Assembly (NCBI RefSeq): GCF_039533965.1
Contig: NZ_BAAAUN010000001.1
Location: 2,950,950-3,014,949, forward strand
Direction of reading: 5' to 3'
From: Microbacterium luteolum
GTDB taxonomy: Bacteria; Actinomycetota; Actinomycetes; Actinomycetales; Microbacteriaceae
DNA length: 64,000 nt
Shown here: piece by piece, positions 1 through 64,000 of the stretch
Numbering within the stretch: position 1 is the first letter of the stretch
Layout of the letters: each line of letters starts with the position of its first letter
Notes under the pieces: generated by a model
What the model saw: only the letters and a program-made list of their open reading frames with translations
Told to the model about the DNA's origin: nothing
Database searches by the model: none
Program-made: the position numbers and the translations under genes

Positions 1-1057
1 CCCAATCCGCAGGGCCCTCCGGGATCCAGCCCTCGAACCCTCCGGCATCCGTCCACTCGTGGCGCCCGCCGGCGGTGAGCTGATCGATCACGAAGCCGAC
101 GCGAGCGCTGGGGTCCGCGGTGTGCACCCGGAAGGCCGCCGCGTGCGAGGTCGCGGTCATCTCGACGTGCAGGCCGTCGCCGAGGTCGGCGGCATACTCG
201 TGCGGATGCGCGCGCTCGGTGCCGGAGACGATCCAGCGTCGGCGGCCGGCACGCTGCGAGGTGGGGAGGCCGAGGAAGGGCATCAGCTGCAGCACCGAGC
301 GGTCGCCGATCCACGGGCTCGGCTGGTGCGAGAACTGGAGCGCTTCGAGCCGGCGCCCGCGGGGATCATCGTGCACGAACGGACGGTACGGCCAGCGAGA
401 GTCGGCGGCGTCGGTCGCCGGGGTGACGAACGTGAAGCCGTGCGGCACGGCAACGGCCGGGATCGTGTTCCCGCGGGAGAATCGCGGTCCTGAGTGCGAC
501 CCTCGGCGCGTGTCGACGCGTTCGACGGGAGTGAGCGGTGCGGATGCCGCGCGCTGCTCGATCACGAGCTGCACATAGCCGGAGACGCGCGGAGGGAGAT
601 CCGCCGCGGTGGCGAGCGTCTCGGTGCCGAGCACGATCTCGACCGTGCCGGTGCGGTGGGCGACCGGGGCGAGCGCGACGGTGTCGGCGTTCCACTGCTC
701 CGGGAAGCTCCAGCGCGCGGCGAACTGCTCTTCGGCGGTGATCGGGAAGTCGTAGCGGTCGCGGACCGCCGGGATATCGCTCAGCCGGGTGCCGTCGGCG
801 AATCGCACGTCGATCGTGACCGCGAGCGCCGCATGAGGTGCCAGCGTCGCCGCGGGGCCGTCCGCGTAGAACGCCCAGTGCAGCACGGTGTCGGGCGAGA
901 ACTCGAGGTCGAGGAGTTCCGGTGCATCGATCCGCTGCTCCCCGGCGGACGGATCGAACGCGAAGGCGAACACTGGCCCGGACAGGATGCCCGCGCGGGG
1001 ACGGGATGAGGGAGGATCGGCCGGGCCGTCCGCCGGCGAGAGGTGCGTGGCGCTCAC
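1..1057 (-). CDS. Glycoside hydrolase family 92 alpha-mannosidase, 3' end outside window
   Basis: Only the first 352 codons are visible; the gene runs off the left edge. Reading from GTG at 1057, the protein carries blocks typical of GH92: SRGNTIPAVAVPHGF near residue 193 and FSHQPSPWIGDR near residue 240. GH92 enzymes are calcium-dependent exo-alpha-mannosidases acting mainly on alpha-1,2/1,3/1,6 mannosides of glycans. No signal peptide is seen, so the enzyme is probably cytoplasmic and works on imported oligosaccharide. The start overlaps the permease stop as GTGA, so it is the last visible gene of the importer operon. The family is clear; linkage specificity cannot be read. Confidence 0.85.
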   Translation of the reverse strand, partial: MSATHLSPADGPADPPSSRPRAGILSGPVFAFAFDPSAGEQRIDAPELLDLEFSPDTVLHWAFYADGPAATLAPHAALAVTIDVRFADGTRLSDIPAVRDRYDFPITAEEQFAARWSFPEQWNADTVALAPVAHRTGTVEIVLGTETLATAADLPPRVSGYVQLVIEQRAASAPLTPVERVDTRRGSHSGPRFSRGNTIPAVAVPHGFTFVTPATDAADSRWPYRPFVHDDPRGRRLEALQFSHQPSPWIGDRSVLQLMPFLGLPTSQRAGRRRWIVSGTERAHPHEYAADLGDGLHVEMTATSHAAAFRVHTADPSARVGFVIDQLTAGGRHEWTDAGGFEGWIPEGPADW

Positions 1058-1989
1058 CCCTTGATCGCGCCCTCCTGCACGCCCTTGAAGAAGAACCGCT
1101 GCGTGAACGAGAACATGATGACGATCGGCACGAGCGCGATCATGGTCCCGGCCGCGATCAGTCGCGGGTCGACCGAGAAGCTGCTGTTGAGGTAGGCCAT
1201 GCCGACCGTCAGCGTGTACTTCGCGGGGTCGGACAGCACGATGAGGGGCCACAGGTAGTCGTCCCAGGCGCCGATGAACGCGAAGATCGCGACCACCGAG
1301 ACCATGCCGCGGATATTCGGCCACACGATGTGCCGGATGCGCTGCCAGGTGGTCGCGCCGTCGACCGTCGCGGCATCCAACACGTCCTTCGGGATCATGC
1401 GGCAGGCCGTCGCGATCAGGAGCACGTTCATCGCGCTGATGGCGCCGGGAAGGAAGACTCCCCAGAGGGTGTCGGCGAGCCCCAGGGCGCGGATCGTGAG
1501 GAAGTTGCTCGTCACGGTCACCTCGCCGGGGAACAGCAGCGTGGAGAGGAGGATCGCCATCACGATCCACTTGCCACGGAACCGCATGCAGCCGAGCGCG
1601 TAGCCGGCGAAGGTGGCCAGCACGACGTTGCTGACGACCGTGCCGAGGGAGACGAGCAGCGAGTGCCACGCGTAGAGGTAGACCGGCACGATGTCGGCGA
1701 CGGTCGAGTAGTTCCCCAGCGTGGGCTCGCGCGGGATGAGGTTCGGCGGGAAGGAGTAGATGTTCTCCTGCGGGCCCTTGAACGAGGTCGACAGCTGCCA
1801 GACGAACGGGCCGATGACGAGCACGAGGACGAGCAGCAGCAGGGCGTAGCGGCCGATGAGGCCGCCGAGCGTCGGCTTGCTGAAGTCGCCGGAGCCCCGT
1901 CGGCGGAAGATGCGCTCGCGCTCGGGACGTACAGGCTGGTCCGGCGTGCGACGGTCGTCGTCGGCGCGGGGCGGGGTGAGGATGCTCAT
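1054..1989 (-). CDS. Carbohydrate ABC transporter permease (MalG type)
   Basis: A 311-residue inner-membrane permease with about six hydrophobic segments, the first near residues 40-60 (YALLLLVLVLVIGPFVW). The cytoplasmic EAA loop that docks the ATPase is seen as DAATVDGATTW followed by IVWPNIRG. The C-terminus (RFFFKGVQEGAIKG) is typical of CUT1-family MalG partners. It overlaps the upstream permease by ATGA and the downstream GH92 gene by GTGA, so the three are translationally coupled. No ATPase gene is in the cluster, which is common in actinobacteria where one shared MsiK-type ATPase serves many CUT1 importers. The substrate is inferred as a mannose-containing oligosaccharide from the neighbours. 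Confidence 0.93.
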   Translation of the reverse strand: MSILTPPRADDDRRTPDQPVRPERERIFRRRGSGDFSKPTLGGLIGRYALLLLVLVLVIGPFVWQLSTSFKGPQENIYSFPPNLIPREPTLGNYSTVADIVPVYLYAWHSLLVSLGTVVSNVVLATFAGYALGCMRFRGKWIVMAILLSTLLFPGEVTVTSNFLTIRALGLADTLWGVFLPGAISAMNVLLIATACRMIPKDVLDAATVDGATTWQRIRHIVWPNIRGMVSVVAIFAFIGAWDDYLWPLIVLSDPAKYTLTVGMAYLNSSFSVDPRLIAAGTMIALVPIVIMFSFTQRFFFKGVQEGAIKG

Positions 1990-2912
1990 GCGGGGGCCTT
2001 CGCCTTCTTCTCGCGATTCATGAACGCGATCGCGGCGAGCGGGAAGAGGGTGAGGAGGAAGAGCGCCACGCTGATCGCCGACGCGTACCCGATGTTGCCG
2101 TTCAGGCCGGAACCGACCTGGCGGATGAGCATCACCAGCGACATGTCGTAGCCGCCGGGTCCTCCCGTGCTCTTGGACAGCACGTCGAGCTCGGCGAACA
2201 CTCTCATCGCCGAGACGGCGATGAGCACGGCGATCAGGAGCATCGCGCCGCGTACCGAGGGGATCGTGACGGAGAGGAAGCGGCGGAACGCCCCGGCGCC
2301 GTCGAGCATCGCGGCCTCGTGCAGCTCCTTGCCGACGTTGCCGAGGGCGGCGAGGTACACGACCATGTAGTAGCCGAGCCCCTTCCACACCGTGAGCAGG
2401 ATCGCGCAGCCCAACAGCAGCCAGCGGTCGACGAGGAAGGCCATCGGCTTGTCGACCAGTCCGAGGAACTCGAGCGTCTGGTTGATGATGCCGCGGCTGT
2501 CGAACAGCCAGGTCCAGATGAGTGCCACCACGACGACCGAGGCGATCACGGGGAAGTAGAACGTGGTGCGGAAGAACGAGATGCCGGGCAGCTTCTTCTG
2601 CACGAGCAGGGCCAGGAGGAGCGGGAGGATCGTGAGCAGCGGCACGCACACGACGACGTAGATGATGCAGGTCGTCAGCGCGTTCCAGAACATCTCGTCG
2701 CCGAACATGCGGTCGTAGTTCGCCACGCCGACGAACTCGGGCGTCCGCAGCGGACGCGCGTCGGTGAAGCTGAGGAAGACCGTGTTGAGGAACGGCCAGA
2801 GCGCGAACACCAGCACCCAGATCACGGCGGGGCCGAGGAGCAGCCAGGGCGTGAACCATCGGTGGGATCTCATCGATCTCACCCTGCTCCGGATGCCGGT
2901 GTCCGCGCGCAT
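1986..2912 (-). CDS. Carbohydrate ABC transporter permease (MalF type)
   Basis: A 308-residue membrane permease. It has a short basic cytoplasmic N-terminus, a first membrane helix near residues 20-42 (WLLLGPAVIWVLVFALWPF), and the EAA loop EAAMLDGAGAFRRF followed by VTIP near residues 200-220. It is the first of the two membrane subunits and pairs with the MalG-type protein downstream. Its ATG at 2912 lies 2 bp after the binding-protein stop, and its stop overlaps the next start. Longer reading is possible upstream, but it would run through the binding-protein gene in another frame, so the start at 2912 was chosen. Confidence 0.93.
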   Translation of the reverse strand: MRADTGIRSRVRSMRSHRWFTPWLLLGPAVIWVLVFALWPFLNTVFLSFTDARPLRTPEFVGVANYDRMFGDEMFWNALTTCIIYVVVCVPLLTILPLLLALLVQKKLPGISFFRTTFYFPVIASVVVVALIWTWLFDSRGIINQTLEFLGLVDKPMAFLVDRWLLLGCAILLTVWKGLGYYMVVYLAALGNVGKELHEAAMLDGAGAFRRFLSVTIPSVRGAMLLIAVLIAVSAMRVFAELDVLSKSTGGPGGYDMSLVMLIRQVGSGLNGNIGYASAISVALFLLTLFPLAAIAFMNREKKAKAPA

Positions 2913-2914
2913 GC

Positions 2915-4216
2915 TTACTGGTCCACGCGGTTCGCGTTGGCGTACTCGACGATCTTGTCGAGCTGCGTCGCGGCATCCGCTTCGCCGTTGATGGCGAGGG
3001 CGATCTGCTGCGTCATGTAGGTCGCCATGTCGGACGTCCACTGGAACGGCAGAGCCTTGGCACCCTCCATCGCGGTGAACACGGTGTCGATCGCGGCGAG
3101 CTGCTTCTCGTCGGTGATCGACGAGGAGATGTTCTCCACGACCTTGTCGCCACCTGCGGCGGTGCCGGGTGCGGTGCCGACGGCGAGCGACGAGAAGGCG
3201 ACCTGGTTCTCCTCGTTGGTCACGAACTCGGCGAAGGCGAGAGCGGCTTCCTTGTTGTCGGAGTCGGCCGAGACGTTGAGTCCCTGCACGTACAGCGGCG
3301 GCACCCCCAGGCGCTGCGTCGCGACGGTGTTCTCCAGCAGAACGGGGGCGTCCTTCTGCAGGTCGGTGGTGAAGCCGGTGCCTCCGGTCGTGAACGCGAC
3401 CTTCTCCTGGATGTAGGACTCGGCGTTCCCGCCGTAGTCGCCGGTCAGAGCCTCGGCGGGCATCGCACCCGCCGCGTAGGCGTCGGCATAGGCCTCGATG
3501 ATCTTCGCGGCCTCGTCGGTGTTGAAGTCGAACTCGCCCTTGTCGTCGATGACCTCCATGCCGGCGGCCGTGAAGGTGTCGAGCGCGGGGATCGACGAGA
3601 GCAGCTGCACCTTGCCGTCGGACTCCGTGGCGACCTTCTTCGCGAGGGTGAGGAGCTCGTCGACCGTGGTCGGCAGGTTGTCCTCGGTGACCCCGTACGG
3701 GGCGAGCTGCGCGAGGTTCCACCAGGACGCATCGCTGGAGAGGTACCAGGGGAGTCCGTACGTGCCCTCGACCTCGGGGTACTGGCTGTAGGCGTCCCAG
3801 GCGCCGGCGTTGTAGACGGACTTCAGATCGGGGTCGGCCGTGTCGATGTCGACGAGCTTGCCGGCGGCGACGAGCGGGTAGGCGATGTCCGGCGGCAGGT
3901 TCAGCACGTCGGGGAGGGTGTCGGCGTTCGCCTGGCTGAGGATCTTCTCCTGGTAGCCGTCACCCGGCTGGTCGAGCCACTCGACCGTGACGTCGGGGTT
4001 CTCCTTCTCGAACGCGTCGATCAGATCCTCGAAGTAGGGCGTGAACTTCTCGTTCTTGAGCGACCAGGTCTGGAACTGGATCGTTCCGCTCAGCTCGCCG
4101 GAGGTGTCGATGGGGCCGGTGTCGCCGGAGCCTCCGCCGCCTCCCGTGCAACTCGTCAGCGCCAGGACGCCGATGCTGAATGCTGCCAGGGCGGCAATGC
4201 GTGTCGGAACTCTCAT
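2915..4216 (-). CDS. Extracellular solute-binding lipoprotein of sugar ABC importer
   Basis: A 433-residue family-1 solute-binding protein. The N-terminus is a lipoprotein signal ([17 protein letters not shown]) with lipobox LTSC, followed by a Gly/Ser linker. The mature part has the usual binding-protein features, such as IQFQTWS near the start, [12 protein letters not shown], and a [13 protein letters not shown] sugar-site-like segment. It delivers an oligosaccharide to the two permeases encoded downstream. The ATG at 4216 is preceded by GAGGAAG at a good distance. Its leader contains a 14-bp-arm palindrome and a LacI-type operator, so expression is probably substrate-induced. Confidence 0.93.
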
Positions 4217-4245
4217 CGTGCTTCTTCCTCGAGGCGGGCGATTCC

Positions 4246-4279
4246 GCGTTGTAGTCCACATGCGAGTGGACTACAACGC
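4246..4279. promoter_or_regulatory. Perfect 14-bp inverted repeat in divergent importer/GH5 promoter region
   Basis: Left arm GCGTTGTAGTCCAC (4246-4259) and right arm GTGGACTACAACGC (4266-4279) are perfect complements around a 6-bp spacer. The repeat starts 30 bp upstream of the binding-protein ATG. There is no T tract and both flanking genes point away, so an operator fits better than a terminator. Its right arm overlaps the LacI-type site at 4271-4284. Confidence 0.6.
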
Positions 4280-4284
4280 TTTAG
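4271..4284. promoter_or_regulatory. Putative LacI-family operator
   Basis: The 14-mer CTACAACGCTTTAG has a central CG and matches the two sites beside the LacI gene (CTTGATCGGTTTAG and CTAGATCGTTTTAG), sharing the outer CT and the GNTTTAG half. This suggests that the LacI protein encoded at 8895-9926 also controls the importer operon and perhaps the GH5 gene. Confidence 0.5.
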
Positions 4285-4433
4285 CAGATGAAACCATCCG
4301 ATTCTCCGCCTGTCAAGGTGCTGGCGGAGGGTCTCACGGGAATCAGTTCCGGGCGGTGGGATGTTCGTTGCTCAAGCGTTATAGTGATCCGACATGCCCT
4401 CACCGGAGGGCGCCGTCGGAAAGGTCCGGACAC

Positions 4434-5744
4434 ATGACGCAGCGTGGCGCTCTCGATGCTCCCCTGAGATTCGGGGCGAACTACACGCCGTCGAAGGACT
4501 GGATGCACTCCTGGCTCGACTTCACGCCGGACGACGTGCGCCGCGACTTCGCCGCGCTCGCCGAGCTGGGGCTCGACCACGTCAGGGTCTTCCCGCTGTG
4601 GAACGTCCTCCAGCCGAACCGCACGCTCATCCGCACGAAGGCCGTCGACGACGTGCGCGCCATGGTCGACATCGCCGGCGAGTTCGGGCTGGACGCCAGC
4701 GTCGACGTGATCCAGGGGCACCTCTCGAGCTTCGACTTCGTCCCGTCCTGGCTGTACACCTGGCATGACAAGAACATGTTCACCGATCCGAAGGCGCTGG
4801 AGGGGCAGGTCGCGCTCGTCGACCGGCTCGGCCAGGCGCTGCGCGAGGCCCCGAACTTCCTCGGCCTGACCCTCGGGAACGAGACGAACCAGTTCTCGGC
4901 GCACACGCATCCTTCGCCCTGGCCGGTCACGCAGGACGAGGCCGGCGAGTGGATCTCCGCGCTGCTGGCGGCGGCGGATGCCGCGGCTCCCGGCCATGCG
5001 AACGTGCACAGCGAGTACGACGCGGTCTGGTACATGGATGGCCACGGGTTCACGCCCGCGCACGCCTCGCGCCTCGGGGCGATGACCACGATCCACTCCT
5101 GGATCTTCAACGGCACCGCCCAGCGCTACGGCGGGCGCTCGGTCGCCTCCGACCGCCACGCGGAATACCTGATCGAGCTCTCCCGCGCCTTCGCGACGGA
5201 CCCGGAGCGGGTGGTGTGGCTGCAGGAGGTCGGCGCCCCCTCCAACTGTCTCGAGGAAGACGAGATGCCCGGCTTCCTGGAGGCCACGGTGCGCTCGGCC
5301 GCCCGCACCGAGAACCTCTGGGGCATCACCTGGTGGTGCTCGCATGACGTGAGCCGTGAGCTCGGCGACTTCCCCGAGCTGGAGTACTCGCTCGGCCTGG
5401 TCGGCCAGGACGGCAAGGCGAAGCCCCTCGGCCGCCGATTCGCCGAGCTCATCCCGGAGCTGCGCGCACGCCAGGCGCCGCCCGCACGCGAGACTGCGAT
5501 CGTGGTCGAGGTCGACGAGCGCGAGGTGCCGGTGAGCCGCGCAACACTGAGCCCCGGGGGAGTGGTGTTCCAGGCGTGGGTGGATGCCTGCGCCGCCGGT
5601 CTCGACCCGGCGCTGGTCACCTCGCGGACGGCGCTCGACCCCGCCGCGCTCGATGCGCGCGGCATCCGTCGTCTGATCCGCCCCGACGTGTCGGCGAACG
5701 AGGTCGACCCCTACGGCTCGGTGAACACGGTCGTCGGAGCCTGA
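4434..5744 (+). CDS. GH5-family glycoside hydrolase, candidate beta-mannosidase
   Basis: A 436-residue TIM-barrel hydrolase of clan GH-A. The acid/base glutamate is in [10 protein letters not shown] (E150) and the nucleophile in [12 protein letters not shown] (E265), on the expected strands 4 and 7. [11 protein letters not shown] at the N-terminus and [10 protein letters not shown] near strand 8 resemble the GH5_18-like intracellular enzymes described from bifidobacteria that cleave Man-beta-1,4-GlcNAc; the subfamily is from memory, not a search. No signal peptide is present. The ATG at 4434 follows GGAAAGG. It diverges from the ABC importer, and with GH38 and GH92 it would finish degradation of a mannose-rich glycan core. 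Another beta-glycosidase specificity is possible. Confidence 0.8.
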
Positions 5745-6233
5745 CGGGCGGGCAGGACGCTCGAGCGAGTTCGCACTTCGACCGGCGCTTCGTTTCGGCC
5801 GGGTCTCGAGCGATGCGAGCGAAGGATCCGCCTACGAGATCAATTCCTGGGTCAATGTCATCGGACCGGGTTACACGCCACATGCTTCGCACGAACACTC
5901 GGTTGGTCAGAGGCGCGTGCGCTGCCAGCCGCGGATGCGCTCAAGGTTCGCTCGAGAACTAGTAACAACTTTCCCGATACCCGCAGTTCCAAGTTCGAAA
6001 CGGCCAGGTGGTCAGCGGGCTCCGAGAGTTTGTTCGCGTCCTCCAGACTGGCACTCCGTCGCTATCGACGTGAGTACATGGCCCGGACGGCCTTGTACGC
6101 GGTGTCCTCTCTGAACGTTCGTCTCACAAAGGGAGACGGGACGAATGTACCGAGCCGCGTCGAGATGATGCGTGCTGGGCGTCTCGATCACGTGCAATTG
6201 AAGGGTCGGCACGACGCATGGGTGCGAAGGCAG
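5745..6233. other. Intergenic stretch with no supported gene
   Basis: No reading frame here has convincing codon use. An imperfect stem (about 5780-5805, GACCGG versus CCGGGTC around CGCTTCGTTTCG) follows the GH5 stop and might end its transcript. The rest looks like the edge of the accessory island, with base composition less GC-rich than the flanking sugar genes. Confidence 0.5.
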
Positions 6234-7127
6234 CTAGACCAAGGTTCCCAGCCACGCATTCGTGTGGGTGGAAACAGCGCTACCCAGTGCGCCGCCAAGC
6301 CCGGTACCGAACGCCTTCATTACCGCGTCGCCGATCTCGCGGAAGCGAGATGACCGCGCAGTCCCGCTCGCTTCTTCGCGCAGCTGCGCAGCGAACTCTC
6401 CGGTCCGGCGTGCCTCGTCTGGGACGAGGATCGCGGTCAGCTGATCGAGCATGGCGGCGATCTCGACCGCGCCCTTGCTCGCGTCGTTCGTCTGCATCTG
6501 CACGACGTTCGGACTGTTGTGAGCTACTTGCGCGGGCGCATGGAACGTATACGACGTGGAAGCCGCTTGCGGTGCCTCGGAGTGGAGTTCGCGGCCGGAC
6601 TCGACCAGATCCTCCCCTTTGACCGTGAGGCCGACACGAAGCGGGTCGGGGCGTTGGTCCGCCCCGGGTCCCTCGATGAGCCCGCGGTCGGCAAGCCACT
6701 TTCCTGCGCGTGTCAGGTCCTCCATGGCATACGGGTCGCCGAGGAACGTAAGCCCCGCCTCAAGGAAGTGGTCGGCGACAGCGAGCGTGTTGTCCCTCGT
6801 GTGCTCATAGATCCATCGCAGATAGTCGTTACGCGCCTGCCGCTGGCGTTCTACGGGGTCGGAACGTCGAGCAACGTATTCTGCCCACGCGTCGCGCCCG
6901 TCCGAGGTCGGGCGGGCAGCCCATCCTCCGGAGTAGCGCTCATCGAGGTTGACCTGCTGTTGATCACGGAGCGCGCGGGCGTCTGCGGTGACGGACGCCC
7001 GCTCCGCTGCGTCGCCCGGGTCAACCATCAGCATCCCGGGTGTTGCGTGCGTTTCACCGTCGTCGACGACGCGGATGATCTTTCCCAGAAGGCTCAATCG
7101 GCGGTGTTCAACTCTGAGTTCACTCAC
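6234..7127 (-). CDS. Unknown protein with winged-helix-like centre, in accessory island
   Basis: I do not recognise this gene. From GTG at 7127 it encodes 297 residues. The N-terminal 60 residues are helical and end in VDPGDAAERAS. The middle (YLRWIYEHTRDNTLAVADHF, then WLADRGLIEG and LTVKGEDLVESG) reads like a winged-helix unit. The C-terminal part contains AHNSPNVVQMQTND followed by long helices and a Gly/Ala-rich end. The frame stays open upstream to 7376, but that part is Arg/Ser-rich and looks non-coding, so the GTG was preferred despite no clear ribosome site. It diverges from the AbiTii-like gene, suggesting a paired defence function. This is inference only. Confidence 0.55.
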   Translation of the reverse strand: MSELRVEHRRLSLLGKIIRVVDDGETHATPGMLMVDPGDAAERASVTADARALRDQQQVNLDERYSGGWAARPTSDGRDAWAEYVARRSDPVERQRQARNDYLRWIYEHTRDNTLAVADHFLEAGLTFLGDPYAMEDLTRAGKWLADRGLIEGPGADQRPDPLRVGLTVKGEDLVESGRELHSEAPQAASTSYTFHAPAQVAHNSPNVVQMQTNDASKGAVEIAAMLDQLTAILVPDEARRTGEFAAQLREEASGTARSSRFREIGDAVMKAFGTGLGGALGSAVSTHTNAWLGTLV

Positions 7128-7474
7128 GTTGGTGAGCGTAGCGCGAAGCGTTCCCCTGTCCGAATGTTTCGCGCCATGCAACTCCGACGGTGGGCGGACA
7201 AGTCGCCCACCAGGTGACGACCTCTCGCGCACCGACACATTTCGCGAGGTGCTTTGAGTCCTCGGCCGCGTGTACAACGGGCGAGTCGAAGGTTCAAGGA
7301 TCCGCGACTCTCTGGTCTCGCGTAGCTCGACCCCGGACGCAATGGGCAAGCGTTTGCGGTACTGAGCGATACCCATGAGGAGTTGGAACCGCTAAAAACT
7401 TCTGTCTCAGTTGATGCGCAACCCGATTGGGTACTACGGAGATCGCAACCACCTGAGGTACCCGCCCAGCTCAG

Positions 7475-7501
7475 TTGCGCATGGGCGACGGCCAGTATCT
7501 T
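7475..7501 (+). promoter_or_regulatory. Possible leaderless promoter of AbiTii-like gene
   Basis: TTGCGC (7475-7480) and TATCTT (7496-7501) are separated by 15 bp. The predicted start point coincides with the ATG at 7508. The spacing is short, so this is tentative. Confidence 0.35.
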
Positions 7502-7507
7502 CGATAC

Positions 7508-8530
7508 ATGGAGTCCTCTGAGCGGATCGCGCGCGCCATCGACAACACTTTGGCAGCGGTGGCCGCTAACTCTCCCACCACGGTAATCTGCCGGTCAGCG
7601 CTTAGGGTCGCCACGCTGCGACAGGACACGGTTGCAGAGTTCTGGCTACGCATGGAGGTGCAAGGTCTTGGGGACGACAGCAAGGAGAGGAACAGACTGC
7701 TGCTCGCGCGCCTCACAGCGGAAGTGGGCACCCAAGAAGCGATGAAGCAATGGGAGCGTGCTGCAGAGACGTTTCAAGCGCGCCGCACCGTCGAGCAAGG
7801 CGGGAAGAACGTGATCCTGTCTCAATCCGTGGGTGAACTCGAGACCAACCTCGCCTCGATGGTGGCGCTACACGAGGATGAGATCCCTGCCGGGATGACC
7901 CCCATCGACGTAGGACTCGCGTACCTCGACCGAAAGAAGGCACGGACGAGTCTTTACGTTCCTATCGCGCTACGCAGATCGATGCTTGAGCGCACGAAGG
8001 ACGCTGCCTACACCTACGTGCTGGACGTCGAAGCCCAGATTCTCGCTGGAGAAACCGTGCCGGACTCCGTCGCGCGAGGTCGTGAATTCGTTGAAACGGA
8101 ACTCGCGAGACGCGCACCCAAAGCTTTAGAAGCACTCCGGGCTGCAGAATCCCGCTCCGATGGCGACGGGCACGAAGCCACCAGCCACGCTGCGACATCA
8201 TGTCGACGCGCCATCAAGGCTCTAGCTGACGCTTTGTACCCACCAGGCGCCCCGGTCACAGGCGAGGACGGATTGTCTCGGTTGATGGACGACGATCACT
8301 ACCGCAACCGCCTCACGGCCTGGGTCCTCGAGCGCCGGGGGCGGTCGACGCATGCGGACCTGCTCGCTTCGAATCTGGTGTCTCTCGGCACTCGGCTGAA
8401 GTCACTCGATGACCTCGCGAGCAAAGGCGTGCACGCGGACCTGTCCCGTGCCGAGGTGGAGTCGTGCGTGTCCTGGGTCTATATGCTGGCCGCTGATCTC
8501 TTACGCGTCGATGTGCAGGCCAACTCATAG
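7508..8530 (+). CDS. AbiTii-domain-like protein (phage abortive infection related)
   Basis: A 340-residue soluble protein. The first 55 residues (SALRVATLRQDTVAEFWLRMEVQGL) match the general pattern of AbiTii-type N-domains, in which a short helical unit ends in a polar W-containing helix. The C-terminal 120 residues (CRRAIKALADALYPPGAP, then KGVHADLSRAEVESCV and a final helix) form the helical module often seen in such proteins. The ATG at 7508 has no Shine-Dalgarno. A -10-like TATCTT ends 6 bp upstream and TTGCGC lies 15 bp further up, so a leaderless transcript starting at the ATG is likely. The biochemical activity of AbiTii proteins is not established. It sits in an island interrupting the mannoside locus. 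Confidence 0.65.
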   Translation: MESSERIARAIDNTLAAVAANSPTTVICRSALRVATLRQDTVAEFWLRMEVQGLGDDSKERNRLLLARLTAEVGTQEAMKQWERAAETFQARRTVEQGGKNVILSQSVGELETNLASMVALHEDEIPAGMTPIDVGLAYLDRKKARTSLYVPIALRRSMLERTKDAAYTYVLDVEAQILAGETVPDSVARGREFVETELARRAPKALEALRAAESRSDGDGHEATSHAATSCRRAIKALADALYPPGAPVTGEDGLSRLMDDDHYRNRLTAWVLERRGRSTHADLLASNLVSLGTRLKSLDDLASKGVHADLSRAEVESCVSWVYMLAADLLRVDVQANS

Positions 8531-8708
8531 CGCGGGCACGCGTTCGCGCCAGTCCCGGCGCGCGTCAGGTGGGCGCTATTACGGGGGCGACCCCGCCAGG
8601 AATGGCGGGCAAAGCGGCGATGTCATGCGACTGACAACCCATCGCGTGTTCGGGTATCAGGTGGGGCTGGTGCATATCCTCCGGGCCCCGGTCAAAGTCA
8701 TCCAATTG
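8531..8708. other. Intergenic stretch, no supported gene
   Basis: Between the AbiTii-like stop and a small minus-strand reading frame I see only a GC-rich inverted-repeat-like stretch just after the stop (about 8530-8575). It could serve as a terminator but lacks a T run. Confidence 0.3.
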
Positions 8709-8885
8709 TTACCGCACCCTTTCACGGCGCTCTAATTCCCCGTCGTCGGGCATCACCCCAATCTGGTTCAGGGTCGTGCCCGTGCCCGCGCCCTCGGTCC
8801 GTTGGAAGACAGCGATCCAAGCGATGACATCCTCGCCATACTTCCGGCGGCCCGCAGCGTCTCGCTCATACCGCGAACGGCCCAC
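8709..8885 (-). CDS. Possible 58-residue small protein or gene remnant
   Basis: From GTG at 8885 a short frame reads VGRSRYERDAAGRR, then EDVIAWIAVFQRTEG and TTLNQIGVMPDDGELERRER, to TAA at 8709. Composition and codon use look more protein-like than the surrounding shadow frames, and it starts 10 bp after the LacI stop in the same direction. No homologue is recognised and it may be the tail of a deleted gene at the island edge. Confidence 0.25.
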   Translation of the reverse strand: MGRSRYERDAAGRRKYGEDVIAWIAVFQRTEGAGTGTTLNQIGVMPDDGELERRERVR

Positions 8886-8894
8886 CGTTTCGAT

Positions 8895-9926
8895 TCAGCC
8901 GAGCCGCGCCGGCGGGGCTGTGCTCTCGCGTGCGGTGAGCACGGGCGTCGGGCCCTCCACGCTCGGCAGGTTCGCCCCGGCCTCGATCTGCTGCAGCAAC
9001 AGGGTCGCCGCGCGCTCGCCGAGTTCGAACGTGTCGCGGGTCATCGCGGTGATCGACGGGTTGATCAGCCCGGCGATCACGGAGTCATCGAACGACGCGA
9101 GCGACACGTCCCGCGGCACCGCGCGTCCCATCTCCTGCGAGACGCGGAGACCGGCGACGGCCATCACGTCGTTGTCGTAGACGATCGCGGTCGGGCGCTG
9201 CCGCCCGGAGAGCAGCGAGCGGGTGACCGCGGATGCCCGTGCCGGCGAGAAGTCCGTCGTGATCACCTCGCCCTCGATCCCGTCGGATGCCATGCGCTCC
9301 AGGACCTCGGCGCGCAGGTGCGTGTGCTCGAGGTCGGCGGGGCCGCCGACGTAGGCGATGCGGGTGTGGCCGAGGGCCGCGAGGTACGAGAAGAGCGTCT
9401 CGGCCACGGCATCGTCACCGATCCAGACGCTCGGCACCGAACCCTCGGGCGACGGCTTGGATCCGATCATGACCGCACGCGCGTCGAGGGCCGTGATGCG
9501 GTCCACGCGGGGGTCGTCGTCGCGCGGATCGATGAAGATGAAGCCGTCGACCTGGTTCGACGATCGCCACTGCCGGTGCACCTCCATCTCCTCGGCGACA
9601 TCGGCCACGAGGCGGAGCTGCAGGCTCACCTTGCTCACCGACAGGCGCGACTCGATTCCGGCGATGAGGTCGGTGAAGAACGCCTCGGATCCGAGGGACC
9701 GTGCGGGCCGGGCGAGCGCGAAGCCGACCGTGTTCGCCTTCGCCCCGACCAGCGCACGCGCCGCCGAGCTCGGCTGCCAGCCGTTCTCCTCGACGATCGA
9801 GAGGATGCGCTGCCTGGTCTCGTCGCTCACACCGGGGCGGCCGTTCAGCGCGAACGAGACGGCGCCGGGAGAGACCCCGGCCATGCGCGCGATATCGGCG
9901 ATGGTGACGCGTTTCGCCGGGCTCAT
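8895..9926 (-). CDS. LacI-family transcriptional regulator of mannoside locus
   Basis: A 343-residue repressor. The N-terminal LacI helix-turn-helix is VTIADIARMAGVSPGAVSFAL with the hinge helix SSAARALVG, followed by a periplasmic-binding-protein-like effector domain (FIDPRDDDPRVDR, VGGPADLEHT, SFDDSVIAGLI). The ATG at 9926 is preceded by GGTGAG; a GTG two codons earlier is possible. It diverges from the GH38 gene, and two operator-like 14-mers lie between them. A third copy lies at the ABC importer promoter, which suggests it represses all the mannoside genes and responds to an imported mannoside. Confidence 0.93.
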   Translation of the reverse strand: MSPAKRVTIADIARMAGVSPGAVSFALNGRPGVSDETRQRILSIVEENGWQPSSAARALVGAKANTVGFALARPARSLGSEAFFTDLIAGIESRLSVSKVSLQLRLVADVAEEMEVHRQWRSSNQVDGFIFIDPRDDDPRVDRITALDARAVMIGSKPSPEGSVPSVWIGDDAVAETLFSYLAALGHTRIAYVGGPADLEHTHLRAEVLERMASDGIEGEVITTDFSPARASAVTRSLLSGRQRPTAIVYDNDVMAVAGLRVSQEMGRAVPRDVSLASFDDSVIAGLINPSITAMTRDTFELGERAATLLLQQIEAGANLPSVEGPTPVLTARESTAPPARLG

Positions 9927-9940
9927 AGTCACTCACCATA

Positions 9941-9954
9941 CTTGATCGGTTTAG
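9941..9954. promoter_or_regulatory. Putative LacI operator 1 (lacI side)
   Basis: CTTGATCGGTTTAG lies 15 bp upstream of the LacI start codon. It shares GATCGNTTTAG with the second site at 9995-10008, consistent with autoregulation. Confidence 0.55.
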
Positions 9955-9994
9955 TCTCGTGAAAGCACGGATCGAGTGTCCTAGACTTGGGTCA

Positions 9995-10008
9995 CTAGAT
10001 CGTTTTAG
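9995..10008. promoter_or_regulatory. Putative LacI operator 2 (GH38 side)
   Basis: CTAGATCGTTTTAG has a central CG and near-palindromic ends (CTA...TAG). It is 32 bp upstream of the GH38 ATG and 40 bp from operator 1, close enough for cooperative binding over the divergent promoters. Confidence 0.6.
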
Positions 10009-10040
10009 TTGCCCTCACCGTCGAGCCGGAGATCCCCCAT

Positions 10041-13034
10041 ATGCATGACGACACCTCGCTCACCGTCGGCCGCGTCAAGCGCGTCCTCGAAGAGCGCATC
10101 CGCCCGGCCATCCACTCGGCGTCCGTGCCGTTGGAGGTCGAGCTCCACGAACTGCCCGGCGAGCCGATCAGCCCGCAGGATGGCCTCGCGCTCGACTACG
10201 CTCCCGGTGCCGTCGGGGCGCCCTGGGGTCCGGCCTGGGGGACCACCTGGTTCCGGCTGACGGGTCGCGTCCCCGCCGAGTGGGCGGGTCGTCGCGTCGA
10301 GGCCGTGATCGACCTCGGGTTCGACATCAACATGCCCGGCTTCCAGTGCGAGGCCCTCGTCTACCGCCCGGACGGCAGCCCGGTGAAGAGCATCAACCCG
10401 CGCAACCAGTGGCTGCCGATCACCGAGGCCGCCCACGGCGAAGAGCCCGTCGAGCTGTACCTCGAGGCCGCGGCCAACCCGGTGCTGCTCGACTACCACC
10501 CCTTCCTGCCGACGCAGGAGGGCGACATCCAGACCTCCTCGCGTGAGCCGCTCTACCGTTCGCGGCGGATGGACCTCGCCGTGTTCGAGCGGGACGTCTT
10601 CGAGCTCTCGCTCGACCTCGAGGTGCTGTTCGAGCTGCAGGCCGAACTCACGCCGACATCGCCGCGGCGCATGCGCATCCTGCAGGCGATGGACGACGCG
10701 CTCGATGCCCTCGACCTGCAGCGCATCGCGCAGACCGCACCCGACGCCCGTGCCCGCCTCGCCGAGGTGCTCGCGGCCCCGGCGGAGGCGAGCGCGCACC
10801 GCATCTCGGCCATCGGCCACGCGCACATCGACTCCGCGTGGCTGTGGCCGGTGCGCGAGACGATCCGCAAGGTCGCGCGCACCACCTCGTCGATGACGAC
10901 CCTGCTCGAGGAGCAGCCCGAGTTTCAGTACGGCATGTCCAGCGCGCAGCAGTACGCCTGGCTCAAAGAGCACCGTCCCGAGGTGTACGAGCGGGTGAAG
11001 GCGGCGGTCGCCGAGGGGCGCTTCTTGCCGCTCGGCGGCATGTGGGTCGAGTCTGACACCGTGATGCCGACGGGCGAGTCTCTGGTGCGCCAGTTCTCGC
11101 ACGGCCAGCGCTTCTTCGAGCGCGAGTTCGGCATCCGATCGAAGGGCGTCTGGCTGCCGGACAGCTTCGGATACTCCCCGGCCCTGCCGCAGCTCATGCG
11201 CCGCGCCGGCTTCGAATGGTTCTTCACGCAGAAGATCTCCTGGAACCAGCAGAACGTGTTCCCGCACCACTCGTTCCTGTGGGAGGGCATCGACGGCTCG
11301 CAGGTGTTCACGCACTTCCCGTCGATGGACACCTACAACTCGCAGCTCAGCGGCATGGAGGTCGCGAAGGCCTCCCGCCAGTTCAAGGAGAACCGGCTCA
11401 GCTCCCGATCGATCGCGCCCGTCGGCTGGGGCGACGGCGGCGGCGGCACGACCCGCGAGATGACCGGCAAGGCCACGCGCCTCGCGAACCTCGAGGGCAG
11501 CGCGCAGGTCGTGTGGGAGCACCCCGACGTGTTCTTCGACGCGGCCAAGGCGGAACTGCCGCACCCGGCCGTGTGGGTAGGCGAGCTCTATCTCGAGCTG
11601 CACCGCGGGACCCTCACCAGCCAGCACGCCACGAAGGCGCTGCACCGCTGGGCCGAGCACGCCCTCATCGAGGCCGAGCTGTGGGCGACGACGGATGCCG
11701 TGCGCACGGGTGCGTCGTACCCGCAGGACGAGCTCGACAGGCTCTGGAAGATCGTCCTGCTCCATGAGTTCCACGACATCCTCCCCGGCACCTCGATCGC
11801 CTGGGTGCACCGCGAGGCCGTCGAGGTGCTCACGAACGTGCTGTCGGATGCCGAGGAGATCTCGGCATCCGCGCGGCGATCCCTCGCCGGCGAGGGGGAG
11901 CGCGAGCTGCTCTTCGAGCCGACCTCCGTCGGGCGCGGGCGTGCGCTCGGGGCATCGTTCGTGGTCGAGCCGACCGCAGCCTCGGTGTCGCTCACCGCGG
12001 AGGACGGCGGCTGGCGCCTGGAGAACGACCTCGTCTCCGTTCTCGTCTCGGCGGAGGGGCTGATCGTGTCGGCCGTCGACCGCGCCTCCGGCCGCGAGGC
12101 CGTCGCGGCGGGACAGGCGGCGAACCTCTTCCAGCTGCACCAGGATTTCCCGAACATGTGGGACGCGTGGGACATCGACAAGTACTACCGCAACAGCGTC
12201 GACGACCTCACCGACGTGTCGTCGATCGATGCGACCGTCCACGGTGGCACGGCGGTCGTCACCGTGCGCCGGGAGTTCTCGGAGTCGACCATCGAGCAGA
12301 GGATCTCCCTCGCCCCCGGTGAGCGCACGGTGCTGCTGCGCAACGACGTGGATTGGCACGAGACCGAGAAGCTGCTCAAGCTCGCCTTCCCGCTCGACGT
12401 GCAGGCCTCGCACACCGATGCCGAGACGCAGTTCGGCTACCAGTCGCGGGTGACGCACACCAACACGAGCTGGGAGGCGGCGAAGTTCGAGACCTCGATG
12501 CACCGCTTCGTGCTGGTGCGCGAGGCCGACTTCGGCGTCGCGCTGGTGAACGACTCGATCTACGGGTACGACACCACTCGGGAGGTCGACGGCGATGCGG
12601 TGGCGACGACCGTGCGCCTGTCGCTGCTGCGCGCCCCGCGCTTCCCCGACCCCGACACCGATCACGGGCATCACCAGATCGAGGTCGGCTTCGTGGTCGG
12701 CGCGGATGCCGGGATCGCGACCACCGAGGGCATCAGGATGAACGCTGTGCCCACCGTCGTGCGCGGGGCGCGCGAGGTCGAGCCGTTGGTCTCGGTCGAG
12801 GGTGATGGCATGATCGTGTCGGCGGTCAAGCTCGCCGATGACGGCTCCGGCGACGTGATCGTGCGCGTGTACGAGTCCCTCGGCCGGCGCACGACGGGCG
12901 CGCTCACCGTGGACTTCCCGCACCGCGAGGTGCGCGAGGTGACGCTCATCGAAGACGAGCTCGACGAGCCGCGCCTCGGTGGCGAACTGAAGCTGCGGCC
13001 CTTCGAGGTGCGTACGCTCCGCATCACCCGCTGA
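10041..13034 (+). CDS. Alpha-mannosidase, glycoside hydrolase family 38
   Basis: A 997-residue cytoplasmic GH38 enzyme. An N-terminal beta-sandwich domain precedes the catalytic barrel. Zinc ligands appear in GHAHIDSAWLWP (about residue 258), the catalytic Asp in WLPDSFGYSPALPQ (about 374), and a further metal His in LHEFHDILPG. A C-terminal beta domain follows. Length is normal for bacterial GH38. These zinc-dependent retaining enzymes remove alpha-1,3/1,6/1,2-linked mannose. The ATG at 10041 follows GGAG with a ten-base spacer. It faces LacI across two operators and cooperates with GH92 and the GH5 enzyme in breaking down an imported mannosyl oligosaccharide. Confidence 0.95.
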   Translation: MHDDTSLTVGRVKRVLEERIRPAIHSASVPLEVELHELPGEPISPQDGLALDYAPGAVGAPWGPAWGTTWFRLTGRVPAEWAGRRVEAVIDLGFDINMPGFQCEALVYRPDGSPVKSINPRNQWLPITEAAHGEEPVELYLEAAANPVLLDYHPFLPTQEGDIQTSSREPLYRSRRMDLAVFERDVFELSLDLEVLFELQAELTPTSPRRMRILQAMDDALDALDLQRIAQTAPDARARLAEVLAAPAEASAHRISAIGHAHIDSAWLWPVRETIRKVARTTSSMTTLLEEQPEFQYGMSSAQQYAWLKEHRPEVYERVKAAVAEGRFLPLGGMWVESDTVMPTGESLVRQFSHGQRFFEREFGIRSKGVWLPDSFGYSPALPQLMRRAGFEWFFTQKISWNQQNVFPHHSFLWEGIDGSQVFTHFPSMDTYNSQLSGMEVAKASRQFKENRLSSRSIAPVGWGDGGGGTTREMTGKATRLANLEGSAQVVWEHPDVFFDAAKAELPHPAVWVGELYLELHRGTLTSQHATKALHRWAEHALIEAELWATTDAVRTGASYPQDELDRLWKIVLLHEFHDILPGTSIAWVHREAVEVLTNVLSDAEEISASARRSLAGEGERELLFEPTSVGRGRALGASFVVEPTAASVSLTAEDGGWRLENDLVSVLVSAEGLIVSAVDRASGREAVAAGQAANLFQLHQDFPNMWDAWDIDKYYRNSVDDLTDVSSIDATVHGGTAVVTVRREFSESTIEQRISLAPGERTVLLRNDVDWHETEKLLKLAFPLDVQASHTDAETQFGYQSRVTHTNTSWEAAKFETSMHRFVLVREADFGVALVNDSIYGYDTTREVDGDAVATTVRLSLLRAPRFPDPDTDHGHHQIEVGFVVGADAGIATTEGIRMNAVPTVVRGAREVEPLVSVEGDGMIVSAVKLADDGSGDVIVRVYESLGRRTTGALTVDFPHREVREVTLIEDELDEPRLGGELKLRPFEVRTLRITR

Positions 13035-13116
13035 GTTCGACCCCGCTGAGGTGATCGACCGCCTCGCTCCGGCTGTGATGCTGGCGCGAGGCGGCGATCA
13101 GCGAGACGATGGCCTC

Positions 13117-13527
13117 ATGGCGACCATCGACGATCTGCGCGAGATCGCGCTCGCGCTGCCCGGCGTGCACGAGGTGATCGACGGACACACCGGTGACGCC
13201 GCGTGGCGGGTCAAGAGCGGGATGTTCACCGGTCTTCGCGGTCCGCGACAGACCGACCTCCGTCAGCTCGAGGAACTCGGACGCGAGTGGCCGGCCGGCA
13301 TCGTGATCGGAGTGCGGACGGCGAGCCTCGAGGAGAAGGAGGCGCTGCTCGCTGCCGAGCCGGATGTGCTCTTCACGATCCCGCATTTCGACGGGTACCC
13401 GGGGCTGCTCGTACGGCTCGACGTGATCGATCGGGAGCGGCTCACCGAGCTCGTCACGGACGCCTGGCTGTCGCGCGCCCCCGTGCGAGTCGCGAAGGAG
13501 TGGCTCGCGGAGCACGGGCTGGAGTGA
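13117..13527 (+). CDS. MmcQ/YjbR family protein
   Basis: A 136-residue protein of the MmcQ/YjbR fold. Recognisable features are the N-terminal ALPGVHEVIDGH segment, a beta strand with AAWRVKSGMF, and the C-terminal LVTDAWLSRAPVRVAKEW helix. Family members have been proposed to bind DNA, but no cellular role is established. The ATG at 13117 was chosen because the alignment to the family starts at ATIDDLREIAL; upstream codons look non-coding. It ends 6 bp from the convergent MarR gene. Confidence 0.85.
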   Translation: MATIDDLREIALALPGVHEVIDGHTGDAAWRVKSGMFTGLRGPRQTDLRQLEELGREWPAGIVIGVRTASLEEKEALLAAEPDVLFTIPHFDGYPGLLVRLDVIDRERLTELVTDAWLSRAPVRVAKEWLAEHGLE

Positions 13528-13533
13528 CCCGCC

Positions 13534-13983
13534 CTAGGCGCCCTTCTTCAGCGCCCGGGTGATGCCGTCGACCATCTGCAGCTGCTCGTCGTCGAGGCGG
13601 TCGATGAAGAGTTCGCGGATCGCGCGCAGGTGGGGCACGTTCGCGCGACGGAATGCCGCTGACCCCTCGTCGGTGAGCACCACGACGGCGCCGCGATTGT
13701 CGGTCGCGCAGTCATCGCGACGGATCAGCCCGCGACGTTCCATGCGGCCGAGGTGGTGCGAGACGCGGCTGCGCTCCCAGCCGATGGTCGCGGCGAGTTC
13801 GCTCGATCGGAGCTCGTGACCGCTCTGGTCGCTGAGCGCCAGGAGGACCGAGTAGTCCGCGGGCGAGAGGTCCGATTCGTCCTGAAGCCGCCGGCCCAGT
13901 TCGCCCTGCATGGCGGCGACGGTCTCGATGAAGTCCCGCCAGATGCGCAGCTGCGGCGCGGTGGGCGTGCTTCGTGCTGCCAT
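13534..13983 (-). CDS. MarR-family transcriptional regulator
   Basis: A 149-residue winged-helix regulator. DYSVLLALSDQSGHELRSSELA leads into the recognition helix ERSRVSHHLGRMERRGLI, and the wing contains the typical DNRGAVVVLTDEG. AAAGGAGG lies at the right distance from the ATG. It diverges from the two luciferase-like monooxygenase genes, and three short palindromes lie in the 92-bp gap. It probably represses both itself and that operon in response to a small lipophilic or electrophilic ligand. Confidence 0.92.
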   Translation of the reverse strand: MAARSTPTAPQLRIWRDFIETVAAMQGELGRRLQDESDLSPADYSVLLALSDQSGHELRSSELAATIGWERSRVSHHLGRMERRGLIRRDDCATDNRGAVVVLTDEGSAAFRRANVPHLRAIRELFIDRLDDEQLQMVDGITRALKKGA

Positions 13984-13998
13984 GGTCGCCTCCTTTAG

Positions 13999-14053
13999 TT
14001 GACATGTCCATCATATCGGAGTAGAACTTGAATGCAAGTGATTGACGTATCAA
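13999..14053. promoter_or_regulatory. MarR operator cluster and promoter of monooxygenase operon
   Basis: Three dyads lie in this gap: TTGACATGTCCA (13999-14010, one mismatch), ACTTGAATGCAAGT (14026-14039, perfect 5-bp arms) and TTGACGTATCAA (14042-14053, 4-bp arms). TTGAAT (14028-14033) and CAATAA (14051-14056) are 17 bp apart and could be the plus-strand promoter, overlapped by the second and third dyads. Confidence 0.5.
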
Positions 14054-14075
14054 TAAAAGAGAGAAGGAAAGCGTC

Positions 14076-15122
14076 GTGAACCCGCAGGGATTCGAGATCG
14101 GCCTCAACTCGTTCGGCGACACCGCGTCGTCGGGTGGACGGGACCTGAGCGGTGCAGAGACTCTGCGACTGCTCGTGGACGAGGCGCGTCGCGCCGAGGA
14201 CGCCGGGATCGACGTCTTCAGCGTCGGCGAGCACTATCGCCCGGGGCACAACGACTCCGCCACCCCGGTGCTCCTCGCCGCGATGGCCACCGCCACCGAA
14301 CGGATCGCCCTCGGTACGAGTGTCACGGTGCTCAGCACCAACGACCCGGTGCGGCTCTATCACGAGTTCTCGACCCTCGATGCGGTCTCGAACGGCCGCG
14401 CGCAGCTCGTGCTCGGCCGGGCGTCGGCGACGGAGTCGTTCCCGCTGTTCGGCTACGACCTCGCCGACTACGAAGAGCTGTTCGAGGAGAAGCTCGACCT
14501 CTTCATGCGCCTGCAGCGCGAGGAGGCCGTCACCTGGTCGGGCACCACCCGGGCGCCGCTGCGCGATCACGTCGCCCAGCCGCGGATGCGGCCGGGCGGC
14601 ATCCCCACCTGGATCGGCGTCGGCGGCAGCCCCCAGTCCGTCATCCGCGCCGCGAACTACGGGCTGCCGCTCATGCTCGCCATCATCGGCGGCAACCCGC
14701 AGCGCTTCGCCGGCCATGTCGACCTCTACCATCGGGCTCTCTCCCAGGCGGGGAACGCGCCCCAGCCCGTGGGGATGCACTCGCTCGGACTCGTGGCCGA
14801 CACCGATGAGGAGGCGCGGGAGACCTGGTGGCGCTTCTGGGAGCCGGTCGTGACCGACCTCGCGAACGAGCGCGGCTTCTACGCACCCACCCGCGCACGG
14901 TACGAGCACGAGATCGCCGAGGGCGCCCTGTTCGTCGGCTCGCCCGAGACGGTCGCGCAGAAGATCGCGCGGTCCGCACGCGATCTCCAGCTCGACCGCT
15001 TCGACCTGAAGTACGACATCATGCATCTCCCGCGCGAGGCCCGCGCCCGCACCATCGAGCTGCTCGGCCGCGAGGTCGCCCCGCGCGTGCGGGAGCTGCT
15101 CTCCCTCGAGCGCGCCGCGTGA
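14076..15122 (+). CDS. LLM-class flavin-dependent oxidoreductase (first paralogue)
   Basis: A 348-residue luciferase-like monooxygenase of the bacterial luciferase superfamily. It has the N-terminal FEIGLNSFGDT strand, VFSVGEHY at the active-site strand, SVTVLSTNDPVRLYHEFSTLD, and [16 protein letters not shown] at the phosphate-binding region of the flavin. These enzymes use reduced FMN or F420 on varied substrates; this subtype usually resembles FMN-type members. The start is GTG with GAAGGAAAG upstream. A close paralogue follows after 29 bp, and an NADP-binding reductase follows that, suggesting a small redox operon under the divergent MarR. Confidence 0.9.
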   Translation: MNPQGFEIGLNSFGDTASSGGRDLSGAETLRLLVDEARRAEDAGIDVFSVGEHYRPGHNDSATPVLLAAMATATERIALGTSVTVLSTNDPVRLYHEFSTLDAVSNGRAQLVLGRASATESFPLFGYDLADYEELFEEKLDLFMRLQREEAVTWSGTTRAPLRDHVAQPRMRPGGIPTWIGVGGSPQSVIRAANYGLPLMLAIIGGNPQRFAGHVDLYHRALSQAGNAPQPVGMHSLGLVADTDEEARETWWRFWEPVVTDLANERGFYAPTRARYEHEIAEGALFVGSPETVAQKIARSARDLQLDRFDLKYDIMHLPREARARTIELLGREVAPRVRELLSLERAA

Positions 15123-15151
15123 ACACCCCCACCCAAAGAAGGAAAGCAGTC

Positions 15152-16225
15152 ATGAACGACTCGGCATCCGTCGACAACCTTGAATTCGGCCTCGACACCT
15201 TCGGCGACCTCACCGAAGACGAGAACGGCGAGCTCTCCAGCCACGCCGCGGCCATCCGTCAGACCGTCGACGAGGCGGTGCTCGCCGATCAGCTCGGCGT
15301 CGACGTGTTCCTCGTGGGCGAGCATCACCGGCCCGAGTACGCGATCTCGAGTCCTGAGACCGTGCTGGCGGGCATCGCGACCCGCACCTCCCGCATCCGT
15401 CTGGGGTCCGGGGTCACGGTCTTGAGCTCCGATGATCCCGTGCGCGTGTTCCAGCGCTTCGCCACGGTCGACGCCCTGTCGAGCGGTCGTGCGGAGGTCA
15501 TCCTCGGCCGCGGATCCTTCACCGAGTCCTTCCCGCTGTTCGGGCACGACCTGGCCGACTACGAGGTGCTCTTCGACGAGAAGATCGACCTGTTCGCCGA
15601 GCTCCTGAAGGAGGGGCCGGTCACGTGGTCCGGCACCCAGCGCCCCGCTCTCGTCGACGCGGATGTCTTCCCCAAGACCGAGGGTGGGTTGAGCACCTGG
15701 GTCGGCGTCGGCGGTTCGCCGCAGTCGGTGATCCGCACGGCCCACTACGGCTTCCCGCTCATGCTCGCGATCATCGGCGGGGCGCCCGACCGCTTCGCCG
15801 GCTACATCGATCTGTATCGGCGCGCTGCCGCCCAGTTCGGCACGACCGCGCACCCGGTCGGCATGCACTCGCCCGGCTTCATCGCCGACACCGATGAGGA
15901 GGCGCGCGAGCTGCTCTGGCCGCGGTACAAGGTGATCCGCGACCGGATCGGGGCGCTGCGCGGCTGGCCGCCGATCCGCCGCGAGGAGTTCGACCACGAG
16001 ATCGAGCACGGCTCCATGTACGTCGGCTCGCCCGAGACCGTGGCGCAGAAGATCGCCCAGACGCTCGGCGCACTCGACGTCGGCCGTTTCGACCTCATCT
16101 ACACGATGGGATTCCTGCCGGCTGCAGCGCGGATGCGGGCGGTCGAGCTCTACGGGTCGGTCGTGATCCCGCGTGTGCGGGAGCTGCTGGCCGTACAGCG
16201 CGCCGAGAGCGAGGAGGCGGCATGA
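15152..16225 (+). CDS. LLM-class flavin-dependent oxidoreductase (second paralogue)
   Basis: A 357-residue paralogue of the preceding gene with the same landmarks in the same order: [55 protein letters not shown] and [13 protein letters not shown]. The His pair in GEHHRPEY is typical of the family's active site. The ATG at 15152 has AAGAAGG upstream. The last codons overlap the next gene by ATGA. Tandem duplication followed by divergence is likely, perhaps giving two substrate ranges or a heterodimer as in luciferase. That last point is inference. Confidence 0.9.
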
Positions 16226-16899
16226 GCGGCCGCACGGAGGTGACCACGATCGGGATCCTCGGCGCCGGCAAGGTGGGCACGGTCCTCGCCCGACTGGCTG
16301 TCGCCGCGGAGTACCGCGTGCTCATCGCGGGCTCCGGCGATCCGGCGAAGATCGCCCTGACCGTGGAGGTGCTCGCCCCGGGCGCCGAGGCGACCACGGC
16401 GGCATCCGCCGCGGCCCGGGCCGACATCGTGATCCTCGCGCTGCCGCTCGGGAAGCACCGCTCCCTCCCGGTGGAGGAGCTGCGCGGGAAAGTCGTCATC
16501 GACGCGATGAACTACTGGTGGGAGACCGACGGCATCCGGGAGGAGTTCACTGGTTCGACGAGCGAGATCGTGCAGCGGTTCCTGCCGGGGTCGGTCATCG
16601 TGAAAGCCTTCAACCACATGGGCTATCACGACATGGAGGAGGAGGCCCGACCCTCCGGGGGCGCCGGACGCAAGGCGATCGCGCTCGCCGGAGACGACGA
16701 AGACGCTCTCGCCCGGGTGGCGCGGTTGATCGACGGCCTGGGGTTCGACCCGCTTCGGGCCGGCGCCCTCGCCGACGGCATCCGCCTGCAGCCCGGTGCC
16801 GGGGCCTTCGGAGCGAACGTCTCGCGCGAGGAGCTCCTCGAGATCGTCGAGGCGTTCGATCCGGAGCGGGACCGGCTGACGCTCCCCGCCTTCGGGTGA
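16222..16899 (+). CDS. NADPH-dependent F420 reductase-like oxidoreductase
   Basis: A 225-residue Rossmann-fold protein. The dinucleotide motif is [16 protein letters not shown] at residues 10-26. It carries [12 protein letters not shown] and the conserved [13 protein letters not shown] and [12 protein letters not shown] blocks of the F420:NADP-oxidoreductase-like family. In this family NADPH reduces a deazaflavin or related acceptor; many homologues have no assigned substrate. It is translationally coupled (ATGA) to the monooxygenase pair, so it may supply reduced cofactor to them, though the LLM proteins look FMN-like. Confidence 0.85.
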
Positions 16900-16910
16900 C
16901 GGTATGGCGG

Positions 16911-17585
16911 TCAGTCCGCGGCGAGCAGGAAGGGGCGGGCGGCGGCGAGGAACGCGCGCGGGTCGTCGGCCCAGAGGCGGATGCGGGTGACCTCGTGCCG
17001 TCCGCCCTTGGGCCGGAGTCCGGGGAGGCGGATGCCGACGGGACGTTCGAGCTCGATCTCGATGTTGGTCTCGTCCTGCATCCGTTCGGCGTACTCGGCA
17101 CCCTGTTCGGTCGGGGTGACCCGTGGCAACTTCGGCTCGTCGACGCGCTTCGCGATGGCGACGGAGGCGATGTCGTCCCAGGAGATCGGGACATCGAGCT
17201 CGAGTCCGCTGCGGATGCGGATGCCGTCGGGTCCGACCGCGTGCGGCCGCATCAGCATCGCGCACAGCAGACCGATCATCCACGTCAGTCCCCAGATGCC
17301 CAGGATGAGGATCGGGATCCGCACGGCGGGCCACGGGTGCACGATGAGGTCGAGGATGGGGATCTCGACGGCCGAGAGCACGATGAAGATGATGAGGATC
17401 GTCAGCACCGGCTGGTGATACGCGATGCCGGTCCCGCCGGCGGGGACGGCCGGGCGCCGGGCGATCGCGCGGGCGATGCTCGAGTAGACGCGCAACTCGG
17501 AGATCCACGCGCGGTGGAGGAAGCTCAGCGCGCGGGCCGTGCGGGTGGGTGCGTCTGAGCGGTTCGCCTTCGTCTCGGTGGTCAT
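16911..17585 (-). CDS. Membrane protein of unknown function with PH-like C-terminus
   Basis: A 224-residue protein with two adjacent membrane helices (VLTILIIFIVLSAVEIPIL and IPILILGIWGLTWMIGLLC) near residues 60-112. A soluble beta-rich domain follows (GPDGIRIRSGLELDVPISWDDIAS, then TRIRLWADDPRAFLAAA), which resembles the PH-like domains of small actinobacterial membrane proteins. The start overlaps the MarR stop by ATGA, so it is the downstream partner of that regulator. Its function is unknown. Confidence 0.75.
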   Translation of the reverse strand: MTTETKANRSDAPTRTARALSFLHRAWISELRVYSSIARAIARRPAVPAGGTGIAYHQPVLTILIIFIVLSAVEIPILDLIVHPWPAVRIPILILGIWGLTWMIGLLCAMLMRPHAVGPDGIRIRSGLELDVPISWDDIASVAIAKRVDEPKLPRVTPTEQGAEYAERMQDETNIEIELERPVGIRLPGLRPKGGRHEVTRIRLWADDPRAFLAAARPFLLAAD

Positions 17586-18052
17586 GACGCGGCCTGGTCT
17601 TCTTCGCCGGCCGCCTCCACCACGAGGGTCTCGAGGCGGGTCGCGATCGCGGCGATGCCGCGCTCGAGGGCCGCTCGGTCCTCCGGGGCGACAGCGGCGA
17701 GGAGGGTGTCGTTGAGTTCGGCGTGCTCGCCCTGCATCCGCGCCATCGTGTCGGCCGCCGTGGAGGTCAGTTCGACGATCACGGAGCGCCGGTCGGTCGG
17801 GTGCGGGGTGCGGCGCACGTGGCCGGATGCCTCGAGCCCGTCGACCAGGCCGGTGATGTTGCGCGGCGTGACCTCGCAGAGCCGAGCGAGGTCACGCTGC
17901 GTCGACGGGCCGGCGTGCTGCAGCACCCAGAGGAGGTGCACGCGGGCGGTCGTGAGTCCGGTGCCGTCGAACGCGCGCGCCATGTCGCGCTGGAAGAGCT
18001 CGCCGATCAGCAGCAACCGGTCCAGCAGCAGTGTCTCCATATCCGTGAGCAT
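17582..18052 (-). CDS. MarR-family transcriptional regulator (second)
   Basis: A 156-residue winged-helix regulator. TTARVHLLWVLQHAGPSTQRD precedes the recognition helix TPRNITGLVDGLEASGHV, and the wing is HPTDRRSVIVELT. It forms an operon with the downstream membrane protein. The palindrome ACTACATAGT (18053-18062) directly abuts the start codon and could be an autoregulatory site. METLL at 18040 is an alternative start. Confidence 0.9.
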   Translation of the reverse strand: MLTDMETLLLDRLLLIGELFQRDMARAFDGTGLTTARVHLLWVLQHAGPSTQRDLARLCEVTPRNITGLVDGLEASGHVRRTPHPTDRRSVIVELTSTAADTMARMQGEHAELNDTLLAAVAPEDRAALERGIAAIATRLETLVVEAAGEEDQAAS

Positions 18053-18062
18053 ACTACATAGT
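18053..18062. promoter_or_regulatory. Possible MarR autoregulatory site
   Basis: ACTACATAGT is a 4-bp-arm dyad immediately upstream of the MarR start codon. It is short, so the support is positional. Confidence 0.3.
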
Positions 18063-18093
18063 TACCTCGCTTCACGAGTTGGATGAGCGCCGG

Positions 18094-18495
18094 TCAGGCG
18101 ACGGCCGTGGCCTCCAGCTCGACCAGCTGGCCGGGGACGGCCAGGCGGGTGACCTGGAGCATCGTCGTGGTGGGGGCGACGGTGGCGGCGGCCAGGCGTG
18201 CTGCCAGCACGCCGTAGTGCGGGAAGAGAGCGTCGACGTCGGTCGTGTAGACGTTCAGGCGCACGAGGTTCCCCAGCGACATGCCGGCCGCGGCGAGCAC
18301 CCCTTCGACGTTGTCGAGGCTCAGCGCGAGCTGGGCTGCGATATCCCCGTCATGCTCCGGCCGGCCCTCCGCGCTCATCGCGGTCTGGCCCGAGATGTAC
18401 AGCGTCCGGGTCTCGCCGGAGACGAGCTCGCCCTGGTTGAAACCCAGCTCCTGCGACCAGGCCACCGGGTTCACGGCGGTGCGTTCGAGAGTCAT
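18094..18495 (-). CDS. RidA family protein (enamine/imine deaminase type)
   Basis: A 133-residue RidA/YjgF-type protein. Seen are LYISGQTAMSAEGRPEHDGD, the helix AQLALSLDNVEGVLAAAGMSL, VRLNVYTTDVD and the C-terminal PGQLVELEATAVA. Trimeric RidA proteins hydrolyse reactive 2-aminoacrylate-like enamines. The conserved substrate arginine near the C-terminus is at the VTRLAVPGQLVE segment, which fits the family. GAAAGGAAC precedes the ATG at 18495. It diverges from the WYL regulator, which probably controls it. Confidence 0.9.
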   Translation of the reverse strand: MTLERTAVNPVAWSQELGFNQGELVSGETRTLYISGQTAMSAEGRPEHDGDIAAQLALSLDNVEGVLAAAGMSLGNLVRLNVYTTDVDALFPHYGVLAARLAAATVAPTTTMLQVTRLAVPGQLVELEATAVA

Positions 18496-18563
18496 GTCTG
18501 TTCCTTTCGTCCTACGATCACGCCTCGAGAAGAGGCTCAGCATCCAGACTTGCAAGCAATCAC

Positions 18564-18576
18564 GACACCCTCTGTC
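18564..18576. promoter_or_regulatory. Dyad between RidA and WYL regulator
   Basis: GACACCCTCTGTC has 4-bp complementary ends (GACA/TGTC) around a 5-bp centre, 24 bp before the WYL regulator start. Dyads of this kind are common operators of YafY/WYL proteins. Confidence 0.4.
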
Positions 18577-18599
18577 ATGTATTCCTGAGAGAATCTCCT

Positions 18600-19574
18600 A
18601 TGCGCGCAGATCGCCTGGTCTCCCTCGTGCTGCTGCTCCGGCAACGCGGCCGCCTGTCCGCGACGGCGCTCGCCGAAGAGCTGGAGGTCTCGACGCGCAC
18701 GGTGCTGCGCGACATCGAGGCGCTCTCGACCGCGGGCGTGCCCGTCTACGCGGATCGCGGCCGTCACGGCGGCTTCACGCTCCTGCCCGGGTTCCGCACT
18801 GAGCTCACCGGCCTCAATCACGATGAGGCGCTCGCGCTGCTCACCGCCGGCGGCGCCGGGGCGAAAGAGGTGTTCGGGCTCAGCTCGGCCCTGTCATCCG
18901 CGATGCGGAAGATCGTCGACGCGCTGCCCGAGAGTCACCAGATCACCGCGGCGGATGCTGCCCGTCGTATCCTCGTCGACCCGGAAGCCGACCTCCTCTC
19001 CCGGCGTCGGATCGCCGAGATCATCCCGGAGCCGATCATGAGCGAGGTGCGCCGCGCCGTGCTCGTCGGCCATCGGCTGCGCATCCGCTACGCGGCCGAG
19101 GCCCGCGATCCGGTCTGGCGCACGGTCGACCCGATCGGTCTCGTCACGGTGCGCGACAAGGGCTACCTCCTCGCGACCGTCGACGGCGGCGACCGCACCT
19201 ACCGCCTCTCACGCATCCTCGCCGCTGAAGAGCTCGCGGAGCCGGCACAGCGCGCCGCTGACGTCGACCTGGTCGCGCTGTGGCAGCAGCGGAGCGCGCG
19301 CTTCCGCGAGGGGGAGGATCCGCTCACCGTGGTTGCCCGCGTCGACCCGGCGCGGCGCGAAGAGCTCGCATCCACGGCCGTCACGATCGTCGACGAGGCG
19401 ATCGACGCGACGGGCGCCCTGCGGATGACCGCGACCTTCCAAGACCTCCGACACGCGGAATGGGCGCTCTGGCAGCTCGGCACCGGCGCGGAAGCCCTCG
19501 AGCCCCGCGAACTCCGCGAGGCACTGCGCGCCCGCGCGATCGCGGTCGCCGCCAGCTACACCGAGTCCGTGTGA
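18600..19574 (+). CDS. WYL-domain (YafY-type) transcriptional regulator
   Basis: A 324-residue regulator. The N-terminal DeoR-like helix-turn-helix is LSATALAEELEVSTRTVLRDI, followed by YADRGRHGGF typical of the wing. The WYL domain spans about residues 140-215 (GHRLRIRYAAE, TVDPIGLVTVRDKGYLLATV, TYRLSRI), and a C-terminal WCX-type extension follows. WYL proteins sense ligands, often nucleotides or nucleic acid. Divergence from the RidA gene suggests that gene as target. Confidence 0.92.
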   Translation: MRADRLVSLVLLLRQRGRLSATALAEELEVSTRTVLRDIEALSTAGVPVYADRGRHGGFTLLPGFRTELTGLNHDEALALLTAGGAGAKEVFGLSSALSSAMRKIVDALPESHQITAADAARRILVDPEADLLSRRRIAEIIPEPIMSEVRRAVLVGHRLRIRYAAEARDPVWRTVDPIGLVTVRDKGYLLATVDGGDRTYRLSRILAAEELAEPAQRAADVDLVALWQQRSARFREGEDPLTVVARVDPARREELASTAVTIVDEAIDATGALRMTATFQDLRHAEWALWQLGTGAEALEPRELREALRARAIAVAASYTESV

Positions 19575-19580
19575 GTCCGG

Positions 19581-20168
19581 TCAGGCCGGGTCGAGCCGGA
19601 GCACCTCGGGGGACTCGCCACCCTCGAGATCGTCCGCGATGCGGATGCTGCGCGCCAGGTCGTCGAGTGCGCCGGTGAGGGTGCCGAAGCGCTCCCGGTC
19701 GCTGCACACGGCGGTCAGCGTGACCAGGTGGGTTCCGGTGTCCCATGTGTAGGTGGCGAACGGGGGCGTGGCCTCGGATGTCGGAAGCGGGACGAGCAGC
19801 TTCTCACCCGCACCCAGACGGGTCGGGAACGACTGCGTGTCGTCGTACTCCATCGGCATCGAGGCGCGCGCGACGCGCACGTCCGGCGTGAGCACCTGTG
19901 CCGTGGCCATCGCGACGACCAGCTCGGGCTCGGCCTTCCATGTCCAGACCAGGACCCGGCCGTCGGCGCGCTTCATGAGCATCGGCGCCGCCTGGCTCAT
20001 CGCCCAGGCGCCGAAGCGGGAGCCCGGGCGCTCGGTGGCCCCGACGGCCGCGTTGACCTGCCCCAGGAGCATCCGGATCGCGGCCTTGCGGTGACGCCGG
20101 CCGCGCCACCCGAGCGAGTCCGTCACGGGAATCCAGAGCCGGGGATCGGCGTCGGCAGTCAGTCGCAT
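19581..20168 (-). CDS. Hypothetical protein
   Basis: A 195-residue soluble protein that I do not recognise. It reads MRLTADADPRLWIPVTDSLG at the start, with a helix-rich middle (AAVGATERPGSRFGAWAMSQ) and a beta-rich C-terminal half (PPFATYTWDTGTHLVTLTAV). No signal peptide or membrane segment is seen. Codon use is like that of its neighbours, so it is probably a real chromosomal gene. It converges on the WYL gene with a 6-bp gap. Confidence 0.75.
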   Translation of the reverse strand: MRLTADADPRLWIPVTDSLGWRGRRHRKAAIRMLLGQVNAAVGATERPGSRFGAWAMSQAAPMLMKRADGRVLVWTWKAEPELVVAMATAQVLTPDVRVARASMPMEYDDTQSFPTRLGAGEKLLVPLPTSEATPPFATYTWDTGTHLVTLTAVCSDRERFGTLTGALDDLARSIRIADDLEGGESPEVLRLDPA

Positions 20169-20289
20169 GGCCCCACGCTAACGGGTGACCCTGGGGGATG
20201 CCGGTACGCCTCGGCGGCGCGATCAGGCCCCTCGGGTAGAGTGGCCAGCGCCCGATCGGGCTCCCCTGGCCGCCGTACCGTAAGGCAGA

Positions 20290-21504
20290 ATGTCTTCCTC
20301 TTCCTCCGATCCGACGAACGCAGCGGGGACCCCGCCCCGTCCGCTGAAGATCCTGATCGGGTGCGACACGTTCGCGCCCGACATCAACGGCGCCGCCCGC
20401 TTCGCCGAGCGCCTCGCCGCGGGGCTGGTCCAGCGCGGGCATGAGGTGCACGTCTCCGCCCCCAACCAGGCCTACCGTCGCGCGCAGCCTCGCACCGAGG
20501 TGATCGAGGGTGAGCCGATGACCCTGCACCGGCTGCCGTCGGTGCGCTGGCCCCCGCACGACTGGTTGCGGTTCGTCTGGCCGTGGCGTTCGAAGCACTA
20601 TGCGCGGGTCGTGCTCGACCGCGTGCAGCCCGATGTGGTGCACATCCAGTCGCATATCGTGATCGGCCGCGGGCTGGCACACGTCGCCCGTGAGCGCGGC
20701 ATCCCGGTCATCGCGACCAACCACGTCATGGCCGAGAACATCCTCGACCACACCACCATGCCGAAGTTCATCGACGACCTGGTGCTGAAATGGGCGTGGG
20801 GCGATGCCAAGCGCACCTTCGACTTGACCCGCGCGATCACCACGCCCACCCGTCGTGCCGCAGACTTCCTCGAGAAGACGGTCGCGGTGCAGGGTGTCAT
20901 CCCGGTCAGCTGCGGCATCGACCGCACGCAGTACACCCCCGTGATCGCCCCGCGCGAGAAGAACCGCATCGTCTTCGTCGGCCGTCTCACCGCCGAGAAG
21001 CAGGTGGAGGTCATCCTGCAGGCGATGACCAAGCTCGACCCCGCCCTCGACACCACGTTCGACATCGTCGGCGGCGGCGACCAGCGCAAGCAGCTGGAGA
21101 GCCTCGCAGCCCAGCTCGGTCTCGCCGACCGCGTCACCTTCCACGGCCGCACCACCGACGAGGACCTCCGCGCGCTGCTGTCGCGCGCGAGCCTCTTCGT
21201 GATCGCCTCGATCGCCGAACTGCAGTCCATCGCGACCATGGAGGCCATGGCATCCGCACTGCCGATCGTCGCCGCGGATGCCGTCGCCCTGCCGCACCTC
21301 GTGCACGACGGCGAGAACGGCCACCTGTTCGAGCCGGGCAACGTCGACGATCTCGCGGCGCGTCTGACCGACGTGCTCACGGCTTCGCCGGCGGAATACG
21401 AGCGGATGCAGCGGGCCTCGCTGGACGGCGTCGCGATCCACGACATCAACCGCACCCTCGACACCTTCGAAGCGCTGTACCGCGACGAGCCGCTGCCCGA
21501 GTAG
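20290..21504 (+). CDS. Glycosyltransferase family 4
   Basis: A 404-residue GT-B enzyme. The N-domain begins KILIGCDTFAPDINGAARFA, and the acceptor side includes VVHIQSHIVIGRGLA. The C-domain carries VFVGRLTAEKQVEVIL, VGGGDQRKQLESLA and the nucleotide-sugar motif SLFVIASIAELQSIATMEAMA. The helix TNHVMAENILDHTTMPKFID resembles membrane-associating GT4 enzymes that glycosylate diacylglycerol or phosphatidylinositol mannosides, but the acceptor is not determinable. A weak AAGG precedes the ATG. A second GT4 follows after 14 bp. Confidence 0.9.
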   Translation: MSSSSSDPTNAAGTPPRPLKILIGCDTFAPDINGAARFAERLAAGLVQRGHEVHVSAPNQAYRRAQPRTEVIEGEPMTLHRLPSVRWPPHDWLRFVWPWRSKHYARVVLDRVQPDVVHIQSHIVIGRGLAHVARERGIPVIATNHVMAENILDHTTMPKFIDDLVLKWAWGDAKRTFDLTRAITTPTRRAADFLEKTVAVQGVIPVSCGIDRTQYTPVIAPREKNRIVFVGRLTAEKQVEVILQAMTKLDPALDTTFDIVGGGDQRKQLESLAAQLGLADRVTFHGRTTDEDLRALLSRASLFVIASIAELQSIATMEAMASALPIVAADAVALPHLVHDGENGHLFEPGNVDDLAARLTDVLTASPAEYERMQRASLDGVAIHDINRTLDTFEALYRDEPLPE

Positions 21505-21518
21505 ACGGGCACCGCGAC

Positions 21519-22754
21519 ATGCACATCGTCTTCTTCGGCGATCAGCACCTCGACTCCCTCGGCGGAGCGCAGGTGTCGATGCGGCTGCAGCGCGAGTTCC
21601 TGGAACGGGCCGGGCACACGGTGACGGTCGTCGCGCCCCGGATGCGCGCCTCGAGGGGCTCGGCTACGCGGCCGAGCGAGAACCCGGCGTACGTCGACCT
21701 GCCGTCGATGCCGATCACGGTCGACCGCGAGTATTCGATGAGCTGGCCGGGGCGGGGCACCGACCGGTTCCTGGATCGCGCGATGACCCGCCGTCCCGCG
21801 GTCGACCTGGTGCACGTGCAGGCCGACTTCTGGGGAGCCTTCATCGGCCACCGCTACGCCGCGCGTCACGGCATCCCGGTCGTGCACACGATGCACAACC
21901 GCGTCGATGTCGGCCTCGCCGCGGTCACGCCGCTCCACCGCCCTGTGCTCGGGATCCTCAACGCGTGGCGGCGCACCGCTCTGCGCGGCGTCGGCGAGAC
22001 GGTCGCGGGCAGCGACGGCTGGGCCTTCCTCCGGGGTCTCGCCGCCGGCGCCTCGGCCGTGACGGCGCCGTCGACCCATTTCGCCCGACGCCTCGAGCAG
22101 CACGACGTGTTCGACACGGTCGACGTCGTCTGGAACGGCATCGACGACGACCTGCGCGATGCCACGCTCGCGGCGGCGCCGGCCCAGCGCGAGCCCGGTC
22201 GCCCGCGCTTCGTCTGGCTGGGACGGATGAGCCCGGAGAAACGGCTGCTGCCGTTCCTCGAGGCGTTCGTGGCCTCCGGCGTCGATGCCGAGCTCGACAT
22301 CATCGGCGGCGGAGCGCAGCGTGCCGCGGCCGAGAAGATCGTCGCGGGTCGGGCAGGCGTGCGCTTCGCCGGCCGTCTCACCTACGCGCAGACTCTCGCG
22401 CACATCGCCGCGGCGGACGCGCTCGTGCAGACGTCGATCGGCTTCGAGACGCAGGGGATGACGCCGTTCGAGGCGGCGACCCTCGGCACGCCATCGGTCA
22501 TCTGCGACCCCGATATCGCCGCGGAGCTCGGCGGCGGGCTGTGGGCGGTGCCGGATGCCGGCGCCACGGCGACCGGTCGCGAACGCGAGGCCCGGCGCGC
22601 AGACGCGCTCGCTGAGACGCTGCGACGCGCGGCATCCGACATCGTCGCCGGGACGGCGCCGATTCCGGTGCCCGAGGTCGCCGAGGCGTTCCGGCAGTCC
22701 TCGCGGACCGCGGCGATGATCCGCGTCTACGAGCGCGTGCTCGCCGGTCGCTGA
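21519..22754 (+). CDS. Glycosyltransferase family 4 (second)
   Basis: A 411-residue GT-B enzyme. It has FFGDQHLDSLGGAQVSMRL at the N-terminus, DLVHVQADFWGAFIG, and a C-domain with VWLGRMSPEKRLLPFLEA and FETQGMTPFEAATLGTPSV, where the E-x7-E nucleotide-sugar motif lies. It is encoded 14 bp after another GT4 gene, so the two probably act in one glycolipid or polysaccharide pathway. The ATG at 21519 was chosen because the first beta strand begins there; no strong ribosome site is visible and translation may be coupled. Confidence 0.88.
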   Translation: MHIVFFGDQHLDSLGGAQVSMRLQREFLERAGHTVTVVAPRMRASRGSATRPSENPAYVDLPSMPITVDREYSMSWPGRGTDRFLDRAMTRRPAVDLVHVQADFWGAFIGHRYAARHGIPVVHTMHNRVDVGLAAVTPLHRPVLGILNAWRRTALRGVGETVAGSDGWAFLRGLAAGASAVTAPSTHFARRLEQHDVFDTVDVVWNGIDDDLRDATLAAAPAQREPGRPRFVWLGRMSPEKRLLPFLEAFVASGVDAELDIIGGGAQRAAAEKIVAGRAGVRFAGRLTYAQTLAHIAAADALVQTSIGFETQGMTPFEAATLGTPSVICDPDIAAELGGGLWAVPDAGATATGREREARRADALAETLRRAASDIVAGTAPIPVPEVAEAFRQSSRTAAMIRVYERVLAGR

Positions 22755-22770
22755 GCGCCGCCGCCGATCT

Positions 22771-23317
22771 TCAGAAGAAGCGGTAGAAGGTCGAGGCGAT
22801 CCAGCCGAGCACGACGCCGATCAACTGCACGCCGCCGACACCGATCGCGATGCCGGCGAGCACCTGGCCGCCCGCTCTCCGGGCCGCGATCAGGCCGAGC
22901 ACGAGGGCGGCCGCACTGCCGAGGAAGACGATGACGGCGAACAGGAAGCTGAAGACGCCGTAGCTGCTCGCGTCGTAGCTGAACGAGGCGAGCACGAAGG
23001 GCTGCATCAGGATCTGCAGGACGCCCACGGCGGCGACCACGAGCGCGACGATGAAAGCCGTGCGAGCCAGCGGATTGCCTGACCCGAACGCGGACGGACG
23101 CTGCTGACCGGACGGGGGCTGGCCGTACTGCGGCTGCCCGTAGGACTGCTGCGGTACCTGAGGTGATGACGGATACTGCGGGGCGGCCGCCGGATACTGG
23201 GGTGCGCCCGCCGGGTACTGCGGCGCGGCGGGCAGATGCGGCGCGGGTGGCGCCGGGGGGGAAGGCGTGGTTCGGCTGTGCGGATGGCGGAACAGGAGGC
23301 TGCTGCGGCTCGCTCAT
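22771..23317 (-). pseudogene. Pro/Gln-rich DUF4190-like membrane protein, frameshifted at a G7 run
   Basis: Two frames together make a sensible 181-residue protein. The first reads MSEPQQPPVPPSAQPNHAFPP. The second continues APPAPHLPAAPQYPAGAPQY with further PQYP repeats, then three membrane helices (AFIVALVVAAVGVLQ, FSFLFAVIVFLGSAAALVLG and VLAGIAIGVGGVQLIGVVLG) to the stop at 22771. The switch falls at seven Gs on the plus strand (23255-23261); six would restore one frame. Either a sequencing error, a recent mutation or slippage-dependent expression explains it. The family is a cytoplasmic Pro-rich tail joined to a small membrane domain, of unknown role. Confidence 0.75.
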
Positions 23318-23379
23318 GAGGTCGAGCGTAGTCGCCGGGTGTGCGCTCGCGTGAGGATCGCGTTCGGCGCCGCCGATGG

Positions 23380-24012
23380 TCAGCTTTTGGCGCCAGTCAG
23401 TGCGAGCGTGCCGCCGAGGCCGATCATCATGACGCCGCCGGTGCCGGAGAGGGTCGACATGCGACGGGGTGAGCGTGCGAACCAGGTGCGTGCCGTTCCC
23501 GCCGCCAGCGCCCAGACGCTGTCGCACGCGAGTGCGAGCAGCTGGAACGTGAGACCGAGGAGCAGCAGCTGCGCCCAGGCAGGACCGGCGGATGGCGCCA
23601 CGAACTGGGGGAGCACCGCGACGAAGAAGGCGATGGTCTTCGGATTGGTGACCCCGACGATGAAACCCTGGCGCAGCAGCTTCCCTGCGGATGCCGGACC
23701 GCTTCCGGTGTTCGCCACGTGATCGTGGCGGTGGCGGATGGCCTGGATGCCGAGCCACACGAGATATGCGGCCCCGATGATCTTGATGACGGTGAAGGCG
23801 ATGATCGATGATGAGACGATCGCGCCGACTCCGAACGCGACCGCCACGACGGCGGGCACGGTCCCGAGGGCGTTTCCGACGACGCTGAGCACGCCCGCGC
23901 GGCGGCCGAGCGAGAGTGACCGACCGATGACGAAGAGCACGCTCGGGCCGGGGATGACGATGATCACGACAGACGCGATGGCGAACGCGAGCAGGTTGTC
24001 GAGCGGGATCAT
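23380..24012 (-). CDS. LysE/RhtB-family amino acid exporter
   Basis: A 210-residue inner-membrane protein with about six helices. The family signature is at the N-terminus: VIIVIPGPSVLFVIGRSLSLGR with G-R-x-x-G, followed by VGNALGTVP. GVTNPKTIAFFVAVLPQFV in the middle is the second conserved block. Family members export amino acids or homoserine lactones. Start is ATG at 24012. The substrate cannot be read. Confidence 0.92.
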   Translation of the reverse strand: MIPLDNLLAFAIASVVIIVIPGPSVLFVIGRSLSLGRRAGVLSVVGNALGTVPAVVAVAFGVGAIVSSSIIAFTVIKIIGAAYLVWLGIQAIRHRHDHVANTGSGPASAGKLLRQGFIVGVTNPKTIAFFVAVLPQFVAPSAGPAWAQLLLLGLTFQLLALACDSVWALAAGTARTWFARSPRRMSTLSGTGGVMMIGLGGTLALTGAKS

Positions 24013-24043
24013 GACCTGACGATACCGTGACGCGAGTTCCGTC

Positions 24044-24205
24044 TCAGCGGTAGACGTGCGTGGACTGCGCGTCCTGATGGACGTCGCGACCGGTGACGCG
24101 GCTCCAGTCGGTGGGGGTGCGACGGTAACCGTCGCGGCGGAGTTCGACGACGGTCGCGATGGCGGCCCACGCCGAGAGGGCGATGAGTGCGATGAGGAGT
24201 ACCAT
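24044..24205 (-). CDS. Small membrane peptide, 53 residues
   Basis: The frame reads MVLLIALIALSAWAAIATVV, a single membrane helix, then a basic tail ending DVHQDAQSTHVYR. A hydrophobic start followed by a polar C-terminus and position between two divergent genes suggest a real small gene. No ribosome site is visible, so translation may be leaderless or weak. The start codon overlaps one of the TGGCAG half-sites of the neighbouring GlxA gene. Confidence 0.55.
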   Translation of the reverse strand: MVLLIALIALSAWAAIATVVELRRDGYRRTPTDWSRVTGRDVHQDAQSTHVYR

Positions 24206-24277
24206 GGCAGAAACACTACGTTCGCTGCGTGACTGCCACGAGTGGCAGAAAAGACTAACAGCGTTGGAAAACTGCCA
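24205..24277. promoter_or_regulatory. Repeated CTGCCA/TGGCAG sites upstream of GlxA-type regulator
   Basis: TGGCAG occurs at 24205-24210 and 24243-24248, and CTGCCA at 24233-24238 and 24272-24277. The middle pair forms the perfect dyad CTGCCACGAGTGGCAG (24233-24248). Four copies in 73 bp, directly upstream of the regulator, fit an autoregulatory AraC-type binding region. Confidence 0.5.
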
Positions 24278-24292
24278 AACCCGGGAGAACTG

Positions 24293-25267
24293 ATGAAGAC
24301 GGTCGCCTGTGTGATCCAGGACGGGTTCGCGCCCTTCGAATTCGGAGTGGCCTGCGAGGCCTTCGGCCTTGATCGCTCCGACGACGGCGTCCCCAACTTC
24401 GACTTCCGCATCGTCGCGCCCCGGGCCGGGGTGGTGCAGTCGAAGATCGGCTTCTCGGTCAACGTCGAGCACGACCTGTCCTTCGCGTACGAGGCCGACC
24501 TCGTGGTCTTCTGCCCGGTTCCGCGTGCGTACTGGGGGCAGATCGATCCGCTCCTGCTCGACGTCGCCCGCCACGCCGTCGATCGCGGCGCGTGGGTCAT
24601 GAGCGTGTGCAGCGGTTCGTTCATCCTGGCCGCCGCGGGGGTTCTCGACGGGCGAAAGGCGACCACGCACTGGATGTACTCGCACGTCATGGCCGAGATG
24701 TACCCGCAGATCGACATCGACCCCGACGTGCTGTTCGTGCAGGACGGCAAGATCATCACCAGTGCGGGCACCGCCGCCGGCATCGACGCGTGTCTGCACC
24801 TGCTGCGTCAGGAGCTGGGCGCCGATCTCACCAACCGCATCGCCCGACGCATGGTCGTGCCGCCGCAGAGGGACGGCGGTCAGGCCCAGTTCATCGACCG
24901 TCCGATCCCCGTCGTCGCCAGCGACTCGCTGGCCGCGGTCGCCGACTGGGCCGTCGAGCACCTGCGAGACGAACTGGGCGTCGATCAGCTCGCGGCCAAG
25001 GCGCTGATGTCGCCGCGCACGTTCGCCCGGCGATTCAAGGCGGAGTACGGGGCGACCCCTGCAGCCTGGCTCGCGCGCCAGCGCATCATCCACGCGCAGC
25101 GGATGCTGGAACGCACCGATCTGCCCCTCGAGCAGATCGCCGACGAGTGCGGATTCGGCTCGGCGGCCGTGCTGCGGCAGAACTTCGCCCGCGTGCTCGG
25201 CCTCACCCCGACGGCCTATCGCACGCGCTTCTCGTGTGCGGACGAGGAGGAGGCTCCGGCGGCCTGA
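24293..25267 (+). CDS. GlxA-family transcriptional regulator (DJ-1/PfpI plus AraC HTH)
   Basis: A 324-residue two-domain regulator. Residues 1-190 form a DJ-1/PfpI-like domain with the nucleophile-elbow-like VMSVCSGSFILAAAGVLDG. Residues 220-315 hold the AraC double helix-turn-helix (LGVDQLAAKALMSPRTFARR and LPLEQIADECGFGSAAVLRQ). GGGAGAACTG precedes the ATG. It sits directly before the purine operon, but the putative IclR sites explain that operon better. The signal it senses is unknown. Confidence 0.92.
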   Translation: MKTVACVIQDGFAPFEFGVACEAFGLDRSDDGVPNFDFRIVAPRAGVVQSKIGFSVNVEHDLSFAYEADLVVFCPVPRAYWGQIDPLLLDVARHAVDRGAWVMSVCSGSFILAAAGVLDGRKATTHWMYSHVMAEMYPQIDIDPDVLFVQDGKIITSAGTAAGIDACLHLLRQELGADLTNRIARRMVVPPQRDGGQAQFIDRPIPVVASDSLAAVADWAVEHLRDELGVDQLAAKALMSPRTFARRFKAEYGATPAAWLARQRIIHAQRMLERTDLPLEQIADECGFGSAAVLRQNFARVLGLTPTAYRTRFSCADEEEAPAA

Positions 25268-25282
25268 CTCGCCGTTCCATCA

Positions 25283-25297
25283 TTTCGTATGGTGGAA
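25283..25297 (-). promoter_or_regulatory. Purine-regulon operator, site A
   Basis: On the minus strand this reads TTCCACCATACGAAA and matches the other seven sites (consensus about TTCCRNNATACGRAA). It lies upstream of the -35 of the guanine deaminase operon promoter, unlike most other copies, which lie downstream of -10. Confidence 0.55.
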
Positions 25298-25314
25298 GAG
25301 AGATTCCGAAAGGC

Positions 25315-25343
25315 TGGACGCGCAGCGCATCCGGTGTTACAGT
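25315..25343 (+). promoter_or_regulatory. Putative promoter of guaD-permease-xdh operon
   Basis: TGGACG (25315-25320) and TACAGT (25338-25343) are 17 bp apart. A start near 25350 would give a leader of about 140 nt that contains nested helices. Confidence 0.5.
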
Positions 25344-25438
25344 CGTTCCCAGCCCGAACCTCAACAGAGGCCTCCGGGCAGGAAGCAGCACAACCTAGCG
25401 GTTCGACGTATATCTCGCGGAACGGCCTGATCAAGGCC
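25344..25438 (+). ncRNA. Structured leader RNA upstream of guanine deaminase (SRP-core-like motif)
   Basis: CGTTCC (25344-25349) pairs with GGAACG (25419-25424), and inside it CGAACC (25355-25360) pairs with GGTTCG (25400-25405). The enclosed loop contains CCTCCGGGCAGGAAGCAGCA (25371-25390), which recalls the CCGGAAGGAAGCAGC core of small signal-recognition-particle RNA. A short hairpin GGCCT/AGGCC (25424-25438) follows. It could be a small SRP RNA gene, an unrelated structured leader or a ligand-sensing riboswitch. Canonical purine-riboswitch sequence is not seen. Confidence 0.4.
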
Positions 25439-25487
25439 CGACCAGATAAGCCGTATCACTGCGACGACAGCAAGGAAGCTCTCCGTC

Positions 25488-26000
25488 ATGACCAGTACCG
25501 CTATGCCCGAAACCGGCCTTCGATCGACTCCGGCCGAGTATCTCGCCCGCGCCGTCGCCATCGCGACCGACAACGTCCGCAACCAGGGCGGCCCGTTCGG
25601 CGCCATCGTCGTCACGGCCGACGGCCGCGTCTTCGAGGGCGTGAACCGCGTCACCGCGAACCTCGATCCCTCGGCGCACGCCGAGGTCACGGCGATCCGC
25701 GCCGCCTGTCAGGGGCTCGGCACCTTCGACCTCACCGGCGCCGTGCTCTACAGCAGCTGCGAGCCGTGCCCGATGTGCCTCGCCACATCGCTGTGGGCGC
25801 GCGTCGATCGCGTGTACTTCGCCGCCGATCGGAACGACGCCGCCGACGCCGGATTCGACGACGCCGTGTTCTACCGCTACTTCGAAGGCGGTGAAGAGGA
25901 CAGGGCGATCATGCCGGTCGCGCAGGAGCCCCTTCCGCCCACCGCGCGCATCGCTCCGTTCACGGAGTGGAGCACCACGTCCACCCGAGTCGACTACTGA
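25488..26000 (+). CDS. guaD: Guanine deaminase, cytidine-deaminase-fold type
   Basis: A 170-residue zinc deaminase. The zinc and catalytic motif is SAHAEVTAI with CEPCPMC. The DRNDAADAGFDDAVFYRYF segment matches Bacillus-type GuaD rather than tRNA adenosine deaminase. The enzyme converts guanine to xanthine. It is the first gene of an operon that continues with a purine permease and xanthine dehydrogenase, so the operon takes guanine in, deaminates it and oxidises it to urate. The ATG at 25488 is preceded by AAGGA. Assignment as guanine deaminase rests on motif and context. Confidence 0.9.
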   Translation: MTSTAMPETGLRSTPAEYLARAVAIATDNVRNQGGPFGAIVVTADGRVFEGVNRVTANLDPSAHAEVTAIRAACQGLGTFDLTGAVLYSSCEPCPMCLATSLWARVDRVYFAADRNDAADAGFDDAVFYRYFEGGEEDRAIMPVAQEPLPPTARIAPFTEWSTTSTRVDY

Positions 26001-26024
26001 CCCGAACGACGATCGGAGCCGAAG

Positions 26025-27539
26025 ATGTCTTCATCAGTTTTCCTGCCGGACGAGCCCGAGACCGGAGCCACCCCCGCGGCGGTGCACCCTCCGCTGCCCA
26101 CCGGGGCCACCACGACCGTCGACGCCGAACCCCGTAACCGGATCGACCGCTTCTTCGAGATCACCCAGCGCGGGTCGACCTTCGGGCGCGAGATCCGCGG
26201 CGGGATCGTCACGTTCGTGACGATGGCGTACATCGTCATCCTCAACCCCCTCATCCTCGGCGGCGTCGACGACGTCACCGGCGACGCCCTGCAGGCCGCG
26301 CAGATCGGCGCCGCCACGGGCCTGACCGCCGGCGTCATGACGATCCTGTTCGGCCTGATCGCCCGCCTCCCATTCGCGCTCGCCGCGGGTCTCGGCATCA
26401 ACTCGTTCCTCGCCGTCTCGGTCGTCGGTCAGGTGACCTGGCCGGAGGCGATGGGACTCGTCGTGATCAACGGCGTGCTCATCGTGCTCTTCGGGGCCAC
26501 CGGCATCCGAACAGCGATCTTCAATGCGGTGCCCGCACCGCTCAAGGCCGCGATCACGGTCGGCATCGGCCTGTTCATCGCCTTCATCGGCTTCGTCGAC
26601 TCCGGCTTCGTCAACCGCACCCCCGGCGGGCCGCCCGTGCAGCTGGGCGACGGCGGATCGATCACCTCGGTCCCGACGCTGATCTTCCTGCTCGGCCTGC
26701 TCATCATCGGCGTGCTCGTCGCCCGCAAGGTGCCCGGCGGCATCCTGATCGGCATCGTCGCGGCGACCGTCGTGGCGATCATCGCGCAGGCGTTCCTCAA
26801 GCTCGGACCGAGCTTCGAGGATCCGAACGGGTGGCACATGACCATCCCCGAGATCCCGGCCTCGTTCATGACGATCCCCGACTTCGGGCTCATCGGCCAG
26901 TTCGACCTCTTCGGCTCGTTCAGTCGCATCGGCGCCCTGGCGGCCACGATGCTGGTGTTCACCCTCGTGTTCTCCAACTTCTTCGACGCGATGGGCACGA
27001 TGACCGGCCTCGCGAAGAACGCCGGGCTCGCCTACAAGGACGGCACGTTCCCGCGGCTGCGCTCGGCGTTCGTCGTCGAGGGCCTCGGCGCCGTCGCCGG
27101 CGGTGCCACCTCGACCTCGTCGAACACCGTGTTCGTGGACAGCGCCTCCGGCATCGGCGAGGGAGCCCGCACAGGACTCGCCTCCGTCGTGGTCGGCGTG
27201 CTCTTCCTGCTCTCGATGTTCTTCACCCCGCTCACGCTGGTGGTGCCGATCGAGGTGGGGTCTGCCGCGCTCGTCGTGGTCGGCGCGATGATGATGGCCC
27301 AGATCAAGGAGATCAAGTTCACGAACTTCGCCGTGGCGCTCCCCGCCTTCCTCACCATCGTGACGATGCCGCTGACGTACTCGATCGCCAACGGCATCGG
27401 CGTGGGCTTCATCGCCTGGACCCTGGTGAACACGCTCTCCGGGCGTGCGCGCAAGGTGCACTGGCTGATGTGGGTCGTCGCGGTCGGCTTCGCGCTGTAC
27501 TTCGTGCGCGGACCGATCGAGGGGCTGCTCGCCGGGTGA
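26025..27539 (+). CDS. NCS2-type purine permease (AzgA-like)
   Basis: A 504-residue membrane transporter with 12-14 helices. The AzgA-like features are GIVTFVTMAYIVILNPLIL near the N-terminus, LPFALAAGLGINSFLAVSVV, FSNFFDAMGTMTGLAKNAG and GATSTSSNTVFVDSASGIGEGARTG split over two helices. AzgA/GhxP-type proteins are proton symporters for adenine, guanine and hypoxanthine. It lies between guanine deaminase and xanthine dehydrogenase, which supports uptake of guanine or hypoxanthine. The 40 N-terminal residues are a Pro/Thr-rich cytoplasmic tail. Confidence 0.92.
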   Translation: MSSSVFLPDEPETGATPAAVHPPLPTGATTTVDAEPRNRIDRFFEITQRGSTFGREIRGGIVTFVTMAYIVILNPLILGGVDDVTGDALQAAQIGAATGLTAGVMTILFGLIARLPFALAAGLGINSFLAVSVVGQVTWPEAMGLVVINGVLIVLFGATGIRTAIFNAVPAPLKAAITVGIGLFIAFIGFVDSGFVNRTPGGPPVQLGDGGSITSVPTLIFLLGLLIIGVLVARKVPGGILIGIVAATVVAIIAQAFLKLGPSFEDPNGWHMTIPEIPASFMTIPDFGLIGQFDLFGSFSRIGALAATMLVFTLVFSNFFDAMGTMTGLAKNAGLAYKDGTFPRLRSAFVVEGLGAVAGGATSTSSNTVFVDSASGIGEGARTGLASVVVGVLFLLSMFFTPLTLVVPIEVGSAALVVVGAMMMAQIKEIKFTNFAVALPAFLTIVTMPLTYSIANGIGVGFIAWTLVNTLSGRARKVHWLMWVVAVGFALYFVRGPIEGLLAG

Positions 27540-27573
27540 CCGGCGGCAGGAGAGCTGTAGGAGGAGATCGACC

Positions 27574-29061
27574 ATGAGCGACATCGTCGTCAACGTCAAC
27601 GGACAGGTCCGCCCGCTCGACGGAACCGCCGCCCACACGACCGCGCTGGACTGGCTGCGCGACACCGGGCTCTCCGGCAGCAAGGAGGGCTGCGCGGAGG
27701 GGGAGTGCGGGGCATGCGCGATGCTGCTCGCCACTCCGACGCCCGACGGCGGCACGGCCTGGACTCCGGTCAACGCCTGCCTGGTGCCGGTGTACGCGCT
27801 CAACGGTCAGGAGATCGTGACCGCCGAAGGCCTCGGGTCTCCGGACGCCCTGCATCCGGTGCAGGAGAAGCTGGCTGAGGCGGGCGGCTCGCAGTGCGGC
27901 TACTGCACGCCCGGCTTCGCCTGCAGCATGGCGGGGGAGTACTACCGGTCCGAACGCACACCCACCGAGACCACGCCGGCGCAGGCGGGCACCGGGCACG
28001 GCGACGGGATCCCCTCGCACGACGCGGAGCACGGCCCGAACGGGTTCGACCTCCACGCTCTCAGCGGCAACCTCTGCCGCTGCACCGGGTACCGGCCGAT
28101 CCGCGACGCCGCCTACACGCTCGGCGACCCCGAAGCGGACGATCCGCTGCAGCAGCGGCTCGCGGCTCCGGCTCCGGTCGCCGTCCCGACGGATGCCGAG
28201 GTCGACGGGTCGCGCTTCCTCCGCCCGGCATCCCTCGACGAGGCTCTGCGCCTGCTCCGCGACGAGCCGGACGCCCTCCTGGTCGCCGGCTCCACCGACT
28301 GGGGCGTCGAGGTGAACATCCGTGGCCGCCGGGCGCCGCTCGTCATCGCGATCGAGCAGCTCGACGAGCTCCGCACCCTCCATCACACCGATGACGTGCT
28401 CGAGATCGGCGCGGCGCTCCCGCTCTCCGACATCGAGAAGCGCCTCGACGGCGCAGTGCCGCTGCTGGCTCAGCTGCTGCCGCAGTTCGCCTCCCGCCTG
28501 ATCCGCAACCGCGCCACGTTCGGCGGGAACCTCGGCACGGGCTCGCCGATCGGCGACAGCCCGCCCGCGCTCCTCGCGCTGGGCGCCAAGCTCGTCCTGG
28601 CATCCGCCGACGGGGAGCGCGAGGTCGAGCTGTCGGAGTACTTCACGGGCTATCGGCAGACGATCCGGCGTCCGGACGAGCTCATCCGTGCGGTGCGCAT
28701 CCCGCTGCCGCTCGCCCCGGTGACCGCGTTCCACAAGATCGCCAAGCGGCGCTTCGACGACATCTCCAGCGTCGCGATCGCGTTCGCACTCGACATCGAG
28801 GACGGGATCGTGACCGCCGCGAAGATCGGTCTCGGCGGTGTCGCAGCCACCCCGCTCCGCGCCTACGCCGCGGAGGAGGCCCTGATCGGCCGGCCGTGGA
28901 ACGTCGCCACCGTGCGCGCGGCCTCCGAGATCCTCGGAGCCGAGGGCACGCCGATGTCCGACCACCGCGCGAGTGCGGACTACCGCGCGCTCATGCTCAA
29001 CACCGCGCTGCTCAAGCTGTACAGCTCCACGGTCATCAGCTCGAAGGAGGTGTCGGCATGA
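27574..29061 (+). CDS. xdhA: Xanthine dehydrogenase, fused [2Fe-2S]/FAD subunit
   Basis: A 495-residue fusion of the iron-sulfur and FAD domains. The first cluster ligands are C40, C45, C48 and C69 (GCAEGECGAC, then NAC). The second cluster is SQCGYCTPGFAC and LCRCTGYRPI. The FAD-binding domain begins near residue 205, with ALLVAGSTDWGVEV, ATFGGNLGTGSPIGD and KIAKRRFDDISSV. It transfers electrons from the molybdenum site of the next gene's product to FAD. GGAGGAG precedes the ATG, and its stop overlaps the xdhB start (ATGA). Confidence 0.94.
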   Translation: MSDIVVNVNGQVRPLDGTAAHTTALDWLRDTGLSGSKEGCAEGECGACAMLLATPTPDGGTAWTPVNACLVPVYALNGQEIVTAEGLGSPDALHPVQEKLAEAGGSQCGYCTPGFACSMAGEYYRSERTPTETTPAQAGTGHGDGIPSHDAEHGPNGFDLHALSGNLCRCTGYRPIRDAAYTLGDPEADDPLQQRLAAPAPVAVPTDAEVDGSRFLRPASLDEALRLLRDEPDALLVAGSTDWGVEVNIRGRRAPLVIAIEQLDELRTLHHTDDVLEIGAALPLSDIEKRLDGAVPLLAQLLPQFASRLIRNRATFGGNLGTGSPIGDSPPALLALGAKLVLASADGEREVELSEYFTGYRQTIRRPDELIRAVRIPLPLAPVTAFHKIAKRRFDDISSVAIAFALDIEDGIVTAAKIGLGGVAATPLRAYAAEEALIGRPWNVATVRAASEILGAEGTPMSDHRASADYRALMLNTALLKLYSSTVISSKEVSA

Positions 29062-31430
29062 GTGCTCTCGCCGACCGCCCGGCCAACCCCATCGTGGGAC
29101 ACCGCGCCGCCCACGAGAGTGCGGCCCTGCACGTCACCGGTGCGGCCATGTACACCGACGACCTCGCCGCCCACACCGCCGGTGTCCTGACCGCCTGGCC
29201 CGTGCAGTCCACGAACGCCCACGCGAAGGTCACCGTCGACGTCTCCGGTGCCTACGAGGTGCCCGGCGTCGTCCGCGTGCTCACCGCCGACGACGTCCCC
29301 GGCGTCAACGACGCGGGCATCAAGCACGACGAGCCGCTGTTCCCGAGCGAGTCGATGTTCTACGGGCACGCCCTGGTCTGGGTGCTCGGCGAGACGCAGG
29401 AGGCCGCGCGCCTCGGCGCCGAGCGGGTCACGGTCGAGTACGAGCCGCTGCCGTCGCTCATCACCGTGCAGGACGCGATCGACGCCGAGTCGTACCAGGG
29501 CATCGCCCGCACGGTGCAGCGCGGCGACGCGGCATCCGCCCTCTCCTCCGCCGCGCACGTGTTCGAAGGCGTCACGGAGTTCGGCGGGCAGGAGCACTTC
29601 TATCTCGAGACGCATGCCTCGCTCGCGATCCGCGACTCGGAGGGCCAGTACTTCGTGCAGTGCTCGACGCAGCATCCGTCCGAGACGCAGGAGATCATCG
29701 CGCACGTGCTCGGGATCACCTCGAGCGAGGTGACGGTGCAGTCGCTGCGCATGGGAGGAGCGTTCGGCGGCAAGGAGATGCAGCCGCACGGCCTCGCCGC
29801 GATCGCCGCGCTCGGTGCGAAGCTGACCGGCCGCCCCGTACGCCTGCGGCTCAACCGCACGCAGGACATCACGATGACCGGCAAGCGGCATCCGTTCCAC
29901 ATCTCGTGGAAGGTCGGCTTCGACGCCGACGGGATGCTGCAGGGCCTGGATGCCGTGCTCACCTGCGACGGCGGATGGAGCCTGGATCTGTCCGAGCCCG
30001 TGCTCGGCCGCGCCCTGTGCCACCTCGACAACGCCTACTGGATTCCCAACGTGCACGCGTACGGCCGGATCGCGAAGACGAACAAGGCCTCGAACACGGC
30101 CTTCCGCGGCTTCGGCGGCCCGCAGGGCGTGTTCCTGATCGAGGACATCCTCGGTCGCGTCGCCCCGGCGCTCGGGATCGACCCGCTCGAGCTGCGCGAG
30201 AAGAACTTCTATCAGCCCGGTCACCACACCCCCTACGGCCAGCTCGTGAAGGATGCTCCGCGGATGGGCGCGATCTGGAGCGAGCTGCGCGACGAGGCAG
30301 ACGTCGATGCGCGCCGCACCGAGATCGCCGAGTTCAACGCGCGCAGCCCGCACGTCAAGCGCGGGCTCGCGCTTACGCCCATCAAGTTCGGGATCTCGTT
30401 CAACTTCGCGGCCTTCAACCAGGCCGGCGCCCTCGTGCACGTCTACAAGGACGGGTCCGTCCTGATCAACCACGGCGGCACGGAGATGGGCCAGGGCCTG
30501 CACACCAAGATGATGCAGGTCGCCGCCACGGCGCTCGGGCTCGAGCTGCACCAGGTGCGCCTGGCGCCGACCCGCACCGACAAGGTGCCCAACACCTCCG
30601 CCACGGCGGCCTCCTCCGGCACCGACCTCAACGGCGGCGCGGTGAAGAACGCGTGCGAGCAGATCCGCGGCCGGATGGCCGACGTCGCCGGTCGCCTGCT
30701 GAACGCCGATGCGCGCGACGTCGTCTTCGAAGGCGGGTACGTGACGGCCTTCGGCAACGCCGCGCAGCGGCTCACCTTCGCCGAGGTGGCGAACGCCGCG
30801 TACCTCCAGCGCGTGCAGCTGTTCGCCGCGGGGTATTACCGCACCGAGGGTCTGCACTGGAACCCGGAGATCATGCAGGGGTCTCCCTTCAAGTACTTCT
30901 CCTACGGCGCGGCCGCTACCGAGGTCGAGGTTGACGAGTTCACCGGGCTCTACAGCGTGCGCCGCGTCGACATCATCCACGACGTCGGCGACTCACTCTC
31001 TCCCATGCTCGACATCGGGCAGATCGAGGGGGCCTATGTGCAGGGCGTCGGCTGGCTGACGCTGGAGGAGCTGCGCTGGGACGACAGCGACGGCCCGAAC
31101 CGCGGGCGGCTGCAGACCCAGTCGGCATCCACCTACAAGCTGCCCAGCTTCTCGGAGATGCCGGAGCAGTTCCACGTGCGACTCTTCGAGAACGCCCGCG
31201 AGGACGGCGCCGTGTACGGCTCGAAGGCCGTCGGCGAGCCCCCGTTCATGCTGGCGTTCAGCGCGCGGGAGGCGATCCGTCAGGCCGTCGGTGAATTCGG
31301 GCCCGAGGGGCACATGGTCGAGCTGGGCTCTCCCGCGACGCCGGAGGCGGTCTTCTGGGCCCTGCGCCGTGCGCAGCAGGCGGCGGATGCCGTCGCGGCA
31401 CCCGAACCGGAACTCCTGGCCACCCGCTGA
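29058..31430 (+). CDS. xdhB: Xanthine dehydrogenase, molybdopterin-binding subunit
   Basis: A 790-residue molybdoenzyme subunit. The molybdopterin regions are seen as RMGGAFGGKEMQ, NTAFRGFGGPQG, GGTEMGQGLHTKM and TAASSGTDLNGGAV, and the catalytic glutamate in KAVGEPPFMLAFSAREAI. It oxidises hypoxanthine and xanthine to urate. Length and motif order are normal for the bacterial two-subunit form. It is coupled to xdhA by ATGA, and XdhC follows. If oxygen is the final acceptor, the operon would also produce hydrogen peroxide. Confidence 0.95.
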   Translation: MSALADRPANPIVGHRAAHESAALHVTGAAMYTDDLAAHTAGVLTAWPVQSTNAHAKVTVDVSGAYEVPGVVRVLTADDVPGVNDAGIKHDEPLFPSESMFYGHALVWVLGETQEAARLGAERVTVEYEPLPSLITVQDAIDAESYQGIARTVQRGDAASALSSAAHVFEGVTEFGGQEHFYLETHASLAIRDSEGQYFVQCSTQHPSETQEIIAHVLGITSSEVTVQSLRMGGAFGGKEMQPHGLAAIAALGAKLTGRPVRLRLNRTQDITMTGKRHPFHISWKVGFDADGMLQGLDAVLTCDGGWSLDLSEPVLGRALCHLDNAYWIPNVHAYGRIAKTNKASNTAFRGFGGPQGVFLIEDILGRVAPALGIDPLELREKNFYQPGHHTPYGQLVKDAPRMGAIWSELRDEADVDARRTEIAEFNARSPHVKRGLALTPIKFGISFNFAAFNQAGALVHVYKDGSVLINHGGTEMGQGLHTKMMQVAATALGLELHQVRLAPTRTDKVPNTSATAASSGTDLNGGAVKNACEQIRGRMADVAGRLLNADARDVVFEGGYVTAFGNAAQRLTFAEVANAAYLQRVQLFAAGYYRTEGLHWNPEIMQGSPFKYFSYGAAATEVEVDEFTGLYSVRRVDIIHDVGDSLSPMLDIGQIEGAYVQGVGWLTLEELRWDDSDGPNRGRLQTQSASTYKLPSFSEMPEQFHVRLFENAREDGAVYGSKAVGEPPFMLAFSAREAIRQAVGEFGPEGHMVELGSPATPEAVFWALRRAQQAADAVAAPEPELLATR

Positions 31431-31442
31431 GCGGGACCCGAC

Positions 31443-32282
31443 ATGGACTGGGTCGATGCACTGCAGGCGCTGCGCTCGACGCGCACGCCCGCGGTGATCG
31501 TGACGCTCGCCCTGGTGCGCGGTCATGCGCCGCGCAACGGCGGGGCGAAGATGGTCGTGTCGCCCGATGCCGTGTTCGGAACGGTCGGCGGCGGCAACCT
31601 CGAGGCCACGGCGATCGAACGCGCCAGGGGGATGCTCCGAGCGGGCACGGCGGAGCCGGAGCTGCTGGTGCTTACGCTCAGCGACAAGGCCGTCACCGAG
31701 TACGGCGTGCAGTGCTGCGGAGGAGAGGTCACGATCATGCTCGAACCGGTGCGCGTCACGCCCAGCATCGCGATCTTCGGCATGGGCCATGTGGGGCTGG
31801 AGCTGGCCCGCATCCTCGCGAGGCACGAGGTCGAGCTGCACCTGGTCGACTCGCGTCCGGAGATGCTCGCCGAGGAGCGGATCGGCACCCCCGGCGTTTC
31901 CGGTGTTTTCGCCGACAGCGTCGCACGGATCCAGGCGACCCTCGCACCCGTGCCCGAAGCCGTGCTGGCCGGCCTTCCGGCCGGCTCCCACGTCCTGGTG
32001 ATGACGCACGACCATGTCGAGGATCTCGCGGTCGTCGACATGTCTTTGCGCACTCCCGATCTCGCTTCGATCGGTTTGATCGGGTCGGCGTCGAAGTGGT
32101 CCCGGTTCCGCAAGAAGCTCACCGAGCTCGGCCAGACCGAGAGCGACCTGGCGCGGGTCGTGACGCCGATCGGCATCCCCGAGGTCGCGGGCAAGCAGCC
32201 CGCCGTGATCGCCGTCAGCGTCGCGGCCCGGCTGCTGCAGCTGATCGAGGAGGCGGCGACCGAGGAGGGTGCGGGTTCCTGA
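31443..32282 (+). CDS. xdhC: Xanthine dehydrogenase accessory protein XdhC
   Basis: A 279-residue chaperone that inserts sulfurated molybdenum cofactor into XdhB. Seen are the N-terminal VRGHAPRNGGAKMVV, VFGTVGGGNLEATAIERA with the family's Cys-rich YGVQCCGGEV, then a Rossmann-like C-terminal half (IFGMGHVGLELARIL, MTHDHVEDLAV, IGLIGSASKWSRF). It starts 12 bp after xdhB and is the last gene of the operon. Confidence 0.94.
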   Translation: MDWVDALQALRSTRTPAVIVTLALVRGHAPRNGGAKMVVSPDAVFGTVGGGNLEATAIERARGMLRAGTAEPELLVLTLSDKAVTEYGVQCCGGEVTIMLEPVRVTPSIAIFGMGHVGLELARILARHEVELHLVDSRPEMLAEERIGTPGVSGVFADSVARIQATLAPVPEAVLAGLPAGSHVLVMTHDHVEDLAVVDMSLRTPDLASIGLIGSASKWSRFRKKLTELGQTESDLARVVTPIGIPEVAGKQPAVIAVSVAARLLQLIEEAATEEGAGS

Positions 32283-32347
32283 AGTCGGACGTGTACCGTC
32301 GCCTGGCGGCTGGCGCCTCGGACGCCGTGGCGTGCATAGTAAAGATC

Positions 32348-32812
32348 GTGAGTGACTTGCACATACGAAGGGCACAGTCCGAGGAGCACGAAGAGATTTC
32401 AGCGTTGGCTCTCCGCTCGAAGGGGTACTGGGGGTATTCAGCCGAGTTTCTCGAAGCATGCCGAGCTGAGCTGACCTTCGATGCGACGACCTGTGGGTCA
32501 GGACTGATGTGGGTCGTGGCGCAAGACGATACGGTTCTTGGCTTCAGCCTCCTGAGGGGTGAGTCGAACGACGGCGAACTGTCGGCGTTGTTCGTTGATC
32601 CGTCCGCGATCGGCACCGGCTGCGGTCGAATGCTGCTTGAGCACACACTGCACGCTGCGCGGGCCGCAGGGTTCACGCACCTGGAACTCGACGCGGATCC
32701 AGGTGCGGAATCGTTCTATCTGCGCTTTGGGGCTCGACGGATCGGCACCTCGCCTAGTGGTTCCATTCCGGGCCGCGAGCTTCCCCGACTAGCAATCGCC
32801 CTCGCCGAATAG
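32348..32812 (+). CDS. GNAT-family N-acetyltransferase
   Basis: A 154-residue acetyltransferase. GNAT landmarks are the N-terminal IRRAQSEEHEEISALALRS, WVVAQDDTVLGFSLL, and the acetyl-CoA loop LFVDPSAIGTGCGRMLLEH, ending with LELDADPGAESFYLRFGARR. The start is GTG at 32348; no ribosome site is seen. Its more relaxed base composition and position just before the retron segment mark the start of accessory DNA. The substrate is unknown. Confidence 0.85.
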   Translation: MSDLHIRRAQSEEHEEISALALRSKGYWGYSAEFLEACRAELTFDATTCGSGLMWVVAQDDTVLGFSLLRGESNDGELSALFVDPSAIGTGCGRMLLEHTLHAARAAGFTHLELDADPGAESFYLRFGARRIGTSPSGSIPGRELPRLAIALAE

Positions 32813-32860
32813 CTGGGAGCCGTGGTCGGAGTAGCGGTCGAACGTTTCTCCGCGGCCCGG

Positions 32861-32968
32861 AAACGATCGCTTTCGGCTCGGTGCCACTCGGTTCCCCGGG
32901 GCGGTCGCCGCTAATGGGAGCCGGAACTTGGTTCTGGCAGAGGCTTTCGGCTGGTGTCGCGACCGCAC
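32861..32968. repeat. Left copy of degenerate direct repeat flanking retron segment
   Basis: Contains AAACGATCG (32861-32869) and a 46-bp block (32923-32968). That block matches 36688-36733 at 31 of 46 positions, in the same orientation and at similar spacing from AAACGATCG (62 versus 57 bp). It may mark old borders of the inserted segment. Confidence 0.4.
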
Positions 32969-33025
32969 GTACTAGCGATCGAGCTGAGGAGGGCGCATTG
33001 CAAGCAACTAGGTCCCTCCGGTGCG

Positions 33026-33544
33026 TTACCCTCCGACGAACCCCGTCGTGACGACCGTGAACCCCGCGGCTTCGCACCCTGCTAAGAGTTCAGCCCCGGG
33101 GGCGCCCTCTTCTGCGGAGAGGAGAATGTCGCTGGGCGTCAGGAGCGACTGCGGGTCGGTGGCAGCGTCCTGCACGACGGCGAGGGCGTCGGCGACCCGA
33201 CCGTCGTCAGCGGCAGGGATGTTGTGGAGAATCCGAAGAGCAAGGGCCGCCCACTGGTCCAGTTCGTCTTGTCCCATGCGTTCGCTGTAGAACGCGGATT
33301 GGACGTTGTGCAGGATGGTCTGCACGTCGCCCACTCCTGCACAAGTTCTTTCATCATCGGCTGCGGTTGACTCCGCCGTCGCCCCGCTTGTCGGGGTTTC
33401 TGTTGCCGTTACGGGCTGTTCAGTTGAGCCACTGTTGCTCACCTCGCCGGATGCACTGCAACCGGTCGCACTTGCGAGGATGAAGGCGCTAGCGAGGATC
33501 ACGGCAAACCGACGTGAACGGTGACCAGGTCGAGAGTGCGTCAT
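33026..33544 (-). CDS. Hypothetical lipoprotein
   Basis: A 172-residue secreted lipoprotein: RRFAVILASAFILASATGC gives a signal peptide with lipobox SATGC. A Ser/Thr-rich linker of about 40 residues follows, then a small domain (CAGVGDVQTILHNVQSAFYS, LDQWAALALRILHNI) with two further cysteines. No family is recognised. It has no close operon partner and lies between the degenerate repeats that flank the retron segment. Confidence 0.7.
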   Translation of the reverse strand: MTHSRPGHRSRRFAVILASAFILASATGCSASGEVSNSGSTEQPVTATETPTSGATAESTAADDERTCAGVGDVQTILHNVQSAFYSERMGQDELDQWAALALRILHNIPAADDGRVADALAVVQDAATDPQSLLTPSDILLSAEEGAPGAELLAGCEAAGFTVVTTGFVGG

Positions 33545-33681
33545 GGCGTGAGCCTACTTGTCGAACCGGTCGTCGGTGATGGCGGCGATGGAACGTGCCC
33601 TGCGCGCCGGACCCTGACGTACCTTTCGACTATTCGGGAGGACGCCTCCACGCAGCCGTGTAAGCGACGCCGTGGAGCGGG

Positions 33682-34056
33682 CTAAGCGCGGTTCCACTCC
33701 GGAGGCGGGTACTCGCTGAGGGGAGGCGGCGTAGCGAGCACTGCGAACAGCGTGCCTAGCACGAGGACCGTGCTCAGTCCCACGACGATCCATACCGTGG
33801 CACGCCGCGCGCGCGTCGGGCGGCCGCCGCGCAGTCCCACAAGCACGGCAGGGAACAGCAGCACGAGCCAGACCACAAGCGCGATGATGCCCATCCCGAT
33901 ACCGATCGCCCGCTCGCTATCATCCGAATCGGAGTACTCGATGACTGTGACGCCTGGACCCGCCAAGCTGAGGCCGGCTAGGCCCAGCATGAGATTGCCG
34001 AAAAGTCCGATAAGAGTGGCTGCGGTGGCCAGGGAGACACTTCCGACGATCCGCAC
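33682..34056 (-). CDS. Small membrane protein, 124 residues
   Basis: A three-helix membrane protein: LATAATLIGLFGNLMLGLAG, GMGIIALVVWLVLLFPAVLV and VWIVVGLSTVLVLGTLFAVL. A charged loop EYSDSDDSERA lies between the first two and a Pro-rich tail ends the protein. The start is GTG at 34056 with a weak GGGG upstream. No family is recognised. Some retrons carry small membrane effectors, but this gene is separated from the reverse transcriptase by an oppositely oriented gene, so no link is claimed. Confidence 0.6.
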   Translation of the reverse strand: MRIVGSVSLATAATLIGLFGNLMLGLAGLSLAGPGVTVIEYSDSDDSERAIGIGMGIIALVVWLVLLFPAVLVGLRGGRPTRARRATVWIVVGLSTVLVLGTLFAVLATPPPLSEYPPPEWNRA

Positions 34057-34239
34057 GGCCCCATATTGGCACGCGACAGCGCGTCAGCCCAACGCCCAGC
34101 CATCCACCGTCCGAAACGTCCGGCCACGGCTTTCATAGCCAGAGTGTGATGCGCCGCCGCGACGTAAACTGGGCGCCACTTTGTAGGATGCCATGACGAC
34201 GGTTCCGGTCGTTGTGTGGTGTCGGCATGGCGGTACTGC

Positions 34240-34266
34240 CAAAAACGATCGTTTGCGGCAGGCCAT
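34240..34266. repeat. Left 27-bp inverted repeat bracketing phosphatase and retron
   Basis: The 27 bp here, containing AACGATCGTTTGCGGCAGG, recur in inverted orientation at 36619-36645 with one mismatch. The copies enclose the histidine phosphatase, the reverse transcriptase and its RNA. AACGATCGTT is itself a palindrome. Confidence 0.7.
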
Positions 34267-34322
34267 GCGAACACCGAGTGGAGGGGCAAACTGATGCGCA
34301 GTGGCGTGCTTAGATCGCGGAT

Positions 34323-34946
34323 GTGAAAGAACTCTTCGTCGTGACTCATCCCGAAGCAACCCATCACGTGGAACATCGCGTCGGAGGATGGTTCGACTCG
34401 GAACTGACGGAGCGCGGAGTCGAACAGGCTCAACGAATTGCATCGGCCCTTGCAACGAGCGTGCAGCCGGACCCAGCGCTCTATAGCTCCGACCTTCGCC
34501 GGACCGCCCAAACCGCGGCTGCTATCGGGGAGCAACTAGATCTTCAGCCGATATGGCTGGCCGAGCTACGCGAGAAGTCTTACGGCGCCGGCGAGGGCAA
34601 GCCCGTTGCCTGGTTCCGTGAGAGATTCGTGCCGCCACCGCTGGACGGCGAACGAATGGACCATGACGAAGGTCTCGAAGGAGCCGAAACGAAACTTCAA
34701 TGGGCGCGTCGCGTTTACGCAGGCATGGAGAGGATCCTGTCCGACTCCCCTCGACAGAAGATCATCGTCACCCACGGAGGATCCGCGACCCTGGTCATCG
34801 CTCGCTGGATCGGCATGCCGCTCGATGCTCTCACCCACGCGAGTTTCACGGTGGACTCCGGCAGCATCACCCGACTGGTTGAAGACGACTACTTCCACAA
34901 CCGCACGGTCGCTCACCTGAACGACACCGCCCACCTCGGCTCATGA
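34323..34946 (+). CDS. Histidine phosphatase family protein (phosphoglycerate-mutase-like)
   Basis: A 207-residue protein of the histidine phosphatase fold. The first catalytic motif is unusual: FVVTHPEATHH in place of the common RHGE. LTERGVEQAQRIA, SSDLRRTAQTAAAIG (second conserved Arg) and the second His in VTHGGSATLVIA are as expected. GTG at 34323 is the start (the ATG two bases earlier reads straight into TGA). The gene converges on the retron reverse transcriptase with a 23-bp gap and is inside the 27-bp inverted repeats. Substrate unknown. Confidence 0.85.
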   Translation: MKELFVVTHPEATHHVEHRVGGWFDSELTERGVEQAQRIASALATSVQPDPALYSSDLRRTAQTAAAIGEQLDLQPIWLAELREKSYGAGEGKPVAWFRERFVPPPLDGERMDHDEGLEGAETKLQWARRVYAGMERILSDSPRQKIIVTHGGSATLVIARWIGMPLDALTHASFTVDSGSITRLVEDDYFHNRTVAHLNDTAHLGS

Positions 34947-34969
34947 GTTCGTGCCCGATCGCAGCGCGG

Positions 34970-36340
34970 TCACCAACGGATGCGCAGAAACTCCGCACGG
35001 AGTTTCTCGCCTCGCACGGGGTTCAGGCTCTCGACCCACGAGATGCGGCCGAGCAGATGTGCACGGAAATCGTCGAGTCGGCGGTGATTCTGAGTGCGCG
35101 GACCGTGCACGACGCAGTTGTGGATCGTCGCCTTGAGCCGGTCATAGTCGTCCCGTGAGACATTCGTTCGCTGGTTGACGACGATTCCGGTCACGCTCTG
35201 CCTGACGCCCTGGCGTCGGACCCTCGTTTTGTGCGGGTTGGCCACGTGCCCCTCGTCCTCGATGATCCGCTGCACACCACGGATGAAGGCATCAGGTCGC
35301 TTCGCGAGTCTCGGACCGCCGCTGAAGGCGAGGTCATCGGCGTATCGCGTGTAGGTCGCATCGACGGCATCCGCCCATCCCGTCAGCCGTGAATCGAGAC
35401 GCCGGATGGCGAGGTTGGCAAGCATCGGCGAGGAGGGAGCGCCCTGCGGCAGATGACTCGTGGCCAGAGCCCGGCGCAGGGCGAACCGCTCGTCGGATGA
35501 TCCGCCCGGTGGCATGGCAGCAAGCACGCGCGGAGGAACGGCGTTGGTGCACAGCCCGGTCACGACGTGCGCGACGGGTTCGGACAGTCCCGACTGCCGA
35601 AGCGCTCCGTAGATGCGACCGCCCGTCACGCGGGCGAAGAACGTGGTGAGGTCGAGGGATATGACGATGTCCGCCCCCGTGTGGCGCGCGGCCCCGGTGG
35701 CCGCGCTGCGACCGGGCATGAAACCGTGGGCGGCATCGTTCACGGCTATGAGGCCGAGTGCCCGCTCCAGAAGACTGCGCTGCGCGCGGCGCATCCGTTG
35801 CTCCGGGATCTCTAGCAACCGGGGGATCCGCCCGTGCCGTGTGCGCCACTCGTACCGGTAGTGGTGCAAGGCCCCTGAGCGTGCGCGCCGATTCCAATGT
35901 TTGGTGTCGGCGAACCACTGGAGCCGGCCGACGTCCAGATCGAGCAAGGCGGCGAGATCCGGGATGCTGTCGATGCGGGGAAGAGCACCCGAGGGCGGCT
36001 GCGACGCCGATGGACCGACGACGCGATGGTGGATACGCAGCGGCGAACGGCGCTCGTCGGCCTTGCGCACCGCTTCTGCGAAATCGGGCGAACGGAGGAT
36101 CACCGACGTCAGCAGTCGCGGGGCATCGACAGGCGGGCGGGCGAAGGAGGCCAAAACGTCGCCGACGAGCGGAGAGAGCCAACGACGGCGCGCTCCCATG
36201 ACGTACGCGCCGGCCTCGACGAGCTGATCCTTCGCCCAGACCTCTGAGGCGAGGAAAGCGTCGGCCAGAGAGGCGGCCACCGACGACGGCAGCGGTCGCG
36301 GCGTGCGCCCAAGCACGCGTGATGCGGTGGAGGGCGCCAT
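34970..36340 (-). CDS. Retron-type reverse transcriptase
   Basis: A 456-residue reverse transcriptase. A helical N-terminal extension (about 1-115) precedes the polymerase. Motifs in order are HGFMPGRSA (205-213), GAARH at the retron NAxxH position (216-220), SLDLTTFF with the first catalytic Asp (228-235), LPQGAPSSP (297-305), the catalytic YADD (333-336), NPHKTR (368-373) and VTGIVVNQRTNV (383-394), the VTG motif being characteristic of retrons. Length resembles the longer myxobacterial retron enzymes. ATG at 36340 lies 30 bp after the predicted RNA; TTG at 36376 would fall inside its inverted repeat. No obvious effector is fused. Confidence 0.9.
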   Translation of the reverse strand: MAPSTASRVLGRTPRPLPSSVAASLADAFLASEVWAKDQLVEAGAYVMGARRRWLSPLVGDVLASFARPPVDAPRLLTSVILRSPDFAEAVRKADERRSPLRIHHRVVGPSASQPPSGALPRIDSIPDLAALLDLDVGRLQWFADTKHWNRRARSGALHHYRYEWRTRHGRIPRLLEIPEQRMRRAQRSLLERALGLIAVNDAAHGFMPGRSAATGAARHTGADIVISLDLTTFFARVTGGRIYGALRQSGLSEPVAHVVTGLCTNAVPPRVLAAMPPGGSSDERFALRRALATSHLPQGAPSSPMLANLAIRRLDSRLTGWADAVDATYTRYADDLAFSGGPRLAKRPDAFIRGVQRIIEDEGHVANPHKTRVRRQGVRQSVTGIVVNQRTNVSRDDYDRLKATIHNCVVHGPRTQNHRRLDDFRAHLLGRISWVESLNPVRGEKLRAEFLRIRW

Positions 36341-36369
36341 CAGAGGGCAGCCGCGGAGCGGGCGCCGGG

Positions 36370-36538
36370 CGTGCAATGGCCTGCGTACGACTCGTCCATC
36401 AGTGCGGGCACCGGTCTGCGCGAAGCGCAGTAAGGCGCCTGCGGCGTTCGTTCCAGGTCAGACTGCGTACCCCGGGGTGACCCCGGAGAGAGCGGAACAC
36501 ATCGTGAACCACTCGCCTCGTCCGCAAGCCATCGCACG
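36370..36538 (-). ncRNA. Candidate retron msr-msd RNA
   Basis: On the minus strand the first 21 nt (36538-36518) and the last 21 nt (36390-36370) pair with 18 Watson-Crick pairs, two G-U pairs and one mismatch, as the a1/a2 repeats of a retron do. Inside are GTTCC/GGAAC closing a CCGGGG-TCA-CCCCGG hairpin (msr-like). A further hairpin has outer stem GGCGCC/GGTGCC and inner stem CTGCGC-TTC-GCGCAG (msd-like). The RNA lies directly upstream of the reverse transcriptase, as in known retrons. A -10-like TATCGT ends 6 bp before its 5' end. Confidence 0.75.
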
Positions 36539-36543
36539 GCGCC

Positions 36544-36549
36544 ACGATA
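36544..36549 (-). promoter_or_regulatory. -10 element of retron transcript
   Basis: TATCGT on the minus strand would start transcription at about 36537-36538, exactly at the 5' end of the predicted a1 repeat. No good -35 is seen. Confidence 0.45.
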
Positions 36550-36618
36550 GCAAGGAACACCGACGTCCGGATGGCATCGACCGCAGCCCCGGGCGGTTGG
36601 CCTGACTACGCGGCCCCG

Positions 36619-36645
36619 ATGGCCTGCCGCAAACGATCGTTCTTG
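36619..36645. repeat. Right 27-bp inverted repeat bracketing retron
   Basis: Inverted copy of 34240-34266 with 26 of 27 positions identical, about 75 bp upstream of the predicted retron promoter. Confidence 0.7.
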
Positions 36646-36733
36646 ATCGCACGATAGGCGCGGAAACGCGCGCCGGAAACGTGGATCAGAACCTGGTTTC
36701 GGCGGGAACTTTCGGTGGCTTTAGTGAGCGCAC
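36631..36733. repeat. Right copy of degenerate direct repeat
   Basis: AAACGATCG at 36631-36639 and the block 36688-36733 parallel the left copy at 32861-32968. This stretch and the following 120 bp contain no supported gene. Confidence 0.4.
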
Positions 36734-36854
36734 CCCTCGATCTCAAGAACGCCAACGACCTACCACCCGGTGGTGACGCCTCAAGCATCGCTTCAGGGGT
36801 GATCATCCCGGCGTAGTTCTGCGCTTACCCGCACGATCTTGATGATTCTTCGAG

Positions 36855-36911
36855 TTGACACGCATATCCGGCGTCTGTACCGTTCGGTACATACTGAACT
36901 GATTGGTTCAG
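36855..36911 (+). promoter_or_regulatory. Promoter and two palindromic operators of DUF1348-tetR operon
   Basis: TTGACA (36855-36860) and TACCGT (36878-36883) are exactly 17 bp apart. TGTACCGTTCGGTACA (36876-36891) is a perfect 16-bp palindrome covering -10. CTGAAC (36894-36899) and GTTCAG (36906-36911) form a second perfect dyad with a 6-bp spacer at the start point. Both are well placed for repression by the TetR protein encoded downstream. Confidence 0.7.
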
Positions 36912-36934
36912 AACAATCGCAACGAGGAGTCACC

Positions 36935-37402
36935 ATGTCCCGTCCGCCCGTTCCCCCGTTCACCGAAGAGACCGCCATTCATAAGGTCCGCGCCGCCGAA
37001 GATGGCTGGAACACCCGCGACCCGGAGTGCATCGCACTCGCCTACAGCGAGGACAGCTGGTGGCGGAACCGGTCCACCTTCGTCCAGGGTCGTCCCGCCA
37101 TCATCGAGTTCCTCACCGACAAGTGGGCTCGCGAGCTTGACTACCGGCTCATCAAGGAAGTCTGGGCCTACACTGGCGATGTGATCGCCGTGCGCTTCGC
37201 GTACGAATATCGGAACGCCGAGGGCCAGTGGTTCCGCGCCTGCGGCAACGAGAACTGGCACTTCGACAAGGACGGTCTCATGACGCACCGCCACGCGAGC
37301 ATTAACGATGTCGCGATCGACGAGTCCGAGCGCAAGTTCTTCTGGGACAACTCCGGCCCGCGTCCCGCCGACCACCCTGGTCTGAGCGAGCTCGGTCTCT
37401 GA
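36935..37402 (+). CDS. DUF1348 / NTF2-like family protein
   Basis: A 155-residue protein of the SnoaL/NTF2-like fold, DUF1348 type. Recognisable blocks are [51 protein letters not shown] and [20 protein letters not shown], ending in SERKFFWD. The function of the family is not established. ATG at 36935 follows CGAGGAG. The stop shares bases with the tetR start (TGATG), so the two genes form an operon under the palindromic promoter. Confidence 0.9.
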
Positions 37403-37968
37403 TGGCCAGAACCGTCCTCGACCGGTCTGACGTGGTCCTCGCCCTCGCTGGCGTTTTCCGCGAGCGAGGCTTCGAGGGTGGTTCGCTGTCCGTCATCAAG
37501 CAGAAGACCGGCATAGGTCGCGGCAGCCTCTATCACTTCTTCCCAGAGGGGAAGACGGATATGGCCCGCGCGGTGCTCGACCAAGTCAGTGATTGGTTCG
37601 AGGAGAAGATCTTCGTTCCGCTTCGCACTGCGACCGATCCCCAGAAGGCGATCGCGGACATGTCGCGTGCGGTTGCCGAGTACTTCATCTCTCGTCAATG
37701 CGTGTGCTTGTTCGCCGCGATCACGCTGGGTGAGGAGCAGGAGACCTTCGCCAAGGCGGTGAAGTCGTATTTCACCGAGTGGGTCGAAGCCCTCACGGGC
37801 GTGCTCCGCCTCGCCGGACTCTCACCCCAGGAGGCGGCAGACCGTGCGCTGGACGCGGTCGCTGTCATCCAGGGCGGGCTGATCCTGGCCCGCGCCTACG
37901 GCGACGACCAGACCTTCCTTGGGATCGTCGACCGCGCAGAAAACAACCTTCTCGCCCCCACCCGCTGA
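37402..37968 (+). CDS. TetR-family transcriptional regulator
   Basis: A 188-residue repressor. The N-terminal helix-turn-helix is VFRERGFEGGSLSVIKQKTG then GRGSLYHFFPEGKTDMA, typical of the TetR/AcrR type with a YHFF helix. The C-terminal ligand domain contains YFISRQCVCLFAAITLGEE with a cysteine that could sense thiol-reactive compounds. It is cotranscribed with the DUF1348 gene and probably autoregulates through the dyads at 36876-36911. Confidence 0.92.
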   Translation: MARTVLDRSDVVLALAGVFRERGFEGGSLSVIKQKTGIGRGSLYHFFPEGKTDMARAVLDQVSDWFEEKIFVPLRTATDPQKAIADMSRAVAEYFISRQCVCLFAAITLGEEQETFAKAVKSYFTEWVEALTGVLRLAGLSPQEAADRALDAVAVIQGGLILARAYGDDQTFLGIVDRAENNLLAPTR

Positions 37969-38085
37969 GCGGAAAACCGAGCCTGCGCCTTGTAGGTGTG
38001 ATGCACGGCCTGCACGACGAGATCGACGCTGAAGATCCGACCACCGCCGAGCTCCTCCATCATCGAACCCCGCAAGCAGTATCGA

Positions 38086-38238
38086 TCAGGTCACCTTCGG
38101 GAAGAGGATGCGGAACGCGCGGACGTAGCTGTTCCCGCGCTCGCCGTGTGAGGGGACGTAGAAGTCGGGATCGATGTGGACGATCGACCGCTCGTCGGTC
38201 GCATCGTCCGCGGCGGGTGTCAATTCGGGAGTCAGCAT
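38086..38238 (-). CDS. Orphan 50-residue protein with purine-regulon promoter
   Basis: From ATG at 38238 with GAGGTG upstream, the frame encodes 50 residues: MLTPELTPAADDATDERSIV, then a VHIDPDFYVPSHGERGNSY segment and VRAFRILFPKVT at the end. Codon use is normal. A clean promoter (TTGACG, 17 bp, TACTCT) and a TTCC...GAAA operator-like site match the layout of the hydroxypyruvate isomerase operon. I do not recognise the protein; it may be a regulatory small protein or the start of a truncated enzyme. Confidence 0.55.
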   Translation of the reverse strand: MLTPELTPAADDATDERSIVHIDPDFYVPSHGERGNSYVRAFRILFPKVT

Positions 38239-38275
38239 GGTGGTCACCTCGGTCCTTCTCGCGCGGGCTCTCGTT

Positions 38276-38290
38276 TTTCATAATACGGAA
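38276..38290 (-). promoter_or_regulatory. Purine-regulon operator, site G
   Basis: TTCCGTATTATGAAA on the minus strand matches site B at 12 of 15 positions. It starts 27 bp after the beginning of the -10, the same distance as at the hyi operon. Confidence 0.5.
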
Positions 38291-38311
38291 ACATAGTTCT
38301 GCCTCATGAAA

Positions 38312-38340
38312 AGAGTATGACGAGCACCGCATCGCGTCAA
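38312..38340 (-). promoter_or_regulatory. Promoter of orphan 50-codon gene
   Basis: TTGACG (38340-38335) and TACTCT (38317-38312) on the minus strand with 17-bp spacing. The sequence TACTCTTTTCA is identical to that at the hyi promoter (48688-48698). Confidence 0.65.
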
Positions 38341-38365
38341 GTGATGTCGGTGGTGAGGCTTCGCG

Positions 38366-39064
38366 TCAGGACCAGTGACCGGGGCGGGGAAGAGTGCGGT
38401 CGTGCACCGCGACGCCGTCGGGAGTGACCGCCGCGGTGCAGTACAGCAGGGATTGCGTCGGGTAGCCATGCGGGCGGTTGTCGCGGATGATCGCGCGATC
38501 GTCTTCCGGCGACAGTCGAGCGGATGCCGCGAGCAGGCCGACCCACGCGTCGACCCAGTCGTCGTCCGCCGCCGCGGGACCCAGGGCACGGAACTCGGGC
38601 AGCCAGGCGGCGATGCGGGGTGTTCCCGGATCGTCGAGGTCGTCGTGCGCGATCATGTGTGTGCCCGGCTCGATGACGGTCGTCCGCAGGGCGGCGCCGT
38701 CCCAGCTGAGCACGCGCGCCCCCTCCGGCTGCACCTCGAGCAGGTTGAACCCGTGCATCGGGAGCGGGCCGACCGGTGACCGCCCGGCGACGGATTCGAG
38801 AGCGAGCGTGCCGCGGGAGACGGCGCGATCCAGGGGCAGTCCGCCCACGTCCTCGCGGTTGAGCAGTACGGCGAGCCGACGCTGTTCCGGGTCGACCGCC
38901 AGCCAGGCGCCGCCGGCCCGACGATCCCGGATGCCGATCACGCCGGGGTACTGCTCGGGCCACCAGGGCCCCAGCGCGTCCCAGTCCCGCTCCGGGTCCT
39001 CGTCCCGCACCGCGAGCAGTCGCGCGCTTCCGGCCTCCGCCACATCGATCACGACCGTGCACAC
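38366..39064 (-). CDS. NRDE (TANGO2-like) family protein
   Basis: A 232-residue NRDE-domain protein starting MCTVVIDV, with an N-terminal Cys2 as in Ntn-type hydrolases. VRDEDPERDWDALGPWWPEQ stands for the N-R-D-E motif region, and GGAWLAVDPEQRRLAVLLNR and GFNLLEVQPEGARVLSWDG follow. Eukaryotic relatives (TANGO2) are linked to haem or lipid handling; bacterial roles are unclear. It diverges from coaBC. Confidence 0.88.
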   Translation of the reverse strand: MCTVVIDVAEAGSARLLAVRDEDPERDWDALGPWWPEQYPGVIGIRDRRAGGAWLAVDPEQRRLAVLLNREDVGGLPLDRAVSRGTLALESVAGRSPVGPLPMHGFNLLEVQPEGARVLSWDGAALRTTVIEPGTHMIAHDDLDDPGTPRIAAWLPEFRALGPAAADDDWVDAWVGLLAASARLSPEDDRAIIRDNRPHGYPTQSLLYCTAAVTPDGVAVHDRTLPRPGHWS

Positions 39065-39120
39065 GCACGTCAGTCTAGGTCGTGCCCCGGAGGTGCGGAT
39101 GCTGGGGCAGAATCGGACGT

Positions 39121-40335
39121 GTGAACATCGTCGTGTCGGTAACGGGCGGCATCGCCGCGTACAAGACGGTGCACCTGGTGCGCCTGCTCACGAAGGCCGG
39201 TCACGAGGTGACGGTGGTCCCGACGGAGGATGCCCTGCGCTTCGTCGGCACTCCCACGTGGGAGGCCATCAGTCGGCACCCGGTGACCACGAGCGTGCAC
39301 GACGACGTCGCCAAGGTGCGCCATGTCGCTCTCGGTCAGGCGGCCGATCTGGTGATCGTGGCGCCCGCCACCGCGAACTCGATCGCGAAGATGACGGCAG
39401 GCCTCGCCGACGACCTGTTCGGCACGACGCTGCTGGCGACCGAGGCTCCGGTCCTGATCGCGCCCGCGATGCACGCCGAGATGTGGCGCCATCCGGCGAC
39501 GAGGGCGAACATCGAGACCCTCCGCGGCCGAGGCGTGCACATCGTCGGTCCGGCGGACGGCGAGCTCGCCGGTGGAGACAGCGGTCCGGGACGGATGTCG
39601 GAGCCGGAGGAGATCTTCGCGGCGGCGCAGGCCTTGCTGGCTCCGCGTGATCTCGAGGGCCTGCGCGTGGCCGTGTCGGCCGGCGGCACGCGCGAGCCGA
39701 TCGATCCGGTGCGCTTCCTCGGCAACCGCTCGAGCGGCCGGCAGGGGGTGGCCCTCGCGGCGGAGGCTGCGGCGCGCGGAGCCTCGGTCGTGCTCGTCGC
39801 GACCAACATCGCCGGCGACGTGCTCGCCGACGCCCGGCATCCGTCCGTCCGGATCGTGACGGCGGGATCCGCCGCAGAGCTCGCCGACGCGATGGCGGAT
39901 GCCGCCGCGGATGCCGACGTGGTGATCATGGCGGCGGCGGTCGCCGACTACCGGCCCGTCGCGGTGTCCGACCGCAAGCTCACCAAGGAGAGCGGCGGCA
40001 TCCCGTCGATCGAACTCGTCGAGAACGCCGACATCGTGGCCTCGCTGGTCGCGGCGCGTCGACCGGGCCAGCTGATCGTGGGGTTCGCCGCAGAGACGCC
40101 GGAGGATCAGGACGAGCTCATCGCCCGCGCGCGCCGCAAGCAGCAGCGCAAGGGCGTCGATCTGCTGGTCGTGAACGAGGTGGGCTGGGAGCGGGGGTTC
40201 GAGAGCGCCGACAACGCCGTGCACGTCCTCGGCCCGGACGGCGCGATCGCGGGTGAGGCTTCCGGCACGAAGCGGGCAGTTGCCTCGGCCGTCTGGGATG
40301 CGGTGAGCGATACACTTTCGTCAGACAGAACCTGA
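39121..40335 (+). CDS. coaBC: Bifunctional phosphopantothenoylcysteine decarboxylase/phosphopantothenate-cysteine ligase
   Basis: A 404-residue two-domain enzyme of coenzyme A synthesis. The N-terminal flavin decarboxylase half has VVSVTGGIAAYKTVHLVRLL, APATANSIAKMTAGLADDLF and APAMHAEMWRHPAT with the catalytic His region. The ligase half starts near residue 185 with VAVSAGGTREPIDPVRFLGN and contains AAAVADYRP and KLTKESGG. The start is GTG at 39121. This is a housekeeping gene without operon link to the purine genes. Confidence 0.95.
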   Translation: MNIVVSVTGGIAAYKTVHLVRLLTKAGHEVTVVPTEDALRFVGTPTWEAISRHPVTTSVHDDVAKVRHVALGQAADLVIVAPATANSIAKMTAGLADDLFGTTLLATEAPVLIAPAMHAEMWRHPATRANIETLRGRGVHIVGPADGELAGGDSGPGRMSEPEEIFAAAQALLAPRDLEGLRVAVSAGGTREPIDPVRFLGNRSSGRQGVALAAEAAARGASVVLVATNIAGDVLADARHPSVRIVTAGSAAELADAMADAAADADVVIMAAAVADYRPVAVSDRKLTKESGGIPSIELVENADIVASLVAARRPGQLIVGFAAETPEDQDELIARARRKQQRKGVDLLVVNEVGWERGFESADNAVHVLGPDGAIAGEASGTKRAVASAVWDAVSDTLSSDRT

Positions 40336-40336
40336 C

Positions 40337-40351
40337 TTCCGCAATACGAAA
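40337..40351 (+). promoter_or_regulatory. Purine-regulon operator, site B
   Basis: TTCCGCAATACGAAA lies 33 bp upstream of the peroxiredoxin ATG and 26 bp after the start of a possible -10 TACACT (40311-40316) inside the end of coaBC. Confidence 0.55.
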
Positions 40352-40383
40352 TCATCGATGCGGAATCCCTGAACGGAGAGATC

Positions 40384-40851
40384 ATGACCGAACGACTCGT
40401 CCCCGGTGACGCCGCACCCGCCTTCACCCTGTCCGACGCCGACGGCGCGACGACTGCTCTCGCCGACTATCGCGGCCGGAACGTCGTCGTCTACTTCTAT
40501 CCGAAGGCGGCGACGCCGGGATGCACGACCGAGGCCTGCGACTTCCGCGACAGCCTCTCCTCGCTGGCTGCCGCCGGCTATGCGGTGCTCGGCATCTCAC
40601 CCGACGAGGTTGCGGACATCCGCGCGTTCGCCGAGGCCGAGGGGCTGACGTTCCCGCTGCTCGCCGACACCGACGCCGCCACGGCGCGCGCGTGGGGAGC
40701 GTGGGGCGAGAAGACCGTGGGGGAGCGCACGTTCGACGGTGTGATCCGCTCGACCTTCGTCCTGGATGCCGACGGCATCGTGCAGCGCGCCGAGTACGGG
40801 GTCGATCCGACGGGGCACGTCGCTCGCCTCCGCGCCGAACTCGGTGTATGA
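40384..40851 (+). CDS. bcp: Thioredoxin-dependent peroxiredoxin, BCP type
   Basis: A 155-residue peroxiredoxin of the BCP/PrxQ class. The peroxidatic site is VVYFYPKAATPGCTTEACDFR, with the resolving Cys five residues later in the TTEAC position as in BCP. The enzyme reduces hydrogen peroxide and organic peroxides with thioredoxin. A purine-regulon-like site lies in its leader and the urate oxidase operon follows, so it may be induced to remove peroxide made by urate oxidase and xanthine oxidation. Confidence 0.93.
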   Translation: MTERLVPGDAAPAFTLSDADGATTALADYRGRNVVVYFYPKAATPGCTTEACDFRDSLSSLAAAGYAVLGISPDEVADIRAFAEAEGLTFPLLADTDAATARAWGAWGEKTVGERTFDGVIRSTFVLDADGIVQRAEYGVDPTGHVARLRAELGV

Positions 40852-40858
40852 AGAGGGT

Positions 40859-40886
40859 TGACAACTCTTGCGGCATTCCGCAGACT
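40859..40886 (+). promoter_or_regulatory. Possible promoter of uraD-uraH-uricase operon
   Basis: TTGACA (40859-40864) and CAGACT (40881-40886) are 16 bp apart. The -10 is weak, but its distance to site C (29 bp) matches the other regulated promoters. Confidence 0.4.
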
Positions 40887-40909
40887 GGTTGCACATGCTG
40901 AAATAACAG

Positions 40910-40924
40910 TTCCGGCATACGGAA
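40910..40924. promoter_or_regulatory. Purine-regulon operator, site C
   Basis: TTCCGGCATACGGAA has perfect 5-bp arms (TTCCG/CGGAA). It is one of the best-conserved copies, 75 bp upstream of uraD. Confidence 0.65.
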
Positions 40925-40998
40925 GTGCTGCCTCTCCTGGAGAGGCGTCATCCGTATCGTCCTACGCGCCGGATGCCAGCATGTGCTGAGGATCAAAG

Positions 40999-41502
40999 AT
41001 GTTGCTCACGGAGTTCAACTCCTGCACGCACGACGTCGCCGTCCGTGTCGTGAAGCCCGCCTTGGACATTCCCCGCTGGTACGACGCGCTCGTCGACGGC
41101 CGGCCCTATGCGTCGATCGCCGCGCTGACGGATGCCGCCGCACAGGTCGCTGCACCGCTCACCGCTGGCGAGATCGATGGTGCGCTCTCGCATCATCCGC
41201 GCATCGGCGAACGGGCCCAGGGCGAGAGTGCCGAGGCGGCCCTCGCCCGCAAGGAGCAGTCCGGCGTCGACGCCGCGGCAGCCGAGGCGCTGGCCGCAGG
41301 CAACCGCGCCTACGAGGAGACGTTCGACCGCGTCTTCCTCGTCCGGGCGGCCGGCCGGACGGCCGACGACATCCTCGCCCTGCTGCAGCAGCGGCTCGGC
41401 AACGCCCCCGAGCAGGAGCTGGCCGTCATCGACCAGCAGCTGCGCGAGATCGCCGCCCTGCGCCTCGCCGGGGCCATCGAGACAGAAGGAGCACGCGCAT
41501 GA
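40999..41502 (+). CDS. uraD: 2-oxo-4-hydroxy-4-carboxy-5-ureidoimidazoline decarboxylase
   Basis: A 167-residue OHCU decarboxylase, last enzyme from urate to (S)-allantoin. Seen are LTEFNSC at the start, the catalytic-His segment ALSHHPRIGERAQ, SAEAALARKEQSGVD, and the helix AYEETFDRVFLVRAAGRTADD. GAGGATC precedes the ATG at 40999. Its stop overlaps the uraH start (ATGA), and urate oxidase follows, so the three enzymes for urate to allantoin are one operon. Confidence 0.94.
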   Translation: MLLTEFNSCTHDVAVRVVKPALDIPRWYDALVDGRPYASIAALTDAAAQVAAPLTAGEIDGALSHHPRIGERAQGESAEAALARKEQSGVDAAAAEALAAGNRAYEETFDRVFLVRAAGRTADDILALLQQRLGNAPEQELAVIDQQLREIAALRLAGAIETEGARA

Positions 41503-41840
41503 GCGTCTCTCACGTGACCACCCACATCCTGGACACATCGATCGGGCGCCCGGCGCCCGGCGTCGCCGTCGTACTCGAGGCCCGAGACGGCGACGGATGG
41601 GTCGGGATCGGTACGGGCCTCACCGATGCCGACGGACGGGTGAAAGAACTCGGTCCCGAGCGGCTGGAGAGCGGTGCCTACCGCCTCCGGTTCGACACGG
41701 CGGCCTACTTCGCCGGCATCGAAACGGACACCTTCTTCCCGGAGGTGGTGCTGACCTTCCTGGTCGACACTGCGCAGGCGCACTACCACGTGCCGCTGCT
41801 GCTCAGCCCGTTCGCCTATTCCACTTACCGAGGAAGCTGA
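41499..41840 (+). CDS. uraH: 5-hydroxyisourate hydrolase (transthyretin-like)
   Basis: A 113-residue transthyretin-fold hydrolase. The N-terminal HILDTSIGRPAPGV contains the active-site His, VVLTFLVDTAQAHYHVPLLLSP holds the second His region, and the protein ends in the diagnostic YRGS. It converts 5-hydroxyisourate to OHCU between the urate oxidase and UraD steps. Start ATG overlaps the uraD stop by four bases. Confidence 0.95.
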   Translation: MSVSHVTTHILDTSIGRPAPGVAVVLEARDGDGWVGIGTGLTDADGRVKELGPERLESGAYRLRFDTAAYFAGIETDTFFPEVVLTFLVDTAQAHYHVPLLLSPFAYSTYRGS

Positions 41841-41847
41841 GAAGAAC

Positions 41848-42741
41848 ATGACGACCATCACCCTGGGCAAGAACCAGTACGGCAAGGCGGAGGTCCGTGT
41901 CGTCCGCGTCACGCGGGACACCGCCCGCCATGAGATCGAGGATCTCAACGTCACCTCGCAGCTGCGGGGCGACTTCGCCGACGCCCACTTCACCGGCGAC
42001 AACGCGAACGTCGTCGCGACGGACACGCAGAAGAACACGGTCTACGCCTTCGCCAAGGACGGCATCGGCAGCCCCGAGGAGTACCTGCTGCGTCTCGGCC
42101 GCCACTTCACCGGCGAGTTCGACTGGGTGACCGGCGGTCGCTGGGAGGCCGACCAGTACACCTGGGAGCGCATCGACGTCGACGGACAGGGCCACGACCA
42201 CTCGTTCGTGCGCGGCGGAACCGAGACCAGGACCGCCCTCGTCGAGATCGACGGCGAGCAGACCACGATCATCGCCGGCTTGACCGACCTCAAGGTGCTC
42301 AAGTCGACCGAGAGCGGCTTCGTCGGCTACCCGAAGGATCGGTACACGACGCTGAAGGAGACGACCGATCGCATCCTCGCGACCTCGGTCACCGCGAAGT
42401 GGCGCTACAACCGCAACGACCTCGACTTCAACGCGGCGTTCGCCGACGTCCGCCGCCTGCTGCTCGAGGCCTTCTCGGCCAACTACTCGTACGCGCTGCA
42501 GAACACGCTGCACGACATGGCCGCAGCCGTGCTCGAGGCGCACGACGAGATCGACGAGATCCGCTTCTCCACGCCGAACAGCCACCACTTCGTCGTGGAC
42601 CTGTCGCCGTTCGGCCTGGAGAACCCCAACGAGGTGTTCTACGCCGCCGACCGCCCGTACGGCCTGATCGAGGCATCCTTCCTCCGCGAGGGAGCGGATG
42701 CCGACCACCGCGTGTGGGACGGCGTCGCCGGATTCTGCTGA
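41848..42741 (+). CDS. Urate oxidase (factor-independent)
   Basis: A 297-residue uricase of the tandem T-fold family. The catalytic Lys lies in GKNQYGKAEVRVVRV, the Thr in VVATDTQKNTVYAFAKDG, and the substrate-binding regions include FVGYPKDRYTTLKETTDRI, ALQNTLHDMA and EIRFSTPNSHHFVVDL. It oxidises urate with oxygen to 5-hydroxyisourate and hydrogen peroxide. It is the last gene of the operon and is followed 2 bp later by a strong terminator hairpin. Confidence 0.95.
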   Translation: MTTITLGKNQYGKAEVRVVRVTRDTARHEIEDLNVTSQLRGDFADAHFTGDNANVVATDTQKNTVYAFAKDGIGSPEEYLLRLGRHFTGEFDWVTGGRWEADQYTWERIDVDGQGHDHSFVRGGTETRTALVEIDGEQTTIIAGLTDLKVLKSTESGFVGYPKDRYTTLKETTDRILATSVTAKWRYNRNDLDFNAAFADVRRLLLEAFSANYSYALQNTLHDMAAAVLEAHDEIDEIRFSTPNSHHFVVDLSPFGLENPNEVFYAADRPYGLIEASFLREGADADHRVWDGVAGFC

Positions 42742-42743
42742 GC

Positions 42744-42779
42744 CGGCTGACCTGAGCCGGTAGCGGCTCAGGTCAGCCG
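42744..42779. terminator. Bidirectional hairpin terminator between uricase and SDR genes
   Basis: A perfect 16-bp stem with GTAG loop: arms 42744-42759 (CGGCTGACCTGAGCCG) and 42764-42779. It sits just after the uricase stop, and the convergent SDR gene stop lies inside the right arm. There is no T run, which is usual for high-GC actinobacterial terminators. Confidence 0.8.
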
Positions 42780-43519
42780 CGCCCGCCGAACGGCATCCCG
42801 GCCGCTGCGATGGTCAGCGTCGAGATGTTCGATTCGGCGGGCAGCTGCGCCATGAACAGCACGGCGCGCGCGGCATCCGCCACGTCGAACGTCGGCTCCA
42901 CGCGCCGCGACCCGTCGGGTTGCAGCGCACCGGAGCTCGCGCCGACCTCGCTCATGATCGAGGTGCGTGCGTTCCCGATGTCGATCTGACCGCAGGAGAT
43001 GCCGTGCGCGCGGCCGTCGAGGTCGATCGACTTCGTCAGTCCGCTGATCGCGTGCTTGCTCACCGTGTACGCCACGGAGAGCGGTCGGGGGACGTGTGCC
43101 GAGATCGATCCGTTGTTGATGATGCGGCCGCCGGACGGCTGCTGCGCGATCATCGCGCGCATCGCGGCGCGCGCGCACAGCAGCGAGCCGGTGAGGTTCA
43201 CGTCGAGCGTGCGCTGCCAGTCGTCGAGCGAGATCTCGGCCGCCGATGCGGATGGACCGAAGGCGCCGGCGTTGTTGAACAGCAGGTCCACGCGCCCCCA
43301 TTCGGCCACGGCGCGGGCGAACAGCGCCTCGACCTCGGCCTCGACCGTCACGTCGGTCGGCACGACGAGGGCGTGCGGATGCCCGTCCGCGGTCTCGCGG
43401 AGGGCGTCTTCGCGGCGACCGGCGAGCACCACCCGGAAATCGGCCTCGAGCAGGGTACGGGTGACCGCGCGACCGATACCCGAACCCGCGCCCGTCACGA
43501 CGGCGATGCGTCCGCTCAT
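42773..43519 (-). CDS. Short-chain dehydrogenase/reductase
   Basis: A 248-residue SDR. The NAD(P) motif is VVTGAGSGIGRAVTRTL at residues 7-23, NNAG is present in DLLFNNAGAFGPS, and the active site is the YxxxK in VAYTVSKHAISG with the Ser about 14 residues before (NNGSISAH). The acidic residue after strand 2 is replaced by AGRRED, which favours NADP. It is encoded 16 bp after the IclR gene in the same direction. Substrate unknown; a role in glyoxylate or hydroxy-acid reduction is only suggested by position. Confidence 0.9.
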   Translation of the reverse strand: MSGRIAVVTGAGSGIGRAVTRTLLEADFRVVLAGRREDALRETADGHPHALVVPTDVTVEAEVEALFARAVAEWGRVDLLFNNAGAFGPSASAAEISLDDWQRTLDVNLTGSLLCARAAMRAMIAQQPSGGRIINNGSISAHVPRPLSVAYTVSKHAISGLTKSIDLDGRAHGISCGQIDIGNARTSIMSEVGASSGALQPDGSRRVEPTFDVADAARAVLFMAQLPAESNISTLTIAAAGMPFGGRG

Positions 43520-43535
43520 GCTGACATCTCCCGGA

Positions 43536-44303
43536 TCAGGCGGTGAGCTCGGCGCTGATCTCCTCGGCGGCACGGCGCAGCAGCGGCACTGCGCGGCCGC
43601 CGAACGCGTCGTCGACGCGGGAGATCGGACCCGACACCGACACGGCGGTCGGGGTGGGGGCGTCGGGGACGGCCATCGAGAAGCAGCGGACGCCGATCTC
43701 CTGTTCCTGGTCGTCGATCGCGTAGCCGCGTTCGCGGATCCGATCGAGCTCGGCGAGGAGATCGTCGATCGAGCCGAGGCTGAATTCCGTCGGTGTCGGC
43801 ATGCCGGCACGACTCACGATGCCGCGTACGGTCTCGTCCGGGAGCTGGGCGAGGATCGCCTTGCCGACGCCCGTGTCATGCAGGTGTGCGCGGCGGCCGA
43901 CCTCGGTGAACATGCGCATCGAGTGCAGCGAGGGCACCTGCGCGACGTAGACGACCATGTCGCCGTCGAGGACCGCCATGTTGGCGCTCTCGCCGAGCTC
44001 GTCGACGAGGCGCTTGAGCTGCGGGCGCGCGAGGGCGCCGAACTGCCGGGAGGCTCCCTCGCCGATGCGGATGAGCTTGGGTCCGAGCGCGTAGCGGCGG
44101 TTGGGCAGCTGCCGGGCGTATCCGAGCGACACCAGCGTGCGCAGCAGGCGGTGGATCGTCGGGAGCGGAAGGTCGGTGGAGGCCGCGAGCTCGCTGAGCG
44201 TCACATCGCCGCCGGCGTCGGTCACCAGCTCGATGAGCTCGAAGACGCGCTCCACCGACTGCACGCCGGATCCGGCGCTCTTCGGGGTCTTGGTATCGGT
44301 CAT
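43536..44303 (-). CDS. IclR-family regulator, probable regulator of purine/glyoxylate genes
   Basis: A 255-residue IclR-type protein. The N-terminal winged helix is VFELIELVTDAGGDVTLSEL then STDLPLPTIHRLLRTLVSLG. The C-terminal GAF-like effector domain contains MVVYVAQVPSLHSMRMF, GRRAHLHDTGVGKAILAQL and ERGYAIDDQEQEIGVRCFS. AllR and related glyoxylate- or allantoin-responsive regulators belong to this family. It diverges from the malic enzyme operon and is central among eight matching operator-like sites, so it is the best candidate for the regulon controller. Confidence 0.9.
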   Translation of the reverse strand: MTDTKTPKSAGSGVQSVERVFELIELVTDAGGDVTLSELAASTDLPLPTIHRLLRTLVSLGYARQLPNRRYALGPKLIRIGEGASRQFGALARPQLKRLVDELGESANMAVLDGDMVVYVAQVPSLHSMRMFTEVGRRAHLHDTGVGKAILAQLPDETVRGIVSRAGMPTPTEFSLGSIDDLLAELDRIRERGYAIDDQEQEIGVRCFSMAVPDAPTPTAVSVSGPISRVDDAFGGRAVPLLRRAAEEISAELTA

Positions 44304-44382
44304 CGGATCCTCCGTCGTGTTGCGATCATTCCATCATGCGAGAGAGGCATGTCGAAACCAACGCGCGCAAACGTCTCTGTGG

Positions 44383-44411
44383 TTGCCTCATACTTCCATA
44401 AAGTAGATAAT
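44383..44411 (+). promoter_or_regulatory. Promoter of malic enzyme operon
   Basis: TTGCCT (44383-44388) and GATAAT (44406-44411) with a 17-bp spacer. An operator-like site begins 4 bp after -10. Confidence 0.6.
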
Positions 44412-44414
44412 AGA

Positions 44415-44429
44415 GTCCACGATACGAAA
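44415..44429 (+). promoter_or_regulatory. Purine-regulon operator, site D
   Basis: GTCCACGATACGAAA covers the predicted start point of the malic enzyme transcript, a position expected to block transcription. Confidence 0.55.
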
Positions 44430-44444
44430 AACATGGGAGGAATC

Positions 44445-45851
44445 ATGGCGAATCCGGGTCCCGGAAACTCCATCACGCTGCGGATCGACGCGCCGTCGAA
44501 CTTCAGCGTCACCAGCGAGCTCGCCGTGGCGGCGGCGGATGCCGGGGCGGCGGTCACCGCGCTCGACGTCGTCGAGTCGCATCCCTCGACGATCGTGGTC
44601 GACCTGACCTGCAACACCGCGGGGGAGGAGCACGTCGAGCGCGTGCGCGCCGCGATCGACGCGCTCGAGGGCGTCACTGTCCGGCTCGTCAGCGACCGCA
44701 CCTTCCTGATGCACCTCGGCGGCAAACTCGAGGTCGTGCCGCGCGTTCCGCTGCGCAATCGCGACGACCTCTCCCGCGCCTACACGCCCGGCGTCGCCCG
44801 CGTCTGCCTGGCGATCGCCGAGGACAAGAGCAAGGCGCGTCAGCTGACCGTCAAGCGCAACACGATCGCCGTCGTCACCGACGGCACCGCCGTGCTCGGG
44901 CTCGGAGACATCGGCCCCGAAGCCGCCCTTCCCGTCATGGAGGGCAAGGCCGCGCTGTTCAAGCAGTTCGCGAACGTCGATGCGTGGCCGGTCTGCCTCG
45001 ACACCAAGGACACCGAGGAGATCATCTCGATCGTCAAGGCGATCGCCCCGGTCTACGGCGGCGTGAACCTCGAGGACATCGCCGCCCCCCGCTGCTTCGA
45101 GATCGAGGCGCGCCTGCGCGAGGAGCTCGACATCCCCGTCTTCCACGACGACCAGCACGGCACCGCCATCGTGACGCTCGCCGCCCTGGGCAACGCGCTC
45201 AAGGTGGTCGGGAAGAGGATCGAGGACGTCCGCATCGTCGTCTCCGGTGTCGGCGCCGCCGGCAACGCGATCGTGCAGCTGCTGCTCGCCGAGGGTGCAC
45301 GCGACATCGTCGCGTGCGGCCGGGACGGCGCGATCCACTCGGACGCCGAGTACGTCGACGCGCACCGCACCGAGCTCGCGGCGACCACGAACCCGCGCGG
45401 GTTCCAGGGCACATTGAAGGAGGCCCTGGTCGACGCCGACGTGTTCATCGGCGTGAGCGCCCCGAACATCCTCGTCGAGGACGACATCGCCGCCATGGCG
45501 GACGACGCGATCGTGTTCGCGATGGCGAACCCCGTGCCCGAGGTCGACCCGATCGTCGCGTCGCGGCATGCCGCCGTCGTGGCGACCGGTCGCAGCGACT
45601 TCCCGAACCAGATCAACAACGTGCTGGCGTTCCCCGGTGTCTTCCGTGGCCTGCTGGACGCGGGCGTGTCCGACATCACCGCGCCTATGCTGGTCGCAGC
45701 CGCCGAGGCGATCGCCTCGCGCGTGGGAGACGACGAGCTCAATGCGAGCTTCATCATCCCCAGCGTGTTCGATCCCCTGGTGGCCGGCGCGGTGGCCGAG
45801 GCGATCGTCCGCGTCGCCTCGTCCTCTTCCGTCGCCTCGAGCAAGGAGTGA
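44445..45851 (+). CDS. NAD(P)-dependent malic enzyme with N-terminal ACT-like domain
   Basis: A 468-residue protein. Residues 1-80 form an ACT-like ligand domain (ITLRIDAPSNFSVTSELAVA). The malic enzyme part begins near residue 95 with AYTPGVARVCLAIAEDKS, then IAVVTDGTAVLGLGDIGPEA, the metal site FHDDQHGTAIV, the dinucleotide motif VSGVGAAGNAI and FPNQINNVLAFPG. It decarboxylates malate to pyruvate. GGGAGG precedes the ATG at 44445; ATG 44433 is less well placed. It leads an operon with the DUF6986 protein and ureidoglycine aminohydrolase. Confidence 0.93.
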   Translation: MANPGPGNSITLRIDAPSNFSVTSELAVAAADAGAAVTALDVVESHPSTIVVDLTCNTAGEEHVERVRAAIDALEGVTVRLVSDRTFLMHLGGKLEVVPRVPLRNRDDLSRAYTPGVARVCLAIAEDKSKARQLTVKRNTIAVVTDGTAVLGLGDIGPEAALPVMEGKAALFKQFANVDAWPVCLDTKDTEEIISIVKAIAPVYGGVNLEDIAAPRCFEIEARLREELDIPVFHDDQHGTAIVTLAALGNALKVVGKRIEDVRIVVSGVGAAGNAIVQLLLAEGARDIVACGRDGAIHSDAEYVDAHRTELAATTNPRGFQGTLKEALVDADVFIGVSAPNILVEDDIAAMADDAIVFAMANPVPEVDPIVASRHAAVVATGRSDFPNQINNVLAFPGVFRGLLDAGVSDITAPMLVAAAEAIASRVGDDELNASFIIPSVFDPLVAGAVAEAIVRVASSSSVASSKE

Positions 45852-45856
45852 GCACC

Positions 45857-47149
45857 GTGGCCGCCAGTGTCGAACAGCGCAGCTCCACTCTGGGCGAGGA
45901 CGACCTCACCGACATCGACGCCCGGCTCGCGGGAACGGACGCGCTCCTCTCGACCGCGTACCCCGGAGACGACGGCAGCCGCCAGCCGGTGCACACGCTC
46001 TACGTTCCCGCCGACCGCTTCACGCCCGACCTGCCTGCACGTCTCGGCGCGGAGGCGGCCGCGGCCGTCACCGCGTTCGGGGGCATGACGGCGCTGGCGG
46101 ACGCCGTCGGCCTCGGTGACCTCGCCGAGCAGCTGGCTCCCCTCGTGGAGGCCAAGCTGCAGCGCGAGCCGATCGAAGACCTGCGCCTGGACTTCGAAGA
46201 CGGCTACGGCGCGCGACCGGATGCCGAGGAGGATTCCGACGCGATCCTGGCCGCCGAGCGCGTGGCCCAGGCCGTGGCCGCCGGGACCGCGCCGCCGTTC
46301 ATCGGCATCCGCTTCAAGTGCTTCGAGGCGCCGACGCGTCGCCGCGGCATCCGCACTCTCGATCTGTTCCTGACCGCCCTCGCGGCCGCGGGACCCCTGC
46401 CGGCCGGACTCGTGCTGACGCTGCCCAAGGTGACCACGGTCGCGCAGGTCGAGGCGATGGTCGTGCTCTGCGAGCGCTTCGAGGAGCGGCTGGGTCTCGC
46501 GCCCGGACGGCTGCGCTTCGAGGTGCAGATGGAGACGCCGCAGCTGATCATCGCCGCCGACGGCTCCGTTCCGGTGGCGACCCTGCTGCACCGCGCGAAG
46601 GGTCGCGTCACGGCGCTGCACTACGGCACCTACGACTACAGCGCCTCGCTGCAGATCGCTGCCGCGCACCAGTCGATGGAGCATCCGGCCGCCGACTACG
46701 CGAAGCAGGTCATGCAGGTGGCCGTCGCCGAGACCGGCGTACGCCTGTCCGACGGGTCGACCAATGTCATCCCGGTCGGCGATCCGGATCACGTGCGCGC
46801 GGCCTGGCAGCTGCACGCGCGCCTGGTGCGGCGCTCGCTCGAGCGCGGCTACTACCAGGGGTGGGACCTGCATGCCGCCCAGCTGCCGACCCGCTATCTC
46901 GCCACGTACGCGTTCTACCGCGAGGGCTTCCCCGCCGCCGCGCGTCGCCTCGACAACTACCTGCACGGCAGCGACGCGACGATCATGGACGAGCCGGCCA
47001 CCGCCCGTGCTCTCGCGCGTTTCGTCGTGCGCGGGCTGGAGTGTGGGGCCGTCACCGAGGCGGAGGTGCGGGATGCCGCTGCCGCCGCACCCGCGGAGCT
47101 GATCAGGCTCGCGCATCCGAAGCTCGCCGTATCCGAGGAGAACTCATGA
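45857..47149 (+). CDS. DUF6986 family protein, HpcH/HpaI-aldolase/citrate-lyase-like
   Basis: A 430-residue TIM-barrel protein related to HpcH/HpaI aldolases. Seen are LRLDFEDGYGARPDAEED with an acidic metal site, FIGIRFKCFEAPTRRRGIRT, LPKVTTVAQVEAMV, RFEVQMETPQLI with a second metal-ligand Glu, and LHYGTYDYSASLQI. GTG at 45857 is favoured over GTG at 45848 because AAGGAG is correctly spaced from it. The relatives include malate-synthase-like enzymes such as CLYBL, so a role in condensing glyoxylate with acetyl-CoA next to malic enzyme is attractive but unproven. Confidence 0.85.
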   Translation: MAASVEQRSSTLGEDDLTDIDARLAGTDALLSTAYPGDDGSRQPVHTLYVPADRFTPDLPARLGAEAAAAVTAFGGMTALADAVGLGDLAEQLAPLVEAKLQREPIEDLRLDFEDGYGARPDAEEDSDAILAAERVAQAVAAGTAPPFIGIRFKCFEAPTRRRGIRTLDLFLTALAAAGPLPAGLVLTLPKVTTVAQVEAMVVLCERFEERLGLAPGRLRFEVQMETPQLIIAADGSVPVATLLHRAKGRVTALHYGTYDYSASLQIAAAHQSMEHPAADYAKQVMQVAVAETGVRLSDGSTNVIPVGDPDHVRAAWQLHARLVRRSLERGYYQGWDLHAAQLPTRYLATYAFYREGFPAAARRLDNYLHGSDATIMDEPATARALARFVVRGLECGAVTEAEVRDAAAAAPAELIRLAHPKLAVSEENS

Positions 47150-47973
47150 GCACCCCCGCACGCACCTACTACACGCCCGCCGGCGGTCTTCCCGGCCAGT
47201 CCGCGCTGCTGACCGACCGGGCTGTCGTGAAGCTCGCCTACACGGTCATCCCGAAGGGCGTGCTGCGCGACATCGTCACCAGCAGCCTCCCCGGCTTCAC
47301 GAACACCCGCGCGTGGATCATCGCCCGGCCGACGCCCAGCTCGGCGACGACCTTCTCGCAGTTGATCGTCGAGATCGCTCCCGGCGGCGGGGCGGCCAAG
47401 CCCGAGGTCGAAGCGGGCGTGGAGGGCGTCGTGTTCGTCACGACCGGGTCTCTCACGCTGACCCTCGACGGAGAGCGGCACGTGCTCGAGGAGGGTGGAT
47501 ACGCCTTCCTCGCCCCGGGTGCCACCTGGTCGCTCGCCAACGAGGGCGACACGATCACGAGCTTCCACTGGATCCGCAAGGCGTACGAGTGGCTCGATGA
47601 CGTCGACGCACCGGCATCCTTCGTCACCAGCGACAAGGACATCGAGCCGACCTCCATGCCCGACACCGACGACGTGTGGGCGACCACCCGCTTCTCGGAC
47701 GCGAGCGACCTCGCGCACGACATGCAGGTGAACATCGTGACCTTCAAGCCGGGCGGCTCGATCCCGTTCGCCGAGACGCACGTCATGGAGCACGGTCTGT
47801 TCGTGCTGCAGGGAAAGGCCGTCTACCGCCTGAACGACGACTGGGTCGAGGTCGAGGCGGGCGACTACATGCTGCTGCGCGCCTTCTGCCCGCAGGCCTG
47901 CTACGCCGGCGGCCCCGAGGACTTCCGCTACCTGCTCTACAAGGACATGAACCGCCAGATCCGCCTGACCTGA
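47146..47973 (+). CDS. allE: (S)-ureidoglycine aminohydrolase
   Basis: A 275-residue bicupin. It has TYYTPAGGLPGQSALLTDRA at the start, a first cupin with EGVVFVTTGSLTLTLDGERH, and a second with the manganese-site block FAETHVMEHGLFVLQGKAVY, ending YKDMNRQI. The enzyme releases ammonia from (S)-ureidoglycine, the product of allantoate hydrolysis, giving ureidoglycolate. The start overlaps the DUF6986 stop (ATGA). Confidence 0.93.
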   Translation: MSTPARTYYTPAGGLPGQSALLTDRAVVKLAYTVIPKGVLRDIVTSSLPGFTNTRAWIIARPTPSSATTFSQLIVEIAPGGGAAKPEVEAGVEGVVFVTTGSLTLTLDGERHVLEEGGYAFLAPGATWSLANEGDTITSFHWIRKAYEWLDDVDAPASFVTSDKDIEPTSMPDTDDVWATTRFSDASDLAHDMQVNIVTFKPGGSIPFAETHVMEHGLFVLQGKAVYRLNDDWVEVEAGDYMLLRAFCPQACYAGGPEDFRYLLYKDMNRQIRLT

Positions 47974-48009
47974 CGTCATATTCTCGGTGGCTGGTGCGAG
48001 GATCGTCGC

Positions 48010-48570
48010 ATGAGCCTCTTCGAACGATTTCGTTCCAGTCCGGCGACCGACGCCGACGGCGTGCGAGGGACGGCACAAGTCGTGACCGTTTCGGTGCACC
48101 ACGGCGACACCGTCAACCAGACCTGCGAGATGCAACTGGTGATCAGCGCTCCCGGCGTCGAGCCTCTTGCGATCGAGTTCTCCGGCACCGTGAAGCGCAA
48201 GGTCTGGCCCATGCCCGGCGCCCTGCTGCCGATCGTGGTCGACCCGGCCAACCCGGTCGACTACCGGATCCTGTGGGACCAGGTCGTGCTGGCCAAGGAT
48301 GCTGCCCGGGCCAAGGCCGAGGGCGTCGCCGCCCTGCGGCGGGGTGAGCCGGTCGACGTCGGCCTGCTGTTCGGCGAAGTGTTCCTGAGCGGTGCCAACG
48401 TGCAGGTCGTCGGCGACATCTCTCGCCTCACCGAGGACGAGAAGACCGGGCTCCGGATGTTCGCCGTGGATCACACCATCAGCCGACTGGAGCGCCTCGC
48501 CGCGTTGCGCGACGGCGGCGCGATCACCGAGGCCGAGTTCGCGATCCAGAAGGCGAAGGTTCTGGACTGA
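48010..48570 (+). CDS. Hypothetical protein with C-terminal SHOCT domain
   Basis: A 186-residue soluble protein. The N-terminal 95 residues are beta-rich (GTAQVVTVSVHHGDTVNQTC and MQLVISAPGVEPLAIEFSG). The last 30 residues, ISRLERLAALRDGGAITEAE then FAIQKAKVLD, are a SHOCT motif, a short helical hairpin found at the C-terminus of many bacterial proteins. It follows the allE gene after 36 bp but has no obvious role in the pathway. Confidence 0.8.
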   Translation: MSLFERFRSSPATDADGVRGTAQVVTVSVHHGDTVNQTCEMQLVISAPGVEPLAIEFSGTVKRKVWPMPGALLPIVVDPANPVDYRILWDQVVLAKDAARAKAEGVAALRRGEPVDVGLLFGEVFLSGANVQVVGDISRLTEDEKTGLRMFAVDHTISRLERLAALRDGGAITEAEFAIQKAKVLD

Positions 48571-48663
48571 CTCCTGGGGTAGGGGTGTAGTCGCATCTCG
48601 GCTGCGCCTGAACCGCGGGAGCCGGGAACACCTCCGTAGGCGGTGGGAGCACGCACCGTGTCG

Positions 48664-48693
48664 TTGACATCGCCGCGGGGTTCAGCGTACTCT
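48664..48693 (+). promoter_or_regulatory. Promoter of hyi-glxR-gcl-glxK-allB operon
   Basis: TTGACA (48664-48669) and TACTCT (48688-48693) with an 18-bp spacer. It is identical in its -10 region (TACTCTTTTCA) to the promoter at 38312-38340. Confidence 0.65.
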
Positions 48694-48714
48694 TTTCACT
48701 AACAGGAATTTAAC

Positions 48715-48729
48715 TTCCACGATCCGAAA
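48715..48729 (+). promoter_or_regulatory. Purine-regulon operator, site E
   Basis: TTCCACGATCCGAAA, 27 bp after the start of -10 and 14 bp before the hyi ATG. Confidence 0.6.
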
Positions 48730-48743
48730 TCAAGGATGAACCC

Positions 48744-49544
48744 ATGAGCTACACCGTGAACGCCTCGATCCTGCTGACCGAGCTGCCTCTCCTGGAGCGC
48801 CCGGCCGCCGCTGAGGCCGCCGGCTTCGACGCCGTGGAGTTCTGGTGGCCGTTCAGCTCGGCCGTCCCCGCGCAGGAAGAGGTCGACGCGTTCGTCGCCG
48901 CGATCCAGGATGCGGGCGTGCAGCTCACCGGCCTCAACTTCTTCGCCGGTGACATGCCGGCCGGCGACCGCGGACTGGTCTCCTGGATCGGTCGCGAAGA
49001 CGAGTTCCGCGCCAACGTCGACGTCGTCGTCGGCATCGGCCAGCGCCTCGGCACGAAGGCTTTCAACGCCCTTTACGGCAACCGCATCGAGGGCGCTGAC
49101 GCGCAGGCGCAGGACGACCTGGCGGTGCAGAACCTCGCGATCGCGGGCGCTGCGGTCGCGAAGATCGGCGGCATCGTGCTGCTCGAGCCGGTCTCCGGAA
49201 TGGACGCGTACCCGCTGAAGACCGCGGCCGACGCCCTGGCCATCATCGGCCGGGTCCGTGACGAGCACGGCGTCGACAGCATCCGCCTGCTCGCCGACTT
49301 CTACCACCTGGCTGTGAACGGCGACGATGTCGCTGCGGTCATCGCCGGGCACGCGGGGGAGTTCGGGCACATCCAGATCGCCGACGCCCCCGGGCGCGGA
49401 GAGCCCGGCACCGGCGACCTGCCGCTGACCGAATGGATCGACGCCGCTCGCGCCGGCGGATACACCGGACCCATCGGCCTCGAGTACAAGGCCACCCAGG
49501 CGGATGCCTTCGCCTGGCTGAACCGCGAAGGAGCGAACTCATGA
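48744..49544 (+). CDS. hyi: Hydroxypyruvate isomerase
   Basis: A 266-residue TIM-barrel isomerase of the Hyi family. Seen are AAAEAAGFDAVEFWWPFSS, the conserved Glu in VLLEPVSGMDAYPL, LLADFYHLAVNGDD with a metal-site Asp and His, HIQIADAPGRGEPGTGDL and IGLEYKAT. It interconverts hydroxypyruvate and tartronate semialdehyde. It is the first gene of the glyoxylate-assimilation operon, and its stop overlaps the reductase gene by ATGA. Confidence 0.93.
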   Translation: MSYTVNASILLTELPLLERPAAAEAAGFDAVEFWWPFSSAVPAQEEVDAFVAAIQDAGVQLTGLNFFAGDMPAGDRGLVSWIGREDEFRANVDVVVGIGQRLGTKAFNALYGNRIEGADAQAQDDLAVQNLAIAGAAVAKIGGIVLLEPVSGMDAYPLKTAADALAIIGRVRDEHGVDSIRLLADFYHLAVNGDDVAAVIAGHAGEFGHIQIADAPGRGEPGTGDLPLTEWIDAARAGGYTGPIGLEYKATQADAFAWLNREGANS

Positions 49545-50416
49545 CCAGCATCGCCATCATCGGCCTCGGCATCATGGGCCTCCCCATGGCCAAGAACCTC
49601 GTCAAGGCCGGCTACGAGGTGACCGGGTTCAACCGCAGCCAGGAGCCCATCGACGCTCTCGTCGAAGCCGGCGGCACGGGAGCGACCAGCATCGCGGATG
49701 CCGTGAAGGATGCCGACGTCATCCTCACCATGGTCCCGGACTCGCCCGACGTCGAAGGCGTCGTCCGCGGCGAAGACGGCGTCTTCGCGAACGCCAAGGC
49801 CGGTGCCCTGTGGATCGACAACTCCTCGATCCGTCCCGACGTCGCCAAGACCCTCGCCGAAGAGGCCGTCGCCGCCGGCTTCGGAGCGGTCGACGCCCCG
49901 GTCTCCGGTGGCGAGCAGGGCGCGATCGACGGCGCGCTGTCGATCATGGTCGGCGGATCGCCTGAGCACTTCGCCGCTGCGGAGCCCGTCCTCAACGCGA
50001 TCGGCAAGACCATCGTGCACGTCGGACCCGCGGGCGCCGGCCAGACCGTCAAGGCCGCCAACCAGCTCATCGTCGCCGTGAACATCCAGGCTCTCAGCGA
50101 GGCCGTCGTCTTCCTCGAGGCCTTCGGCGTCGACACCGACGCGGCCCTCAAGGTCCTCGGCGGCGGACTCGCCGGCTCGAAGGTCCTCGACCAGAAGGGG
50201 CAGAAGATGCTGGACCGCGACTTCGCCCCCGGATTCCGTCTCGCCCTCCACAACAAGGATCTGGGCATCGTCACTGCAGCAGCTCGCTCCGTCGGGGTCA
50301 CCATCCCCCTCGGCGCCGCCGTCGCACAGCTCGTGAACGCCCTCGTCGCCCGCGGCGACGGCGCACTCGACCACTCCGGGCTCTTCACGCTCACCAACGA
50401 ACTCTCCGGCCGCTGA
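49541..50416 (+). CDS. glxR: 2-hydroxy-3-oxopropionate (tartronate semialdehyde) reductase
   Basis: A 291-residue beta-hydroxyacid dehydrogenase. The N-terminal dinucleotide motif is IAIIGLGIMGLPMAKNLVKA, the substrate loop is DAPVSGGEQGA, and the catalytic Lys is in GQTVKAANQLIVAVNIQAL. The DFAPGFRLALHNKDLGI block is typical of tartronate semialdehyde reductases. It reduces tartronate semialdehyde from Gcl to glycerate, which the next-but-one gene phosphorylates. Confidence 0.94.
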   Translation: MTSIAIIGLGIMGLPMAKNLVKAGYEVTGFNRSQEPIDALVEAGGTGATSIADAVKDADVILTMVPDSPDVEGVVRGEDGVFANAKAGALWIDNSSIRPDVAKTLAEEAVAAGFGAVDAPVSGGEQGAIDGALSIMVGGSPEHFAAAEPVLNAIGKTIVHVGPAGAGQTVKAANQLIVAVNIQALSEAVVFLEAFGVDTDAALKVLGGGLAGSKVLDQKGQKMLDRDFAPGFRLALHNKDLGIVTAAARSVGVTIPLGAAVAQLVNALVARGDGALDHSGLFTLTNELSGR

Positions 50417-50439
50417 CGCTTCGACAAGCTCAGCGACCC
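50417..50439. repeat. Short intergenic CTTCGACAAGCTCAGCG element
   Basis: The gap between glxR and gcl starts with a sequence of the CTTCGACAAGCTCAGCG type. Such elements are, from memory, frequent between genes in Microbacteriaceae. Only one copy was seen in this window. Confidence 0.35.
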
Positions 50440-50462
50440 AGAACTGACTTAAAGGACTTCTC

Positions 50463-52250
<1,788 letters not shown>

Positions 52251-52259
52251 TCACGTCGC

Positions 52260-53411
52260 ATGCGCATCCTGATCGCCTCGGACAAGTTCAAGGGCTCCGC
52301 CACCGGGGCCGAGGTCGCGGAGGCGCTCGCCCTCGGCATCCGGGAGATCATCCCGGATGCCGAGATCGAGGCGGTCCCCGTCGCCGACGGCGGTGAGGGC
52401 ACGGTCGACGCCGCCCTCGCGAGCGGGTTCGAGGCGGTCACCGTGAGCGTGACCGGGCCGACGGGCGAACCCGTTTCGGCCCGGTTCGCGTTGCATGGTG
52501 CGGACGCCGTGATCGAGATGGCCGCGGCCAGCGGGCTCGACGTGCTGCCGGGCGGCGTGAAGGCAGCGCTGACGGCGACGAGCCGGGGAACCGGCGAGCT
52601 CATCGCGGCCGCCCTGGATCGCGGATGCACGACGATCGTGCTGGGTGTGGGCGGGAGCGCGAACACCGACGGCGGTGCGGGGATGCTGCAGGCATTGGGT
52701 GTCTCGCTTCGCGCCGGCGACGGCGACGCGCCTCCCGGCGGAGCGGCACTTGTCGCGCTGGACTCCATCGACGTGTCGGGGCTCGACCCGCGCATCGCCG
52801 GCGCGACGATCGTGCTCGCGAGCGATGTCGACAACCCCCTCCTGGGAGACCGGGGGGCGGCTGCGGTGTTCGCGCCGCAGAAGGGGGCGAGCGCCGACGA
52901 TGTCGCCGCCCTCGAGGCGGGCCTCTCCCGCTTCGCCGCACTTCTCGAGGTGCAGGCGGGAGTGCGCCCGTCGGCGGAGCTCCCCGGCGCGGGCGCGGCC
53001 GGGGGAGTGGGCTACGCGGCTCTCGCCGTGCTCGGTGCGCGCCGGGAACCGGGCATCGACGTCATCCAGAGGCTCACCGGCCTCGGCGAGCGCATCGCCG
53101 ATGCCGATCTCGTCATCACCGGCGAAGGCAGCCTCGACGACCAGAGCCTCGGCGGCAAGACGCCGCTCGGGGTGGCGGCCGCGGCACGCGCGGCCGGCGT
53201 TCCCGTCGTGGCGGTGTGCGGTCGGTCGACGCTGACGGAGGCGCAGGCGGCCGGTGCCGGATTCCTCGCGGTGCTGCCGCTGAGCGAGCTCGAACCGGAC
53301 CCGGCGGCGAGCATGGCGAACGCGACCGCGCTGCTCCTGCAGGTGGGCCGACGGATCGCCACCGAGATCATCCCGCGATCCCTGGCGGGATCGTGGTCCA
53401 GTATGGGCTGA
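52260..53411 (+). CDS. glxK: Glycerate 2-kinase
   Basis: A 383-residue kinase of the GarK/GlxK family. Seen are ILIASDKFKGSATGAEVAEA, VPVADGGEGTVDA, GVGGSANTDGGAGMLQALGV, ASDVDNPLLGDRGAAAVFAP, QKGAS and VITGEGSLDDQSLGGKTPLG. It makes 2-phosphoglycerate, linking the glyoxylate route to glycolysis. It begins 9 bp after gcl without a clear ribosome site, so translation is probably coupled. Confidence 0.95.
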   Translation: MRILIASDKFKGSATGAEVAEALALGIREIIPDAEIEAVPVADGGEGTVDAALASGFEAVTVSVTGPTGEPVSARFALHGADAVIEMAAASGLDVLPGGVKAALTATSRGTGELIAAALDRGCTTIVLGVGGSANTDGGAGMLQALGVSLRAGDGDAPPGGAALVALDSIDVSGLDPRIAGATIVLASDVDNPLLGDRGAAAVFAPQKGASADDVAALEAGLSRFAALLEVQAGVRPSAELPGAGAAGGVGYAALAVLGARREPGIDVIQRLTGLGERIADADLVITGEGSLDDQSLGGKTPLGVAAAARAAGVPVVAVCGRSTLTEAQAAGAGFLAVLPLSELEPDPAASMANATALLLQVGRRIATEIIPRSLAGSWSSMG

Positions 53412-53458
53412 GCAGGTGTCAGCCGGTCGGCGTGCAGCCGACGGAAGGGAAGGGCGAC

Positions 53459-54850
53459 ATGTCGCAGGAGCAGGAAATGGCGGATGCCGGAGCGTCGCTC
53501 GACCCGACGGGCGAGCACTACGACCTGGTGATCCGGGGTCAGCGGGTGCTCACCTCGGCGGGGATCAGCCCCCGCGAGGTCGGGGTGCGCGGCGGCGTGA
53601 TCGTCGCCATGCAGCCGCTGGGCAACAACCTCGCCGGTGACGAGATCATCGAGCTCGCCGATGACGAGACGCTCATCCCCGGGCTGGTCGACACGCACGT
53701 GCACGTCAACGAGCCGGGCCGCACCGAGTGGGAGGGCTTCGCGTCCGCGACCCGCGCTGCGGCGGCCGGAGGTGTGACGACGATCGTCGACATGCCGCTG
53801 AACAGCATCCCGGCGACCGTCGACGTGGAGGCGCTGAACATCAAGCGCGACGTCGCGCAGGGCCAGACGCACGTCGACGTGGGCTTCTGGGGCGGCGCGA
53901 TCCCCGGCAACACCGCGGAGCTGCGTGGTCTCCACGACGCCGGCGTCTTCGGCTTCAAGTGCTTCCTGCTGCACTCCGGCGTCGACGAGTTCCCGCCGCT
54001 CGACGCCGACGAGATGGAGAAGGATATGCGCGAGCTGGCATCCTTCGACTCCGTCATGATCGTGCACGCCGAGGACTCCCGTGCGATCGACCGCGCGCCG
54101 TCACCGGAGGGCGACGACTACGGCAAGTTCCTGGCGTCCCGTCCGCGTGGTGCCGAGAACCTGGCGATCGCCGAGGTCATCGAGCGGGCGCGCTGGACGG
54201 GCGCCCGTGCCCACATCCTGCACCTGTCGTCATCCGACGCCCTCGCGATGATCCGCAGCGCGAAGCACGACGGCCTCCGGCTCACGGTCGAGACATGCCC
54301 GCACTATCTCACCCTCACCGCGGAGGAGATCCCGCTCGGCGCGACCCAGTTCAAGTGCTGCCCACCGATCCGTGAAGCGGGCAACCGCGAGCTGCTCTGG
54401 GAGGGGCTGGAGGACGGCACGATCGACTTCATCGTGTCGGACCACTCGCCGTCCACCCTCGACCTCAAGGATCTCGAGAACGGCGACTTCGCGGTCGCGT
54501 GGGGCGGGGTCGCTTCGCTGCAGCTCGGCCTCTCGCTCATCTGGACGGAGGCGCGGCAGCGCGGGCTGACGCTCGAGACCGTGGTGTCGTGGATGAGCGA
54601 GCGCCCGGCGCAGTTCGCCGGACTCACCGGCAAGGGTCGCATCGCGCCGGGCTACGACGCCGACTTCTCGGTGTTCGCGGCGGACGACGCCTACGTCGTC
54701 GACGTGAACAAGCTGCATCACAAGAACCCGCTCACGCCGTATCACGGCAAGGCTCTCGCCGGCGTCGTGCGCAAGACGTGGCTGCACGGCGAGGTGATCG
54801 ACTTCGAGACGCCGCGCGGACGGCTGCTGCGCCGAGGCATGACCGACTGA
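53459..54850 (+). CDS. allB: Allantoinase
   Basis: A 463-residue metal-dependent amidohydrolase. Metal ligands are seen in LVDTHVHVNEPGRTEWEGF, the bridging Lys in GVFGFKCFLLHSGVDEF, His in VHAEDS and LHLSSSDA, and Asp in FIVSDHSPSTLDL. PHYLTLTAEEIPLGATQFKC is typical of AllB. It hydrolyses allantoin to allantoate. GGAAGGGAAGG precedes the ATG at 53459. It ends the operon; its product needs an allantoate amidohydrolase not seen in this window. Confidence 0.94.
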   Translation: MSQEQEMADAGASLDPTGEHYDLVIRGQRVLTSAGISPREVGVRGGVIVAMQPLGNNLAGDEIIELADDETLIPGLVDTHVHVNEPGRTEWEGFASATRAAAAGGVTTIVDMPLNSIPATVDVEALNIKRDVAQGQTHVDVGFWGGAIPGNTAELRGLHDAGVFGFKCFLLHSGVDEFPPLDADEMEKDMRELASFDSVMIVHAEDSRAIDRAPSPEGDDYGKFLASRPRGAENLAIAEVIERARWTGARAHILHLSSSDALAMIRSAKHDGLRLTVETCPHYLTLTAEEIPLGATQFKCCPPIREAGNRELLWEGLEDGTIDFIVSDHSPSTLDLKDLENGDFAVAWGGVASLQLGLSLIWTEARQRGLTLETVVSWMSERPAQFAGLTGKGRIAPGYDADFSVFAADDAYVVDVNKLHHKNPLTPYHGKALAGVVRKTWLHGEVIDFETPRGRLLRRGMTD

Positions 54851-54878
54851 TCCCTGGTCTTCGTGCGCCTTCTTTGAT

Positions 54879-54905
54879 AAAGTTGAGTCATCACAACTCA
54901 ACTTT
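54879..54905. promoter_or_regulatory. HAIR element (HspR operator) of clpB
   Basis: Arms AAAGTTGAGT (54879-54888) and ACTCAACTTT (54896-54905) are perfect over 10 bp with a 7-bp spacer. They match the HspR box CTTGAGT-N7-ACTCAAG except for one base at each end. This predicts heat-shock control of the ClpB gene by HspR. Confidence 0.85.
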
Positions 54906-54952
54906 GATCCGTCCGCGGATCCGTCAAGAAGGAGTCTCCCCAGGAGGGACGC

Positions 54953-57133
<2,181 letters not shown>

Positions 57134-57137
57134 TTGA

Positions 57138-57173
57138 TTCCGCATTGCGGAAGTGCAACTCCGATATTCGGAA
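57138..57173. promoter_or_regulatory. Purine-regulon operators, sites F1 and F2
   Basis: TTCCGCATTGCGGAA (57138-57152, six-base complementary arms) and CTCCGATATTCGGAA (57159-57173) are two turns of helix apart (21 bp). Both lie just upstream of a -35 element. Confidence 0.65.
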
Positions 57174-57179
57174 AAATCC

Positions 57180-57209
57180 TTGACCGCGTTCGTGGCGCCG
57201 TGATAGATC
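57180..57209 (+). promoter_or_regulatory. Promoter of 8-oxoguanine deaminase-permease operon
   Basis: TTGACC (57180-57185) and TAGATC (57204-57209) with 18-bp spacing, directly after operator sites F1/F2. Confidence 0.6.
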
Positions 57210-57295
57210 TGGAGTGTTCCAAAGTCGGAGCACCTGGATCAGCAGACAGGGAAAAACTGAGCTGACCCCCTGGTGGGGTCGGCCGTTCGACTCCA
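57210..57295 (+). other. Leader with nested stems before 8-oxoguanine deaminase
   Basis: TGGAGT (57210-57215) can pair with ACTCCA (57290-57295). Inside, GCTGACCCC (57261-57269) pairs with GGGGTCGGC (57275-57283) with one G-U pair and a 5-nt loop. The leader is about 100 nt long and could have a post-initiation role. No T run follows. Confidence 0.35.
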
Positions 57296-57317
57296 CCTCG
57301 ACGGACGGAGTCTGCTC

Positions 57318-58685
57318 ATGTCACAGCACCCCACCAGCGTGTGGTTGAAGAACCCCCTCGGCATCTACACCGGGAGCGACGCCGACGCCTCGGGAGGCAT
57401 CGTCGTCGAAGGCTCTGTCGTCCGCGAGGTCATCCCCGCGGGCGGCGCGCCGACGGTCCCCGTCGACGAGGTCGTCGATGCCTCGCGTCACGTGATCATC
57501 CCGGGCCTGATCAACACGCACCACCACTTCTACCAGACCCTCACCCGGGCCTGGCGGCCCGTCGTCAGCGCGGAGCTGTTCCCGTGGCTCAAGGGCCTGT
57601 ACGGGGTGTGGGCGGGGCTCACGCCGCGTGATCTCGAACTGGCGACCACCGCGGCCCTTGCCGAACTGCTGCTCTCCGGGTGCACCACGGCCGCCGACCA
57701 CCACTACCTCTTCCCGAACGGCCTCGAGGACGCGATCGACGTGCAGGTCGACGTCGTGAAGAAGCTCGGCATGCGGGCGACCTTGACCCGCGGGTCGATG
57801 TCGCTCGGCGAAGAGGACGGCGGGCTCCCGCCGCAGTCGACCGTGCAGGATGCCGACACGATCCTCGCCGACAGCGAGCGGCTCATCGCGGCGCACCACG
57901 AGCGCGGCGACGGCGCCTTCGTGCAGATCGCCCTCGCGCCCTGCTCGCCGTTCTCGGTGACCACCGGCGTCATGCGCGACACGGCCGCACTCGCCGAACG
58001 CCTGGATGTCCGCCTGCACACGCACCTCGCCGAGACCCTCGACGAGGAGGACTTCTGCCGCGAGATGTTCGGCCTGCGCACGGTCGACTACCTCGAGAGC
58101 GTCGGCTGGCTCTCCGACCGCACCTGGCTCGCGCACGGCATCCACTTCGACGACGCCGAGATCGCGCGGCTCGGAGCGGCCGGCACGGCCGTGTCGCACT
58201 GCGCGACCTCCAACATGCGCCTCGCCTCGGGCATCGCCCGTGCCATCGAGCTCGAGCAGGCCGGAGCGCCCGTGGGCCTCGGTGTCGACGGCTCGGCATC
58301 GAACGACGGCTCGAACATGATCCAGGAGGTGCGCCAGGCGCTCTACCTGCAGCGCCTGCGGTACGGCGCCGCGGCCGTCACACCGGAGCGCGCACTCGGC
58401 TGGGCGACGGCGGGATCGGCGCGTGCCCTCGGCCGCACCGACATCGGCATCCTGGCTCCCGGCAAACAGGCCGACCTGGCGATGTTCACGCTCGACGAGC
58501 TGCGGTTCTCGGGCAGCCATGACCCGGTCGCCGCGCTGCTGCTGTGCGGCGCGGAACGGGCCGACCGCGTCATGGTCGGCGGCACCTGGCGCGTGCTCGA
58601 CGGTCAGATCACAGGACTCGACGTCCCCCAGCTCATCGCCCACCACAGCGAGGCGGCGCGCAGCCTCCTCGCCCGACACTCCTGA
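57318..58685 (+). CDS. 8-oxoguanine deaminase
   Basis: A 455-residue amidohydrolase. Metal and active-site blocks are PGLINTHHHFYQTLTRAW, TTAADHHYLFPNGLEDAIDV, RATLTRGSMSLGEEDGGLPP, LHTHLAETLDEE, WLAHGIHFDD and GLGVDGSASNDGSNMI. The HHYLFP and GSMSLGEEDGGLPP blocks match the characterised 8-oxoguanine deaminases rather than atrazine hydrolases. The product of 8-oxoguanine deamination is urate, which enters the uricase pathway directly. GGAG precedes the ATG; a permease gene follows after 48 bp. Confidence 0.9.
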   Translation: MSQHPTSVWLKNPLGIYTGSDADASGGIVVEGSVVREVIPAGGAPTVPVDEVVDASRHVIIPGLINTHHHFYQTLTRAWRPVVSAELFPWLKGLYGVWAGLTPRDLELATTAALAELLLSGCTTAADHHYLFPNGLEDAIDVQVDVVKKLGMRATLTRGSMSLGEEDGGLPPQSTVQDADTILADSERLIAAHHERGDGAFVQIALAPCSPFSVTTGVMRDTAALAERLDVRLHTHLAETLDEEDFCREMFGLRTVDYLESVGWLSDRTWLAHGIHFDDAEIARLGAAGTAVSHCATSNMRLASGIARAIELEQAGAPVGLGVDGSASNDGSNMIQEVRQALYLQRLRYGAAAVTPERALGWATAGSARALGRTDIGILAPGKQADLAMFTLDELRFSGSHDPVAALLLCGAERADRVMVGGTWRVLDGQITGLDVPQLIAHHSEAARSLLARHS

Positions 58686-58733
58686 ATCACGCCCCCGAAT
58701 CCGCAACATCCCCCAGACGACGAAGAGGTCGAC

Positions 58734-60197
58734 ATGAACAAGACGAAGACGGTCGCGACGCGACCCGAAGACGAGCGGATGCCGCTCGGCAGCACCATCG
58801 CCTACGGCATCCAGCATGTGCTGACGATGTACGGCGGCATCATCGCCCCACCGCTCATCATCGGCTCGATGGCGGGGCTCGACGGCGCCGAGATCGGCGT
58901 GCTGATCACGGCCTGCCTCTTCATGGGCGGTCTCGCCACGATCCTCCAGACCGTCGGCATCCCGTTCTTCGGATCCCAGCTGCCCCTCGTGCAGGGCGTC
59001 TCCTTCGCGGGTGTGGCGACGATGGGGGCGATCGTCACTAGCGGGGGCGGCCTGCCGGCGGTCTTCGGCGCTGTCATCGTCGCGTCGATCATCGGGCTGC
59101 TGATCGCCCCGGTGTTCGCCACGATCATCAGGTTCTTCCCACCGGTCGTCACCGGGGTGGTCATCACGATCATCGGTCTGACCCTCCTGCCGGTGGCCGC
59201 GGGCTGGGCGATGGGCGGCAACAGTCAGGCCGAGGACTTCGGAGACCCGCAGAACCTGCTGCTCGCGGCGATCACCTTCGTGATCGTGCTGGTGCTCAGC
59301 AAGGTCAGGATCGGCGCCATCTCTCGCCTCGCGATCCTGCTCGCGATCGTGCTCGGCACGATCCTGGCGGTCATCCTCGGCCGCGTCGACTTCGGCGCCG
59401 TGGGGGATGGTCCGATCTTCGCCCTGCCCAGCGTCTTCGGCTTCGGGATGCCGACGTTCGAGATCGCCGGGATCATCTCGATGTTCATCGTGATCCTGGT
59501 GACGCTCACCGAGACCACGGCCGACATCCTGGCCGTCGGCGAGATCGTCGGTACCAAGGTCGACTCCAAGCGCATCGCCGCCGGCCTCCGCGCCGACATG
59601 CTCTCGAGCGCGGTCTCGCCCGTGTTCGGTTCGTTCACGCAGTCGGCCTTCGCGCAGAACGTCGGACTCGTGGCGATCACCGGTGTGAAGAGCCGGTTCG
59701 TGGTCACCGCGGGCGGTGTCGTGCTCGTCGTCCTCGGCCTGCTCCCGGTGCTCGGACGCGTCGTCGCCGCAGTGCCCGCCCCGGTGCTGGGAGGCGCCGG
59801 CATCGTGCTGTTCGGAAGCGTGGCGGCGAGCGGCATTCGCACGCTCGCCAAGGTCGACTACCGCGGCAACATGAACCTGGTCATCGTGGCCTCATCGATC
59901 GGCATCGGCATGCTGCCCATCGCCGCACCGACGATCTACGACCAGATGCCCGCGTGGTTCATCACGATCTTCCACTCCGGCATCAGCTCGGCCGCGGTGG
60001 CGGCGATCCTGCTGAACCTGCTCTTCAACCACCTCGGGAAGCCCTCGGGCAAGGACGCCTCAGTCCTCGCTGCCGCTCCCACGCGCAGCATCCCGATCGC
60101 CTACCTCGACGCGTTCGAGGACGGCGACTCGATCGTCGACGGCAGGATCGTCGACCGCGAGGGCAAAGAGGTCGAGGTCCAGCGCCCCGAGCACTGA
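58734..60197 (+). CDS. NCS2-family urate/xanthine permease
   Basis: A 487-residue nucleobase-cation symporter-2 with about 14 helices. Seen are GIQHVLTMYGGIIAPPLIIG with the TM1 His, FFGSQLPLVQGVSFAGVATM, the ETTADILAVGEIVGTKVDSKR loop split over TM8-9, and GSFTQSAFAQNVGLVAITGV, the signature TM10 region. The Q-N-G type signature (QNVGLVAITGVKSR) is characteristic of xanthine and urate carriers. Position after 8-oxoguanine deaminase suggests urate, xanthine or oxidised guanine uptake. Confidence 0.93.
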   Translation: MNKTKTVATRPEDERMPLGSTIAYGIQHVLTMYGGIIAPPLIIGSMAGLDGAEIGVLITACLFMGGLATILQTVGIPFFGSQLPLVQGVSFAGVATMGAIVTSGGGLPAVFGAVIVASIIGLLIAPVFATIIRFFPPVVTGVVITIIGLTLLPVAAGWAMGGNSQAEDFGDPQNLLLAAITFVIVLVLSKVRIGAISRLAILLAIVLGTILAVILGRVDFGAVGDGPIFALPSVFGFGMPTFEIAGIISMFIVILVTLTETTADILAVGEIVGTKVDSKRIAAGLRADMLSSAVSPVFGSFTQSAFAQNVGLVAITGVKSRFVVTAGGVVLVVLGLLPVLGRVVAAVPAPVLGGAGIVLFGSVAASGIRTLAKVDYRGNMNLVIVASSIGIGMLPIAAPTIYDQMPAWFITIFHSGISSAAVAAILLNLLFNHLGKPSGKDASVLAAAPTRSIPIAYLDAFEDGDSIVDGRIVDREGKEVEVQRPEH

Positions 60198-60231
60198 GCG
60201 GTCATCACGGCCAGATCCCGCGGGCGTCGGG

Positions 60232-61161
60232 CTACAGAACCGACTTGGGGAGTCGATGCAGCGTGACCGCACCGATCGCGGCGAACGGATGCAGCGGGTC
60301 GGGCTCGCTCGATCCTGTCGGGCCGCCCAGCGCGGAGTCGACCAGCGCGCTCATCACCGCGAACGCATCCATCGCCTCCCACCCGTGCGTGGTCACCAGG
60401 AAGTCGAACGCGTCTTCGTAGCCGCGGGTGATGCTCTCCTGCACCGGGTCGCCGAGCCCGACGAACACCCACTCGTCGGAGGTCTCGATGCGGGGCGCGC
60501 GCAGCGAGAGACCGGGCACCAGGTCGACGCTCACGATCGCGACACCCTCGGCCTCGATTGCGACGAACGACGACTCGCCCTCGCTCATGATCGCGTGGAT
60601 GTCGCCGATCGAGAGCAGAGCCCCATCGACCTCGACCGGCAGGTACACGATCGATCCCGGCCGCGCCTCGGTGACGTCCATGTTGCCGCCGAGCGCGGTG
60701 GTGGGCATGACGGTCGAGTTGACGCCGGATGCCGGGGCCGTGCCGATGCAGCCGATCATCGGCCGCGGCGCGACGACGTGCCGGTCGGTGAGATGCACGC
60801 CGTCCTCGTCGATCGGGATGCGCCGCGATGCCACGGTGTCGCCCATCCGATGGCGCAGGGCTCCGATGCCGGGAAGGCTCTGCGACCATCCGCAGTCCTT
60901 CAGGCGGATCTCGTGGATCGTCACCGCGAGGGTGTCGCCCGGCCGGGCTCCCTCGATCCAGACCGGACCGGTGACAGGGTTGATCGGCGCCGAGAGTGCC
61001 GCCAGGTCGCCGTGGTCGTGAAGTTCGCGGTAGACCGCGTCATCCGTCTCGAAGCCGATGCGCTCGCCGGTGCCGGGGTGGATGCGCAGGACCGGTTCGG
61101 CGTCCGCGGCGAATCCGGGGCGGCCGAGCTCCTTGCCGAGGAAGTGATCCGTCCCGTTCAT
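60232..61161 (-). CDS. Acetamidase/formamidase family protein
   Basis: A 309-residue FmdA/AmdA-type amidase. Recognised blocks are NPVTGPVWIEGARPGDTLAV, IGCIGTAPASGVNSTVMPTT, GGNMDVTEARPGSIVYLPV, GALLSIGDIHAIMSEGESSF and MDAFAVMSALVD. These zinc-type amidases release ammonia from short amides such as formamide or acetamide. It overlaps the upstream APC permease by ATGA, so that transporter probably imports its substrate. Confidence 0.92.
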   Translation of the reverse strand: MNGTDHFLGKELGRPGFAADAEPVLRIHPGTGERIGFETDDAVYRELHDHGDLAALSAPINPVTGPVWIEGARPGDTLAVTIHEIRLKDCGWSQSLPGIGALRHRMGDTVASRRIPIDEDGVHLTDRHVVAPRPMIGCIGTAPASGVNSTVMPTTALGGNMDVTEARPGSIVYLPVEVDGALLSIGDIHAIMSEGESSFVAIEAEGVAIVSVDLVPGLSLRAPRIETSDEWVFVGLGDPVQESITRGYEDAFDFLVTTHGWEAMDAFAVMSALVDSALGGPTGSSEPDPLHPFAAIGAVTLHRLPKSVL

Positions 61162-62567
61162 TCGGCTCTTCCCTCGCTGGTGGCGGCGTGCTCCGAGAGC
61201 GGTTCGGGGTTGGCGCCGTTGCGGATGCGGAAGACCACGAACACGATGACCCCGATCGCGAGCCAGACTACTCCGCCGATCTTGGCCAGATCGGAGGCGT
61301 TGATCAGCACGAAGCCGATGATGAGGAATCCGCACAGCGGCACGACGAGGTGCAGGAGCCAGTTGCGCGACCGCTGGCGCACGATGTAGTGCCAGAACAC
61401 GGCGACGTGCAGCAGCAGGAAGCCGAAGAGGGCGCCGAAATTCACCAGCGACGAGATCAGGTCGATCTGACCGACGAAGAACAGCACGAGCACGGTGCTC
61501 AGCGCGCTCACGAAGAGGATCGCGTACACGGGCACCTGGCGGGCGTTGATCTTCGAGAAGAAGGCCGGAAGGCGCCGGTCGCGGCTCATCGAGTAGAGCA
61601 GACGCGAGGTCGCCGCCTGTGCCGCCACCGCGTTCGCGATTCCGACGGCGATGACGTTGACCGCGAGGAACGCGGTCGCCCAGCCGCTGCCTGCCGCCTG
61701 CGCGACGATCGAGAAGAACGCGTTGTTGACCTCGTCGTCGGGGAACGAGACGGTGCCCGCTGCGAGGGCGCTCGCGAGCCAGGTCTGCAGGATGAAGAGC
61801 GTCGCGACGATGAACAGCGCGATGATCATGGCGCGGCCCGCGGGGTTCTTCTTGCCGGTGGTCTCCTCCGACAGGGTCGAGATCCCGTCGAAGCCGAGGA
61901 AGCTCAGCACCGCGATCGAGAGTGCGGCGGCGATCAGGGTCGGGTCGACCTTCGCCGGATCCCAGAGCTGCGCGAGCGAGAACGAGGAGCCCTCGATCGT
62001 CTGCCCGGTGAGAGCGGAGACGGCGATGATGACGAAGATCGCGACGAAGACGAGCTCGATGGCGAGGAAGACGCGGTTCGCCACGGTGATCGAGCCGATG
62101 CCGAGCACGTTGATGACGGTGTTGACCGCCACGCACAGGATCGCCCACAGCCACTCGGGGCTGTCGGGGAAGATCCCGCGCATCGACGAGGCGGCGAACA
62201 CGTAGAGCAGCGTGGGCACGAGCAGGTAGTCCAGGAGGATCGCCCAGCCCGCGAAGAAGCCGGCGATCGGGTGAGTGCCGCGGCCGACGTACGAGAACAC
62301 GGAGCCGGCCAGCGGGAAGGACTTCGCCATCTGCGAGTATCCGAGCGCGGTGAAGATCATCGCGACGAGACCCACGAGGTAGACGAGTGGGACCATCCCC
62401 TTCGACTCGTTGAACACGACCCCGAAGATCGCCCACGGTGCGATGGGCACCATGAAGACCAGGCCGTACACGACGAGGTCGAAGGTGGAGACGGAGCGCT
62501 TGAGCTCCTGCTTGTAGCCGAAGGATTCCAGCCGTGGCTGGCCGTCGGAGGCGGCGGTGGTGGTCAT
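61158..62567 (-). CDS. APC-family amino acid/amine permease
   Basis: A 469-residue permease with 12 helices. LVVYGLVFMVPIAPWAIFGV is the first helix, GSVFSYVGRGTHPIAGFFAG and SFLGFDGISTLSEETTGKKN are the conserved APC segments, and ALFIVATLFILQTWLASALA follows. The FDGISTLSEET block is typical of the cationic-amine/putrescine-like branch. It is coupled to an acetamidase/formamidase gene, so it may carry an amide or amine. It is in the same direction as the upstream hydrolase gene, 34 bp away. Confidence 0.92.
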   Translation of the reverse strand: MTTTAASDGQPRLESFGYKQELKRSVSTFDLVVYGLVFMVPIAPWAIFGVVFNESKGMVPLVYLVGLVAMIFTALGYSQMAKSFPLAGSVFSYVGRGTHPIAGFFAGWAILLDYLLVPTLLYVFAASSMRGIFPDSPEWLWAILCVAVNTVINVLGIGSITVANRVFLAIELVFVAIFVIIAVSALTGQTIEGSSFSLAQLWDPAKVDPTLIAAALSIAVLSFLGFDGISTLSEETTGKKNPAGRAMIIALFIVATLFILQTWLASALAAGTVSFPDDEVNNAFFSIVAQAAGSGWATAFLAVNVIAVGIANAVAAQAATSRLLYSMSRDRRLPAFFSKINARQVPVYAILFVSALSTVLVLFFVGQIDLISSLVNFGALFGFLLLHVAVFWHYIVRQRSRNWLLHLVVPLCGFLIIGFVLINASDLAKIGGVVWLAIGVIVFVVFRIRNGANPEPLSEHAATSEGRAE

Positions 62568-62601
62568 GGTGTCTCCTGGGTTCGGTTCAGGACTGCGGGT
62601 G

Positions 62602-63495
62602 TCAGGGATGCTGTGCGAGGAAGTCGGCGATCACGCCGCGGAACTCGTGCGGCTGCTCGAGGTGGGTGCAGTGGCTGGCTCCAGGGAACACGTGTCCGAC
62701 GGCGCCGGGGATGCGGTCGAGGAACGGCTGCCAGGTCGCCGCCGTGGCTTCGTCGTACTCGCCGGCGACGACGAGCGTCGGGGCCTGGATGTCGCGCAGG
62801 CGGTCGATGACCGACCAGTCGCGGAGAGTGCCGATGACGTGGAACTCGTTCGGCCCGTTCATCGTGTGATAGACGGTCGGATCGGCGAGCATCTGCGCCT
62901 CGCTGTCGACGAAGTCCTGCGGCATCGGCACGACGCGGCAGACGTGCCGCTCGTAGAAGAGCTGCGTCGCGGCCACGTAGTCGGGGTGATCCAGAGTGCC
63001 GGCAGCCTCGTGCTCTGCGAGGGCGTCGCGAGCGGCATCCGGCAGCGCATCGCGCAGCTTCCCGGCCTCGCTCACCCACAGCGGCATCGATGCGGGGGAG
63101 TTGCAGATCATCAGACCGAGCAGTCCCTCGGGCTGACGGACGGCGATCTCGGCGCCGAGCATGCCGCCCCAGGACTGACCGAGCACGTGGTAGTCGTCGA
63201 TGCCGAGATGCGCGCGCAGCGCGTCGAACTCCTCGACGAAGTACGCGGGGGTCCAGCGCTCGACCGGGGCATCGGGGTGGTGGGAGCTCCGCCCGCAGCC
63301 GATCTGGTCGTAGTGGATGACCGTTCGCCCCGTGAGGTCGGCGAGGTGGGCGATGTTCTGCACGTAGTCATGCGCCATGCCGGGGCCGCCGTGCAGAACG
63401 AAGACGGGAGCGAGGTCGCGGCTCTGATCGGGCGTCGTGACGCGGAACCAGGTGAAGCCGTCGTGGAACGGGACGGTGGACTCATGAACGTGCAT
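62602..63495 (-). CDS. Proline-iminopeptidase-type alpha/beta hydrolase
   Basis: A 297-residue serine hydrolase. The oxyanion motif HGGPGMAHDYV (residues 34-44) and the nucleophile elbow GQSWGGMLGAEIA are those of the S33 peptidase group. The acid is near VVAGEYDEAT and the catalytic His in GASHCTHLEQPHEF. Members remove N-terminal residues from peptides or hydrolyse small amides. It is upstream of the APC permease and amidase, and diverges from a GntR regulator that probably controls all three. Confidence 0.92.
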   Translation of the reverse strand: MHVHESTVPFHDGFTWFRVTTPDQSRDLAPVFVLHGGPGMAHDYVQNIAHLADLTGRTVIHYDQIGCGRSSHHPDAPVERWTPAYFVEEFDALRAHLGIDDYHVLGQSWGGMLGAEIAVRQPEGLLGLMICNSPASMPLWVSEAGKLRDALPDAARDALAEHEAAGTLDHPDYVAATQLFYERHVCRVVPMPQDFVDSEAQMLADPTVYHTMNGPNEFHVIGTLRDWSVIDRLRDIQAPTLVVAGEYDEATAATWQPFLDRIPGAVGHVFPGASHCTHLEQPHEFRGVIADFLAQHP

Positions 63496-63573
63496 GAACA
63501 CATGTTGGCGATAAAAGGTCCGCGAGTAAACCATTTGCCGACAAGTTAACGTTGATGAAACACTGGGAGGGCC

Positions 63574-64000
63574 ATGACGGAGACCGACGAGACCCTGATC
63601 GATCGCATCACCGACCGGCTGATCACGGCCGTCGCGATCGGCGAATTCCTCCCCGGAGCCCGGCTGCCGGCCGAACGCGATCTCGCTCGCTCGCTCGGAG
63701 TCGGCCGCACCACCACGCGAGCCGCCCTGGAACGTCTGGTCGGCAGGGGCATCCTGGAGAAGCAGCGGGGGAGGTCGGGCGGCTCCTTCGTCACGGAGGA
63801 GTGGCCGAGCTCCGAGGTCGCCGCCGTCGCCCGCTGGTTCGAAGAGCAGTGGCCGCAGCTCGTCGACGCCGCGATCGCCGGGACGCACCTCCACGGCGCG
63901 ATCGCTCGTCTCGCGGCGAGCAACCGCACCGACGACGACATCGAGCGGCTCGAGAAGCGCCTCGACGACTTCCGGCAGGCCGAGAGCGGGGCCGCTCGTC
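63574..64000 (+). CDS. GntR-family (FadR-type) regulator, 3' end outside window
   Basis: The first 142 codons are visible. The N-terminal winged helix reads IDRITDRLITAVAIGEFLPG, then LPAERDLARSLGVGRTTTR with ALERLVGRGILEKQRGRSGG, a typical GntR motif. The effector-domain helices start at ARWFEEQWPQLVDAAI, as in the FadR/FCD subgroup. GGGAGG precedes the ATG at 63574. It diverges from the hydrolase-permease-amidase operon, its likely target. Confidence 0.92.
   Translation, partial: MTETDETLIDRITDRLITAVAIGEFLPGARLPAERDLARSLGVGRTTTRAALERLVGRGILEKQRGRSGGSFVTEEWPSSEVAAVARWFEEQWPQLVDAAIAGTHLHGAIARLAASNRTDDDIERLEKRLDDFRQAESGAAR

Follow-up and report, generated by a model that had tools for sequence, protein, structure and literature searches.

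A predicted two-part retron in Microbacterium luteolum: a structured RNA conserved in relatives and a retron-type reverse transcriptase

Our analysis of a 64,000-nt stretch of Microbacterium luteolum DNA (NZ_BAAAUN010000001.1), here referred to as the window, revealed on the minus strand a structured RNA followed by a reverse transcriptase gene, and this locus is very probably a retron. Judged by covariation, the RNA structure appears to be preserved by evolution in related bacteria. The architecture appears to be an unusual two-part one, made up of RNA and enzyme, with no separate effector gene found beside them. The initial annotation had spoken of a complete-looking retron, and this holds for the RNA and the enzyme, whereas no third gene was found. 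The features of the locus, in the order in which the minus strand is read, are as follows.

36544..36549, minus strand: −10-like element TATCGT, presumed promoter of the RNA; in 38 of 55 loci a TANNNT starts 9 to 11 nt upstream of the model start
36518..36538, minus strand: arm a1, the 5′ arm of the closing stem (covarying)
36517, minus strand: candidate priming (branch) guanosine directly 3′ of a1, a G in 54 of 56 loci; putative role after the available text of PMC6868368
36491..36513, minus strand: first msr hairpin, with double changes at 10 of 10 pairs
36470..36488, minus strand: second msr hairpin, CTCCGGGG-TCA-CCCCGGGG, with 99.6% of cells paired in 30 rows and 98.7% in 56 rows
36404..36442, minus strand: msd double stem (outer 36442-36434/36412-36404, inner 36430-36425/36421-36416)
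36391..36403, minus strand: unpaired stretch before a2, with G36391 in 56 of 56 loci; likely the region where reverse transcription would start
36370..36390, minus strand: arm a2, the 3′ arm of the closing stem (covarying)
34970..36340, minus strand: retron reverse transcriptase of 456 aa, with YADD, VTG and, in region X, GAARH
34948..36583, minus strand: cassette common to the window and the related locus L038 (96.8% identity over 1637 bases; both flanks differ beyond it)

Fold, covariation and orientation of the RNA

The arms 36538-36518 and 36390-36370, when recounted, form the 18 Watson-Crick pairs, two G-U pairs and single mismatch (G·A) first annotated, and the second msr hairpin, the double msd-like stem, TATCGT, YADD and VTG were likewise located in the window. 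Thermodynamic folding had been proposed as a check on the RNA; the 169-nt minus-strand transcript (36370-36538) has a minimum free energy (MFE) of −89.3 kcal/mol (z −4.5), and none of 200 dinucleotide shuffles, at −69.3 ± 4.4 kcal/mol, was as low. The first msr hairpin has 10 pairs in the family model and is partly open in the window, and the second is nearly invariant and therefore offers little covariation of its own.

Relatives of the enzyme were drawn from 199 family genomes, 198 genus genomes and a contig scan, and the stretches upstream of them were read. Pairwise alignment to the window RNA beat each locus's own shuffles in nearly all stretches; for two of three Modestobacter loci (enzyme 42 to 44% identical), simple pairwise alignment was no better than shuffles, and these loci, which were used in the model, were placed by the conserved hairpin. 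Thirty of 39 upstream stretches entered an unfitted alignment, from which duplicates and close likenesses (L008, L031-L034, L038, L043, L044 and L047) were omitted. RNAalifold predicted 37 pairs in these 30 rows, 23 of them with double changes. When a 54-pair structure was scored on the same rows, 38 of the 54 pairs showed double changes and 84.7% of cells paired, compared with 36.6 to 44.3% in slid controls, and the structure was not equalled by any of 500 shuffles in any one of five measures. Covariation of the arms in homologues, on which the initial annotation had staked its reading, was borne out, with changes on both sides at 18 of the 21 pairs and with 75.4% and 88.2% of cells paired in the two halves. 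In a 56-row alignment, which was made by the covariance model and thus leans towards the model structure, all 21 arm pairs had double changes and the halves paired at 90.7% and 95.6%.

One annotated helix fared less well. GTTCC and GGAAC, said to enclose the second msr hairpin, are complementary in the window, and over the 30 relatives they paired in 59.9% of cells (slid controls, 26.0 to 38.8%). None of 500 shuffles reached its value for paired cells, and 225 did so for the number of pairs with double changes. The hairpin lying upstream, which draws on the same GTTCC and is the one chosen by the window's own MFE, had double changes at 10 of 10 pairs and 72.3% of cells paired. The GTTCC/GGAAC helix thus stands above its slid controls, yet is weaker than the hairpin formed from the same bases, and it was set aside.

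The ends of the RNA were also compared across loci. The promoter count covers 55 loci, that is, 56 minus L022, whose match is truncated; besides the 38 loci given above, 10 carry TANNNT at other offsets within 45 nt of the model start. The last base of a1, A36518, is an A in 53 of 56 loci, and the context of the candidate G36517 is mostly GAGG or GAGA. The guanosine motifs listed in the available text of a 2019 review are TAGC, CAGA, CAGC, GAGC and ACGC (PMC6868368); the position of the candidate fits retrons, whereas its motif differs.

A covariance model built from the 30 relatives was then run on loci outside that set and detected the RNA at 27 of 27 additional loci carrying the enzyme, including two from Burkholderia (L090 and L128 belong to one genome and were counted once). 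At the order and class level, 23 of 23 loci matched with E values of at most 1.2 × 10−7, all on the strand of the enzyme and upstream of it, with a slight overlap of its start in L116 and L119. The other four (L014, L089 and the Burkholderia loci L094 and L095) matched with E values of at most 2.3 × 10−6. No convincing match was obtained at 19 loci with other reverse transcriptases (best E value of 1.8). In a scan of the 199 family genomes, run with stricter filters at which some weak matches are lost, the RNA was strong in 23 genomes, which are exactly those with a strong enzyme match (E values of at most 1.4 × 10−81), and it was not found in five further family genomes with weak enzyme matches (E values of 1.4 × 10−25 or worse). 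A match without the enzyme in G055 (E value of 0.003, 30.8 bits) was marginal and was taken as chance. Within its own genome the window RNA is the one match of the covariance model, and a second reverse transcriptase was not detected there.

Several side observations were made in the same scans. L125 has a second, weak RNA match (E value of 0.00058) at the same place on the other strand. The enzyme gene looks broken in G098 (L023/L029), where it lies in two frames, and in G871 (L120), where it has one stop; the RNA is still there in both genomes.

The orientation of the RNA bears on whether it could be a cis-acting leader (a riboswitch or attenuator) of the enzyme mRNA instead of a template. 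A leader would fit its place in the 5′ region, where 29 nt separate a2 from the ATG of the enzyme, and its strand, which is that of the enzyme in 19 of the 23 family genomes as well as in the 23 order- and class-level loci. However, the RNA is on the opposite strand in three family genomes (and on another contig in one, G153), and these three, G045 (L022), G116 (L015) and G171 (L016), are all the sampled carrier genomes of one genus, g46. The RNA is divergent there and points away from the enzyme, an arrangement that speaks against an obligatory leader; in L015 and L016, the strand of the RNA itself carries a TANNNT 7 nt upstream of the model start. Rfam release 15 also gave nothing at gathering scores in the window, and at a relaxed threshold the sole match in 36300-36620 was a riboswitch with 12.2 bits against a cut-off of 36; we consider a leader scarcely credible. 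The orientation in g46 suggests instead that the RNA may be able to act in trans.

Lineage and domains of the reverse transcriptase

The enzyme contains the Pfam domain RVT_1. Its best PADLOC models, RT_other (580.6 bits) and RT_outgroup ("retron", 541.7 bits), match over almost the whole length and score 478 and 456 bits, respectively, on a Burkholderia relative; both are protein models only, so that the comparison covers the enzyme and not the RNA. The PADLOC web server itself carries msr-msd covariance models, according to the available text of its description (PMC9252829). Among NCBIfam models, those for retrons scored under their cut-offs (St85, 143 against 235 bits; TIR, 142 against 600; Ec67, 138 against 450), and Drt2 (32 bits, cut-off 390) and group II (43 bits, cut-off 300) were also below cut-off and lower than the retron models. 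A PDB search with a profile of 70 relatives returned as its best 14 matches 12 named retron enzymes and two named only RNA-directed DNA polymerase, with group II and DRT2 enzymes ranking after them. The best solved relatives by sequence were those of Ec86 (Eco1; E value of 1.4 × 10−25), to which YADD and VTG align, whereas the N-terminal part of the window enzyme has no match there; Ec86 also has a separate effector, none having been found at the window locus.

Placement outside the retron clades had been named as a possible refutation of the initial annotation. In a small tree of 37 proteins the enzyme family (15 rows, support 100/99) groups with retron enzymes, beside PADLOC types XI, I-C and III-A, and a branch with 100/99 support separates these from one group II and one DGR enzyme; the placement is limited by long branches (St85 of Klebsiella and the DGR enzyme) and by an outgroup of only two rows. 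Together with the scores on retron-type PADLOC models, this grouping speaks against such a refutation. Over 70 sequences the catalytic motif is conserved as Y in 70, A in 67, D in 70 and D in 70, and VTG as V in 68, T in 67 and G in 65. Region X reads GAXXH (G in 66, A in 67, H in 70), so the usual retron NAXXH was not encountered. In the available text of the 2019 review, NAXXH is present in 14 of 16 validated retrons, and Ec48 and Mx65 are substituted at N (PMC6868368); because these two validated retrons deviate, the motif is usual but not strictly defining.

Two further groups of reverse transcriptases from the same family of bacteria were noted on the way. L024, L025, L026 and L049 have YSDD in place of YADD and VLG in place of VTG, group with III-A-type enzymes and are without a convincing match of the RNA. 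L027, L050, L051, L053 and L054 are short (319 to 357 aa) and stand apart from both other groups in the tree.

The enzyme carries an N-terminal extension of approximately 120 to 160 aa. RT_XIII, which we take to be the PADLOC type of the Mx162, Mx65, Sa163 and Ne144 enzymes, was the next best model (283.9 bits), matching the core only; since its match begins at approximately residue 118, the N-terminal domain is not common to the two at that sensitivity. The myxobacterial enzymes do have an extended N-terminus, as does the window enzyme, and Mx65 likewise lacks the N of NAXXH (PMC6868368, available text). No Pfam match was obtained for the N-terminal piece of the window or Modestobacter enzymes at an E value of 10, and the Burkholderia piece gave DUF7114 below cut-off (E value of 0.045). 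A search for standalone copies of the domain yielded one 121-aa match among 90 candidates. The N-terminal 130 residues had a higher pN than the core in four of four comparisons. Over the gene as a whole, dN/dS was 0.13 to 0.26 against eight of the nine relatives read, and none of the 10 genes contained a stop; on these values the reverse transcriptase is under purifying selection.

A standalone enzyme with an RNA also resembles the two-part DRT9, as portrayed in the available text of PMC12489045, and the locus might then encode a defence reverse transcriptase that uses an RNA template but is no retron enzyme, being instead DRT-like and protein-primed. The retron-type PADLOC scores far exceed those of NCBIfam Drt2 and group II, however, and the a1/a2 stem with its conserved G is the layout of a retron, which makes this reading very unlikely.

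Search for an effector and the proposed two-part system

To look for a partner gene, we clustered open reading frames of at least 80 aa within 7 kb of the enzyme at 35 loci, namely, the window and 34 others, some of them near-duplicates and some cut by contig ends; identities of at least 92% were not used as links, and clusters in at least four loci were considered. The largest cluster, with 35 loci, was the enzyme itself, the sole fixed element: no fixed neighbor of at least 80 aa within 7 kb, and no recurring mobility gene, was found in the 35 loci. Clusters of 34, 16 and 14 loci overlie the enzyme or the RNA and were read as other frames of the same DNA, those of nine and five loci had scattered distances and strands, and the remaining clusters, of at most seven loci, either overlapped the RNA or enzyme or were situated in flanks common to few, mostly close, loci. 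Neither a linked effector gene nor a known fused effector domain, as would mark a tripartite retron, was thus detected. A missing effector has precedent, since some retrons seem to be without proximal effector genes according to the available text of a 2022 review (PMC8867640), and Retron-Bth1 is described, in the available text of PMC12548924, with a likewise unclassified enzyme and no obvious effector. In the incomplete gene table of the Burkholderia locus L095, the annotated neighbors included no evident effector; the other Burkholderia locus, L094, is unannotated.

By analogy with other retrons, the enzyme would bind the msr hairpins, and synthesis would be primed from the 2′-OH of the candidate G36517. 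Copying would start near 36392-36396, just before a2, and proceed backwards across the msd stem as far as about 36446, yielding a branched RNA-DNA product of roughly 55 deoxynucleotides. Less surely, this product might serve in phage defence as those of other retrons do, here with no dedicated effector gene. The best candidate for an effector or docking function is the enzyme's private N-terminal domain, to which we assign this role only putatively. A broader reading, which we hold tentatively and would not yet call probable, is that of a widespread two-part retron lineage, spanning Actinomycetota and Burkholderia, in which the enzyme and its msDNA are the whole system, no effector takes part and a divergent transcript can provide the RNA in trans.

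The available text of the 2019 review confines validated retron enzymes to Gamma- and Deltaproteobacteria, with actinobacterial ones mentioned as putative (PMC6868368); the 2022 review names further groups, and the word actinobacteria is absent from its main text as available (PMC8867640). No description of the RNA was found in the literature searched, which was covered in part, and therefore we do not claim its novelty. In the present case, covariation, together with a model that recovers the RNA at loci outside its training set, defines the RNA of an actinobacterial lineage, which is thereby ready for immediate cloning and testing. A truly two-part system would be relevant to the question of whether an effector partner is necessary for retrons, and would provide a high-GC retron for producing DNA in actinobacteria.

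Genomic setting of the cassette

The cassette shared with L038 is placed differently in the two genomes. In L038 it adjoins the counterpart of the gene at 31443-32282 of the window, which we take to be xdhC-like, instead of the phosphatase gene, and its orientation relative to its surroundings is opposite to that in the window. The window region 32292-38085 is a variable region between two blocks common to L038; there, it holds different genes and the retron differently placed and oppositely oriented. At the cassette edges (41 bases around each), the longest direct repeat was 6 bases and the longest inverted repeat 5 bases. An empty site was sought in G322 and G319, which have the neighboring phosphatase gene at 96% and 82%, respectively, and do not belong to the genus genomes in which the enzyme was matched; in both, the opposite flank of the site gave no match.

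The setting bears on two further readings. The retron might use an effector encoded elsewhere in the genome, or one smaller than 80 aa, as the lack of a fixed larger neighbor would allow; yet close relatives carry the cassette at different places, so that an unlinked partner would be needed in each host, and we regard this reading as unlikely, although it deserves consideration. The retron could also be a near-neutral selfish cassette without host function. The distribution is patchy, with a close enzyme in only 7 of 198 genus genomes and a strong enzyme match in 23 of 199 family genomes, and the different sites in close relatives would fit such an element. The low dN/dS speaks against this reading, however, as do the lack of a mobility gene recurring as a fixed neighbor and of any edge repeat longer than 6 bases, and we judge a selfish cassette improbable. 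Returning to the two-part retron, its enzyme was compared with phage and plasmid records: 12 of 50,697 phage records matched, at 24 to 31% identity, as did 125 of 72,556 plasmid records, three of which cover at least 80% of the query, and among the best 40 of these 125 plasmid matches the two closest were from Burkholderia, at 40 to 43%.
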